The notes beneath the pieces are model-generated. The model saw only the letters and a program-made list of their open reading frames with translations, was not told the DNA's origin and ran no database searches. Of a stretch of 43,962 nucleotides of DNA, positions 1-43,962 are shown piece by piece. The position numbers and the translations under genes were made by a program. Position 1 is the first letter of the stretch. Each line of letters opens with the position of its first letter. The stretch comes from Lutibacter sp. (GTDB lineage Bacteria; Bacteroidota; Bacteroidia; Flavobacteriales; Flavobacteriaceae): positions 1-43,962 of the forward strand of contig JAUSOJ010000226.1 in assembly GCA_030656195.1 (NCBI GenBank), written 5' to 3'.

Positions 1-1140
1 GAGGATGGTTCATCTAACGTAATCACAAAAGCTGGAATTATTAAAGCGAATGAAACTTGGACTGCTGATAACATTTACATTTTAGGAGGAAAAGTTGTTG
101 TTGATGATGGGGTAACACTAACCATTGAAGCCGGAACAATCGTTAAAGGCGCTGAAGGACAAGGATCTTTGGCCTCTGCATTAATCGTTGACCAAGGCGG
201 AAAATTAAACGCAGTAGGAACTGCTGCCAAACCAATTATATTTACATCGGTATTGGACAATATCCAAATCGGACAAAAAGCCGGTACAAACTTAACAATA
301 GCCGACAACGGTATGTGGGGTGGCATAATTGTTTTAGGTAAAGCTCCTATTTCTGTAGGCGGTGATGTTGCCACAAAACAAATAGAAGGAATCCCTGCAA
401 CTGATTCATTTGGTCAGTATGGAGGTAATGTAGCCAACGATAATTCAGGTGTTTATAAATACCTTTCTATAAGACACGGAGGAATCACCATTGGCGCAGA
501 TAATGAAATTAACGGATTAACACTTGGTGGTGTTGGATCTGGAACTGTTGTTGACCATATTGAAATTGTTGCCAACCAAGATGATGCCATTGAAATTTTT
601 GGAGGTACCGTAAATGTAACCAATATTCTTACTTGGGCACAAGGTGATGATGCTTTGGATTTTGACGAAGCTTGGTCTGGATCTATAAAAAATGCTATGG
701 TTATTATGGGTGTTGACTCAGATAGCGCAATGGAATTAGACGGCCCTGCAGGTTCTGCTGCAACAGAAGCAGGTTATACTATTGAAAACGTTACCCTTAA
801 AGGAGCCGGAACTTCAAGCAAATATGCCGATTTAAGAGACGGATTGATTGCAAATATGAAAAATGTGCTGGCTTACGGTTTTTCAGCTGATTCTAAAGTG
901 AGAGTAAATGGCGCTGATTCTGTGACTGAACTGGCAAATGGCAGAATTACTTTTTCCAATTGGCAAGTTGTTTTACCTGCAGGTGTTACGGTAGCCAATT
1001 TGATTACTGGAGCCAATCCTGCTGATGTAACAAAATTCACCAGCAATGTAACCGCTATCGCTTCGCCTAGTGCAGCAACAGTTGGTGCAAATACTTCTGT
1101 ATTTTCTTGGACTTATGCAGCTTCAAAAAGTGCTTACTAA
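1..1140 (+). CDS. Secreted repeat-rich protein, 3' part (5' end outside window)
   Basis: The frame is open from base 1 to the stop at 1138-1140, giving 379 visible residues; an apparent TTG start at 169 is internal. The product is rich in Gly, Ala, Asn, Asp, Thr and Val, with short beta-strand-like repeats such as GGKVVVDDGVTLTIEAGT and IFGGTVNVTNILTWAQGDDALDFDE, as expected of a right-handed beta-helix or similar surface fold. No C-terminal type IX secretion domain is evident; the protein ends FSWTYAASKSAY. It lies 94 bp upstream of a TonB-dependent receptor in the same direction, separated by a hairpin. In Bacteroidota such pairs commonly form an outer-membrane uptake or surface-binding unit, so a receptor-partner role is inferred. 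The ligand is unknown. Confidence 0.7.
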   Translation, partial: EDGSSNVITKAGIIKANETWTADNIYILGGKVVVDDGVTLTIEAGTIVKGAEGQGSLASALIVDQGGKLNAVGTAAKPIIFTSVLDNIQIGQKAGTNLTIADNGMWGGIIVLGKAPISVGGDVATKQIEGIPATDSFGQYGGNVANDNSGVYKYLSIRHGGITIGADNEINGLTLGGVGSGTVVDHIEIVANQDDAIEIFGGTVNVTNILTWAQGDDALDFDEAWSGSIKNAMVIMGVDSDSAMELDGPAGSAATEAGYTIENVTLKGAGTSSKYADLRDGLIANMKNVLAYGFSADSKVRVNGADSVTELANGRITFSNWQVVLPAGVTVANLITGANPADVTKFTSNVTAIASPSAATVGANTSVFSWTYAASKSAY

Positions 1141-1161
1141 TATTAATATAAATTTTTTAAA

Positions 1162-1200
1162 CAAAATGTCCATACGCCTGTTTAGGCTGTGGGCATTTTG
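1162..1200 (+). terminator. Hairpin terminator or attenuator between secreted protein and TonB receptor
   Basis: Arms CAAAATGTCCA (1162-1172) and TGGGCATTTTG (1190-1200) pair with one G-T wobble, and an inner GCC/GGC extends the stem. No long T-run follows, so partial termination that gives more of the upstream transcript than of the receptor is possible. Confidence 0.6.
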
Positions 1201-1234
1201 TTCATTCAACTAATATTCAACTAAAATAAAAGAA

Positions 1235-4054
1235 ATGTTAAAAAAGGGAATTCTTATCATTGTGTGTTTAATGATGGCTATGCAAGTGGTAAATGCACAA
1301 ACAGGAAAAGTGACGGGAAAAATTTTGGATGGTGATTATAACGATGTACTGGCGTTCGCCAATGTTTCAGTAAAAAATACTGAAAAAGGAACAACATCAG
1401 ATTTTGAGGGTATTTATGCTTTGGAACTTAAAGAAGGCGTTTATTCCTTGGTTTTTTCATTTATTGGCTATGAATCAAAAGAAATAACAGAAATTAAGGT
1501 TAAAGCCAATGAGGTGATTACAATAAATGTAACCTTAAATTCTTCGGTTTTGTTGAAGGAAGTGATGGTTACCTCTTCAGCCAGACAAAATACCGAAGCA
1601 TCCATTTTATTTTATCAGAAGAAATCGGCGACATTAATAGACGGTTTGTCTATTGCGAGTATCAACAAAACCGGCGCCAGCAATATCGCTTCAGCTATAA
1701 AAAGCGTTCCTGGGGTTTCTGTTCAGGACGGAAAGTATGTTTATGTAAGGGGTTTGGGCGACAGATACACAAAATCCATTTTAAACGGCATGGATATTCC
1801 AGGACTGGATCCCGATAAAAATACCATTCAAATGAATATTTTCCCTACCAATATTTTAGAAAATATTCTTGTGATTAAGTCTGCTTCTGCCGATTTACCA
1901 GCCGATTTTACGGGTGGTGTTATTGATATTGTGACCAAAGATTTTCCTACACAAAAGCAAATGGAATTTTCTGTATCAGGAGGTTTTAATACCAATATGC
2001 ATTTCAAAGACAATTATTTAACTTACAAAGGTGGCGCAACAGATTTTTTGGGTTTTGATGATGGTACCAGAGCCCTTCCAATTTCAACCGCGCAAATTAT
2101 TCCAAATCCTGCTTCAGCAAAAAACAGAACATTAGGGCCAATAACCCGTGCTTTTAATCCTACGCTGGCAACGGAAAATAAAACAAGTTTGCCCGATTTT
2201 GGCATTGGTTTTAATTATGGAAATCAGTTTGATGTGAATGACAATAAACTCGGTTTTATAGCTTCTGTTGATTATAAAAATACGACTACTTTTTATGAAG
2301 GTTTTGAAAACGGGATTTATCAAAAACCTGAAGAAAGAGACGAATTTGAGCTTCGTTTTGACAGAAGGCAAAGAGGAGATATTGGCACAAACAATGTTTT
2401 GGCCTCTGTTTTAACGGGTTTGTCTTATAAAACCTTAAAATCGAAATACAATCTTAACTTTTTGCACATTCAAAATGGTGAAAGCAGGGCAGCTTTATTT
2501 GATCAAAAAACGGAGATTTCAAATGCGATAGATGTTGTAAAAGACAATTTGGAATATACAGAACGCGCCATTACCAATGTGCTTTTATCGGGTAAAAATA
2601 CCAGTGAAGACGCCTCGTTTATTACTGAATGGAAAATATCGCCAACCTATTCCCGAGTTTATGATAAAGATGTTAGACTGACAACATTTATAAAATTACC
2701 TGACGGATTCACCATCAGTTCAGATGCCGGTTTTCCCAACAGAATTTGGCGGAATTTGGAAGAAATAAATGCGGTTGGAAAAATAGATTTTACCAAAAAA
2801 TATGAACTGTTTTCGAACAAAGCGGTATTTAAATTTGGCGGCTTATACAGCTATAAACAGCGTGATTATTCAGTTTACAGTTACGAAATAGCTTTTAGAA
2901 ATATAAGTCCGACCGTTTTTGGCGGCGACCCAAACGCCATATTGGCCGATGAAAATATTTGGACGCCATCCACCAATTCAGGTTCTTATATTCGCGGTAA
3001 TTTTGAACCGGCAAACTCTTTTGATGCCAATCAAAACACTGCGGCGGCCTATGTTTCCAACGAATTTAAAATTGGAGAAAAATTGAGAACAATTTTAGGG
3101 GTAAGAGCAGAATATTTCACCACTTTCTTTACGGGCCAAAATAATTTAGGCAGCCAAATATATGACAATGAAAATACCCTTGAAGAAATGGATTTTTTCC
3201 CTTCTGCAAACATCATATATGAATACAACGACAATACAAATTTTAGATTTTCCTATTCTAAAACAACAGCAAGACCAAGTTTTAAAGAACTTTCAGTGGT
3301 TCAAATTCCTGATTTACTGACTGGGGTAATTTTTCTTGGAAATATTGATTTAAGACCTTCTTATATTGACAATCTTGATTTTAGATATGAAGTTTATGGC
3401 AATCAAAACCAAATGCTTGCATTGAGCGGTTTTTATAAAAATTTTAAAGACCCTATTGAATTGGTTGCATTTTCCGTGATTGCGCCAAACCAGTTTACGC
3501 CCAGAAATTCTCCGTCTGCTGAAGTGCTTGGTTTTGAGTTTGAAGGCAGAAAGAATTTTGGTTTTATGGCTGAAAGTTTAAAGGACCTGACTTTAAATGT
3601 AAATGTTTCCGTTATTGGTTCTAAAATAAAAATGAATCAAGGGATAAATGAAGAGTTTGATTCAAGAAAAACTTTCGCCAGAGATGGAGAAACCATTAAA
3701 GATACCAGAGAATTGCAAGGGCAATCGCCATTTCTTATCAATGCCGGATTGAATTACAACAATACAACCTTTGGATTGGAAACGGGATTGTTTTACAATG
3801 TACAGGGAAAAACACTGGAAGTTGTTGGTTTTGGCCAAAACCCCGATGTTTATGTACAACCTTTTAACAGTTTAAATTTCAATTTTTCAAAAACGATGGG
3901 AAAGGACAATAATTCATCCATTAGTCTAAAAGTTGATAATATTTTGGCTGAAAAACGTCAAAGTTTGTACGATTCTTATGGTGCGACCGGACAGTCTTTC
4001 TCTTTAAGGCAACCGGGAACCTCATTTTCATTGGGATACAGTATTAGCCTATAA
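1235..4054 (+). CDS. TonB-dependent outer-membrane receptor
   Basis: A 939-residue outer-membrane receptor for TonB/ExbBD-energised uptake. Residues 1-22 are a signal peptide ending VVNAQ. Residues about 24-95 form a carboxypeptidase-regulatory-like beta-sandwich (GKVTGKILDGDYNDVLAFAN, then FIGYESKEI). A plug domain follows at about 130-237 (YVYVRGLGDRYTKSILNGMD and GGVIDIVTKDF), and the rest is barrel with the aromatic-rich alternation of these proteins, ending FSLGYSISL. Length is normal for the family. It follows the secreted protein in the same direction, which suggests joint function. A SusC identity is unlikely because no SusD partner is adjacent. Substrate is not predictable from the sequence. 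Confidence 0.9.
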   Translation: MLKKGILIIVCLMMAMQVVNAQTGKVTGKILDGDYNDVLAFANVSVKNTEKGTTSDFEGIYALELKEGVYSLVFSFIGYESKEITEIKVKANEVITINVTLNSSVLLKEVMVTSSARQNTEASILFYQKKSATLIDGLSIASINKTGASNIASAIKSVPGVSVQDGKYVYVRGLGDRYTKSILNGMDIPGLDPDKNTIQMNIFPTNILENILVIKSASADLPADFTGGVIDIVTKDFPTQKQMEFSVSGGFNTNMHFKDNYLTYKGGATDFLGFDDGTRALPISTAQIIPNPASAKNRTLGPITRAFNPTLATENKTSLPDFGIGFNYGNQFDVNDNKLGFIASVDYKNTTTFYEGFENGIYQKPEERDEFELRFDRRQRGDIGTNNVLASVLTGLSYKTLKSKYNLNFLHIQNGESRAALFDQKTEISNAIDVVKDNLEYTERAITNVLLSGKNTSEDASFITEWKISPTYSRVYDKDVRLTTFIKLPDGFTISSDAGFPNRIWRNLEEINAVGKIDFTKKYELFSNKAVFKFGGLYSYKQRDYSVYSYEIAFRNISPTVFGGDPNAILADENIWTPSTNSGSYIRGNFEPANSFDANQNTAAAYVSNEFKIGEKLRTILGVRAEYFTTFFTGQNNLGSQIYDNENTLEEMDFFPSANIIYEYNDNTNFRFSYSKTTARPSFKELSVVQIPDLLTGVIFLGNIDLRPSYIDNLDFRYEVYGNQNQMLALSGFYKNFKDPIELVAFSVIAPNQFTPRNSPSAEVLGFEFEGRKNFGFMAESLKDLTLNVNVSVIGSKIKMNQGINEEFDSRKTFARDGETIKDTRELQGQSPFLINAGLNYNNTTFGLETGLFYNVQGKTLEVVGFGQNPDVYVQPFNSLNFNFSKTMGKDNNSSISLKVDNILAEKRQSLYDSYGATGQSFSLRQPGTSFSLGYSISL

Positions 4055-4072
4055 AAATTTAGGACATAAAAA

Positions 4073-4106
4073 CAAAAAGGCTGAAATTTAAATTTCAGCC
4101 TTTTTG
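4073..4106. terminator. Bidirectional terminator
   Basis: A perfect 34-bp palindrome, CAAAAAGGCTGAAATTT mirrored at 4090-4106, with A-run and T-run flanks. It lies between convergent genes (the receptor on + and the YwqK-like gene on -) and can serve both. Confidence 0.85.
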
Positions 4107-4134
4107 TTTACAAAATATCACATTTATTTTTTCA

Positions 4135-4482
4135 TTAATTAACCACCAATGCTTTTTCTTCAACATGGGTAATTTTATTTTCATTGTAAGTTACAACTGT
4201 AATTTTATCCGTTTTAATGTAAGTCCAAACACCTTCTTTTACACCATTATTATAGGTTGCAATAGCGGTTTTATTTCCTTGTAAATCATAGCTAATCCAA
4301 GTGTCATGCAGTTTGCCTTCTTTATTAAAATAACCTTCGCGTTCAACAATGGCACTGTTATCGGCAAAATAATAGGTTGCTTTTACCAAATCATTCTCCA
4401 TTTTTTGATAAGTTATTTTTTGTTCTTGAGAAAATGCTGTTATGCAAAACAACATTACAACGATGTTTATAAAAGTTTTCAT
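4135..4482 (-). CDS. Small secreted protein with YwqK/MORN-like repeats
   Basis: 115 residues with an N-terminal signal peptide (MKTFINIVVMLFCITAFSQ). The mature part has repeated units of the form xYFNKEGKLHDTWISYDLQG then YNNGVKEGVWTYIKTD, the G-K/H-x-x-W-x-x-Y pattern of YwqK/MORN-like repeats. Such small proteins often receive misleading automatic names in Flavobacteriaceae; no enzymatic motif is visible. It is probably periplasmic or surface exposed. The upstream region has three TTAAGTT heptamers in 11-bp register about 68-96 bp from the start codon, so transcriptional control by a response regulator is possible. Confidence 0.7.
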   Translation of the reverse strand: MKTFINIVVMLFCITAFSQEQKITYQKMENDLVKATYYFADNSAIVEREGYFNKEGKLHDTWISYDLQGNKTAIATYNNGVKEGVWTYIKTDKITVVTYNENKITHVEEKALVVN

Positions 4483-4549
4483 GATCTGTTTATTTTAAGT
4501 CCTTTTTTTTTACGCATTATAAAAGTACATTATTTGCTTTTTATTTACT

Positions 4550-4578
4550 TTAAGTTAACGTTAAGTTTACATTAAGTT
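4550..4578. promoter_or_regulatory. Three TTAAGTT direct repeats with 11-bp period
   Basis: TTAAGTT begins at 4550, 4561 and 4572, separated by AACG and TACA. Direct repeats in helical register are the usual target architecture of OmpR/PhoB-family response regulators. The motif sits upstream of the 4135-4482 gene (minus strand) and also upstream of the 4782 ORF (plus strand). Which gene it controls, and by what regulator, is inference. Confidence 0.4.
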
Positions 4579-4729
4579 TTTTTGAAATTACGCAAATTAC
4601 TTAAATTCAATGAATTAAAAACATCGTAATTTCTTATTTAAATTAGGTTTTTAATAAAATAGCTTTTCTTAACATAAAATTTACATTGATATTGTGTTTT
4701 TTAGCTAAAATTTAATAAAGATATTGATG

Positions 4730-4756
4730 TTGGTTTTCAAAGTATTTGTACATTTG
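4730..4756 (+). promoter_or_regulatory. Bacteroidota-type promoter for the Cys-rich small ORF
   Basis: TTG at 4730-4732, a 16-nt spacer, then TACATTTG at 4749-4756, which matches the TAnnTTTG -7 consensus. The predicted transcript would start around 4760, about 20 nt before the TTG start codon at 4782. Confidence 0.5.
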
Positions 4757-4781
4757 TTTAAAATCATTCTAAATAAGCATT

Positions 4782-4943
4782 TTGGGAACTACAGATATTT
4801 CAGGTATTTTTAATTACGATTTTGATTGGAGCGCTTCAACCAAAAAGAAGACACACGTTGAGATAAATGAAAAATGCTGCGAAAAATTCAAGAATAAAAG
4901 CAACAAGACTTGTAAAAAATGCCCAAATCGCGTGACCGAATAG
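4782..4943 (+). CDS. Small Cys-rich protein (53 residues), TTG start
   Basis: Reads MGTTDISGIFNYDFDWSAS, then a Lys-rich segment, then CCEKF, a short spacer, TCKKCP and a terminal NRVTE before TAG. The in-frame stop at 4770-4772 limits the start to ATA, ATT or TTG codons; TTG 4782 is the best. The composition is protein-like: an acidic/aromatic N-terminal half and a basic four-cysteine C-terminal half (CC then CxxC), suggesting metal binding or a redox role. It has its own TTG-N16-TACATTTG promoter and lies 41 nt before the ClC gene on the same strand. I do not recognise a named family. Confidence 0.6.
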   Translation: MGTTDISGIFNYDFDWSASTKKKTHVEINEKCCEKFKNKSNKTCKKCPNRVTE

Positions 4944-4954
4944 CTTTATTTTAA

Positions 4955-4962
4955 TATTTTTG
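4955..4962 (+). promoter_or_regulatory. -7 promoter element for ClC gene
   Basis: TATTTTTG matches TAnnTTTG and is followed by GTACCTCCTTTC, similar to common flavobacterial transcription start contexts. It lies 22 nt before the ATG at 4985. No clear -33 TTG was identified. Confidence 0.45.
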
Positions 4963-4984
4963 TACCTCCTTTCAGAAACATAAG

Positions 4985-6775
4985 ATGTCAGCATTTTCAA
5001 AAAAATTATTTCTTAAATTTTTAAAGTGGAGATATCATCATATTTCCAACAAACAATTCACCAATATAGCGAGTGCCATTATAGGATTGTTGGCCGGTTT
5101 GGCCGCTGTGGTTCTAAAAAACTTAACGCATTTCATCCAAAATTTACTGGAAGAAGGATTTATCAAACAAATACATCAGGCATTTTACTTTATTTTCCCA
5201 ATTCTGGGCTTTTTAATTGTATTGCTGCTTATAAAATATGTGGTTCGAAAAAAAGTGGGACACGGAATTCCATCCACCTTATACGCCATTTCAAAATTAA
5301 AGGGAATTATGCCAAAACACCAAATGTGGGCATCTTTAATCACGGCGCCGCTAACAGTTGGTTTTGGAGGATCTGTCGGACTGGAAGGCCCAACCGTTGC
5401 CACTGGCGCTGCCATTGGCTCTAATTTTGCCCGTTTTTTTCATTTAAATCAAACCACAAGAACCTTGCTTATTGGAGCTGCTGCCGCCGGCGCTATGTCG
5501 TCAATATTTAAAGCGCCCATTGCCGCCATTGTTTTTGCGGTGGAGATTTTTAGTTTGGAACTTACGCTGGCTTCTATGATTCCATTATTATTGGCTTCAA
5601 TTACCGCGGTGTTAACTTCCTATTTCTTTTTTGGGGACGATGTTTTGCTTCATTTTATCATACAGGATAAATTTGAGCTAAACGATGTGTTGTTTTATGT
5701 TTTATTGGGCGTTGCCTGTGCAACAGCTTCCATTTATTTCAGTAAAATGTATTTTGCAATCAGCAATTTCTTCAAAAAATTCGAAAATCCCTATGTTCGA
5801 TTACTTATTGGAGGTCTCTCGCTTGGTGTAATTGTTTATTTTATTCCAACACTTTTTGGCGAAGGTTATGAAACCATCAACAATATTTTGAGAGGAAATA
5901 TTGGCAGCGTGGTTCAAAATAATATTTTTCAGATATTCACGGACAATACCTATTTCATCATCCTGTTTTTAATTTGTTTAATCACCTTTAAAGTAATTGC
6001 CACGTCGCTCACTTTTGGCGCTGGTGGTGTCGGCGGTATTTTTGCGCCAACTTTATTTACGGGAAGCGTAACGGGTTATGTTTTTGCTATGATGGTGAAC
6101 GCCAGTAAAATGTTCAGTCACCAGCTTTCTTTAACCAATTTTGCGATGGTTGGTATGGCCGGCTTAATGGCGGGTATTTTACAGGCGCCTTTAACAGCGA
6201 TATTTCTGATTGCTGAAATTACCGGCGGTTATGAGCTTTTTGTGCCATTAATGATTGTGGCGCTGATTTCTTTTGTCATCACCCAAAAATTTGTGCCTTA
6301 TAATATTTATGCTTCCGAATTGGCGAAAAAAGGGCAACTCATTACCCACGACAAAGATAAAAACGTGCTCATGATGCTCGATTTGGATAAATTGATTGAA
6401 AAGGATTTTGTGCTGCTTCATCCCGAAATGACCTTGGGTGACGTGGTAAATAATGCCATTGCAAAATCGTCCCGAAACCATTTTCCTGTCGTAAATGAAG
6501 AAAATGATTATTTGGGAATATTGACCATCAACGATATCAGAAGCATTATGTTTGATAAGGATTTATACGATACGGTAAAAGTCGAAAGTTTAATGCACGC
6601 CGGTTCCGATATTATTTATTACGAAAAAGATTCAGCAGAAGATATTTTAAATAAGTTTAAAAGGTGCGGCGCCTGGAATTTGGTGGTGTTTAAAGACGGC
6701 AAATACTTCGGATTTATATCCAAATCGCGATTGCTTACCGCCTATCGAAGAAAATTGATTGATGTAACTGCTTAG
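4985..6775 (+). CDS. ClC-family chloride channel/transporter with C-terminal CBS pair
   Basis: 596 residues. The ClC membrane domain spans roughly residues 30-440, with conserved ion-pathway motifs GHGIPST (normally GSGIP, so His replaces the Ser), GSVGLEGP (with the gating Glu; the usual Arg of GREGP is Leu) and GGVGGIFAPTL. The C-terminal 150 residues form two CBS motifs (around FVLLHPEMTLGDVVNNAI and VESLMHAGSDIIYYEKDSA), which in this family bind nucleotides and gate transport. It is an inner-membrane protein moving chloride or a related anion. Intact, normal length. Copy A of the composite repeat begins 25 nt after the stop codon. Confidence 0.9.
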   Translation: MSAFSKKLFLKFLKWRYHHISNKQFTNIASAIIGLLAGLAAVVLKNLTHFIQNLLEEGFIKQIHQAFYFIFPILGFLIVLLLIKYVVRKKVGHGIPSTLYAISKLKGIMPKHQMWASLITAPLTVGFGGSVGLEGPTVATGAAIGSNFARFFHLNQTTRTLLIGAAAAGAMSSIFKAPIAAIVFAVEIFSLELTLASMIPLLLASITAVLTSYFFFGDDVLLHFIIQDKFELNDVLFYVLLGVACATASIYFSKMYFAISNFFKKFENPYVRLLIGGLSLGVIVYFIPTLFGEGYETINNILRGNIGSVVQNNIFQIFTDNTYFIILFLICLITFKVIATSLTFGAGGVGGIFAPTLFTGSVTGYVFAMMVNASKMFSHQLSLTNFAMVGMAGLMAGILQAPLTAIFLIAEITGGYELFVPLMIVALISFVITQKFVPYNIYASELAKKGQLITHDKDKNVLMMLDLDKLIEKDFVLLHPEMTLGDVVNNAIAKSSRNHFPVVNEENDYLGILTINDIRSIMFDKDLYDTVKVESLMHAGSDIIYYEKDSAEDILNKFKRCGAWNLVVFKDGKYFGFISKSRLLTAYRRKLIDVTA

Positions 6776-6800
6776 TTTTAGCTTATAATAAGAAAATAAC

Positions 6801-6931
6801 ATTTTGGGCCTGCCTGCCTATTCGGTGGGCGTTCCCCGCCAACTGGCGGGTCGGGTTTTTCGTTTCAATCTTTTTTACTTCGCCCTTTGGCGAATCAAAA
6901 AAGGATTTTCACTTCAACCCCTAACGCAAAT
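6801..6931 (+). repeat. Composite GC-rich double-hairpin repeat, copy A
   Basis: Starts ATTTTGGGC, continues to GTTCCCCGCC and an imperfect palindrome CCCGCCAACTGGCGGG (6835-6850), then TCGGGTTTTTCGTTTCAA, a second hairpin TTCGCCCTTTGGCGAA, then TTTTCACTTCAACCCCTAACGC. It is the reverse complement of 24894-25014 with substitutions and an extra CTGCCTGCC-containing insert near its start. It lies just after the ClC stop codon in the same direction. Hairpin plus T-run could terminate transcription. Confidence 0.75.
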
Positions 6932-6975
6932 AGAATTTCAATTTGTGATTTGATAAAATATTGTCATCGCATACT

Positions 6976-7965
6976 TTATTGCTTTTTATCAATAAACCCT
7001 ATCGCTTTATCAGGAAAATCGGTAAAAACGCCATCAACATTTGCTTCATATAAAGCAACTTGCAACAATTCTTCAAACGAATTAAAATCGCCCAATTGAT
7101 CGGCCCTGAAAGTATAGGCGTGAACTATTAAATTAAGTTTGTGAGCGTTGGCAACTAAATTGGTGATTTTCCATTTCCCGTTTTTGTCTTTTCCATCAAT
7201 AATTTGATAATACCAAGGCCCGATGCCATCAGCATAAGTGACAATTTCTTCCAATTTTTCATCCGTTTTAAATTCCGTCAATTGCACCAAAAAAAGTTCA
7301 CTCTTATATTCATTTCTTATTCTTTTTAACTCTTTGGCATCAAAACATTGTAATATACAGTTGTCTTTTTTGGTTTTATAGCCATAATCATTCAAAACTT
7401 TCAGCACAATTTTAGAAATATCCTTTCCTTCTTTGCGATGGAATGCAGGATCTTTAATTTCCGGATAAATGCCCATATTTTTTCCGGTGCTTTTGTTCAA
7501 TCCTTGAATAAATTCAATTTCGTCCTGCAAAGAATGCAATTTAAAGGTTGAAGTAAATACGGGAAACCGGTTTGGAAAAACAGCTTTGCCGGTTGCGGGA
7601 TCAAATCTCTCCGAAACATTTAATTGTTTCAGTTCTTCAAAAGTAAAATCGATCACATAATATTTTCCGTCCTTTCTTTTTTTCTTCGGAAATTTTTTGG
7701 CAACATCTGTCACGGTTTCCAAATGAATGTCGTGAATCACCACAGGAACATCATCTTTGCTCAACACCACATCCTGCTCCAAATAATCGGCGCCCATGGC
7801 ATAAGCCATTGCTTTTGCCGGCAAGGTATGTTCGGGCAAATATCCCGAAGCGCCTCTGTGCGCAATCACCACTTTTTTGTTTTTTTGTATTTCCACTTTT
7901 TGTTCTGGTTGATGCTTACTGCAAGATACGGACAATAGTAAAATCAGGATGAATAAGCGATTCAT
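6976..7965 (-). CDS. glpQ: Glycerophosphodiester phosphodiesterase lipoprotein
   Basis: 329 residues. The signal peptide ends in lipobox LSVSC, so this is a periplasm-facing lipoprotein. The GDPD catalytic motifs are present: HRGASGYLPEHT (residues about 36-47), then EQDVVLSKDDVPVVIHD with the metal-binding Glu and second His, and YPEIKDP in the middle of the barrel. It hydrolyses glycerophosphodiesters to glycerol-3-phosphate and an alcohol, feeding phosphate and lipid recycling. Convergent with the ClC gene across repeat copy A. No strong TAnnTTTG promoter was found upstream. Confidence 0.9.
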   Translation of the reverse strand: MNRLFILILLLSVSCSKHQPEQKVEIQKNKKVVIAHRGASGYLPEHTLPAKAMAYAMGADYLEQDVVLSKDDVPVVIHDIHLETVTDVAKKFPKKKRKDGKYYVIDFTFEELKQLNVSERFDPATGKAVFPNRFPVFTSTFKLHSLQDEIEFIQGLNKSTGKNMGIYPEIKDPAFHRKEGKDISKIVLKVLNDYGYKTKKDNCILQCFDAKELKRIRNEYKSELFLVQLTEFKTDEKLEEIVTYADGIGPWYYQIIDGKDKNGKWKITNLVANAHKLNLIVHAYTFRADQLGDFNSFEELLQVALYEANVDGVFTDFPDKAIGFIDKKQ

Positions 7966-8038
7966 TTTTACGGTTTAAAGTTTATTTAAATGTAAGGTTT
8001 TTTGTAGTTTTACACACAATAATTTTCAATAGAAAAAG

Positions 8039-8115
8039 ATGAAACGAGCCATAACAAATTTTGATGCACAGTATAATGATTAATGGCGAACAGCATCTGT
8101 ACCAATAAAAAATAA
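8039..8115 (+). other. Two tandem mini-ORFs upstream of the 8126 gene
   Basis: ATG 8039 to TAA 8083 encodes MKRAITNFDAQYND. The next ATG overlaps that stop (TAATG, 8083-8085) and encodes MANSICTNKK to 8115. A near-consensus promoter (TTG 8002-8004, 15 nt, TAATTTTC 8020-8027) lies just upstream. They could be regulatory leader peptides or chance. Confidence 0.25.
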
Positions 8116-8125
8116 AATATAACAG

Positions 8126-8371
8126 ATGAAATATGTGATTATTTTTGTTTTGATCCTTACTATAGGAATGTTGGTCACCGGTTTTTACCTAAAAAATTCG
8201 GGCGATGCCAACGGGGAAATTGTGATTGGACTGGGCGTTTTGCTAGTGGCTTTCATTTTGATGCCTTTGTTTATTTACCATCGGTATAAAAACAAAAACA
8301 TGGCCGATTTCACTTTCGATAAATTCAGAAAAGACCTTGAGGAGCGAAGCAAAAGCGATAAAAATTTATAG
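8126..8371 (+). CDS. Small two-TM membrane protein, unknown function
   Basis: 81 residues: transmembrane segment about 4-21 (YVIIFVLILTIGMLVTGF), a short polar loop with NSGDANGE, a second segment about 32-51 (IVIGLGVLLVAFILMPLFIY), then a basic/acidic cytoplasmic tail (FRKDLEERSKSDKNL). I recognise no domain. The start codon lies inside an inverted repeat (CATCTGT 8094-8100 and ACAGATG 8122-8128). Its stop is 3 nt from the stop of convergent tadA, with no terminator between. Confidence 0.65.
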   Translation: MKYVIIFVLILTIGMLVTGFYLKNSGDANGEIVIGLGVLLVAFILMPLFIYHRYKNKNMADFTFDKFRKDLEERSKSDKNL

Positions 8372-8374
8372 TAA

Positions 8375-8824
8375 TTAGTTCAAATTGCGTTTTTCAATAA
8401 AAAATCGCTTTAAAAGTTTGCTGCATTCGTCTTCTAAAACACCGCCAACAACCACTGTTTTAGGGTGTAACGTGGTATTCATCACCAAAAATCCTCTTTT
8501 TTCTTCCGATGCGCCATATACAATTCGGCCAATTTGCGTCCAATAACTAGCACCTGCGCACATTTGGCAAGGTTCTAAAGTCACATACAACGTACACTCT
8601 TTTAAGTATTTTCCGCCTAAAAAATCGGCCGCGGCCGTAAAAGCCTGCATTTCGGCGTGTGCGGTTACATCGTTCAAAGTTTCGGTTAAATTATGGGCTC
8701 GGGCAATAATTTGGTTGTTCATCACAATGACAGCACCAATGGGAACTTCATTTTTGTCCAAAGCCATTTCCGCTTCCTGCAAAGCGCGTTTCATAAAATA
8801 AGTATCGTCAAATGGATCCATCAT
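8375..8824 (-). CDS. tadA: tRNA-specific adenosine deaminase
   Basis: 149 residues, usual length. The zinc-dependent deaminase motif is complete: HAEMQAF (metal His and catalytic Glu, about residues 56-58) and LEPCQMCAGA (two Cys ligands). TadA converts adenosine 34 of tRNA-Arg to inosine in the cytoplasm. Two adjacent ATGs (8824 and 8821) are possible starts. TACTTTTG on the minus strand (8829-8836) lies exactly 4 nt before the first ATG, so a leaderless mRNA is predicted. A guanine deaminase of the same superfamily is less likely given the TadA-like EVPIGAVIV and ECTLYVTLEPC context. Confidence 0.9.
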   Translation of the reverse strand: MMDPFDDTYFMKRALQEAEMALDKNEVPIGAVIVMNNQIIARAHNLTETLNDVTAHAEMQAFTAAADFLGGKYLKECTLYVTLEPCQMCAGASYWTQIGRIVYGASEEKRGFLVMNTTLHPKTVVVGGVLEDECSKLLKRFFIEKRNLN

Positions 8825-8828
8825 CCAT

Positions 8829-8836
8829 CAAAAGTA
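8829..8836 (-). promoter_or_regulatory. -7 element 4 nt before tadA ATG
   Basis: Minus-strand TACTTTTG matches TAnnTTTG exactly, with spacer ATGG to the start codon. The transcript would begin at or beside the A of the ATG. Confidence 0.5.
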
Positions 8837-8903
8837 ATTATTTTTAACTGAACTCATCTTGATTTTTTTAGCCAATTAGAAAAAGTCAGTATGGGTTCAT
8901 TCA

Positions 8904-8930
8904 TTGAATAATTTAAATAGCGTAGTTTTG
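8904..8930 (+). promoter_or_regulatory. Promoter of dxs (TTG-N16-TAGTTTTG)
   Basis: TTG at 8904-8906, 16 nt, TAGTTTTG at 8923-8930. The element ends 5 nt before GTG 8936 and 2 nt before TTG 8933, favouring GTG or a later start, with essentially no 5' leader. Confidence 0.55.
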
Positions 8931-8935
8931 TATTG

Positions 8936-10705
8936 GTGAAAACAAATTTATTGGCACATATTAACGACCCGAAAGACCTGCGAAAGCTGGCTAAAAATCA
9001 ATTGGAAACGGTTGCCAAAGAGCTGCGCGAATTCATTATTGACATTGTTGCCGCCAAAGAAGGACATTTGGGTGCCAGTTTGGGCGTGGTTGAATTGACC
9101 ATTGCTTTGCATTATGTGTTTGATACGCCAAACGATTTGTTGATTTGGGATGTTGGGCATCAGGCATACGGACATAAAATATTAACAGGACGAAGGGAAA
9201 ATTTTCAAACAAATAGACAATTGGGCGGAATTTCGGGTTTTCCAAAACGAAGCGAAAGCATTTACGACGCTTTTGGAACCGGACATTCTTCAACCTCGAT
9301 TTCTGCAGCTTTGGGAATGGCGCTTGCCTCAAAATTGAAAGGTGATTTTCAAAAACACCACATTGCCGTTATTGGCGATGCTTCCATTGCCAGCGGAATG
9401 GCTTTTGAAGGATTGAACCACGCCGGCGTTACCGATGCCAATTTGCTGATTATTTTAAACGACAACGCCATGGGAATTGACCCAAGCGTTGGGGCATTGA
9501 AAAAGTATTTTACCGATGTGAAAGCGGGTAAAAAAGTTCGAAAAAATAACATTATTGAAGCGTTAAATTTCAATTATTCCGGACCAATTGACGGGCACAA
9601 TATCAACGACATTATCACCGAACTGGAACGTTTAAAATCGATTAAAGGCCCTAAATTCTTACATATTATCACCACCAAGGGAAAAGGGCTGCAGCAAGCG
9701 GAAAATGACCAGATAACGTACCACGCTCCAGGAAAATTCGATAAAATAACAGGTGAGTTGCCGGCTAAAAACAATGTGCCGCAGCCTCCTAAATACCAGG
9801 ATGTTTTTGGGGAAACCATTGTGGAATTGGCAAAAAGCAATCCGAAAATTGTTGGTATTACGCCTGCAATGCCAACAGGAAGCTCGCTAAAATTAATGAT
9901 TGACGAAATGCCCGAAAGGGCTTTTGATGTTGGCATTGCCGAACAGCATGCGGTAACTTTGGCTGCCGGAATGGCCACGCAGGGACTGATTCCTTTTTGC
10001 GCCATTTATTCCACATTTTTGCAACGTGCCTATGACCAAATTATCCATGATGTGGCCATCCAAAAATTGCCTGTCATTTTTTGTATAGACCGAGCCGGAA
10101 TTGTGGGCGAAGACGGCGCAACGCACCACGGAGCTTTCGACATTGCTTATTTGCGTTGTATTCCAAACTTAGTGATTTTTGCGCCTTTAAATGAACTTGA
10201 ATTGCGCAACATGATGTTTACCGCGCAAATGGGAATCGATTTTCCATTGGCGATTCGTTATCCTCGCGGACAAGGAACGCTGATTGATTGGAAACTTCCT
10301 TTTAGCAAAATTGAAATAGGAAAAGGTGTTTGTATCTCAGAAGGTTCTGAAATTGCGGTGTTAAGCATTGGCACCATCGGAAATAAATTGATTGAACTTC
10401 AGGCTGATTTGCCTAAAAACAAAGTTGCCCATTATGCGATGCGTTTTGTAAAACCTTTGGATGAAAAAATGCTTCACAAAGTATTCAAAAAATTTGAAAC
10501 TATTGTCACTATTGAAGACGGCGCCATTATGGGCGGATTTGGAAGTGCCATTTTAGAATTCGCTTCAAACAATAATTACACAAACAAAACCGTTAAACAT
10601 TTAGGGATTCCAGATCATTTTGTGGAACACGGAAAAGTGGATGAATTGTTTGAGAGCATTCATTTATCTAAAGAAAAAATAGCGGAATTCCTGTTGAAAC
10701 TTTAA
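8936..10705 (+). CDS. dxs: 1-deoxy-D-xylulose-5-phosphate synthase
   Basis: About 589 residues. Dxs condenses pyruvate and glyceraldehyde-3-phosphate with thiamine diphosphate, the first step of the MEP isoprenoid pathway, in the cytosol. Visible motifs are GHQAYGHKIL, the ThDP-binding GDASIASGMAFEGLNHAG ending NDN, and GIAEQHAVTLAAGMA of the transketolase pyrimidine-binding domain. It is slightly shorter than the proteobacterial enzyme but looks complete. No ATG exists at the 5' end: candidates are TTG 8933 and GTG 8936, and the promoter position favours GTG. The DUF3078 gene follows 61 nt downstream. Confidence 0.93.
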   Translation: MKTNLLAHINDPKDLRKLAKNQLETVAKELREFIIDIVAAKEGHLGASLGVVELTIALHYVFDTPNDLLIWDVGHQAYGHKILTGRRENFQTNRQLGGISGFPKRSESIYDAFGTGHSSTSISAALGMALASKLKGDFQKHHIAVIGDASIASGMAFEGLNHAGVTDANLLIILNDNAMGIDPSVGALKKYFTDVKAGKKVRKNNIIEALNFNYSGPIDGHNINDIITELERLKSIKGPKFLHIITTKGKGLQQAENDQITYHAPGKFDKITGELPAKNNVPQPPKYQDVFGETIVELAKSNPKIVGITPAMPTGSSLKLMIDEMPERAFDVGIAEQHAVTLAAGMATQGLIPFCAIYSTFLQRAYDQIIHDVAIQKLPVIFCIDRAGIVGEDGATHHGAFDIAYLRCIPNLVIFAPLNELELRNMMFTAQMGIDFPLAIRYPRGQGTLIDWKLPFSKIEIGKGVCISEGSEIAVLSIGTIGNKLIELQADLPKNKVAHYAMRFVKPLDEKMLHKVFKKFETIVTIEDGAIMGGFGSAILEFASNNNYTNKTVKHLGIPDHFVEHGKVDELFESIHLSKEKIAEFLLKL

Positions 10706-10766
10706 TAAAAAAAATATTTTATGTTTCTTTGCGGAAATATTTTCCAGCCCCTAATATGATTACAAA

Positions 10767-11723
10767 ATGCGATTAAAACTCTTCCTTATTTTTACAATTC
10801 TTTACACTTTCAAAACGACCGCTTCAATTTCAAAAGATACTTTAGCCATTGATTCACCGCCGGTGACCCATTGGGAAGAAACCAATAAGTTCAGGTTGAT
10901 TTTTACCCAAAATTCCTTTGTTAACTGGAGTGCAGGCGGCAACAATTCAATTTCCGGCATTGCGAAAATAAACATAAAAAGAGATTATAAAAACAATCAT
11001 AAAGTTTGGGAAAATGAATTGAAAACCAACTTTGGTTTAAATAAAGAAGCCAGTCGAGAATTGCGAAAAACCGAAGATCTGGTTGAACTAAATTCAACTT
11101 TTGGTTACAGAAATGACATTACATCAAAGTGGTACACTTCTGCAAAATTCAATTTTAAAACACAATTTGCTAACGGTTATAAATACCCGAATAAGGACAA
11201 ACCCATTTCAAAATTCTTCTCTCCTGCATACAATTTTTTAGGCGTTGGGTCTGAATATTTTTCAAAGGAAAACGAACTAAAAGTATATCTTTCGCCACTC
11301 ACCAACAAAATGACTTTTGTTTACAACCAGGTTTTGGCAAATGAAGGTGCTTTTGGTGTCGCTCGTGCCGAATATGATGAAGCCGGAAATATACTGACCC
11401 CAGGCGAAAATTTAAAAGTTGAAGTAGGAACGTATGTTTCCAGCGAATGGAAAACAATGGTGATGGAAAATATAAAAATGAGCAATAAATTGATTTTGTA
11501 TTCTGATTATTTAAACAAATATGGCAACGTTGATGTAAACTGGGAAGTGAATTTTGATATGACCATTAACAAGCATATAACCGCAAATGTAGGTTCCCAT
11601 TTTTTATATGATGATGACGTGAAAAATAAAAAAGACCTAAATAACGATGGAATATTGGTTCCTGTTGGGCCTAAAATTCAATTAAAGCAAATGTTGGGTG
11701 TGGGCATATTATATTTATTTTAG
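10767..11723 (+). CDS. DUF3078 family secreted protein
   Basis: 318 residues with a signal peptide-like N-terminus (MRLKLFLIFTILYTFKTTAS). The region WEETNKFRLIFTQNSFVNWSAGGNNSISG is characteristic of DUF3078, and the remainder alternates aromatic and polar residues in short strands, compatible with an outer-membrane beta-barrel ending in GVGILYLF. Function is unknown. It follows dxs in the same direction and probably shares its transcript, though no direct isoprenoid link is evident. A strong hairpin closes the unit. Confidence 0.75.
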   Translation: MRLKLFLIFTILYTFKTTASISKDTLAIDSPPVTHWEETNKFRLIFTQNSFVNWSAGGNNSISGIAKINIKRDYKNNHKVWENELKTNFGLNKEASRELRKTEDLVELNSTFGYRNDITSKWYTSAKFNFKTQFANGYKYPNKDKPISKFFSPAYNFLGVGSEYFSKENELKVYLSPLTNKMTFVYNQVLANEGAFGVARAEYDEAGNILTPGENLKVEVGTYVSSEWKTMVMENIKMSNKLILYSDYLNKYGNVDVNWEVNFDMTINKHITANVGSHFLYDDDVKNKKDLNNDGILVPVGPKIQLKQMLGVGILYLF

Positions 11724-11750
11724 AGACATTTGAAAATAAATAAGTAAAAT

Positions 11751-11794
11751 AAAAAAGTTCCAAAGACCAATTGTTTGGTTTTTGGAACTTTTTT
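11751..11794. terminator. Bidirectional terminator
   Basis: 20-nt arms (11751-11770 and 11775-11794) with core GTTCCAAA/TTTGGAAC, one G-T wobble, a 4-nt loop, and A-run/T-run flanks. It separates convergent DUF3078 and ALDH genes. Confidence 0.85.
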
Positions 11795-11821
11795 AATTCT
11801 AATTGGTTTAGATATCTGAAA

Positions 11822-13378
11822 CTAGTCCAAATCAAATTTTATGCCTTGCGCCAAAGGCAATTCGGTGGTATAATTTATGGTATTTGTTTGGCGTCTCATA
11901 TAAACTTTCCAGGCATCGGAACCCGATTCTCTGCCGCCGCCAGTTTCTTTTTCACCACCAAAAGCACCGCCAATTTCGGCTCCTGAAGTGCCAATATTAA
12001 CATTAGCAATTCCGCAATCGGAACCTTGAACAGATAAAAACAGTTCGGCTTCACGTAAATTGTTGGTCATTATTGCAGAAGATAGTCCTTGCACAACGCC
12101 ATTTTGCAATGCAATGGCATTTTTAAGTTCACCAGAATATTTTATCAAGTATAAAATTGGCGCGAATGTTTCGTGTTGCACAATTTCAAAGTGGTTTTCA
12201 GCCTCTACAATTGCAGGTTTTACATAACAGCCGCTTTCGTAACCTTTTCCGCTTAAAACGCAGCCTTCAACCAAAATTTTTCCGCCTTCTTTAACGGCTT
12301 CTGCCAACGCATTTTGATACATTTTAACGGCAGCTTTGTCGATTAACGGTCCAACGTGGTTGTTTTCGTCCAGCGGATTTCCAATGCGCAATTGTTTGTA
12401 GGCTTTCACCAATGCATCTTTTACCTGTTCATACATAGATTCGTGGATAATTAACCTGCGGGTTGATGTGCAACGTTGTCCGGCAGTTCCCACAGCACCG
12501 AATACGGCGCCAATAATGGTCATTTTAATATCTGCGCTTGGTGTGATAATAATGGCGTTGTTGCCGCCCAATTCCAACAATGATCTTCCCAAACGTTCTG
12601 CAACAGTTTTTGCCACAATTTTACCCATTCTGATGGATCCGGTTGCTGAAATTAAGGAGATGCGTTTGTCGTTGGTCATATATTCGCCAACTTTGTAATC
12701 GCCATTGATGATGCAGGAAATGCCTTCGGGCAGGTTATTTTCTTTTAAAACGCTTGCAATGATATTTTGGCAGGCAATACTGCATAAAGGTGCTTTTTCT
12801 GACGCTTTCCAAACGCAAACATCACCGGCAATCCAAGCCAATGCTGTATTCCAGGCCCAAACTGCCACAGGAAAGTTAAATGCAGAAATAATGCCCACAA
12901 TGCCCAACGGATGATATTGGTCGTACATTCTGTGTCCCGGACGTTCGGAATGCATGGTAAATCCGTGCAATTGTCTGGACAATCCAACAGCAAAGTCGCA
13001 AATGTCTATCATTTCCTGAACTTCGCCCAAACCTTCTTGCAATGATTTGCCCATTTCATAAGAAACCAATTCGCCCAGTGGTTGTTTTAATTCGCGCAAT
13101 TTTTCGCCAAACTGACGAACCATTTCGCCTCGTTGCGGTGCAGGAACAATTCTCCAGGTGGAAAAAGCGGTTTGTGCAGTTTCTATCACTTTTTCAAAAT
13201 CATCTTTGGCGGTTGCGCTGACTTTTCCAATCAATTTGCCGTTTACAGGAGAATAGGATTCCATAATTTCACCAACGCCAAAGAAATTTGATCCTGTTGA
13301 AGTGCCGTTATTTATTGTTTTAACGCCTAGTTTTTCTAAAGCTTGTTGTATTGTTTTTTCTATTGCTGTAATTTCCAT
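11822..13378 (-). CDS. Aldehyde dehydrogenase, ALDH7-like (probable aminoadipate-semialdehyde dehydrogenase)
   Basis: 518 residues, a full ALDH. Motifs: FNFPVAVWAWNTALAWIAGD (cofactor site), LLELGGNNAIII with the general-base Glu, and AGQRCTSTRRL with the catalytic Cys. The GTAGQRCT form and overall sequence resemble the ALDH7/antiquitin group, which oxidises alpha-aminoadipic semialdehyde (piperideine-6-carboxylate) in lysine catabolism. That substrate is inferred from family resemblance only; no other lysine-degradation gene is adjacent. NAD-dependent and cytosolic. Repeat copy B lies in the 317-bp upstream gap. Confidence 0.85.
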   Translation of the reverse strand: MEITAIEKTIQQALEKLGVKTINNGTSTGSNFFGVGEIMESYSPVNGKLIGKVSATAKDDFEKVIETAQTAFSTWRIVPAPQRGEMVRQFGEKLRELKQPLGELVSYEMGKSLQEGLGEVQEMIDICDFAVGLSRQLHGFTMHSERPGHRMYDQYHPLGIVGIISAFNFPVAVWAWNTALAWIAGDVCVWKASEKAPLCSIACQNIIASVLKENNLPEGISCIINGDYKVGEYMTNDKRISLISATGSIRMGKIVAKTVAERLGRSLLELGGNNAIIITPSADIKMTIIGAVFGAVGTAGQRCTSTRRLIIHESMYEQVKDALVKAYKQLRIGNPLDENNHVGPLIDKAAVKMYQNALAEAVKEGGKILVEGCVLSGKGYESGCYVKPAIVEAENHFEIVQHETFAPILYLIKYSGELKNAIALQNGVVQGLSSAIMTNNLREAELFLSVQGSDCGIANVNIGTSGAEIGGAFGGEKETGGGRESGSDAWKVYMRRQTNTINYTTELPLAQGIKFDLD

Positions 13379-13525
13379 AAGAAGAATTTCTTTTTGATTT
13401 TAGATGATGTAAAAATACGAATAATACCGCCCAATATTTGAATTCATTCTAAATTATTCATGATTAATTCATAGTGCGTTAAGGATAGAGCCCTTCGGCT
13501 GCGCTCAGGATAAACTAATTGTTTG

Positions 13526-13612
13526 AGCACTTTTTTTTTGCGGTTTTTTCACCGCTAAAAAATGCGAGTAGCGAAAGCCTGACCCGCCAGCTGGCGGGGA
13601 ACGCCCAAAATA
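13526..13612 (-). repeat. Composite GC-rich double-hairpin repeat, copy B
   Basis: On the minus strand it runs ATATTTTGGGCGTTCCC, then the perfect 16-bp palindrome CCCGCCAGCTGGCGGG (13583-13598), then TCAGGCTTTCGCTACTCGC and a second stem with TTTTTTAGCGGTGAAAAAACCGC. It is more diverged than copies A and C outside the core. It follows the 13696-14904 gene in that gene's direction. Confidence 0.7.
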
Positions 13613-13621
13613 TATTGCAAA

Positions 13622-13657
13622 AAGAAAAGCCGCTTCAAAATTTGAAACGGCTTTCTT
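13622..13657 (-). terminator. Terminator of the sigma factor/beta-barrel operon
   Basis: Near-perfect hairpin (AAGCCGCTTCAAA and TTTGAAACGGCTT) with a CTTTTCTTTTTG run on the minus strand, 38 nt after the stop codon of the 13696 gene. Confidence 0.75.
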
Positions 13658-13695
13658 CATTCAATATTTGGTAACCAACCAAATAAATAAACCAA

Positions 13696-14904
13696 CTAAA
13701 ACTTATAATTTAAACCTGTATAAACTCCTAAATAGTAAGGCTGAATGCTGCCGGAGTTTTTAGAAAAGGTGTTTGTTTGCATTTTGAACATTGGGGAAAC
13801 GTTGATAAATAAATTTTTGTAAAGCGAATAATCGATATCCAATCCAATGTTTCCGCTAAAATTTACGGATCTTAAGTTGTTTGATGAGCCCAAACTTTGA
13901 GAAAAACTGTTGGTTTCCACAAAAACTTCATCCTTGTTTAAAAGCAACGTGCTAAAACCGCCCACCAAATTGATACCGAATTTCCCGTCTGCAACACTGT
14001 ATTTTACCTCAACAGGAATTTCCACATAGCCAAAAACCTGATTCAAACTTCCACCTGAATCATTGTCAGCATTTATGTTCTTATCTTTAAGTTTTGTAAT
14101 TTCTGCACTTCTTGCCATTAAAGGGTTTGCCGATAAATTTGAAAAACTTACAATGGCAACGCCTGGTGTGACGTAAATGTTATTGGTTGTTAACCCTAAA
14201 TTGATAAGGTTAACGCCCGATTGCAGGCTAAATTTGTTTGTAAGCTGATAGGCCACTTTTACGCCGTATGAAAAAGATGAATTTCCGGAAGAAGGATTGT
14301 CTTTAAACTGTGCGTCAATTCCGGAGCCATCGCCAAACGAACTAAAATAAATAGGGGCGAAAATGGTGGCCACCGTAAATTTACTTTCTGCGATTTCTCT
14401 TTTTGTAACTTCTTTGTCGGAGAATTTAGACAACGGCAAGTTTTTGGCGTCTTTAAATAAGAAGTTGTTTTCTGATTTTTGTGAAAAAGCAGTTTGTTCT
14501 GTTGTTTTTTCCTCGGCCTTTACCGCAAATTGAGTGCTATATTCTATTTCAGCCAGTTCTTTACTTAAGGCCGAAACCACTTTTTGCATTTCCTTTAATT
14601 TTTCTTCAACAGTAATTGTAGTTGCTGAATCTTTTTTGTTTGAAATTTCTTTGTTGGTGTTTTTTTTATGAAAGAAATTTTTAGAGAAATTATTTTTTGG
14701 TAAAAAATAAATAGTGCCTAAACTAAAAAACAGGACAAATACTGCTGCAATACTGGAAAGTTTTAGCCAAAATGGAAGTGCTCTTTTATTAGATCGGGGA
14801 ATTAACCTATTTTCAATAGCATCCCAAGCTTCACTAGGTGGGGAAACCTCAAAGTCTTTTAAATTCTCATGGAATAATCGGTCAATATTTTTTAAATTTT
14901 TCAC
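13696..14904 (-). CDS. Anti-sigma-like membrane protein with C-terminal beta-barrel-like domain
   Basis: 402 residues. N-terminal about 40 residues (RLFHENLKDFEVSPPSEAWD) resemble the cytoplasmic segment of Bacteroidota membrane proteins encoded after ECF sigma genes. A single transmembrane helix follows at about 44-68, then a charged, probably coiled stretch about 95-125 (EEKLKEMQKVVSALSKELAEIE), then from about 165 a strand-rich domain with the aromatic alternation of outer-membrane barrels, ending YYLGVYTGLNYKF. The stop of the sigma gene is 14 nt upstream, so the two are probably one operon. An anti-sigma role is inferred from context and layout, not shown. Function of the barrel-like domain is unknown. 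Confidence 0.65.
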   Translation of the reverse strand: MKNLKNIDRLFHENLKDFEVSPPSEAWDAIENRLIPRSNKRALPFWLKLSSIAAVFVLFFSLGTIYFLPKNNFSKNFFHKKNTNKEISNKKDSATTITVEEKLKEMQKVVSALSKELAEIEYSTQFAVKAEEKTTEQTAFSQKSENNFLFKDAKNLPLSKFSDKEVTKREIAESKFTVATIFAPIYFSSFGDGSGIDAQFKDNPSSGNSSFSYGVKVAYQLTNKFSLQSGVNLINLGLTTNNIYVTPGVAIVSFSNLSANPLMARSAEITKLKDKNINADNDSGGSLNQVFGYVEIPVEVKYSVADGKFGINLVGGFSTLLLNKDEVFVETNSFSQSLGSSNNLRSVNFSGNIGLDIDYSLYKNLFINVSPMFKMQTNTFSKNSGSIQPYYLGVYTGLNYKF

Positions 14905-14918
14905 TAGTATCTTTTAAC

Positions 14919-15455
14919 TTAAATCGATTGTTGTGCTTTTTGATGTGTTTCAATTTTCAATTTTAAAATGGCTCTTGCACGGGCTAAATTTGATTTTGAG
15001 GTGCCTTCTGCAATTTGCATCATTTCTGAAATCTCTTTATGTGAATAACCATCTAAAGCATAAAGGTTAAAAACCAGTCGATACCTGTCGGGCAATTCAT
15101 TGATTAGATTTAGCAAAAAATCTAAAGAAATTTCATCATCATCAACGTCAACAACCACCTCATCAGGAATATCTTCCGTCACAATATTTAACACATTTTT
15201 TTTTCTGTACTTTAATAAAACTGTGTTAATCATTACCCGCTTTAACCAGCCTTCAAACGAACCTTTAAAATTAAACTGCCCAATTTTGTCAAAAATGACG
15301 ATAAAGCCATCCTGAAAATTGTCTTGAGCCTCTTGTTTGTTTTTAGAGTACTTAAGGCATATTGAAAATAACTTACCTGCAAAAAGCTGATAAATTTCCT
15401 TCTGTGCCTTGTGATCGTTATTAGCACACTGTTTTATGAGTTCATCTAAACCCAA
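14919..15455 (-). CDS. ECF RNA polymerase sigma factor (sigma-70 family)
   Basis: 178 residues. Region 2 is visible as LFSICLKYSKNKQEAQDNFQ then DGFIVIFDKIGQF and FEGWLKRVMINTVLLKYRKK; region 4 as LPDRYRLVFNLYALDGYSHK followed by EISEMMQIAEGTSKSNLARA. It directs transcription of a specific regulon in the cytoplasm. The only in-frame start after the upstream stop is TTG 15455; an ATG eight bases further upstream (15466-15464) is out of frame. Followed 14 nt later by the putative membrane partner, which probably controls its activity. Confidence 0.9.
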   Translation of the reverse strand: MGLDELIKQCANNDHKAQKEIYQLFAGKLFSICLKYSKNKQEAQDNFQDGFIVIFDKIGQFNFKGSFEGWLKRVMINTVLLKYRKKNVLNIVTEDIPDEVVVDVDDDEISLDFLLNLINELPDRYRLVFNLYALDGYSHKEISEMMQIAEGTSKSNLARARAILKLKIETHQKAQQSI

Positions 15456-15517
15456 ATACGAGCATTTTAATTGTTAATAAGATACCTAAAAAGATAATAG
15501 GTTGCGTAAATTTACAT

Positions 15518-15525
15518 TACTTTTG
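15518..15525 (+). promoter_or_regulatory. -7 element for the LuxE-like gene
   Basis: TACTTTTG matches TAnnTTTG and lies 18 nt before ATG 15544. It is downstream of the alternative TTG start at 15502, which excludes that codon as the start for this promoter. Confidence 0.5.
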
Positions 15526-15543
15526 TGGGGTTTCCGAATTTTT

Positions 15544-16524
15544 ATGAAAAAAATTAACATTTTCAACCTTCATCCTGGCAATGAATTCGAAAAAATGGCG
15601 CTTGAGATATTCCAATTTCAGGCTGAAAACAATTTGGTTTATAAGGCGTTTTTAGGCCATTTAAAGATTGGTATTCATAGCATTAAAAAAATTGAGGAAA
15701 TCCCTTTTTTACCCATTCAATTTTTTAAATCGCATAAAGTTGTTTCTTCTGATGAAACCATACAACGCACATTTTTAAGCAGCGGAACCACAGGAAATGA
15801 GCAAAGCAAGCATTTTGTGACCGATTTGTCTGTTTACGAAGAAAGCTTTACCAAGGGATTTGAACATTTTTATGGGGCTGTTGAAGACTATACCGTTTTG
15901 GCCTTATTGCCTTCTTATTTGGAGCGCGAAGGTTCTTCATTGATTTATATGGCAAATGATTTTATCCAAAAATCCAAAAATAAAAAAAGCGGATTTTATT
16001 TAAACAACTTGGAAGAATTGGCCCAAAATTTAGAGGAATTGGATAAAAATAATGAAAAGGTGCTGTTAATTGGGGTTTCTTTTGCATTACTGGATTTGGT
16101 TGAAAAGCACAAATTTAAGCTTAAAAATACCATTGTGATGGAAACCGGCGGTATGAAGGGAAGAAGAAAAGAACTGATCAGGGAGGAATTGCATCAAATT
16201 TTACGAGAAGGTTTTGGCGTTGAAAACATACATTCGGAATATGGGATGACCGAGTTGTTGAGTCAGGCCTATTCCAAAGGAAACGGAATTTTCGAATGCC
16301 CGCCCTGGATGAAAATACTAACGCGAGATACGGAAGATGCGCTAACTGTTTTACCCGAAGGAAAATCGGGAGGCATCAACGTGATAGATTTTGCAAATAT
16401 TAACTCCTGCTCTTTTATTGCCACGCAGGATTTGGGAAAAACGTATCCCAATGACACCTTTGAAGTGATCGGCAGATTCGACAATTCGGATATCAGAGGC
16501 TGTAATTTAATGGTGATGACCTAA
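15544..16524 (+). CDS. LuxE/PaaK-like acyl-protein synthetase family acyltransferase
   Basis: 326 residues from ATG 15544 (MKKINIFNLHPGNEFEKMAL). The adenylate-forming phosphate-binding loop LSSGTTGNEQSKHF and the motif SEYGMTELLSQAY are the hallmarks of the LuxE/PaaK branch of AMP-forming ligases. Such enzymes activate carboxylic acids as acyl-adenylates or transfer acyl groups; the substrate here is unknown. No other lux or fatty-acid reductase gene is adjacent. A longer TTG-started version (15502) is unlikely because the promoter -7 element lies downstream of it. Confidence 0.75.
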   Translation: MKKINIFNLHPGNEFEKMALEIFQFQAENNLVYKAFLGHLKIGIHSIKKIEEIPFLPIQFFKSHKVVSSDETIQRTFLSSGTTGNEQSKHFVTDLSVYEESFTKGFEHFYGAVEDYTVLALLPSYLEREGSSLIYMANDFIQKSKNKKSGFYLNNLEELAQNLEELDKNNEKVLLIGVSFALLDLVEKHKFKLKNTIVMETGGMKGRRKELIREELHQILREGFGVENIHSEYGMTELLSQAYSKGNGIFECPPWMKILTRDTEDALTVLPEGKSGGINVIDFANINSCSFIATQDLGKTYPNDTFEVIGRFDNSDIRGCNLMVMT

Positions 16525-16526
16525 AA

Positions 16527-16551
16527 AACGACTCCATTTTCAGGAGTCGTT
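16527..16551. terminator. Hairpin terminator between convergent genes
   Basis: AACGACTCC (16527-16535) and GGAGTCGTT (16543-16551), a perfect 9-bp stem with 7-nt loop and an A-run before it. It serves the LuxE-like gene (+) and, with the T-run on the minus strand, tyrS. Confidence 0.75.
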
Positions 16552-16582
16552 CTAAATTATTTCAATATTTGTTAAAATTGAT

Positions 16583-17869
16583 TTACACCACTTTCAACAA
16601 AAAATAGCTTTTTTTACCGCGTTGCAACAACACAAATTTATCGGCAATTAAATCATTTTTGGTAATCACAAAATCTTCGGTTACCTTTTCTTTGTTAACA
16701 GATATTGAATTTTCACTTAAAGCCCTGCGCACTTCGCCATTCGATTTCAGAAAACCATATTCGGCAAAAGCGGCCACAATACCTAAACTTGTTTCGATTG
16801 CTGATCGTTCAATTTCCGCTTGCGGAACGCCTTCAAAAACATCTAAAAATGTTTGTTCATCCAACGTTTTTAAATCATCGGCGGTTGAGTTTCCAAACAA
16901 AATATTGGAAGCTTTAATGGCATTTTCATAAGCTTCATTTCCGTGTGTCATAATGGTGACTTCTTCGCCAATTTTCTTTTGAAGAATGCGTAAATGAGGT
17001 GTTTCTTTGTGCTCGGCAATTAAAGTTTCAATGGTTTGTTTGTCTAAAAAAGTGAAAATTTTAATGTAGTTTTCGGCATCTTCATCAGAGCAGTTTAGCC
17101 AATATTGGTAATATTTGTAAGGCGATGTTCTGTTGGCATCCAACCAAACGTTTCCGCCGGCCGTTTTTCCGAATTTTGTGCCGTCGGCCTTTGTGATTAA
17201 TTTACAGGTTAACGCATACGCTTTTCCTTGCGCTTTTCTTCTGATTAATTCTGTTCCAGTGGTAATATTTCCCCATTGGTCGGAGCCGCCCATTTGAAGT
17301 TTGCAGTCTTTTTCTTTGTATAAATGGTAAAAATCGTAGCCTTGAAACAGTTGGTAAGTGAATTCCGTAAAACTCATTCCTGTTTGCGAATCGGAATCCA
17401 GGCGTTTTTTTACCGAATCTTTCGCCATCATATAATTTACGGTAATGTGTTTGCCAATGTCGCGCACAAATTCAATCAATGAAATTTCTTTCATCCAATC
17501 GTAATTGTTCACCAATTGCGCGGCATTTTCAGAAGTGCTGTCGAAATTTAAAAAACGGGCCAGCTGTCCTTTTACGCCGGCCACATTTTTGGCCAAAGTT
17601 TCTTCATCCAGCAAATTACGTTCTTCCGATTTTCCCGAAGGATCGCCCACCATTCCTGTGGCGCCTCCAACCAAAGCGATTGGGTTATGTCCCGCTTGTT
17701 GAAAATGCATTAACAAAATAATCGGCACCAAACTTCCAATATGCAGCGAATCGGCTGTTGGATCAAATCCAATATATCCGGTTGTTTTATTTTTCAGTAA
17801 ATATTCTTCAGTTTCGGGCATCATATCGTGTAACATGCCTCTCCAACGCAGTTCTTCAACAAAATTCAT
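16583..17869 (-). CDS. tyrS: Tyrosyl-tRNA synthetase
   Basis: 428 residues. A class I synthetase charging tRNA-Tyr in the cytosol. Motifs: [19 protein letters not shown] with the HIGH-type [31 protein letters not shown] for tyrosine binding, and [13 protein letters not shown] as the KMSKS-type loop. A C-terminal S4-like RNA-binding segment follows ([20 protein letters not shown]). An upstream TTG (17893) overlaps the -7 element TATCTTTG and cannot be the start; ATG 17872 or 17869 is right, and 17869 gives the common [11 protein letters not shown] beginning. Confidence 0.93.
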
Positions 17870-17890
17870 CATCAAATTTTTAAATTTCAG

Positions 17891-17898
17891 CAAAGATA
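17891..17898 (-). promoter_or_regulatory. -7 element for tyrS
   Basis: Minus-strand TATCTTTG, exact TAnnTTTG match, 18-21 nt before the ATG pair at 17872/17869. Confidence 0.5.
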
Positions 17899-17978
17899 AA
17901 ATTTTACTTGTTAGTTAAGGCTTTTAGCGATTGGTTTTTTAAAACGATGTTTTGCGTGTTAAAAACAAACATTTTTTA

Positions 17979-17986
17979 TACTTTCG
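17979..17986 (+). promoter_or_regulatory. -7-like element 4 nt before the epimerase ATG
   Basis: TACTTTCG differs from TAnnTTTG by one base and is followed by TTGT and then ATG 17991, predicting a leaderless transcript. Confidence 0.35.
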
Positions 17987-17990
17987 TTGT

Positions 17991-19001
17991 ATGATTTTAG
18001 TAACCGGAGGAACAGGTTTGGTGGGTTCGCATTTGTTGTATCAGCTTTCATTGGAAAATGCTGCGATAAGGGCGATTCATAGGGAAAACAGCGATTTAAT
18101 CGCCGTAAAAAATGTATTCCGTTATTTTTCTTCAGATTATGAGGCGCTTTTCCAAAAAATTGCTTGGGTTGAAGCTGATATTACCGATATTATTTCGCTG
18201 GAAGAAGCCTTTAAAAATGTAACGGAAGTTTACCATGCTGCAGCCTTGGTTTCCTTTAATTCGAAAGATTACAAGGAAATGGACGAAATTAATATTGATG
18301 GCACTTCAAATATTGTTAATTTTTGTATTGCAAATAAGGTTAAAAAATTATGTTTTGTAAGTTCTATTGCCACCATTGAAAAATCGGTCACCAGCCAAAT
18401 GATGGATGAAACCGATGAATGGAATATGGAGAAAGTAAGCTATGGATACGCAATGACAAAATATGCTTCAGAAATGGAAGTTTGGCGCGCCTCACAAGAA
18501 GGCGTTCCGGTTGTAATTGTGAATCCGGGCGTTATTTTGGGGGGTGGTTATTGGCATCAGGGATCGGGCGCAATATTTTCAAAAATTGACAAGGGATTTA
18601 ATTTTTATACGGATGGCGTTACCGGATTTGTTTCTGTAAATGATGTGGTAAATGCGATGTTATTGCTTATGAAAAGCGACATTGTAAACGAACGCTATAT
18701 TTTGGTGGCTGAAAACAGCAGTTTTAAAAATATTTTTAATCAGATAGCTGAAAATCTTGGAAAAAATCCGCCTTCCATAAAAGTCACAAAATTAATGAGT
18801 GCCATTGGCTGGCGACTGGAAAAATTGAAGTCCGTTTTCACCAACATTCCTGCAGCGCTTACCAAGCAAGCCGCAAAATCTATCCACGAAAAACGTTATT
18901 ATTCTTCAGAAAAAATAAAAACGGAATTAAATTTTAATTTTGAATCTATTTCTGAAACGATAAAAAATGTTTGTGAGCTTTATAAAAAGGAAAAACGATA
19001 A
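17991..19001 (+). CDS. NAD-dependent epimerase/dehydratase family protein (extended SDR)
   Basis: 336 residues from ATG 17991 (MILVTGGTGLVGSHLLYQL). The Rossmann motif TGGTGLVG is at residues 5-12, the catalytic-type YAMTK with upstream SS pair (CFVSSIATIE) is mid-protein, and NPGVILGGG follows, all typical of extended short-chain dehydrogenases acting on nucleotide sugars or related aldehydes. The substrate is not predictable. A TTG start at 17952 would precede the promoter element and is rejected. Stops of this gene and the convergent DUF4296 gene are 4 nt apart without a terminator. Confidence 0.8.
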   Translation: MILVTGGTGLVGSHLLYQLSLENAAIRAIHRENSDLIAVKNVFRYFSSDYEALFQKIAWVEADITDIISLEEAFKNVTEVYHAAALVSFNSKDYKEMDEINIDGTSNIVNFCIANKVKKLCFVSSIATIEKSVTSQMMDETDEWNMEKVSYGYAMTKYASEMEVWRASQEGVPVVIVNPGVILGGGYWHQGSGAIFSKIDKGFNFYTDGVTGFVSVNDVVNAMLLLMKSDIVNERYILVAENSSFKNIFNQIAENLGKNPPSIKVTKLMSAIGWRLEKLKSVFTNIPAALTKQAAKSIHEKRYYSSEKIKTELNFNFESISETIKNVCELYKKEKR

Positions 19002-19005
19002 GCAT

Positions 19006-19458
19006 TTATTTTATAGAAATACTTTTTAAGGAATCCGTTTTTAGTTGATTTTTAGGAACTTTCTTAAAATTTTCCCGAATATTTTTCATAGAATCAATTT
19101 TAAGAGAATCCTCTAATTTAATTTCATTGTCAAGTTTCTCTTTCAAAGCCTTAAGGCGTACGTCAACTTTTCTCAGAATTTTCTCGTAGTCATCAATTTG
19201 AGAAGTGTAGTAATAATTGCTTTCTTTAAAACGCGTGCTGTCGATTCCGTATTTTTCAAAAATCAAAGGGAAATAATTTACGTTACGCTCAAGATTGATG
19301 TTTTTGATATTTTCTGCGCCTGCAGCAATAAGCATATCCGTAATCAAATCCTCCATTTGATTTTTTGGAATCAAATTATCGGGCTTTTTAATAATGGTAT
19401 TGCTGGTGCAAGCCATAAAAAAAACACTTAATAAAAAAATAAAACTAATTTTTTTCAT
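19006..19458 (-). CDS. DUF4296 family lipoprotein
   Basis: 150 residues. The signal peptide ends in lipobox FFMAC, so it is predicted to be membrane anchored. The body (IPKNQMEDLITDMLIAAGAE and FPLIFEKYGIDSTRFKESNY) matches the DUF4296 pattern, with an alpha-helical, charged, likely coiled C-terminus. Function unknown. It is last in a minus-strand run after a glycosyltransferase and dihydroorotase, an arrangement I recognise as common in Flavobacteriaceae. A palindromic repeat lies in the 91-nt gap to dihydroorotase. Confidence 0.75.
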   Translation of the reverse strand: MKKISFIFLLSVFFMACTSNTIIKKPDNLIPKNQMEDLITDMLIAAGAENIKNINLERNVNYFPLIFEKYGIDSTRFKESNYYYTSQIDDYEKILRKVDVRLKALKEKLDNEIKLEDSLKIDSMKNIRENFKKVPKNQLKTDSLKSISIK

Positions 19459-19521
19459 TTGCTTTTGAACTTTCAGGTTTTTGTCTTGCAGTCTTGGATC
19501 AGTACGGTCTTCCGTCTTCGG

Positions 19522-19539
19522 TCCCGATAGCTATCGGGA
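19522..19539. repeat. 18-bp perfect palindrome, copy 1
   Basis: TCCCGATAGCTATCGGGA, identical to 24777-24794. Here it sits between dihydroorotase and the DUF4296 gene, flanked by CTTCGGTC- and CGGTCTTCC-type short repeats. Confidence 0.8.
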
Positions 19540-19549
19540 TCGGTCTTCC

Positions 19550-20893
19550 CTATCTGTTAAACAATAATCTTTTACCCTTTTTGCTGTCGCCATTAAATTT
19601 ACCGTTGGCATATACCAAATGGCCATTTACAAATGTATGGGTAATTTTTGAGTAAAAGGTGGTTCCTTCAAAAGGAGACCAGCCGCATTTATACAAAATA
19701 TTGTCTTTGGTAACCGTCCACGGCGATGAAATATCAACCAACACCAAATCTGCGTAAAATCCTTTTTTGATAAATCCTCTTTTTTCGATTTTGAAAATTT
19801 TAGCCGGATTGTGGCACATTTTTTCAATTATTTTTTCGATGGATATTTTTTCCTGTTGAAACATTTTTAACATGGCGGGCAACGCGTGTTGCACCATGGG
19901 GCCACCGCTTGGCGCTTTAGTATACACCTGTTCTTTTTCTTCTTTGGTGTGCGGCGCGTGGTCTGTGGCAATCACGTCAATTCTGTCGTCGAGCAATGCT
20001 TTTAACAAACCCTCTTTGTCATGGGCAGTTTTTATGGCAGGATTCCATTTTATAAAATTCCCCTTACTTTCATAATCACTTTCATCAAAATATAAATGAT
20101 GTACACAAACTTCGGCAGTAATTTGCTTTTTTTCTAACGGACCTTTATTTGAAAAAAGTTCTGTTTCCTTTGCGGTAGACAGATGAAAAACATGCAAACG
20201 CGCCCCTGTTTTTTTGGCCAGTTTAATGGCTTTGGAAGAGGAGATGTAACAAGCTTCTTCACTTCTTATTTTTGCGTGAAATTTCACGGGAATATCATCA
20301 CCGTATTCTTTCAAATAGGTTTCCAGATTTTTTTTAATGGTCGCTTCATCTTCACAGTGAACAGCAATGAGCATTTTTGTGGACGAAAATATTTTTTCCA
20401 ACACTTTTTCGTCATCAACCAGCATATTTCCAGTTGAAGAACCTAAAAACAATTTAATGCCTGCAACATTTGCCGGATTTGTTTTTAGCAATTCTTCTAA
20501 ATTGTCATTGGTGCCGCCAAACATAAATGAATAGTTGGCATACGATGTTTTGGCAGCAATTTCAAATTTTTCTTCCAACAGTTCCTGCGTAGTAGCTTGC
20601 GGAACGGTATTTGGCATTTCTATAAATGAAGTAATCCCACCTGCAATGGCGGCTTTACTTTCCGATTCAATGGTTGCTTTATGTGTTAATCCTGGCTCAC
20701 GAAAATGAACCTGATCATCTATCAGTCCGGGAATTAAATATTTTCCTTCAGCGTCAATAATGGTGGTGTCGGCCGATTTTGAACTGATTGAGGTGTCAAT
20801 GTCCACAATAAATTCTCCATCTATCAGCACGTCGCCATCAAATATTTTTCCTTCGTTTACTATACGGGCATTTTTAATAAGCACTAAACTCAT
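19550..20893 (-). CDS. pyrC: Dihydroorotase (amidohydrolase), QxH variant
   Basis: 447 residues. Dihydroorotase cyclises carbamoyl-aspartate to dihydroorotate in de novo pyrimidine synthesis. Family signatures: VHFREPG, EMPNTVP, GIKLFLGSSTG containing the Lys that is carboxylated and bridges metals, HCED, HVFHLS and DHAPHTKEEK. Oddly, the first metal-binding motif reads DDQVHFREP, where DxHxH is expected, so Gln replaces the first His. I believe this variant recurs in Bacteroidota but could not check. An allantoinase-like hydrolase is the alternative. It lies 12 nt after the glycosyltransferase gene, in one operon. Confidence 0.85.
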   Translation of the reverse strand: MSLVLIKNARIVNEGKIFDGDVLIDGEFIVDIDTSISSKSADTTIIDAEGKYLIPGLIDDQVHFREPGLTHKATIESESKAAIAGGITSFIEMPNTVPQATTQELLEEKFEIAAKTSYANYSFMFGGTNDNLEELLKTNPANVAGIKLFLGSSTGNMLVDDEKVLEKIFSSTKMLIAVHCEDEATIKKNLETYLKEYGDDIPVKFHAKIRSEEACYISSSKAIKLAKKTGARLHVFHLSTAKETELFSNKGPLEKKQITAEVCVHHLYFDESDYESKGNFIKWNPAIKTAHDKEGLLKALLDDRIDVIATDHAPHTKEEKEQVYTKAPSGGPMVQHALPAMLKMFQQEKISIEKIIEKMCHNPAKIFKIEKRGFIKKGFYADLVLVDISSPWTVTKDNILYKCGWSPFEGTTFYSKITHTFVNGHLVYANGKFNGDSKKGKRLLFNR

Positions 20894-20905
20894 AGTCTCT
20901 TTCTT

Positions 20906-21625
20906 TTATTTTGGCAAGTTTTCCAATCGCATTTTTATGACCCCAAATACAGCTTCTGAAATGATGGAACTGCTCATTTTTGAGGTGCCTTTTTTTCGGT
21001 CGGTAAAAATAATGGAAACTTCTTTATGTACAAATTTTTTCTTCCAAGCCTTAAATTTCATTTCAATCTGAAACGCATAACCCACAAATTTTATTTTGTC
21101 CAAATCTATATTTTCCAAAACTTTGCGTTTATAGCAAACAAACCCCGCGGTGGTATCATATATAGGAATTTGCGTAATGAATCTTACATATTTAGAGGCA
21201 AAATAGGATAAAAACAAACGTTTAAAATCCCAGTTAATCACGTTAATCTTATTGTTTAAATACCTTGATCCTATTGAAAAATCGGCGCCATCATTGGCAC
21301 AGGCGTTATATAATTGAATTAAATCGTTGGGATTGTGCGAAAAATCGGCATCCATCTCAATGATATAGTCGTAATTTTTAGAAATCGCCCACTTAAATCC
21401 GTGAATATAGGCAGTTCCCAAACCGTTTTTCTCTTTCCTGACTTCTAAAAATAAATTCGAAAATTCTTGTTGTAAAATGGTGACAATATCTCCTGTTCCA
21501 TCTGGGGAACTGTCGTCAACAACCAATATATCGAATTGCTTTTCCTGAGAAAATACAGCCCTGATGATGGACTCAATATTTTCTTTTTCATTATAAGTTG
21601 GAATAATTACTAGGGTATTCGACAT
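20906..21625 (-). CDS. Polyprenol-phosphate sugar transferase (dolichol-phosphate mannosyltransferase-like GT2)
   Basis: 239 residues, a GT2-family enzyme. N-terminal IPTYNEKENI and VVDDSSPDGTG are the GT-A nucleotide-sugar motifs; MDADFSHNPNDL carries the DxD-type metal site. No transmembrane domain follows, so it is the short soluble or peripheral form that transfers a hexose from a nucleotide sugar to polyprenol phosphate at the inner-membrane cytoplasmic face. Which sugar is not predictable. First gene of the minus-strand run through dihydroorotase; its promoter element is TACCTTTG 21644-21651. Confidence 0.85.
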   Translation of the reverse strand: MSNTLVIIPTYNEKENIESIIRAVFSQEKQFDILVVDDSSPDGTGDIVTILQQEFSNLFLEVRKEKNGLGTAYIHGFKWAISKNYDYIIEMDADFSHNPNDLIQLYNACANDGADFSIGSRYLNNKINVINWDFKRLFLSYFASKYVRFITQIPIYDTTAGFVCYKRKVLENIDLDKIKFVGYAFQIEMKFKAWKKKFVHKEVSIIFTDRKKGTSKMSSSIISEAVFGVIKMRLENLPK

Positions 21626-21643
21626 AAATTAAAATTACGGGGC

Positions 21644-21672
21644 AAAGGTAAAACAAATTATCACTAATTTTG
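21644..21672. promoter_or_regulatory. Back-to-back divergent promoter elements
   Basis: Minus-strand TACCTTTG (21644-21651) lies 18 nt before the glycosyltransferase ATG, and plus-strand TAATTTTG (21665-21672) lies 22 nt before ATG 21695. Both match TAnnTTTG exactly, with 13 nt between them. Confidence 0.55.
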
Positions 21673-21694
21673 CGTTAAAATAATAACATACTTC

Positions 21695-22357
21695 ATGTTT
21701 GAGGCGAAAGAAATAATACACCAAAATCATCATTGGGTTTCACTTGTTTTTTTAGCGATTCTTATTTTTTTAACTTTGGCAAAAGCTTTGTATAAAGACC
21801 GGTTGCTGCATACGGCCTCTTTGTTTTTCGCCAAAAAATACCTTTTTATTTATTTCAGTAAAGAAAAGAATGACATCATCAATTTATTTCAATTTTTGCT
21901 GTTTATGGTGCAAATTCTTGTGCTGGCGCTAATATTATATTTTGCGAATAATTTGTGTCAGTTTTCTGCCAAGCTAAACGCACTTAATGGTTATTTATTG
22001 TTGGTTGCAGGTGTGGGAGTGTATTTTTGTTTGCGGTATTTAATTGGACTGTTTTTAGCCGAAATTTTCAATATAAAAAGCAAATACAGTAGAATTGTTT
22101 ACGACAAGGTAAGCTATTTTAACAACCTTATATTGTGGGTATTGCCTTTAATAATGCTTAGTGCTTATGCCAATATTTACAAGGAGTTTTTTTTTAAAAT
22201 CACATTTTTTGTGTTGGTCATTTTGCTAATTTTACGGTATGTTTTAGTGCTTGTAAATAATAAAAAGCTCATAGTTAACAACTTGTTTTATTTTATTTTG
22301 TACCTTTGCGCACTGGAAATAGCACCTCTGGCAATTATTTTGAAATTAACAATTTAA
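21695..22357 (+). CDS. DUF4271 family membrane protein
   Basis: 220 residues with about six hydrophobic segments (for example SLVFLAILIFLTLAKAL, FLLFMVQILVLALILYFA and LLLVAGVGVYFCLRYLIGLF). The pattern matches DUF4271 integral membrane proteins of Bacteroidota; function unknown. It is transcribed divergently from the glycosyltransferase and immediately precedes hemD, 18 nt away, so the two are probably co-transcribed. Confidence 0.75.
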   Translation: MFEAKEIIHQNHHWVSLVFLAILIFLTLAKALYKDRLLHTASLFFAKKYLFIYFSKEKNDIINLFQFLLFMVQILVLALILYFANNLCQFSAKLNALNGYLLLVAGVGVYFCLRYLIGLFLAEIFNIKSKYSRIVYDKVSYFNNLILWVLPLIMLSAYANIYKEFFFKITFFVLVILLILRYVLVLVNNKKLIVNNLFYFILYLCALEIAPLAIILKLTI

Positions 22358-22375
22358 AACAAAAAATTGACGTTT

Positions 22376-23137
22376 ATGAAAGTGAAAACAATTTTAGTTT
22401 CCCAACCAACCCCAAAAACAGAGAACTCCCCATATTTAGAATTGTCTGAAAAACAAAAAGTTAAAATTGACTTCAGGCCGTTCATTCATGTAGAGGGTGC
22501 TTCCGCGAAAGAGGTGAGAGCCCAAAAAATTGATTTAAAAAATTATACTGCAATTATCTTAACCAGCAGAAATGCAGTTGATCACTTTTTTAGAATTGCT
22601 GAAGAAATGCGTTTTACAGTTCCCGATGATATGAAATATTTTTGTGAGTCTGAAGCGGTTGCGTATTATTTACAAAAATATGTAGTGTATCGCAAACGCA
22701 AAATTTATGTGGGCGAACGCACCTTTGCCGATTTGGCAAAAATCATTAAAAAATACAAAGATGAAAAGTACTTGTTGCCTTCATCAGATAAATTAAAAGA
22801 ATTGGTTCCTGAAACCTTAAATGAATTGGGCGTAAATTGGGATCGAGGAATTTTTTATAAAACACTTATAAGCGATTTAACGGATTTAGAGAATGTGTTT
22901 TATGATGTTTTAGTGTTCTTTAGTCCATCAGGAATTGAATCCTTATTTCAAAATTTCCCTGATTTTCAGCAAAAAGAAACACGTATTGCGGCATTTGGCA
23001 ATTCAACCATAAAAGCAGCTACCGATGCCGGATTAAAATGCAATATACAGGCACCAACACCCGAATCGCCTTCTATGACGATGGCCTTGGAAAAATACAT
23101 TATTGAAGTCAATAAAAGGCAGCCTTGCGATAAATAA
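22376..23137 (+). CDS. hemD: Uroporphyrinogen-III synthase
   Basis: 253 residues from ATG 22376 (MKVKTILVSQPTPKTENSPY); a TTG three codons upstream is an alternative. HemD closes and inverts the D ring of hydroxymethylbilane, leading to heme and corrins. Family hallmarks: the two-lobed layout, AIILTSRNAVDHFF in lobe 1, and FFSPSGIESLFQ then AAFGNSTIKAATDAGL in lobe 2. Sequence conservation in this family is low; the residues seen are those usually kept. Downstream of the DUF4271 gene in one unit. Confidence 0.85.
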   Translation: MKVKTILVSQPTPKTENSPYLELSEKQKVKIDFRPFIHVEGASAKEVRAQKIDLKNYTAIILTSRNAVDHFFRIAEEMRFTVPDDMKYFCESEAVAYYLQKYVVYRKRKIYVGERTFADLAKIIKKYKDEKYLLPSSDKLKELVPETLNELGVNWDRGIFYKTLISDLTDLENVFYDVLVFFSPSGIESLFQNFPDFQQKETRIAAFGNSTIKAATDAGLKCNIQAPTPESPSMTMALEKYIIEVNKRQPCDK

Positions 23138-23140
23138 CAT

Positions 23141-23170
23141 AAAAAAACCGAGCTTTAACTCGGTTTTTTT
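23141..23170. terminator. Bidirectional terminator between hemD and radA
   Basis: Perfect 12-bp stem AAAAAAACCGAG/CTCGGTTTTTTT with a 6-nt loop; its last base overlaps the end of the convergent radA gene at 23170. Confidence 0.9.
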
Positions 23171-24528
23171 TATGAAAATAAATTCGCGAAAACATCTTCC
23201 ACTTTTGTGACTTTCACCACTTTGATTTTATGGCTGGTGCTGCTAATTTTATTGAATTTTGAAATGAATATTTTGTGAAACCCCAATTTTTCTGCTTCCA
23301 TAATGCGTTGATCCACCCGATTCACGGGACGAATTTCACCGGTCAAGCCAATTTCGGCGGCAAAACAAAAATCTTGCGCAATTGGCGCGTCTTCATTGGA
23401 GGATAAAATAGCGCAAATCACCGCCAAATCAATGGCAGGATCATCCACTTTTATGCCTCCCGCAATATTCAAGAACACATCTTTTGCGCCCAATCTAAAT
23501 CCGGCGCGTTTTTCCAAGACCGCCAAAAGCATGTTCAGTCGTTTGGTGTCGTAGCCCGTTGCCGAGCGTTGCGGCGTTCCGTAAACCGCGGTGCTTACCA
23601 AAGCTTGAACTTCGATCATTAAAGGACGCATTCCTTCTAAAGTTGCGGCAATGGCGGTTCCGCTCAAGTCCTCTTCTTTTTGGGAAATCAATATTTCTGA
23701 AGGATTTTCAACTTCGCGCAAACCAAAAGATTGCATTTCGTAAATACCGATTTCAGCCGTTGAGCCAAATCGGTTTTTTTGAGCGCGCACTATGCGGTAA
23801 GCGTGATTTCTGTCGCCTTCAAATTGCAGCACCACATCAACCATATGTTCTAAAACTTTTGGCCCTGCAATATTGCCGTCTTTGGTAATGTGTCCAATTA
23901 AAAGGACCGGTGTGGCGGTTTCTTTGGCAAATTTAATCAACTCGGCGGTGGTTTCCCTAATTTGTGAAATGGAACCTGGCGAAGCGTCAATATATTCTGT
24001 GTAGAGTGTTTGGATAGAATCTATCACCACAACTTCCGGATTTATTTCTTCTATGGCCCTAAAAATATTTTGGGTGTTTGTTTCGGTTAAAATTAAACAA
24101 TTGGTGTTTGAATTTTGAAGGCGTTCTGCACGCATTTTAATTTGTGACTGACTTTCTTCGCCTGAAACATACAGTACTTTTTTAGGGATTGTTAAGGCAA
24201 TTTGCAATAACAAAGTCGATTTTCCAATTCCGGGTTCGCCGCCCAACAATGTCATGGAACCTTTTACCAAACCGCCGCCTAAAACCCTGTCGAGTTCGTT
24301 GTTTCTGGTTGAAATTCGGTCTTCTTTGTCTAAAGCTATGTCGTTAATTTTTAAGGCTTTATTGGCTTTTTTTGGTGAAGTGGACTGTTTCCAGTTTCTT
24401 TTTTCTTCGGATTGGATCACTTCTTCAACGATGGTGTTCCATTCGTTGCATGACGTGCATTGTCCGAGCCATTTTGCATATTGGGCGCCGCAATTCTGAC
24501 AAAAAAATAAGGTTTTGGTTTTGGCCAT
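23170..24528 (-). CDS. radA: DNA repair protein RadA (Sms)
   Basis: 452 residues. An N-terminal C4 zinc finger (FFCQNCGAQYAKWLGQCTSC), Walker A LLGGEPGIGKSTLLLQ, the RadA-specific KNRFGSTAEIG and a C-terminal Lon-protease-like domain (GGIKVDDPAIDLAVICAILS). RadA is a RecA-like ATPase that processes recombination intermediates by driving branch migration. Complete and of normal length. No exact -7 element was found upstream; a TATATTTA sequence lies near by. The 506-bp region upstream is packed with repeats. Confidence 0.95.
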   Translation of the reverse strand: MAKTKTLFFCQNCGAQYAKWLGQCTSCNEWNTIVEEVIQSEEKRNWKQSTSPKKANKALKINDIALDKEDRISTRNNELDRVLGGGLVKGSMTLLGGEPGIGKSTLLLQIALTIPKKVLYVSGEESQSQIKMRAERLQNSNTNCLILTETNTQNIFRAIEEINPEVVVIDSIQTLYTEYIDASPGSISQIRETTAELIKFAKETATPVLLIGHITKDGNIAGPKVLEHMVDVVLQFEGDRNHAYRIVRAQKNRFGSTAEIGIYEMQSFGLREVENPSEILISQKEEDLSGTAIAATLEGMRPLMIEVQALVSTAVYGTPQRSATGYDTKRLNMLLAVLEKRAGFRLGAKDVFLNIAGGIKVDDPAIDLAVICAILSSNEDAPIAQDFCFAAEIGLTGEIRPVNRVDQRIMEAEKLGFHKIFISKFNKISSTSHKIKVVKVTKVEDVFANLFS

Positions 24529-24644
24529 TTTAAATATTTTTTGAAGAGGTAAATATAGGAAGAATAACGCCTTGTTTTATTATTAAATAGTATTGGAAGT
24601 TGAAAGTTAAATATTCAATATTAAATATTAAATATCAGAAGTTA

Positions 24645-24704
24645 AAAATTCTAAAATCGTAAATCCGTCACCCTGAGCGGAGCCGAAGGGCGAAATTCAT
24701 TTTG
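24645..24704 (+). repeat. 60-bp direct repeat, copy 1
   Basis: Begins AAAATTCTAAAATCGTAAAT, contains CACCCTGAGCGGAGCCGAAG, ends AATTCATTTTG. Differs from 24838-24897 at one base (A or T at 24693). The CCTGAGCGGAGCCGAAGGG part resembles a module at about 13489-13508. Confidence 0.8.
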
Positions 24705-24776
24705 TGTATTTTATAATAAAAACCAAGTAAAAAATTATAAAAAATCAATTCAAACAAAATTAGCATTTAACCGCAA

Positions 24777-24794
24777 TCCCGATAGCTATCGGGA
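24777..24794. repeat. 18-bp perfect palindrome, copy 2
   Basis: TCCCGATAGCTATCGGGA, identical to 19522-19539, here between the two 60-bp direct repeats. Confidence 0.8.
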
Positions 24795-24837
24795 CGCAAA
24801 GAAAATTCGCAAAGCCCGCAAAAAAAAACGTCCTTTT

Positions 24838-24897
24838 AAAATTCTAAAATCGTAAATCCGTCACCCTGAGCGGAGCCGAAGGGCGTAATTCATTTTG
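24838..24897 (+). repeat. 60-bp direct repeat, copy 2
   Basis: Second copy, 193 bp after the first; runs directly into composite repeat copy C. Confidence 0.8.
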
Positions 24898-25014
24898 CGT
24901 TAGGGGTTGCAGTGAAAACCTTTTTGCGCTTTTTTAGCGAAAAAAGTTTGGAACGAAAAACCCGACCCGCCAGCCTGCCTGCCGGCAGGCAGGCTGGCGG
25001 GGAACGCCCAAAAT
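24894..25014 (-). repeat. Composite GC-rich double-hairpin repeat, copy C
   Basis: On the minus strand: ATTTTGGGCGTTCC, then a perfect 36-bp palindrome (24966-25001) with half-site CCCGCCAGCCTGCCTGCC, then TCGGGTTTTTCGTTCCAA, a second stem around CGCTAAAAAAGCG, then TTTTCACTGCAACCCCTAAC. It begins 20 nt after the stop of the flippase-like gene, in that gene's direction, and can act as its terminator. Confidence 0.8.
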
Positions 25015-25034
25015 ATCAGTCTGATTTTATGAAT

Positions 25035-26012
25035 TTATTTGTGACGTAATCTATTGTAAATAGGAATTAACAAAAAGGAAAGTCCGCCAAAAATAATCAC
25101 CATTAAAGTTTGTGCGGTCCACATAATCCATCCGAAAGCGCGTGCGGGATTGTCTTCAATATGGTACAAAATAAGTGCGCTTGCCACAAAAACGGGATAG
25201 GTTCCCAAGCCGCCATTGGTGAGCGCCATACTAAAACCGCCCACTACAAAAGCCACAATAATGGCCGCAAATGGGAGGTTTGTGGTTTCGGGCAGGGCAA
25301 AAGTTACCGAGTAAAACATAAGCAAATACATAAGCCAAATAAAAATGGTGTGAAAAATAAACGGCCATTTTTTTCTCATGGTAATGATGCTTTTTATGCC
25401 GTCAATCAATCCCTTTATGAAGGTAAATATTTTTACGATAAATGGATGTGTTGATTTTTTGAAGAAATAATAGGTTGCAATTCCTAAAAGCGGGAACACC
25501 ACCAAAATCGCTATTTTTAGATAAATGCTGCTTTCTTCATCTTCTTTAAACAGGTAGCTGCCCATTAATTCGGTTTGTAAAAAAAAGGCGACTCCTGTTA
25601 TTGAAAACAGCATGATGACATCGGCAACGCGCTCTGCCACAATGGTTCCTATGGCTTTTTCAAAAGGAATATTTTCGTATTTTTTTATGGTAGCCGCACG
25701 TGCAATTTCTCCTGAACGCGGAATGAACAAATTAAGTAAATAGGCTATTAAAACTGCCATAACACTGTTTGCAAACCGTGGTTTGTAGCCCAAAGGTTCC
25801 AATAAAAATTGCCAGCGATAGGCGCGTGACAAATGACTTAAAATTCCAAAAAAGATGGACAACGCCACCCACCAATAATTGGCTGTTTGAAAGGATGTTT
25901 TAATGGATTGAATGTCTGCCGGCGCTAATTTTGAGATGGAATACCAAATTAAAAAAACTCCCAAGGCTATTGGGAGTGTGATATAACTAATTTTTTTTAA
26001 TCTGTTGATCAA
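25035..26012 (-). CDS. Lysylphosphatidylglycerol synthase TM-region/flippase-like protein (UPF0104)
   Basis: 325 residues with about eight transmembrane helices (for example ITLPIALGVFLIWYSISKLA, YWWVALSIFFGILSHLSRAY and FANSVMAVLIAYLLNLFIPR). SRAYRWQFLLEPLG and NLFIPRSGEIARAATIKKYE are signatures of the UPF0104/AglD-like flippase family. No C-terminal aminoacyl-transfer domain is present, so lipid lysinylation is not expected; lipid translocation is plausible but unproven. It starts 1 nt after the panD stop codon, in the same operon. Confidence 0.75.
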   Translation of the reverse strand: MINRLKKISYITLPIALGVFLIWYSISKLAPADIQSIKTSFQTANYWWVALSIFFGILSHLSRAYRWQFLLEPLGYKPRFANSVMAVLIAYLLNLFIPRSGEIARAATIKKYENIPFEKAIGTIVAERVADVIMLFSITGVAFFLQTELMGSYLFKEDEESSIYLKIAILVVFPLLGIATYYFFKKSTHPFIVKIFTFIKGLIDGIKSIITMRKKWPFIFHTIFIWLMYLLMFYSVTFALPETTNLPFAAIIVAFVVGGFSMALTNGGLGTYPVFVASALILYHIEDNPARAFGWIMWTAQTLMVIIFGGLSFLLIPIYNRLRHK

Positions 26013-26013
26013 T

Positions 26014-26364
26014 TTATGTTAACGTATTGTCATTTTCGTTGGGGAAAATTAACGTTGGTTTAAATAATTTTGCTTTTTCAAAATCCATGATGCCGTATGA
26101 AATAATGATAATAATATCGCCTTTGGCAACCCTTCTTGCTGCAGGGCCATTTAAGGTAATTTCACCGCTTTTTCTTGGACCCGGAATAACGTATGTTTCA
26201 AGGCGTTCGCCGTTGTTAATGTTAACAATATGAACCTTTTCTCCTTGTATAATATTTGCGGCATCCATTAAATCTTCATCAATAGTAATGCTGCCAATAT
26301 AATTTAAATCGGCACCGGTAACTTTTACCCTGTGAATTTTTGATTTTACGACTTGTATTTGCAT
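26014..26364 (-). CDS. panD: Aspartate 1-decarboxylase proenzyme
   Basis: 116 residues. PanD makes beta-alanine from aspartate for pantothenate. The self-cleavage site Gly24-Ser25 is intact (YIGSITID), leaving a pyruvoyl group on the new N-terminus; Lys9 ([12 protein letters not shown]) and NGPAARR are also present. The gene precedes the flippase-like gene and follows panC, which uses its product. Minus-strand TAATTTTG lies exactly 4 nt before the ATG, predicting a leaderless transcript. Confidence 0.95.
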
Positions 26365-26368
26365 AGTG

Positions 26369-26376
26369 CAAAATTA
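26369..26376 (-). promoter_or_regulatory. -7 element 4 nt before panD ATG
   Basis: Minus-strand TAATTTTG, exact TAnnTTTG match, with spacer CACT to the start codon. It sits in the 37-nt panC-panD gap, so panD may have its own start in addition to readthrough. No -33 TTG was seen. Confidence 0.4.
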
Positions 26377-26401
26377 ATGATTTTGTGTTAATCTGTTATA
26401 T

Positions 26402-27241
26402 TTAAAGACTTATATTATCAATTAGCCTAACTTTTCCAGCAAAAACGGCTATAAAAGCGCGATATTTCTTTGTTGGATTTTTAGTTTCAACAGGCAAAAG
26501 CGTCTCTTCATCGGCAATTTCAATATATTCTAAGTTGAATACGGGGTGATTTTTAAATTCATTTTCAACCCATTTCAACACTTCAGAAGCATTTTTTGTG
26601 CCAAATTTAATCTTGGCTTTTTTAAGCGTTTCATAAATAAAAGGTGCAGCAGCCCTTTGCGTCTTTGTAAGTCTGGCATTTCGCGAACTCATTGCCAAAC
26701 CGTCTTTTTCTCTGTGAATTGGGCAGGAAATAATTTGAACGGGGAGTTTATTTTTTTCCACCATTTTGCGAATGATTTGGATTTGCTGGTAATCCTTTTC
26801 CCCAAAATAAGCTTTATGAGGTTTCACAACATCAAACAATCTTTTAACTATAGTGCCTACGCCGTTAAAATGGCCGGCCCTGAACTTTCCTTCCATTTGA
26901 TATTCCAATCCGTCAAAATCAAAAGATTGAGACTGAATATTATCCGCATAAATTTCTTTGGAAGTTGGGGTAAAAACGATGTCGCAATTAAAAGATTTTA
27001 AAAGTGACAAGTCTTTTTCAATCGTTTTTGGATAATTTATTAAATCATCGGCATTATCAAACTGTGTTGGGTTCACAAAAATGCTCACAACCACAATATT
27101 ATTCTCTTTTTTTGCTTGTTCCACAAGCGATAAATGCCCTTCATGAAGTGCGCCCATAGTTGGCACAAAGCCAATAGTAGTGCCGTTTTTAAGCGACTTA
27201 ATTTCTTGTTGAAGCGATTTTATTTCGGTAAAAATCAACAT
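26402..27241 (-). CDS. panC: Pantothenate synthetase
   Basis: 279 residues. PanC joins pantoate and beta-alanine with ATP. Motifs: GFVPTMGALHEGHLSLVEQA with the HxGH-like HEGH, FVNPTQF, GEKDYQQ and the KMSKS-equivalent AMSSRNARLT. Complete. Placed with panD so that the product of one enzyme is used by the other; panB is not in the window. Divergent from the GT5-like gene, with a -7 element TAAGTTTG at 27273-27280. Confidence 0.95.
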   Translation of the reverse strand: MLIFTEIKSLQQEIKSLKNGTTIGFVPTMGALHEGHLSLVEQAKKENNIVVVSIFVNPTQFDNADDLINYPKTIEKDLSLLKSFNCDIVFTPTSKEIYADNIQSQSFDFDGLEYQMEGKFRAGHFNGVGTIVKRLFDVVKPHKAYFGEKDYQQIQIIRKMVEKNKLPVQIISCPIHREKDGLAMSSRNARLTKTQRAAAPFIYETLKKAKIKFGTKNASEVLKWVENEFKNHPVFNLEYIEIADEETLLPVETKNPTKKYRAFIAVFAGKVRLIDNISL

Positions 27242-27272
27242 AACGTATTTGTTAATTAACGTTAAAAGCGTG

Positions 27273-27321
27273 CAAACTTACATTTTTCAAGCTAAATTCT
27301 ACATTAATTTTCGTAATTTTG
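27273..27321. promoter_or_regulatory. Divergent promoters for panC and the GT5-like gene
   Basis: Minus-strand TAAGTTTG (27273-27280), 31 nt before the panC ATG, and plus-strand TAATTTTG (27314-27321), 28 nt before ATG 27350. Both are exact TAnnTTTG matches. Confidence 0.5.
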
Positions 27322-27349
27322 CATATTATTTAAAATAAGAGTTGGTTTT

Positions 27350-28159
27350 ATGAAAGATAAGAGAGTATTGATTGTTTCTTCAGAAGTTGTTCCCTATTTA
27401 CCTGAAAATGAATTGTCAACAACCTCATTTGAAACAGCAAAAATGATTCATAGCAACGGCGGGCAAACAAGAATTTTTATGCCGCGTTTCGGATTGATCA
27501 ATGAAAGAAGACATCAGCTCCACGAAGTGATTCGTTTATCGGGTATGAACCTGGTAATCAATGATATGGATATGCCTTTAATTATTAAAGTAGCTTCTAT
27601 TCCAAAGGAAAGAATGCAGGTATATTTTATTGATAACGATGAGTATTTTAAAAGAAAAGCATTGTTTTCTGATGAAGACAATAACATGTTTGATGACAAT
27701 GATGAGCGGGCCATATTTTTTGCAAAAGGCGTGGTTGAAACCGTAAAAAAATTAAATTGGTCACCAGATATTATTCACGTAAATGGCTGGATGGCTTCAC
27801 TTTTACCATTATACATTAAAGAATATTATAAAGATGACCCATTATTTTCAAACAGCAAAATAGTGACTTCCTTATACAATACCGGTTTTGAAGGTACGTT
27901 AAATGACAAGTTTTTTGATAAAATCAAGTTTGATAATATTAACGAGTCTAAATTTAAATCAATCTCCAATCCAACTTACACAAATATTTTGATTAATGCC
28001 ATTGAAAATTCAGACGCGGTTATTAAAGCGAGCGAGCAACTTCCAAGTGATTTGCTCGATTATTTAAAAACTTGCGATAAACCTGTATTGGATTATTTTC
28101 CAATCAGTGAATTTGACAGTGCCTATACCAATTTTTACTTAACTAAAGTTTTATCATAA
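27350..28159 (+). CDS. Half-length glycogen/starch synthase-like protein (GT5 N-terminal domain only)
   Basis: 269 residues, against roughly 480 for GlgA. It aligns by pattern to the N-terminal Rossmann domain of GT5 synthases: VLIVSSEVVPYL, GGQTRIFMPRFG, ERAIFFAKGVVE and PDIIHVNGWMASLLPL. The ADP-glucose-binding KTGGL motif near the N-terminus is replaced by ENELSTTS, and the C-terminal catalytic domain is absent, so synthase activity is unlikely. The frame is intact, and it lies 18 nt before the DUF4270 gene and upstream of glmS. A regulatory or carbohydrate-binding role is speculation. Confidence 0.8.
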   Translation: MKDKRVLIVSSEVVPYLPENELSTTSFETAKMIHSNGGQTRIFMPRFGLINERRHQLHEVIRLSGMNLVINDMDMPLIIKVASIPKERMQVYFIDNDEYFKRKALFSDEDNNMFDDNDERAIFFAKGVVETVKKLNWSPDIIHVNGWMASLLPLYIKEYYKDDPLFSNSKIVTSLYNTGFEGTLNDKFFDKIKFDNINESKFKSISNPTYTNILINAIENSDAVIKASEQLPSDLLDYLKTCDKPVLDYFPISEFDSAYTNFYLTKVLS

Positions 28160-28177
28160 AAAATCCAACATTTATAT

Positions 28178-29710
28178 ATGGCAATTAAAGTTGTAAATGC
28201 TTTAAAATACTTAGGGCTATTCTCAATCGTTTTTTTTACTATCATTTCGTGCGAAAAGGAAATTGAAAGCATTGGCGTTAACCTTGTTGACAATAATAAT
28301 TTTAGCACAGACAAACAAATAACAGATGTTACAGCGGCGAATAAAAACATCAGCAAAGTGCCTGCCAGCGGAGTTTCGCAATATTTATTGGGTGTTTATT
28401 CCGACAATGAATTTGGAACGTTAAAAGCATCCATAGTTTCTCAATTGGCACTGCCAACAACCGGCGCTGCTTATAATTACGGCACAAATTACGGGATAGA
28501 TTCCGTTTTAATGTTCATTCCATACCAATCAACAAGATCAGCGGTAAAATACACTGACGGAAAGCCAAAATTTTCTATTGATTCGGTATTTGGCGACGCT
28601 AACGTTGAATTTAAATTGGGTATTTACGAATTGAAAACATTCTTAAACACTTTAGATCCTGTTGATCCATCAAAGCCTGCCATTTATTATTCGGACAAGG
28701 AATTTCAAAAAGGAGATACTCCTTTTTATACAGGAAATTTTAAAGTAAATCCAAATGATACGGTGGCTTACATAAAAAGATATATGCCCAATGGCATAAC
28801 TGTTTATAAAAAAGATACCATAAAAGCAACAGATAAAAGCCCGAGCATTAAAATTCCTTTAAATGAAAGCTTAATTAAGCAAATTTTTGTGGACAATGCC
28901 GCCGGAGCCGAGTTTCAATCTATCGATAATTTTCAGCGTTATTTTAGAGGTTTTTATATTGAAGCAGAAGCAATAACATCCAATAAATCCCACATAGTTT
29001 CATTGGCCATGGCGAATGCCCGAATGGTTATTTATTATTCAAAAGATGAAGACGAAGGCGCAAATATAGATTTAAACGGCAATAAAATTAACGGCGAATT
29101 GGGTGTTAGAACCAAACACAATTTTGAATTTGTGTTTGGCGCCATAAAATCAAATGTCTTAAAAAGAGATGTTGCTCCTCACCAAAGCGGCGAAGACAGG
29201 TTGTATGTCCAAGGCGCTGCAGGATCAATGGCGACTATTGATTTGTTTAAAAATGAAAATATAAACGATTTGCAAAAAAATAATTGGTTGATCAATGATG
29301 CAAGCTTAATTTTTTACGTTGATCAAAATGCGGCAAGCAACATAGTTCCTGAGCAATTATTTATTTACAATTATGAAGATAATGAGCAGATAACGGATGT
29401 AATGACTGAAGGATTGGTTGCTGCTGGAGGCTTATTGGAGAAAGATGCCAATGGAAAACCTTATCGTTATGTGTTTAAAATTACCGATTATATATCCAAA
29501 TTGTTAAGTGCAAATGCACCAGCAGACCTAGAGAAAAAAACATTAGGGTTAAAAGTTTATAACCCTTCAGATACACCTTCAGCTATTTCAGATGTAAAAG
29601 TAAGAGATTATAGCTGGACCCCAAAAGGTGTTGTGTTGTATGGACAAAACCCTAGTTTTGGAGATAAAAGAGTAAAACTTGAAATATCTTATACAAAAAT
29701 AAATAACTAA
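28178..29710 (+). CDS. DUF4270 family lipoprotein
   Basis: 510 residues. The N-terminus ends in a lipobox-like FFTIISC, so an outer-membrane lipoprotein is predicted. The body (ESIGVNLVDNN, then VPASGVSQYLLGVYSD and YGIDSVLMFIPYQSTR) matches DUF4270. The protein is beta-rich with no enzymatic motif, and its function is unknown. Second gene of the run GT5-like, DUF4270, glmS; spacing to glmS is 14 nt. Confidence 0.8.
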   Translation: MAIKVVNALKYLGLFSIVFFTIISCEKEIESIGVNLVDNNNFSTDKQITDVTAANKNISKVPASGVSQYLLGVYSDNEFGTLKASIVSQLALPTTGAAYNYGTNYGIDSVLMFIPYQSTRSAVKYTDGKPKFSIDSVFGDANVEFKLGIYELKTFLNTLDPVDPSKPAIYYSDKEFQKGDTPFYTGNFKVNPNDTVAYIKRYMPNGITVYKKDTIKATDKSPSIKIPLNESLIKQIFVDNAAGAEFQSIDNFQRYFRGFYIEAEAITSNKSHIVSLAMANARMVIYYSKDEDEGANIDLNGNKINGELGVRTKHNFEFVFGAIKSNVLKRDVAPHQSGEDRLYVQGAAGSMATIDLFKNENINDLQKNNWLINDASLIFYVDQNAASNIVPEQLFIYNYEDNEQITDVMTEGLVAAGGLLEKDANGKPYRYVFKITDYISKLLSANAPADLEKKTLGLKVYNPSDTPSAISDVKVRDYSWTPKGVVLYGQNPSFGDKRVKLEISYTKINN

Positions 29711-29724
29711 AAAACAAAATTTAG

Positions 29725-31575
29725 ATGTGTGGAATTGCTGGATATTTAGGATTTAGAAAAGCTTACCCAATAGTAATTAACGGGTTACAACGATTGGAAT
29801 ATAGAGGTTATGATAGCGCAGGAGTTGTATTGGTCGACGGCAATGAAATGAGCCTTTATAAAACAAAAGGAAAAGTTTCTGATTTAAAAAAAATCATGAA
29901 ACAAGAAAATATTGAAGGAAATTTGGCCTTGGGTCACACGCGTTGGGCAACTCACGGCGTACCGAACGATGAAAACTCTCACCCGCATCTTTCAAATTCA
30001 GGAAATTTAGTGATTGTTCATAATGGAATTATAGAAAACTATGACACCATTAAAAAGGAACTGATTACTAGAGGCTATACTTTTAAAAGCGACACCGACA
30101 CCGAAGTTTTAATCAATTTAATTGAAGAAGTTAAAATAAAAAATAACTGCAAATTGGGTTATGCCGTACAAATGGCATTAACCAGTGTAGTTGGTGCTTA
30201 TGCAATTGCCGTTTTTGATGTTTCAAAACCTAATGAAATTATTGTTGCAAAATTAGGAAGTCCGATTGCCATTGGAATTGGAGAAAATAATTCGGAATTT
30301 TTTGTTGCATCAGATGCATCACCTTTTATAGAGTATACCAGAAATGCCATCTATTTAGAAGATGAAGAAATGGCAATCATTAAATTGGGAGAAGAAATCA
30401 GAATCCGAAAAATTCAAGACAATGCAGAGGTTGTGCCCGATATTCAACAATTAAAGCTTAATCTGGAGCAAATTGAAAAAGGCGGGTATGATCATTTTAT
30501 GCTCAAGGAAATACACGAACAGCCTCAATCTATTGTTGATGCCTATAGAGGCCGACTTTTAGCTTCTACAGGTATGATAAAAATGGGAAGTGTTGACAAT
30601 AACATTTCAAGATTTTTGAATGCAAACCGTATTGTAATTGTGGCTTGCGGAACTTCATGGCATGCAGGTTTGGTCGCTGAATATTTGTTTGAAGATTTGG
30701 CGCGTATTCCTGTTGAAGTTGAATATGCCTCAGAATTTAGATACCGGAATCCAATCATCAATAAAGATGATATTGTCATCGCAATTTCACAATCTGGTGA
30801 AACTGCTGATACGTTAGCTGCAGTTAAATTGGCAAAATCCAAAGGCGCTTTTGTTTTTGGTGTTTGTAATGTTGTTGGTTCTTCCATCGCAAGAGAAACG
30901 GATACGGGTGCTTACACGCATGCCGGGCCAGAAATTGGCGTAGCTTCAACAAAAGCTTTTACCACACAAATCACCGTGCTTGCTTTAATTGCACTAAAAC
31001 TGGGTAATTTAAAAGGAGAACTTTCTAATTCCATGTATAACCATTATATCCAGGAAATGAGCTTAATTCCGGCCAAAGTGGAAGAGGTTTTAAAAATGGA
31101 TAAAGAAATTGAAAAAATTGCCGCAATTTATAAAGATGCGCCAAATTGTTTGTATTTAGGACGTGGATTTAATTTCCCTGTGGCGCTGGAAGGCGCTTTA
31201 AAATTAAAGGAAATTTCTTACATCCATGCAGAAGGTTATCCTGCTGCTGAAATGAAACACGGACCTATCGCGCTTATTGATGAACATATGCCGGTGATTG
31301 TTATTGCAACCAAAAAGGGTCATTATGACAAAGTGGTAAGTAACATTCAGGAAATAAAAGCACGTAACGGTAAAATTATTGCAATTGTTACCAAAGGCGA
31401 TACCATAGTAAAAGAAATTGCAGACCATGTAATTGAAATTCCTGAAACTGAAGAAGCTTTTACACCGCTTTTATCTACAATACCATTGCAATTGTTATCT
31501 TATTATATCGCTGTAATGAGAGGTTGTAATGTGGATCAGCCAAGAAATTTGGCGAAGTCTGTAACGGTTGAATAG
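29725..31575 (+). CDS. glmS: Glutamine--fructose-6-phosphate aminotransferase (isomerising)
   Basis: 616 residues. GlmS makes glucosamine-6-phosphate for peptidoglycan and lipopolysaccharide. The catalytic Cys follows the initiator Met (MCGIAGYLG), then LGHTRWATHG and HNGIIENY of the glutaminase half. Two SIS isomerase domains follow (VACGTSWHAGLVAEYL with AISQSGETADTLAA; LYLGRGFNFPVALEGALK with EGYPAAEMKHGPIAL), and the tail ends PRNLAKSVTVE. Complete. No glmS ribozyme is visible in the 14 nt upstream, so it is not regulated in the Firmicutes manner. Confidence 0.95.
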   Translation: MCGIAGYLGFRKAYPIVINGLQRLEYRGYDSAGVVLVDGNEMSLYKTKGKVSDLKKIMKQENIEGNLALGHTRWATHGVPNDENSHPHLSNSGNLVIVHNGIIENYDTIKKELITRGYTFKSDTDTEVLINLIEEVKIKNNCKLGYAVQMALTSVVGAYAIAVFDVSKPNEIIVAKLGSPIAIGIGENNSEFFVASDASPFIEYTRNAIYLEDEEMAIIKLGEEIRIRKIQDNAEVVPDIQQLKLNLEQIEKGGYDHFMLKEIHEQPQSIVDAYRGRLLASTGMIKMGSVDNNISRFLNANRIVIVACGTSWHAGLVAEYLFEDLARIPVEVEYASEFRYRNPIINKDDIVIAISQSGETADTLAAVKLAKSKGAFVFGVCNVVGSSIARETDTGAYTHAGPEIGVASTKAFTTQITVLALIALKLGNLKGELSNSMYNHYIQEMSLIPAKVEEVLKMDKEIEKIAAIYKDAPNCLYLGRGFNFPVALEGALKLKEISYIHAEGYPAAEMKHGPIALIDEHMPVIVIATKKGHYDKVVSNIQEIKARNGKIIAIVTKGDTIVKEIADHVIEIPETEEAFTPLLSTIPLQLLSYYIAVMRGCNVDQPRNLAKSVTVE

Positions 31576-31636
31576 TCAAGGAAAAATTCAAATAAATTGA
31601 TTTTTTAAATCACTTATTACATAATAAAACAATATT

Positions 31637-31663
31637 AGGGTTCCGAGTGCGGAACCCTTTTTA
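31637..31663 (+). terminator. glmS operon terminator
   Basis: AGGGTTCC (31637-31644) pairs with GGAACCCT (31651-31658), extended by G-C at the loop, followed by TTTTTATTTT. Confidence 0.9.
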
Positions 31664-31756
31664 TTTTCAAGAAATAAAGAAATTTCACAAATTATATAGT
31701 CAATATAAATACCCTCAAGCATTTCTCAAAGAAAAACAAAGTTGATTATATAACGA

Positions 31757-31873
31757 TTAAACAAAGATTTTAACAATCCAAATTAGGTTGTATAGGCTTA
31801 AACTAAAAATAAGTAAAACAACAGTAAGGAACAGCAACAGCTGGGTGTTTTTTTTAACATTAAGTTTTTTCAT
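31757..31873 (-). CDS. Predicted 38-residue single-TM membrane peptide
   Basis: Reads MKKLNVKKNTQ, then a 20-residue hydrophobic helix (LLLFLTVVLLIFSLSLYNLI), then WIVKIFV and TAA. The positive N-terminus with a following helix is a typical small membrane protein signature. A TAnnTTTG match (TATTTTTG at 31942-31949, minus strand) lies upstream, giving a leader of about 65 nt. No family recognised. It points towards the glmS terminator from the opposite side. Confidence 0.5.
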   Translation of the reverse strand: MKKLNVKKNTQLLLFLTVVLLIFSLSLYNLIWIVKIFV

Positions 31874-31941
31874 AGCGATTTTTAGGGTTGTTCTTGGGAG
31901 GTTTTAAAATAATTTTAAATTCATACGTTTAAAATTATTGG

Positions 31942-31949
31942 CAAAAATA
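31942..31949 (-). promoter_or_regulatory. -7 element upstream of the 38-residue ORF
   Basis: Minus-strand TATTTTTG, exact TAnnTTTG match. Confidence 0.35.
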
Positions 31950-32066
31950 TGTCATTTTAAAAATATTTCACAATATTTTTAAAAAAATTATCCGTTTAAA
32001 TCCAATTTAAATTTCAATAATTCTGTTCAATCAATGCACATTTAGTTGCTTAAAGCGTTGTCAAAA

Positions 32067-32681
32067 TTATAATGATAATGAGTCGTGTATCATGGAGTGA
32101 TTTCCATTATTCCATACAGTTAATATTTCGGTTGCAACTTGGGCTCCACTTCCAGCCGCAATGGCAAACTGACTTCTCCATCCTGCCAAAACACCCGAAA
32201 CGTATATTCCTTCAGCAACCAAATGGTTGTTATTTTTTAGCATCACACGTTCTTTTTGCGGAGGTAAACTGTGGTGCGGAATCACATATTGCATTAGGCC
32301 TTCGATGTTAAAAAGATTTGAAGGACCAACAGCGACAACGATTGTGCGAGTTTTATAATTATTTTTATTGGTAAAAACCTTAAAATTTGGGAATTCACCT
32401 TCAATTTTAGTCACCTTTTCATTGTCGATTTGTACAACGTGAGGATATAATTCAGAAAGTTGTTTTAGACCATCAGACAAAACTTGACTTCCCTTGGTTC
32501 CTTTTTCAAATCCCAGCACATTGTTAAGCAACGCTTCGTTTAAAGCCGAACTTTTTTGGTGCGTAACAATCCCAATTTTTTTATTGTTGGCAAAAGGCTT
32601 ATGAACAGCCGAGCCTAAAATGAGCGCGCACGACAATCCGGCTGCGCTTCCGCCTATGATTAAAACGTCAAATGCGTCCAT
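32067..32681 (-). CDS. Short FAD-dependent oxidoreductase (thioredoxin-reductase-like fold)
   Basis: 204 residues. The FAD dinucleotide-binding motif DVLIIGGSAAGLSCALILG is at the N-terminus, and VSGVLAGWRSQFAIAAGSGA near the C-terminus matches the second FAD contact of thioredoxin-reductase-like proteins. There is no CxxC disulfide motif and no separate NAD(P)H-binding domain, making it much shorter than TrxB (about 310). The frame is intact, so it appears to be a compact family member and not a truncation. Redox partner unknown. It follows MarC with a 10-nt gap, one operon. Confidence 0.75.
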   Translation of the reverse strand: MDAFDVLIIGGSAAGLSCALILGSAVHKPFANNKKIGIVTHQKSSALNEALLNNVLGFEKGTKGSQVLSDGLKQLSELYPHVVQIDNEKVTKIEGEFPNFKVFTNKNNYKTRTIVVAVGPSNLFNIEGLMQYVIPHHSLPPQKERVMLKNNNHLVAEGIYVSGVLAGWRSQFAIAAGSGAQVATEILTVWNNGNHSMIHDSLSL

Positions 32682-32691
32682 ATTTAAGAAT

Positions 32692-33276
32692 TTAATTTTG
32701 AAATAATCCCTGTATGTTTGAAGTGAACAGTTTTACGGCTATCGCCAAAAGCACCACGCCAAATACTTTTCTGATAATATTGATGCCGTTTTTGCCTATG
32801 ACTTTTTCAATTTTTACCGATGTTTTAAGCACGATATATAAGAATATGGTGTTTATGACAATGGCAATTACAATATTGATGGTTGAAAACTCAGCCCTTA
32901 AAGACAATAAGGTTGTTAAACTTCCCGGGCCGGCCAACAATGGAAATGCCAAAGGAAATATGGACGCTGTTTTGGCATTTGTTTCTTCTTCTTTGTAAAG
33001 AGAAATTCCCAAAATCATTTCCAACGCTAAAAAAAACAGGATAAATGAACCCGCAACTGCAAACGAATTGACATCAATCCCAATTAAATTTAAGATGCTT
33101 TTCCCCAAAAACAAAAAAGCAATCATAATAACAGCGGCAACTATTGACGCTTTTCCCGAGTGAAGATGGCCAAATTTTACACGTAAATCAATAATAATCG
33201 GTATGCTTCCAATAATGTCAATCACCGCAAACAACACCATTGTGGCGGTAACTATTTCTTTAAAATTTATTTCCAT
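32692..33276 (-). CDS. MarC family membrane protein
   Basis: 194 residues from ATG 33276 (MEINFKEIVTATMVLFAVID); the adjacent ATG 33279 is equally possible. Six hydrophobic segments are evident (for example FAVIDIIGSIPIIIDLRVKF, ASIVAAVIMIAFLFLGKSIL and TASIFPLAFPLLAGPGSLTT), and the AFPLLAGPGSLTT motif is the MarC signature. Transport substrate unknown. A TTG start at 33303 is rejected because it falls within the -7 element TACTTTTG (33301-33308). Confidence 0.85.
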   Translation of the reverse strand: MEINFKEIVTATMVLFAVIDIIGSIPIIIDLRVKFGHLHSGKASIVAAVIMIAFLFLGKSILNLIGIDVNSFAVAGSFILFFLALEMILGISLYKEEETNAKTASIFPLAFPLLAGPGSLTTLLSLRAEFSTINIVIAIVINTIFLYIVLKTSVKIEKVIGKNGINIIRKVFGVVLLAIAVKLFTSNIQGLFQN

Positions 33277-33300
33277 CATCTGCTTTTTATAAAAGATTGG

Positions 33301-33363
33301 CAAAAGTATCCAATCAAAAATTGATTTATAACAAAAGTAATGTAAAAAAAATAGTTATTTTTG
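33301..33363. promoter_or_regulatory. Divergent promoter elements for MarC and DUF3109 genes
   Basis: Minus-strand TACTTTTG (33301-33308) is 21 nt before ATG 33279. Plus-strand TATTTTTG (33356-33363) lies exactly 4 nt (CCGA) before ATG 33368. A further minus-strand TACTTTTG is present at 33332-33339. Confidence 0.5.
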
Positions 33364-33367
33364 CCGA

Positions 33368-33937
33368 ATGTTTCAATTAGGAAAAACCATAGTTTCAGAA
33401 GAGATTATAGAGAAAGATTTCGTCTGTAATTTATCGGCCTGCAAAGGCAAATGTTGTATTGACGGTGAAGCCGGCGCGCCGCTGGATGAAGATGAATTAA
33501 TTATACTCATGGATATTTATCCGAAAGTGAAGCCTTTTTTAAGACCGGAAGGAATTGAAGCCATAGAAGACCAAGGCCTTTTTACGATGGATGAAGGTGA
33601 ATATGAAACAACTTTAATAGACGGAAAAGATTGCGCCTATTCCATATTTGATGAAAACAACACCGTTAAATGCGGCATTGAAGAAGCTTACAATCAAGGC
33701 GCCATTGATTGGAAAAAACCAATTTCCTGTCATTTATACCCAATCCGAATTACAGAATACAGCGAATTTTCAGCTGTAAATTACCACAAATGGCCAATTT
33801 GCGATGACGCTTGTACATTAGGCGCAGCTTTACAAGTGCCTGTTTACAAATTTGTAAAAGAAGCATTAATCAGAAAATTTGGTGAGGATTGGTATATGGA
33901 ATTGGAAAAAATTGCCAAAAACCACGTAAAGCAATAA
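33368..33937 (+). CDS. DUF3109 family Cys-rich protein
   Basis: 189 residues. The N-terminal cysteine cluster VCNLSACKGKCCIDGEAGAP, together with later Cys residues (DGKDCAY, VKCGIEEAY, PISCHLYPIR and WPICDDACT), matches DUF3109 and the broader CxxxCxxCC-type proteins thought to bind iron or zinc. Predicted cytosolic; function unknown. The gene stands alone on the plus strand, divergent from MarC, and has a -7 element 4 nt before the ATG, so a leaderless mRNA is predicted. Confidence 0.8.
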   Translation: MFQLGKTIVSEEIIEKDFVCNLSACKGKCCIDGEAGAPLDEDELIILMDIYPKVKPFLRPEGIEAIEDQGLFTMDEGEYETTLIDGKDCAYSIFDENNTVKCGIEEAYNQGAIDWKKPISCHLYPIRITEYSEFSAVNYHKWPICDDACTLGAALQVPVYKFVKEALIRKFGEDWYMELEKIAKNHVKQ

Positions 33938-33966
33938 AACTTTTTTTACAGTAAAATACCCTATTT

Positions 33967-33994
33967 AAAGGCGCACAATATTAGGTGCTCTTTT
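33967..33994 (+). terminator. Weak hairpin with T-run after DUF3109 gene
   Basis: GCAC/GTGC core with one mismatch and flanking A-T pairs, followed by TTTTCTT. Confidence 0.4.
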
Positions 33995-34206
33995 CTTAAT
34001 TTGGCGTTTTCATTTAAACGGCCTAAAACCTAGTGTCGCATTTTTATTATTTTTCAATCCCTTAAAAATCAATTGTTAACAATATTGTTTTTTTAAAGAA
34101 ATTAAGCAATAATGTTAAAAACTAGCTATCAAATGTGAATAAGTAGTACTTTTTGGTATCTATTTTTTTTCAATATTTGCTTTACTCGTTTTTTACCAAT
34201 AAAAAC

Positions 34207-34221
34207 TACTAACTAACTAAA
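34207..34221 (+). promoter_or_regulatory. Shared 15-nt leader motif, nrdB copy
   Basis: TACTAACTAACTAAA ends 15 nt before the nrdB ATG; the identical 15-mer precedes nrdA at 35364-35378. Possibly a translation-enhancing leader. Confidence 0.5.
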
Positions 34222-34236
34222 AAAATAATACGACTC

Positions 34237-35211
34237 ATGTCATTTCTAGAACCCATTCTTCAGCCTAATAAAAATCGATTTGTGATTTTTCCAATTCAAC
34301 ATCAAGATATCTGGGAATGGTACAAAAAACAGGAAGCAAGCATCTGGACTGCAGAAGAAATTGATTTGCACCAGGATGTGATTGACTGGGAAACAAAATT
34401 AAATGATGATGAGCGTTATTTTATCAAACATATTTTGGCTTTTTTCGCTGCTTCTGATGGCATTGTGAATGAAAATTTGGCTGAAAATTTTGTGAGCGAA
34501 GTGCAATATTCCGAAGCAAAATTCTTTTATGGTTTTCAAATAATGATGGAAAATATCCACTCTGAAGTGTATTCATTGTTGATAGACACCTACGTTAAAA
34601 ATGAGATCGAAAAAGACCAGTTGTTCAATGCCATTGATGTTTTTCCTGCGATTAAAGAAAAAGCAGATTGGGCACTAAAATGGATTGAAAGTCCGAGTTT
34701 TGCCGAGCGATTAATTGCATTTGCGGCTGTTGAAGGCATCTTTTTCTCTGGAAGTTTTTGTTCTATTTTTTGGTTGAAAAAAAGAGGCTTAATGCCCGGA
34801 TTGACTTTTTCAAACGAATTGATTTCGCGAGATGAAGGAATGCACTGCGATTTCGCCATTCATCTGCACAACAATCATATTGTGAATAAAGTTCCCAAAG
34901 AACGCATCACAGAAATTTTGACCAATGCGCTGGATATTGAACGTAAATTTATTACTGAATCGTTGCCGGCCAGTTTAATAGGAATGAACGCAAAATTAAT
35001 GTCGCAATATTTAGAGTTTGTGACCGACCGATTGCTGACCGAGTTTAATTGCGATAAAGTATACAATTCCACAAATCCGTTCGATTTTATGGAAATGATT
35101 TCCTTGGAAGGCAAAACCAATTTCTTTGAAAAACGGGTTTCGGAATATCAAAAGGCCGGTGTAAAAAGCGGCACAGGAACCGGAAGCATCAGTTTTGATG
35201 CGGAATTTTAG
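34237..35211 (+). CDS. nrdB: Ribonucleotide reductase class I beta subunit
   Basis: 324 residues, small radical-generating subunit. The segment [18 protein letters not shown] has iron ligands and the radical Tyr in the arrangement of eukaryote-type R2 proteins. Other ligand-bearing helices include [13 protein letters not shown] and [14 protein letters not shown]. The C-terminus ends SFDAEF, the usual tail that docks onto the alpha subunit. It reduces ribonucleotides together with NrdA for DNA synthesis. NrdB precedes nrdA here, with a 180-bp spacer holding a repeat and a second leader motif. Confidence 0.95.
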
Positions 35212-35216
35212 TTTAT

Positions 35217-35355
35217 CTACGATTTATAATTTACGATTTTTGATTGTAAAATAAATTATTAAAATCAAATCAAACTCCCTTTCCTTGGGAAAGGGCTGGG
35301 GATAGGAATTAAGGAGGAATTTTTAAAATTCGTAAATCGTAAATCAAAAATATTT
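35217..35355. repeat. Palindromic repeat element between nrdB and nrdA
   Basis: Central hairpin CCCTTTCC-TTG-GGAAAGGG (35277-35295) followed by GCTGGGGATAGG, flanked by imperfect inverted repeats related to TTTACGATTT (left, 35221-35247) and CGTAAATCGTAAATC (right, 35331-35345). The right flank resembles the start of the 60-bp repeats at 24645 and 24838 (TCGTAAATC). Confidence 0.6.
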
Positions 35356-35363
35356 CAGAAGCT

Positions 35364-35378
35364 TACTAACTAACTAAA
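35364..35378 (+). promoter_or_regulatory. Shared 15-nt leader motif, nrdA copy
   Basis: TACTAACTAACTAAA ends 13 nt before the nrdA ATG and is identical to 34207-34221. Confidence 0.5.
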
Positions 35379-35391
35379 TATATCTAAAATA

Positions 35392-37773
35392 ATGTTTGTA
35401 CTAAAAAGAGACGGCAAAAAAGAGCCGGTGATGTTCGATAAAATCACCGCCAGGGTTCGAAATATGTGTTACGGATTGAGCAGTCACGTAGATCCTGTAA
35501 AAGTTGCCATGCGCGTTATTGAAGGATTGTATGATGGCGTTTCAACTTCCGAACTTGACAATTTAGCCGCAGAAACTGCTGCAACCATGACGGTGCAACA
35601 TCCCGATTATGCCAAGCTTGCTGCACGTATCGCCGTTTCAAACTTACATAAAAACACCAAAAAAGTTTTTTCTGAAGTGATGGCCGATTTGTACAATTAC
35701 GTCAATCCGCGTACCGGAAAAAAAGCACCATTGTTATCAGATGAAACCTATAATGTGATTATGGCCAATGCTGAAAAAATAGATTCCACAATAATCTATA
35801 ACAGGGATTTTGGTTATGATTATTTTGGATTCAAAACATTGGAACGTTCTTATTTGTTGAAAATAAATGGCGAAATAGCCGAACGTCCGCAACATATGTT
35901 AATGCGCGTTGCCATTGGAATTCATCAGGAAGATATTGATGAAGCCATTGAAACGTACGAATTGATGTCCAAAAAATTCTTTACGCACGCCACCCCAACG
36001 CTTTTTAATGCAGGAACGCCAAAACCGCAAATGTCTTCATGTTTCTTATTGCAAATTCAAGACGACAGTATTGACGGTATTTATGATACCATTAAACAAA
36101 CTGCGCAAATTTCGCAGTCTGCCGGCGGCATTGGCTTGTCAATTCACAATGTGCGTGCCACGGGTTCTTATATTCGCGGCACCAACGGAACATCTAACGG
36201 CATTGTGCCCATGTTAAAAGTATTTAACGATACGGCCCGTTATGTGGATCAGGGCGGCGGAAAACGAAAAGGATCTTTTGCCATTTATATGGAACCTTGG
36301 CATGCCGATGTTTTTGATTTTCTGGATTTGCGTAAAAATACCGGTGCCGAAGAAAATCGTGCACGTGATTTGTTTTATGCGATGTGGATTCCCGATTTAT
36401 TTATGAAACGCGTTGAAGAAAACGGCGATTGGACGTTGATGTGCCCAAATGAATGTCCGCATTTATTTGATACCTATGGCGAAGAATTTGAAAAATTGTA
36501 TACCGGTTACGAAAAAGTGGGAAAAGGCCGAAAAACCATCAAAGCACGTTTGCTTTGGGAGAAAATATTGGAAGCCCAAATAGAAACCGGGAATCCTTAT
36601 ATGTTGTATAAAGATGCTGCAAACCGTAAATCGAACCAAAAGAATTTGGGAACCATCCGTTCTTCAAATTTGTGTACGGAAATTATGGAATACACCGCAA
36701 AAGATGAGGTGGCAGTTTGTAATCTGGCATCCATTGCGCTTCCTATGTTTGTTGATGAAGATGAAAACGGAATTAAATTTTTCAACCATCAAAAGCTGCA
36801 TAAAATCACCAAAAAAATCACCCGAAATTTAGATACGGTAATCGATCGAAATTATTATCCGGTGAAAGAAGCCGAAAACTCAAATTTCCGTCACAGACCC
36901 ATCGGACTTGGTGTTCAAGGTTTGGCAGATGCTTTTATTCTGCTGCGTTTACCTTTTACCAGTGATGAAGCAAAAAAACTAAATGAAGAAATTTTCGAAA
37001 CCATTTATTTTGCAGCAGTAACTTCTTCCATGGAAATTGCGAAAGCAAAAGAGCCATACTCTTCATTCAAAGGATCACCCATGTCATTAGGTGAATTTCA
37101 GTTTAATATGTGGGGCGTTTCAGAAGAAGAGTTAAGCGGAAGATGGGATTGGAAAGCGTTGCGTAAAAAAGTGATTAAAAACGGCGTTAGAAACTCGTTA
37201 TTGGTGGCTCCGATGCCAACAGCTTCAACTTCGCAAATATTGGGAAATAACGAAGCTTTTGAGCCTTATACTTCAAATATTTATACCCGCAGGGTTTTAA
37301 GCGGAGAATTTATTGTGGTGAACAAACATTTATTGGAAGATTTGGTTGATTTGGGCTTGTGGGACAATGAAATGAAAGAGGCAATTATGCGCGCCAACGG
37401 ATCGGTTCAGCATATTGACAACATTCCGCAAGAGTTGAAAGATTTGTACAAAACGGTATGGGAAATGAGCATGAAAGATATTATTGACATGTCGCGTCAG
37501 CGTGGTTATTTTATTGACCAATCGCAGTCGTTAAACCTGTTTATGCAAGATGCCAATTATGCCAAGTTAACATCCATGCATTTTTATGCCTGGAAATCGG
37601 GTTTAAAAACGGGGATGTACTATCTGCGGACCAAAAGTGCCGTGAATGCAACACAATTTACCGTTTCAAACGTAAAAAAGGAAGAGGAAAAACCACTTAC
37701 GCCGGAAGAATTAAGACAAATGATTTTGCAATCAAAAGAAAATCCGGATGATTGTGAAATGTGCGGATCATAA
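35392..37773 (+). CDS. nrdA: Ribonucleotide reductase class I alpha subunit
   Basis: 793 residues, complete. An N-terminal ATP-cone ([20 protein letters not shown]) senses ATP/dATP, followed by the ten-stranded catalytic barrel with the first redox Cys (PQMSSCFLL), the NLCTEI active-site segment (Asn, Cys, Glu) and [20 protein letters not shown]. It ends CEMCGS, whose CxxC pair is re-reduced by thioredoxin or glutaredoxin. It converts ribonucleoside diphosphates to deoxy forms with NrdB. The sequence type matches the eukaryote-like alpha subunits. A strong terminator follows. Confidence 0.95.
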
Positions 37774-37792
37774 TATTTAGATCAACCTCCAA

Positions 37793-37830
37793 AAAAAACC
37801 TCAACTTATTATTTTAAGTTGAGGTTTTTT
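37793..37830. terminator. Bidirectional terminator between nrdA and the PiT gene
   Basis: Perfect 15-bp stem (AAAAAACCTCAACTT and complement at 37816-37830) with an 8-nt loop and T-runs on both sides. Confidence 0.9.
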
Positions 37831-37846
37831 ATGATTTATCTAATCC

Positions 37847-40111
37847 TTATTTGTTGCCTTTTGTTGCATACAATTCCAACAAATCCATAGTGGCTTTTAT
37901 CAAATCTTCTGTTTCCAGCAAGATACTGAAGTAAAGCGTTGTGTTTTTTGGGCTTGATTCTGTGGTTCTGGTGCGCTCTACCTGTTTTTGGGCATTGATA
38001 GAGACCTGTTTTAGCAGATTTTTCTTTTCTTCAAGTAAAGAGGCAATCTTATTGAATGAGCGGTCATCAAAAATAGTTCTTGTTTCTGCAAAAAGATGGC
38101 TTAATTTTTCAGCGATATCTTTTAATTCCCTAACCTGACTAGGTTTTAAACCTTTATGATTGTTATGGATGTGTTTGTGGCTCACTTTTGAAATAAATCC
38201 AACCGATTGTGCAATGTCTTGTAAATCCCCAACAACATTAATATAAAAAGTACTTGCACTTACAGATGCTTCGTCCAGATTTTTGATAAAATAGAAAATA
38301 TTATTGTGTAAATCCTCAATTTCAGATTCCAATTTTCCAACGGTGTTTTTGGCTTTTTTTAAAGTTGGCAAATCTTGGTTGATCAATCCGTTAATGGTGT
38401 TTTCATTTATTTTGCTCACCCGTTTCAACACTTTAGAAATGTTATCGGCACTTTCTTCAATTACACCTTTTACCGATTTGCTTTCTGTTCTGTTTAAACT
38501 GTCTTCAGCTTTAATTTCTTTTGATTTTTTTAAATGGTTCAAGGAGTTTCTTACCAATAAAATAACAGCGATCAGCAATAAAATGGCAATCATGGTAGGG
38601 CCTCCCAAATAAATTAAATAGGCAGTTATTCCGGCAGCGACAAAAGCCATAAATGCTGTAAAAAACCAACCGCCAATAACATTTAATACACCTGCAACTC
38701 TGTAAACGGCACTTTCACTTCCCCAGGCTCTGTCGGCCAAAGAAGTACCCATCGCCACCATAAAAGTTACATACGTTGTTGATAATGGCAGTTTATAGGA
38801 TGTTGCAATTGAAATTAAAACGCCGGCAACCATTAAATTAACCGCAGCTCTCACCAAATCAAAAGCGGGCAATTCAAGTTTTTTTCCGCCAGCCAGCTCA
38901 ATAACCGGTTTTTCAAATTGTTTGTCGATTTTATCTAATACATTGTTTGGCGTCATAAATGCCAAATATTTGGCAAACAACATAGCGGTTCTTACAAACC
39001 CTCTAGATAAAAAGTTTGGCTCAAAACGTTCTTTGATAGCTGCTTGGCTTGCTAAATCAACGGATGTTTTTACTACTGATTTTGCTTTTGAGGAAAACCA
39101 CAAAGTAATTACCATGACCAATCCTGCCATAAACAATAAAAATGTTGGTGTGGCAACTTTGGTCCCTAAAACATCCATCGCAAATTCAGTTGCCGGAACT
39201 CCTGAAACCGACCAGGCCTGATATGATTGCCAACCTGCGATTGGCACCCCAATAAAGTTAACCAAATCGTTGCCCGCAAAAGCCAAAGCCAATGCAAAAG
39301 TGCCGACAATGATGATGATTTTGTAAATATTAATTTTGAAATAGTTTATTAAAATAAAAGAGATCGCTGACCACAACATTAAATTTATGGCTATAATTTG
39401 AAATACGTAAATTTCGATAAATTCCTTGATGGTGTGTTGGCCCATCACATCATATTTTTGAGATGCAAAACCAGTACCTCCAATCCCTTTTAAAAGAATA
39501 AAGTACAACATCGATGTCAGCGCAATGCCGCCAAACAGAGCAGCTACCCAGTTGGATTTTTTTTCAAAGTTGAAGGAAAGCAGCAGTCGTGATATAAATT
39601 GTACAACAGCTCCAACAGAAAAAGCGATAACCACCGACAATAATATGCCAAAAATAATTTGGGTTGCCTTTGAAGTATTTATATAGTTTACAACATCCGT
39701 AAAATTACCGCCATCAGCACCAATTTTGATTAATGCAACCGCTACTGCGGCTCCCAATAATTCAAAAACAATAGAAACAGTTGTGGACGTTGGCATTCCA
39801 ATGGTGTTAAAAAAATCTAACAATAGAATATCGGTAATCATAACTGCCATAAAAATGATCATAATATCGCTAAACATGAACATTTGAGGATTAAAAATGC
39901 CATTTCGGGCAACCTCCATCATACCACTGGAGAAAATTGCGCCTAAAGCAATACCAATGCTTGCAACAATCATAATGGTTTTGAAAGAAACTGCTTTTGA
40001 ACCTATTGCAGAATTTAAAAAGTTAACTGCATCATTGCTCACCCCAACAACCAAATCGGCAACAGCCAAAACTCCTAAGGCAACAATCATTAAAAAGTAA
40101 AAATTATCCAT
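37847..40111 (-). CDS. PiT-family inorganic phosphate permease with C-terminal PhoU-like domain
   Basis: 754 residues. The membrane part (about 1-525) has the duplicated PiT signature: GVSNDAVNFLNSAIGSKA near the start, then FAGNDLVNFIGVPIAG around the middle. After a Lys-rich linker, residues from about 545 form a helical PhoU/DUF47-like domain (ESADNISKVLKRVSKINENT and onwards) with a histidine-rich SHKHIHNNHKG loop. It imports phosphate through the inner membrane by ion symport. PiT proteins often have a separate PhoU-like partner, and here it is fused. It is the last gene before the pst-phoU operon, same strand, 317 bp downstream of phoU. Confidence 0.88.
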   Translation of the reverse strand: MDNFYFLMIVALGVLAVADLVVGVSNDAVNFLNSAIGSKAVSFKTIMIVASIGIALGAIFSSGMMEVARNGIFNPQMFMFSDIMIIFMAVMITDILLLDFFNTIGMPTSTTVSIVFELLGAAVAVALIKIGADGGNFTDVVNYINTSKATQIIFGILLSVVIAFSVGAVVQFISRLLLSFNFEKKSNWVAALFGGIALTSMLYFILLKGIGGTGFASQKYDVMGQHTIKEFIEIYVFQIIAINLMLWSAISFILINYFKINIYKIIIIVGTFALALAFAGNDLVNFIGVPIAGWQSYQAWSVSGVPATEFAMDVLGTKVATPTFLLFMAGLVMVITLWFSSKAKSVVKTSVDLASQAAIKERFEPNFLSRGFVRTAMLFAKYLAFMTPNNVLDKIDKQFEKPVIELAGGKKLELPAFDLVRAAVNLMVAGVLISIATSYKLPLSTTYVTFMVAMGTSLADRAWGSESAVYRVAGVLNVIGGWFFTAFMAFVAAGITAYLIYLGGPTMIAILLLIAVILLVRNSLNHLKKSKEIKAEDSLNRTESKSVKGVIEESADNISKVLKRVSKINENTINGLINQDLPTLKKAKNTVGKLESEIEDLHNNIFYFIKNLDEASVSASTFYINVVGDLQDIAQSVGFISKVSHKHIHNNHKGLKPSQVRELKDIAEKLSHLFAETRTIFDDRSFNKIASLLEEKKNLLKQVSINAQKQVERTRTTESSPKNTTLYFSILLETEDLIKATMDLLELYATKGNK

Positions 40112-40183
40112 ATTTTGGGTATTTTTTGAATCTGGTAAAAGTAACTAGATATTTTTTTTTATGCTATATATTTTTAGTATTTC

Positions 40184-40205
40184 TTAAACATTAACAAATG
40201 TTTAA
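40184..40205. promoter_or_regulatory. 22-bp dyad upstream of the PiT gene (candidate operator)
   Basis: TTAAACATT, spacer AACA, AATGTTTAA: a perfect 9-bp inverted repeat with a 4-bp centre, 73-94 bp before the PiT start codon. It has no T-run typical of a terminator, so a regulator site is plausible. Confidence 0.4.
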
Positions 40206-40334
40206 AAAAATATTAGAATAACTGAATTTTAGATTCCTTTTTTTTAAGAAACAAGGTGTTTTTGATTGATGCAGAACCATTTAAAATATTGATTTGAAGG
40301 TATTAAATACTGTGTGTGAACCATAAATTAAAAA

Positions 40335-40354
40335 ACCGCCAGATAGCTGGCGGT
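40335..40354 (-). terminator. Terminator of the pst-phoU operon
   Basis: ACCGCCAG (40335-40342) pairs with CTGGCGGT (40347-40354), loop ATAG; on the minus strand a T-run TTTTTAATTT follows. Confidence 0.85.
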
Positions 40355-40427
40355 CAAATTGTAGGTAAATGATTTAAATTAAATATTTCAGGAATTCTTT
40401 TCTTGAACTTCTGCCTTTTAAATTTCG

Positions 40428-41090
40428 TTATTTTTTCTTTTTATGTTTTAAAATTTCTGCATCAATAAAATAGATAATGCTTTCAGAAATGTTTTTCAGC
40501 AAATCGCCAACTTTTTCAAATTTTTTCATCACCACCAGCGCCATTAAATATTGTCTGATTAATTCAGGGTTTTTAATGGCGTCTTCCGCCACAATATCAA
40601 AAGCTTTTGCATTTATTTCGTTGATGATTTTATCTTTTTTAAATACTTTACGTGCCACTTTTAAATTTTCATCGGTATAGGCAGTTATCACATCCTTAAA
40701 CATGCTTTCAAGGGTTTCAAACATGAGGTTAAACTGCATTCTTTCAACAAGTTCCGGCACCAGTTTTTGGTTTAAATCAATGGTGTGGTTTGAGATATCA
40801 AATGCCTGGTCACCAATGCGTTCCAAATTATAATTAATCTTAAGCAGCGCCAAAGCAAATCTTAAATCGGTTGCCACAGGGCTGTATAAGGCAATAAAAT
40901 GATCGGTATCCTTTTCAATTCTTACATCAAGCGCATTTACCCTGTTTTCTTTTAAAATAACCTCTTCTGCCAAATCTGTGTCAAAAGATGTAAACGCTTC
41001 ATAGGCAAGTTGCACTTGTTTGTGTACCAGGTTTAATATTTCTTCCCCGCTTTTACTTAAAACAGCTCTTTGTTCTTCAATATTTATCAT
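40428..41090 (-). CDS. phoU: Phosphate transport system regulatory protein PhoU
   Basis: 220 residues, alpha-helical, two three-helix repeats. The PhoU metal-binding motif pattern ENRVNALDVRIEKDTDHFIA, and ALALLKINYNLERIGDQAFD (E/DxxxD type), are visible, and a second set appears near KKFEKVGDLLKNISES. It inhibits Pho regulon activation when phosphate is ample, by coupling the Pst transporter to the sensor kinase. It lies 15 nt downstream of pstB, as usual for this operon. Its terminator is about 75 nt after the stop codon. The sensor and response regulator are not in the window. Confidence 0.92.
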   Translation of the reverse strand: MINIEEQRAVLSKSGEEILNLVHKQVQLAYEAFTSFDTDLAEEVILKENRVNALDVRIEKDTDHFIALYSPVATDLRFALALLKINYNLERIGDQAFDISNHTIDLNQKLVPELVERMQFNLMFETLESMFKDVITAYTDENLKVARKVFKKDKIINEINAKAFDIVAEDAIKNPELIRQYLMALVVMKKFEKVGDLLKNISESIIYFIDAEILKHKKKK

Positions 41091-41105
41091 AACTTTTTTA
41101 TTTTT

Positions 41106-41918
41106 TTAACCGAACCTTCCTGTGATATAATTCTCAGTTCTCTTTTTTTCCGGATTTGTGAATATTTTTTTTGTTTTATCAAACTCAATCAATTCGCCCA
41201 TATAAAAAAATGCGGTATAATCGCTGATTCTCGCGGCCTGTTGCATATTATGGGTAACAATAATAATGGTATAATCCTTTTTTAATTGATGGATTAATTC
41301 TTCAATTTTAGCGGTGGAAATTGGATCGAGCGCAGAAGTTGGCTCATCCATTAAAATAATGGAAGGTTCAACCGCCAAGGTTCTTGCAATGCACAAACGC
41401 TGTTGTTGTCCGCCCGATAATGTTAAGGCCGATTTGTTTAAATTGTCTTTAGCCTCATTCCATAAATCGGCTTGAATCAACGCCTTTTCAACACGTTCTG
41501 CAATCAATTTTTTGTCTTTGATCCCTTGAATTTTCAATCCGTAAGCAACATTTTCAAAAATGGATTTCGGAAACGGATTTGGTTTTTGAAAAACCATGCC
41601 AACTTCTTTTCTTAACTGCTCCAGTTGTATTTTGTCTTTATAGATATTTTTATCATCGATTTTAATTTTGCCTTCCATTTTAAAATCTTCAATATAATCG
41701 TTCATTCTGTTGAACAAACGCAAAAAAGTTGATTTACCGCAACCCGATGGACCGATAAAAGCAGTGATGGTTTTTGGTTTAATGTTCATGGAAACATCTT
41801 TAATGGCCTGAAAATCGCCATAAAAAACATTGACATTTTTGGTTTGCAATTTGTATTTTTCAGCAATTGGAGTTTCAATTTTAGGATCTTCCATTTTTTC
41901 TGTCTTAATTTCACTCAT
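41106..41918 (-). CDS. pstB: Phosphate ABC transporter ATP-binding protein
   Basis: 270 residues. Walker [10 protein letters not shown], the signature [20 protein letters not shown], Walker [13 protein letters not shown], and the PstB-type [20 protein letters not shown] are all intact. It powers high-affinity phosphate import with PstS, PstC and PstA. About 20 extra N-terminal residues ([20 protein letters not shown]) precede the core, a modest extension. It is 4 nt after pstA. Confidence 0.95.
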
Positions 41919-41922
41919 TGTA

Positions 41923-42777
41923 TTATTGTAATTTTTTTTGCCATTTGTTCCTAAAATAAACGGCTATTCCATTCATGATAAAGGTAATTAATAATAAGAT
42001 AATAATGGCTGCAGCAGCATTGTCTATAAACCCTTGTTGCGGTCTGGAAATCCAGTTAAAAATTTGGATTGGCAACACTGAAAATTGGTCTAGCGGACCT
42101 TGAGGCGCAAAAGGCACATAGGCCAAAGCACCCACAACAATTAACGGAGCTGTTTCACCAACTGCTCTTGAAAGCGCCAAAATTACGCCAGTTAAAATAC
42201 CGCCGCTTGATGCCGGCAATATCTGATTCCATATTGTTTGCCACTTTGAGGCGCCCAATGCATACGATGCGTCTCGAATTGAATTTGGAACCGCTTTTAT
42301 GGCTTCTCTGGTCGCCACAATAATAATGGGCAGAATTAATAGCGATAAAGTTAAAGCACCCGCCAAAACACTTGCGCCTAAATTCATGATTCTCACAAAA
42401 ACTTCCAATCCCAGCAATCCGTAAATAATGGATGGAACGCCCGCCAAGTTGGAAATATTAATTTCCAGCAATGCTGAAAGCCTGTTTTTTTTAGCGTATT
42501 CTTCCAAGTAAACCCCAGCAGCAACACTTATGGGAAATGAAATTATTGCCGTTAGAACCAAAACCCACACACTCCCCATAAGCGGCGTCCATATTCCGGA
42601 TTTCTCTGGTTTTCGGGACGGCAAATCGGTAATAAAAGCCCAATCTATTCTGCTTAATCCATCAACTAAGATTCCGCCAATAAAAATAACCAGCATTACC
42701 AACCCTATTAAGGTACAAGCAATTCCCCAAAATTTGAACAATTGATCTTTCAGTCTGTTTTTCTGAATGCTAGTCAT
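41923..42777 (-). CDS. pstA: Phosphate ABC transporter permease PstA
   Basis: 284 residues, six predicted transmembrane helices. The EAA-type motif region ([20 protein letters not shown] and onwards) that contacts PstB, and the segment [18 protein letters not shown], are characteristic. It forms the membrane channel with PstC. The start overlaps the end of pstC by 8 nt, indicating translational coupling. Confidence 0.93.
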
Positions 42778-43648
42778 ATTTTTCTCGGTATTTTTTTCTG
42801 ATTCGGAAACTCAAGGTATTCAATAAAAAGGTAAATACAAATAAGGTAATTCCTGCCGCAAAAATAGTTCTGTACTCTAATGAGCCATGTTGCACATCGC
42901 CTAAACTTACCTGAACAATGTAAGCGGTTATGGTTTCAACAGGGACCGTTGGGTCTAATGTTAGTCTAGGTTGTTGGCCTGCGGCAATTGCCACAATCAT
43001 TGTTTCTCCAATGGCTCTTGAAATGGCCAAAATAATGGATACAATAATACCGGAAGATGCTGCCGGGACCACCACTTTAAAAGCGGTTTGAAGTCGGGTT
43101 GCGCCCATACCGTAAGAAGCTTCCCTCAATGATTTTGGAACAGCAAATAAAGCGTCTTCACTTAAGGAAGACACAAATGGTATAATCATAATTCCCATCA
43201 CAATACCGGCAGAAAGCGAGTTAAATCCCGATAAACTAGGCATAAACTGCTGTAAATAGGGCGTAACCACCACCAAGGCAAAAAATCCGTAAACTACCGA
43301 TGGCACTGCTGCCAAAAGTTCCAATAACGGCTTGATTGTTTTTCTAAAACTTCTTGGGGCATACTCACTTAAATAAATACTGATGGACAAACCAATTGGC
43401 AATGCCACAGAAATTGCGATAAAGGTGGTAAGCAGTGTTCCTGAAAGCAACGGAAGAATTCCGTAATGTTTTTCAGTAAATAAAGGTGTCCATTGCGTAT
43501 CGGTGAAAAAATCGAAAATAGAGACCTCTTTAAAGAATAGGAAAGCTTCAATGGCAAGCACTAAAATAATGCCAATGGTCACTGCAATTGTGACTAATGC
43601 ACTTGATAAAAGTGATTTTTCAATGATTAATTCTTTGATTTTACGCAT
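42770..43648 (-). CDS. pstC: Phosphate ABC transporter permease PstC
   Basis: 292 residues, six helices, with LLELLAAVPSVVYGFFALVV, the EAA-like LREASYGMGATRLQTAFKVV, and SRAIGETMIVAIAAG. It pairs with PstA in the inner membrane. Separated from pstS by a strong hairpin (43664-43696), and overlaps pstA by 8 nt. Confidence 0.93.
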   Translation of the reverse strand: MRKIKELIIEKSLLSSALVTIAVTIGIILVLAIEAFLFFKEVSIFDFFTDTQWTPLFTEKHYGILPLLSGTLLTTFIAISVALPIGLSISIYLSEYAPRSFRKTIKPLLELLAAVPSVVYGFFALVVVTPYLQQFMPSLSGFNSLSAGIVMGIMIIPFVSSLSEDALFAVPKSLREASYGMGATRLQTAFKVVVPAASSGIIVSIILAISRAIGETMIVAIAAGQQPRLTLDPTVPVETITAYIVQVSLGDVQHGSLEYRTIFAAGITLFVFTFLLNTLSFRIRKKYREKYD

Positions 43649-43663
43649 TAAATTTTATTTAAA

Positions 43664-43696
43664 ACAAAATCAGATGTAAGATACATCTGATTTTGT
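43664..43696 (-). terminator. Intraoperonic hairpin between pstS and pstC
   Basis: Perfect 15-bp stem ACAAAATCAGATGTA/TACATCTGATTTTGT (43664-43678 and 43682-43696) with a 3-nt loop. It follows the pstS stop by 16 nt. Likely a partial terminator or 3' stabiliser that yields more PstS than permease. Confidence 0.7.
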
Positions 43697-43712
43697 TATG
43701 TTTAGATTTTGT

Positions 43713-43962
43713 TTATTTGTTTTTTTCAACAAAAGCTTTAAAATTTTCTTTTTGTTTTGCGTAAAGTGCTGCAGGCAATTTAATGTAACCTACATCTTCA
43801 GATAATTCGGCTGCATTGTCAAGATAGAAATTAACAAACTCAATCACTTCCGGATGCTTCATGGAAGTGCTGTTTACATAAATAAACATTGGCCTTGATA
43901 AAGGACTGTAGGTTCCGTTGCTTACTGTTTCCAATGACGGTAATACCACTTCTGTTCCGTTA
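43713..43962 (-). CDS. pstS: Phosphate-binding protein PstS, C-terminal part (5' end outside window)
   Basis: The frame is open to the right edge; 83 codons are visible. The segment [15 protein letters not shown] is characteristic of PstS-family substrate-binding proteins, and the remainder ([20 protein letters not shown], ending FKAFVEKNK) is the usual C-terminal helix. It captures phosphate in the periplasm for PstC/PstA/PstB. The start and signal sequence are outside the window, so the promoter and any Pho box of this operon cannot be judged. Confidence 0.9.

Follow-up and report, generated by a model that had tools for sequence, protein, structure and literature searches.

A conserved cysteine-rich mini-protein of Flavobacteriaceae as a candidate ferritin-associated [2Fe-2S] mini-ferredoxin

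The described systems that come closest to the gene treated here are the small ferredoxin Bfd, which acts on bacterioferritin, and the siderophore reductase FhuF. Bfd reduces the iron of bacterioferritin via the haem of the latter (PMC12363616), and its gene, which adjoins bfr in Escherichia coli, is described as being differentially expressed from this adjacent gene (PMC7762939). Bfd of Pseudomonas aeruginosa has been reported not to bind FtnA (PMC10281387), and the exit of iron from ferritins other than bacterioferritin is presented as generally poorly understood (PMC12363616). The [2Fe-2S] cluster motif of FhuF has been published as C-C-x10-C-x2-C, and low iron lifts the repression of E. 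coli FhuF by way of Fur (PMC8068687). A Fur box, ATTTAGAATTATTCTAAAT, is given for Riemerella anatipestifer, an organism placed with Flavobacterium by the same source, which selected four promoters for gel shift and reports binding of Fur (PMC5609570).

The window, i.e., the whole stretch of DNA that was analysed, comprises 43,962 nucleotides of a Lutibacter genome (contig JAUSOJ010000226.1). A sequence-only reading of it had proposed that a 53-codon frame with a TTG start at 4782–4943 on the forward strand is a conserved gene preceded by a promoter of its own. The frame was found as it had been set out, including its FNYDFDW block and its CC and CxxC pairs. So was the promoter, which is of the Bacteroidota type (4730–4756, forward strand), was recognised by its sequence, and consists of a -33 TTG at 4730–4732, a spacer of 16 bases and the -7 element TACATTTG at 4749–4756; it is near-identical in many copies of the genus. 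Directly 3′ of the -7 element, and between it and the TTG start, lies the inverted repeat TTTAAAATCATTCTAAA (4757–4773), which resembles a Fur box and is a putative operator. The encoded protein has 53 aa and is basic. The codons of its four cysteines C32, C33, C44, and C47 (numbered in the M-first reading) extend over 4875–4922 and form a CC-x10-C-x2-C motif of the FhuF type, which is followed by a proline. A second -7 element, TATTTTTG, which is promoter-like in sequence, is located at 4955–4962 on the same strand ahead of the conserved neighbour of the mini-gene, a gene at 4985–6775 (forward strand) for a ClC-type chloride channel or transporter with CBS domains (Voltage_CLC, E = 1.9e-84; CBS, E = 3.7e-12).

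A search with the peptide against 60 relatives retrieved matching frames in 36 of them at E ≤ 0.1. Within the genus, 32 of the 37 genomes contained a match, the genome of the window included; two of these matches were weak (G013 and G023, the latter with in-frame stops) and yielded no locus, and the homologous frame was present at the same locus in all 30 genus loci that were fetched. G006 and G011, two genomes of the genus with a completeness rating of 99%, have a ferritin gene and no detected mini-gene. Among the 12 closest copies, pN was smaller than pS in each of the 66 pairs, the median dN/dS was 0.18 over 65 pairs (one pair was excluded because of its low dS), and the 66 variable columns were distributed over codon positions 1, 2, and 3 as 15, 16, and 35. 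This is a coding type of substitution pattern; the mini-gene is under purifying selection in the genus, and the open reading frame at 4782–4943 is a real conserved gene, as had been proposed. The position of the start is conserved as well. It lies exactly 11 codons before the core tyrosine in 25 of 29 aligned genus copies, and the codon at or nearest to this place is TTG or GTG in 28 copies and ATG in one (the copy at L021, whose sequence has the same motif, was omitted from both the alignment and the start-codon counts). Genes of about 50 codons that often start with TTG or GTG are easily overlooked, and the weak starts of the mini-gene possibly reflect selection for low translation. A potential paralogue at G000:C26, where a 41-base DNA match is located, was rejected, as the protein search recovered solely the copy of the window.

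The CC-x10-C-x2-C motif and the proline behind it are invariant in all 29 aligned genus copies. Either a metal site or thiol chemistry had been suggested for the four cysteines in the sequence-only reading, and it is the former, as a metal or cluster site, that their invariance supports. The spacing is exactly that of the C-terminal domain of FhuF: cysteines 244, 245, 256, and 259 of the E. coli protein lie in CCQRYRLPDVQQCGDC, the counterpart in the window is CCEKFKNKSNKTCKKC, and an aromatic residue is found three positions after the second cysteine in both. Consistent with this likeness, the NCBIfam model TIGR03950 (siderophore ferric iron reductase) was matched by 28 of the 29 aligned genus copies, with a best E of 7e-5, and by 36 of the 39 members of a wider alignment, and TIGR03951 by 13 of the 29 genus members; the scores listed were far under the curated cut-offs. 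The protein of the window itself reached 17.8 bits against TIGR03950 (cut-off 137.9) and aligned to model positions 195–223 of 223. The Pfam family FhuF_C (PF11575) was matched by eight of the 29 genus members (best E = 0.0064); the window protein matched no Pfam family up to an E-value of 1, FhuF_C and Fer2_BFD included. Membership in full-length FhuF was rejected on account of size (53 aa vs. 262 aa) and of the absent large N-terminal substrate domain, the mini-protein differing from FhuF in that its four cysteines stand alone in a basic protein of about 50 aa. Judged by these comparisons, the resemblance appears to be one at the motif level and not one of family membership, and CC-x10-C-x2-C probably binds a [2Fe-2S] cluster. 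An AlphaFold2 model of the window protein with 12 relatives was poor (mean pLDDT 56), and a profile search of the PDB for a solved relative gave one weak match to a lectin (E = 0.24).

Outside the genus the family is widespread. The genus profile matched 40 of 299 Flavobacteriaceae genomes at E ≤ 0.001, and a wider profile built from 39 rows matched 141 of 299, representing 116 of 236 genera, at E ≤ 0.01. In a draw of 395 genomes from the phylum, 21 genomes were matched at E ≤ 0.001, four of which belong to other families of the class. The genomic surroundings were covered for all 138 non-genus matches of the wider-profile search. A CC-x8..12-CxxC motif is present in 136 of these copies, with ten intervening residues in 120, eight in eight, eleven in six, and nine in two copies; L184 and L234, where the motif is absent, were left out of the 136. 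None of the eight x8 copies (L160, L173, L178, L182, L194, L210, L211, and L223) and none of the six x11 copies (L051, L060, L067, L123, L125, and L155) has a ferritin gene within 1.5 kb, and the Fur-like box described below, found for three and one of them, respectively, is rarer than elsewhere in the family. These copies are probably paralogues, or separate sister families with another context.

A ferritin gene was detected by tblastn within 1.5 kb of 96 of the 138 non-genus copies. In every one of these 96 linked loci it precedes the mini-gene and shares its strand, in 95 of them within 300 nt; for 40 of the 136 motif-bearing copies no ferritin gene lies within 1.5 kb. Under a generous null model with four ferritin-type genes per 2-Mb genome, which ignores the kinship of the genomes, approximately one linked locus would be expected; the ferritin–mini pair is moreover flanked by several different gene sets across the loci. 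Ferritin is thus the usual genomic partner of the mini-gene, which distinguishes it from FhuF. Six linked ferritins were scanned and all matched Pfam Ferritin (E = 7e-39 to 2e-33), and the ferritins that were aligned (three linked ones and that of the window's own genome) resemble E. coli FtnA and not Bfr, the own-genome ferritin having an identity of 37% to FtnA and of 18% to Bfr. The linked pairs also match in subtype: type-A mini-proteins are encoded beside type-A ferritins in 71 of 71 cases and type-B mini-proteins beside type-B ferritins in 25 of 25, with ferritin types set by best match and mini-protein types by a pattern in the C-terminus that was devised after the sequences had been seen. 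Shared descent of the pairs explains this matching as well as co-adaptation does. The isoelectric points of mini-protein and ferritin (9.0 and 4.9) parallel those of E. coli Bfd and Bfr (8.8 and 4.7), and such opposite charges would fit docking of the two proteins.

Upstream regions were scored with a 23-base version of the Riemerella palindrome against dinucleotide shuffles (p ≤ 0.05). For the non-genus copies, the upstream stretch began 230 bases ahead of the CC codons and ended 60 bases ahead of them, and equal downstream stretches served as controls. A Fur-like box was found upstream of 23 of the 29 genus copies and of 114 of the 136 non-genus copies, compared with five of the 136 downstream controls. 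By context, it occurs in 88 of 96 copies with a linked ferritin and in 26 of 40 copies without. The scoring of the genus copies also took in 45 “other” loci, from which two of the 20 loci of the phylum draw (L096 and L098) were omitted because their genomes had already been counted. E. coli FhuF is under Fur control, and most mini-genes are preceded by a Fur-box-like site, a putative iron-responsive switch. The genome of the window has one gene of the FUR family, and the Fur-like pattern, when one mismatch was allowed, occurred at 19 places in this genome (six for the reversed control). Fifteen of the pattern loci were examined. Four of them concern iron or Fe-S genes, namely the mini-gene, feoA (accompanied by feoB, which was identified by inspection), a SufS-like gene for a class-V aminotransferase, and an FNR-like reductase with a Fer2 ferredoxin; the other 11 have no obvious link to iron, and some of the sites are intragenic. 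In the last-named of the four loci (L090, G000:C252) the one-mismatch box is followed by the gene of the FNR-like pyridine-nucleotide/flavin reductase and then by that of the ferredoxin. The window contains a second exact match, TTTAAAATAATTTTAAA at 31903–31919 (L081), which is unlikely to be an operator because it lies between two convergent ORFs.

In Riemerella the ferritin is reported to be raised approximately twofold under iron restriction, with or without fur, and the account given there of feoA and feoB is that they are not raised in a fur mutant supplied with iron (PMC5609570). As ferritin increases at low iron in this organism, mini-protein and ferritin may rise together there, and opposite control in the manner of bfd and bfr is not borne out by this one flavobacterium looked at.

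The surroundings of the mini-gene in Lutibacter deviate from those in the rest of the family. A position beside an iron-storage partner, which was found for the 96 linked copies outside the genus, was seen in none of the 30 genus loci, all of which instead have the ClC gene downstream on the same strand. Near the 136 motif-bearing copies from outside the genus, a ClC gene was found in six cases, always downstream. Two of these loci (L057 and L222) show the order ferritin–mini–ClC, and the other four (L055, L170, L175, and L193) have mini–ClC without ferritin; inspection by eye recognised an aspartyl-tRNA synthetase gene upstream in L055, in L057, and in the genus loci L015, L028, and L032. The gene order in L057 and L222 suggests that the ClC-linked genus copies are orthologous to the ferritin-linked family. 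The simplest history is an ancestral order aspS–ferritin–mini–ClC from which ferritin was later lost: the adjacent ferritin seems to be gone from the Lutibacter locus, and the adjacent ClC gene appears to be a remnant of the ferritin–mini–ClC order. Because the usual partner elsewhere is ferritin and the ClC gene has its own TATTTTTG element, the adjacency of mini-gene and ClC gene is probably incidental. A gene with PF00210 is present in all 37 genus genomes, and the mini-protein of Lutibacter would have to serve a ferritin that is encoded elsewhere. In the genome of the window this ferritin gene is on another contig (L076) and is of type A, and ten other PF00210 genes of the genus comprise three of type A, one distant Ftn, and six that are Bfr-like. 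The ClC-linked mini-protein of the genus is type-B-like although the ferritin of its own genome is of type A, a finding that counts against the main reading proposed below.

The mini-protein and Bfd are both small, basic, and of the [2Fe-2S] type (as predicted for the mini-protein), and both are encoded beside an iron store; like Bfd, the mini-protein apparently has its own promoter and operator. Their cysteines differ in arrangement (C4, C6, C39, and C42 in E. coli Bfd vs. CC-x10-C-x2-C), and since the mini-protein also has no match to Fer2_BFD (PF04324), membership in the Bfd family was rejected. Furthermore, the partner of the mini-protein is an Ftn-type ferritin, whereas that of Bfd is the haem-containing bacterioferritin, and the ferritin gene comes first in the mini-gene loci, unlike in the Bfd system. 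The 60 relatives yielded no stand-alone Bfd; their 22 matches to Fer2_BFD (in nine genomes) were all located in open frames of at least 356 aa.

Taken together, we give a little better than an even chance to the reading that the mini-protein is a Fur-controlled, FhuF-type [2Fe-2S] mini-ferredoxin which passes electrons to ferritin and thereby frees iron, as an analogue of Bfd that is not homologous to it. Under iron scarcity, Fur would leave the box at 4757–4773 and the mini-gene would be expressed. The CC-x10-C-x2-C motif of its product, known from the C-terminal domain of FhuF and here free-standing, would bind a [2Fe-2S] cluster, and the basic protein, once reduced, would dock to a non-haem ferritin at the acidic surface of the latter, so that electrons could pass to the ferric mineral and Fe2+ would be released. 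The mini-protein may be recharged by a reductase of the ferredoxin-NADP type; a possible electron source is the FNR/ferredoxin pair that is likewise preceded by a Fur-like box. It would in this way do for the flavobacterial Ftn what Bfd does for the haem-containing bacterioferritin. The more general claim, that a hitherto undescribed family of FhuF_C-type mini-ferredoxins, subtype-matched, Fur-controlled, and often with TTG or GTG starts, frees iron from the non-haem ferritins of flavobacteria independently of Bfd, is put forward tentatively, at slightly under an even chance. Among the open-licence papers retrieved by literature searches, no title or abstract beginning contained a description of a ferritin-linked small protein of such kind. 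With its Fur-box-like operator and its gene directly behind that of an Ftn-type ferritin across much of this large family of bacteria, the mini-protein is a concrete and testable candidate for the missing reductant, and if the reading is true, the cluster motif of a siderophore reductase also exists as a free-standing carrier.

Much of the same evidence would suit an iron or Fe-S chaperone or assembly factor, which loads ferritin or carries the released Fe2+ without electron transfer. The ferritin linkage, the conserved cysteines, and the pairing of a basic protein with an acidic ferritin apply to it equally, and the increase of the Riemerella ferritin at restricted iron (PMC5609570) would allow both proteins to act together. 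We nevertheless regard such a factor as unlikely, since a cysteine spacing identical to that of FhuF argues for a redox [2Fe-2S] cluster and a Fur-box-like operator suits release better than loading. A somewhat smaller probability still is assigned to a stand-alone FhuF-like reductase for ferric siderophores or another ferric substrate, whose linkage to ferritin would merely reflect shared iron physiology: the absence of the whole FhuF substrate domain from a protein of 53 aa (FhuF has 262 aa) and the usual neighbourhood of a ferritin of matching subtype weigh against it, despite the identical motif, the weak matches to TIGR03950 and FhuF_C, and the Fur-like box.

The remaining explanations are less probable again. 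Many small proteins coordinate zinc by means of CxxC pairs, and the mini-protein is rich in lysine with a pI of 9–10, as might be expected of a small zinc-binding RNA- or DNA-binding protein, perhaps a regulator in iron stress; zinc ribbons, however, are not usually known to contain a vicinal CC pair spaced by x10, and together with the ferritin linkage and the Fur-like box this makes such a function improbable. That the protein modulates the neighbouring ClC channel, as its adjacency in 30 of 30 genus loci might suggest, is very improbable, and a ClC-linked function was rejected, given a ClC gene near just six of 136 copies elsewhere and the separate promoter-like element of the channel gene. 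The shortness of the frame and its non-ATG start would be compatible with an untranslated regulatory leader or a chance frame, but an RNA leader or chance frame was rejected on the dN/dS of 0.18, and the conserved start position and cysteine pattern and the occurrence in 141 of 299 genomes reduce the probability of an untranslated element to almost nil.

Some further features of the family and its partners were observed. Bfr-like bacterioferritins are encoded in some genus genomes (L241, L242, and L244–L247), with an identity of 40–43% to E. coli Bfr, although the search for a stand-alone Bfd had given none in the genus. Type-B mini-proteins (L056, L070, L074, and L075, among others) often possess at least two extra cysteines in a short N-terminal part, for instance in the form SSCGDC or NDCSAC. 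Among the non-genus copies of the GKK type, the start codon is TTG or GTG in 55 of the 81 that could be read (37 TTG, 18 GTG, and 26 ATG), nine of the 90 slots before GKK not being start codons, whereas type-A ferritins have ATG in 45 of the 46 matches that reach their start.
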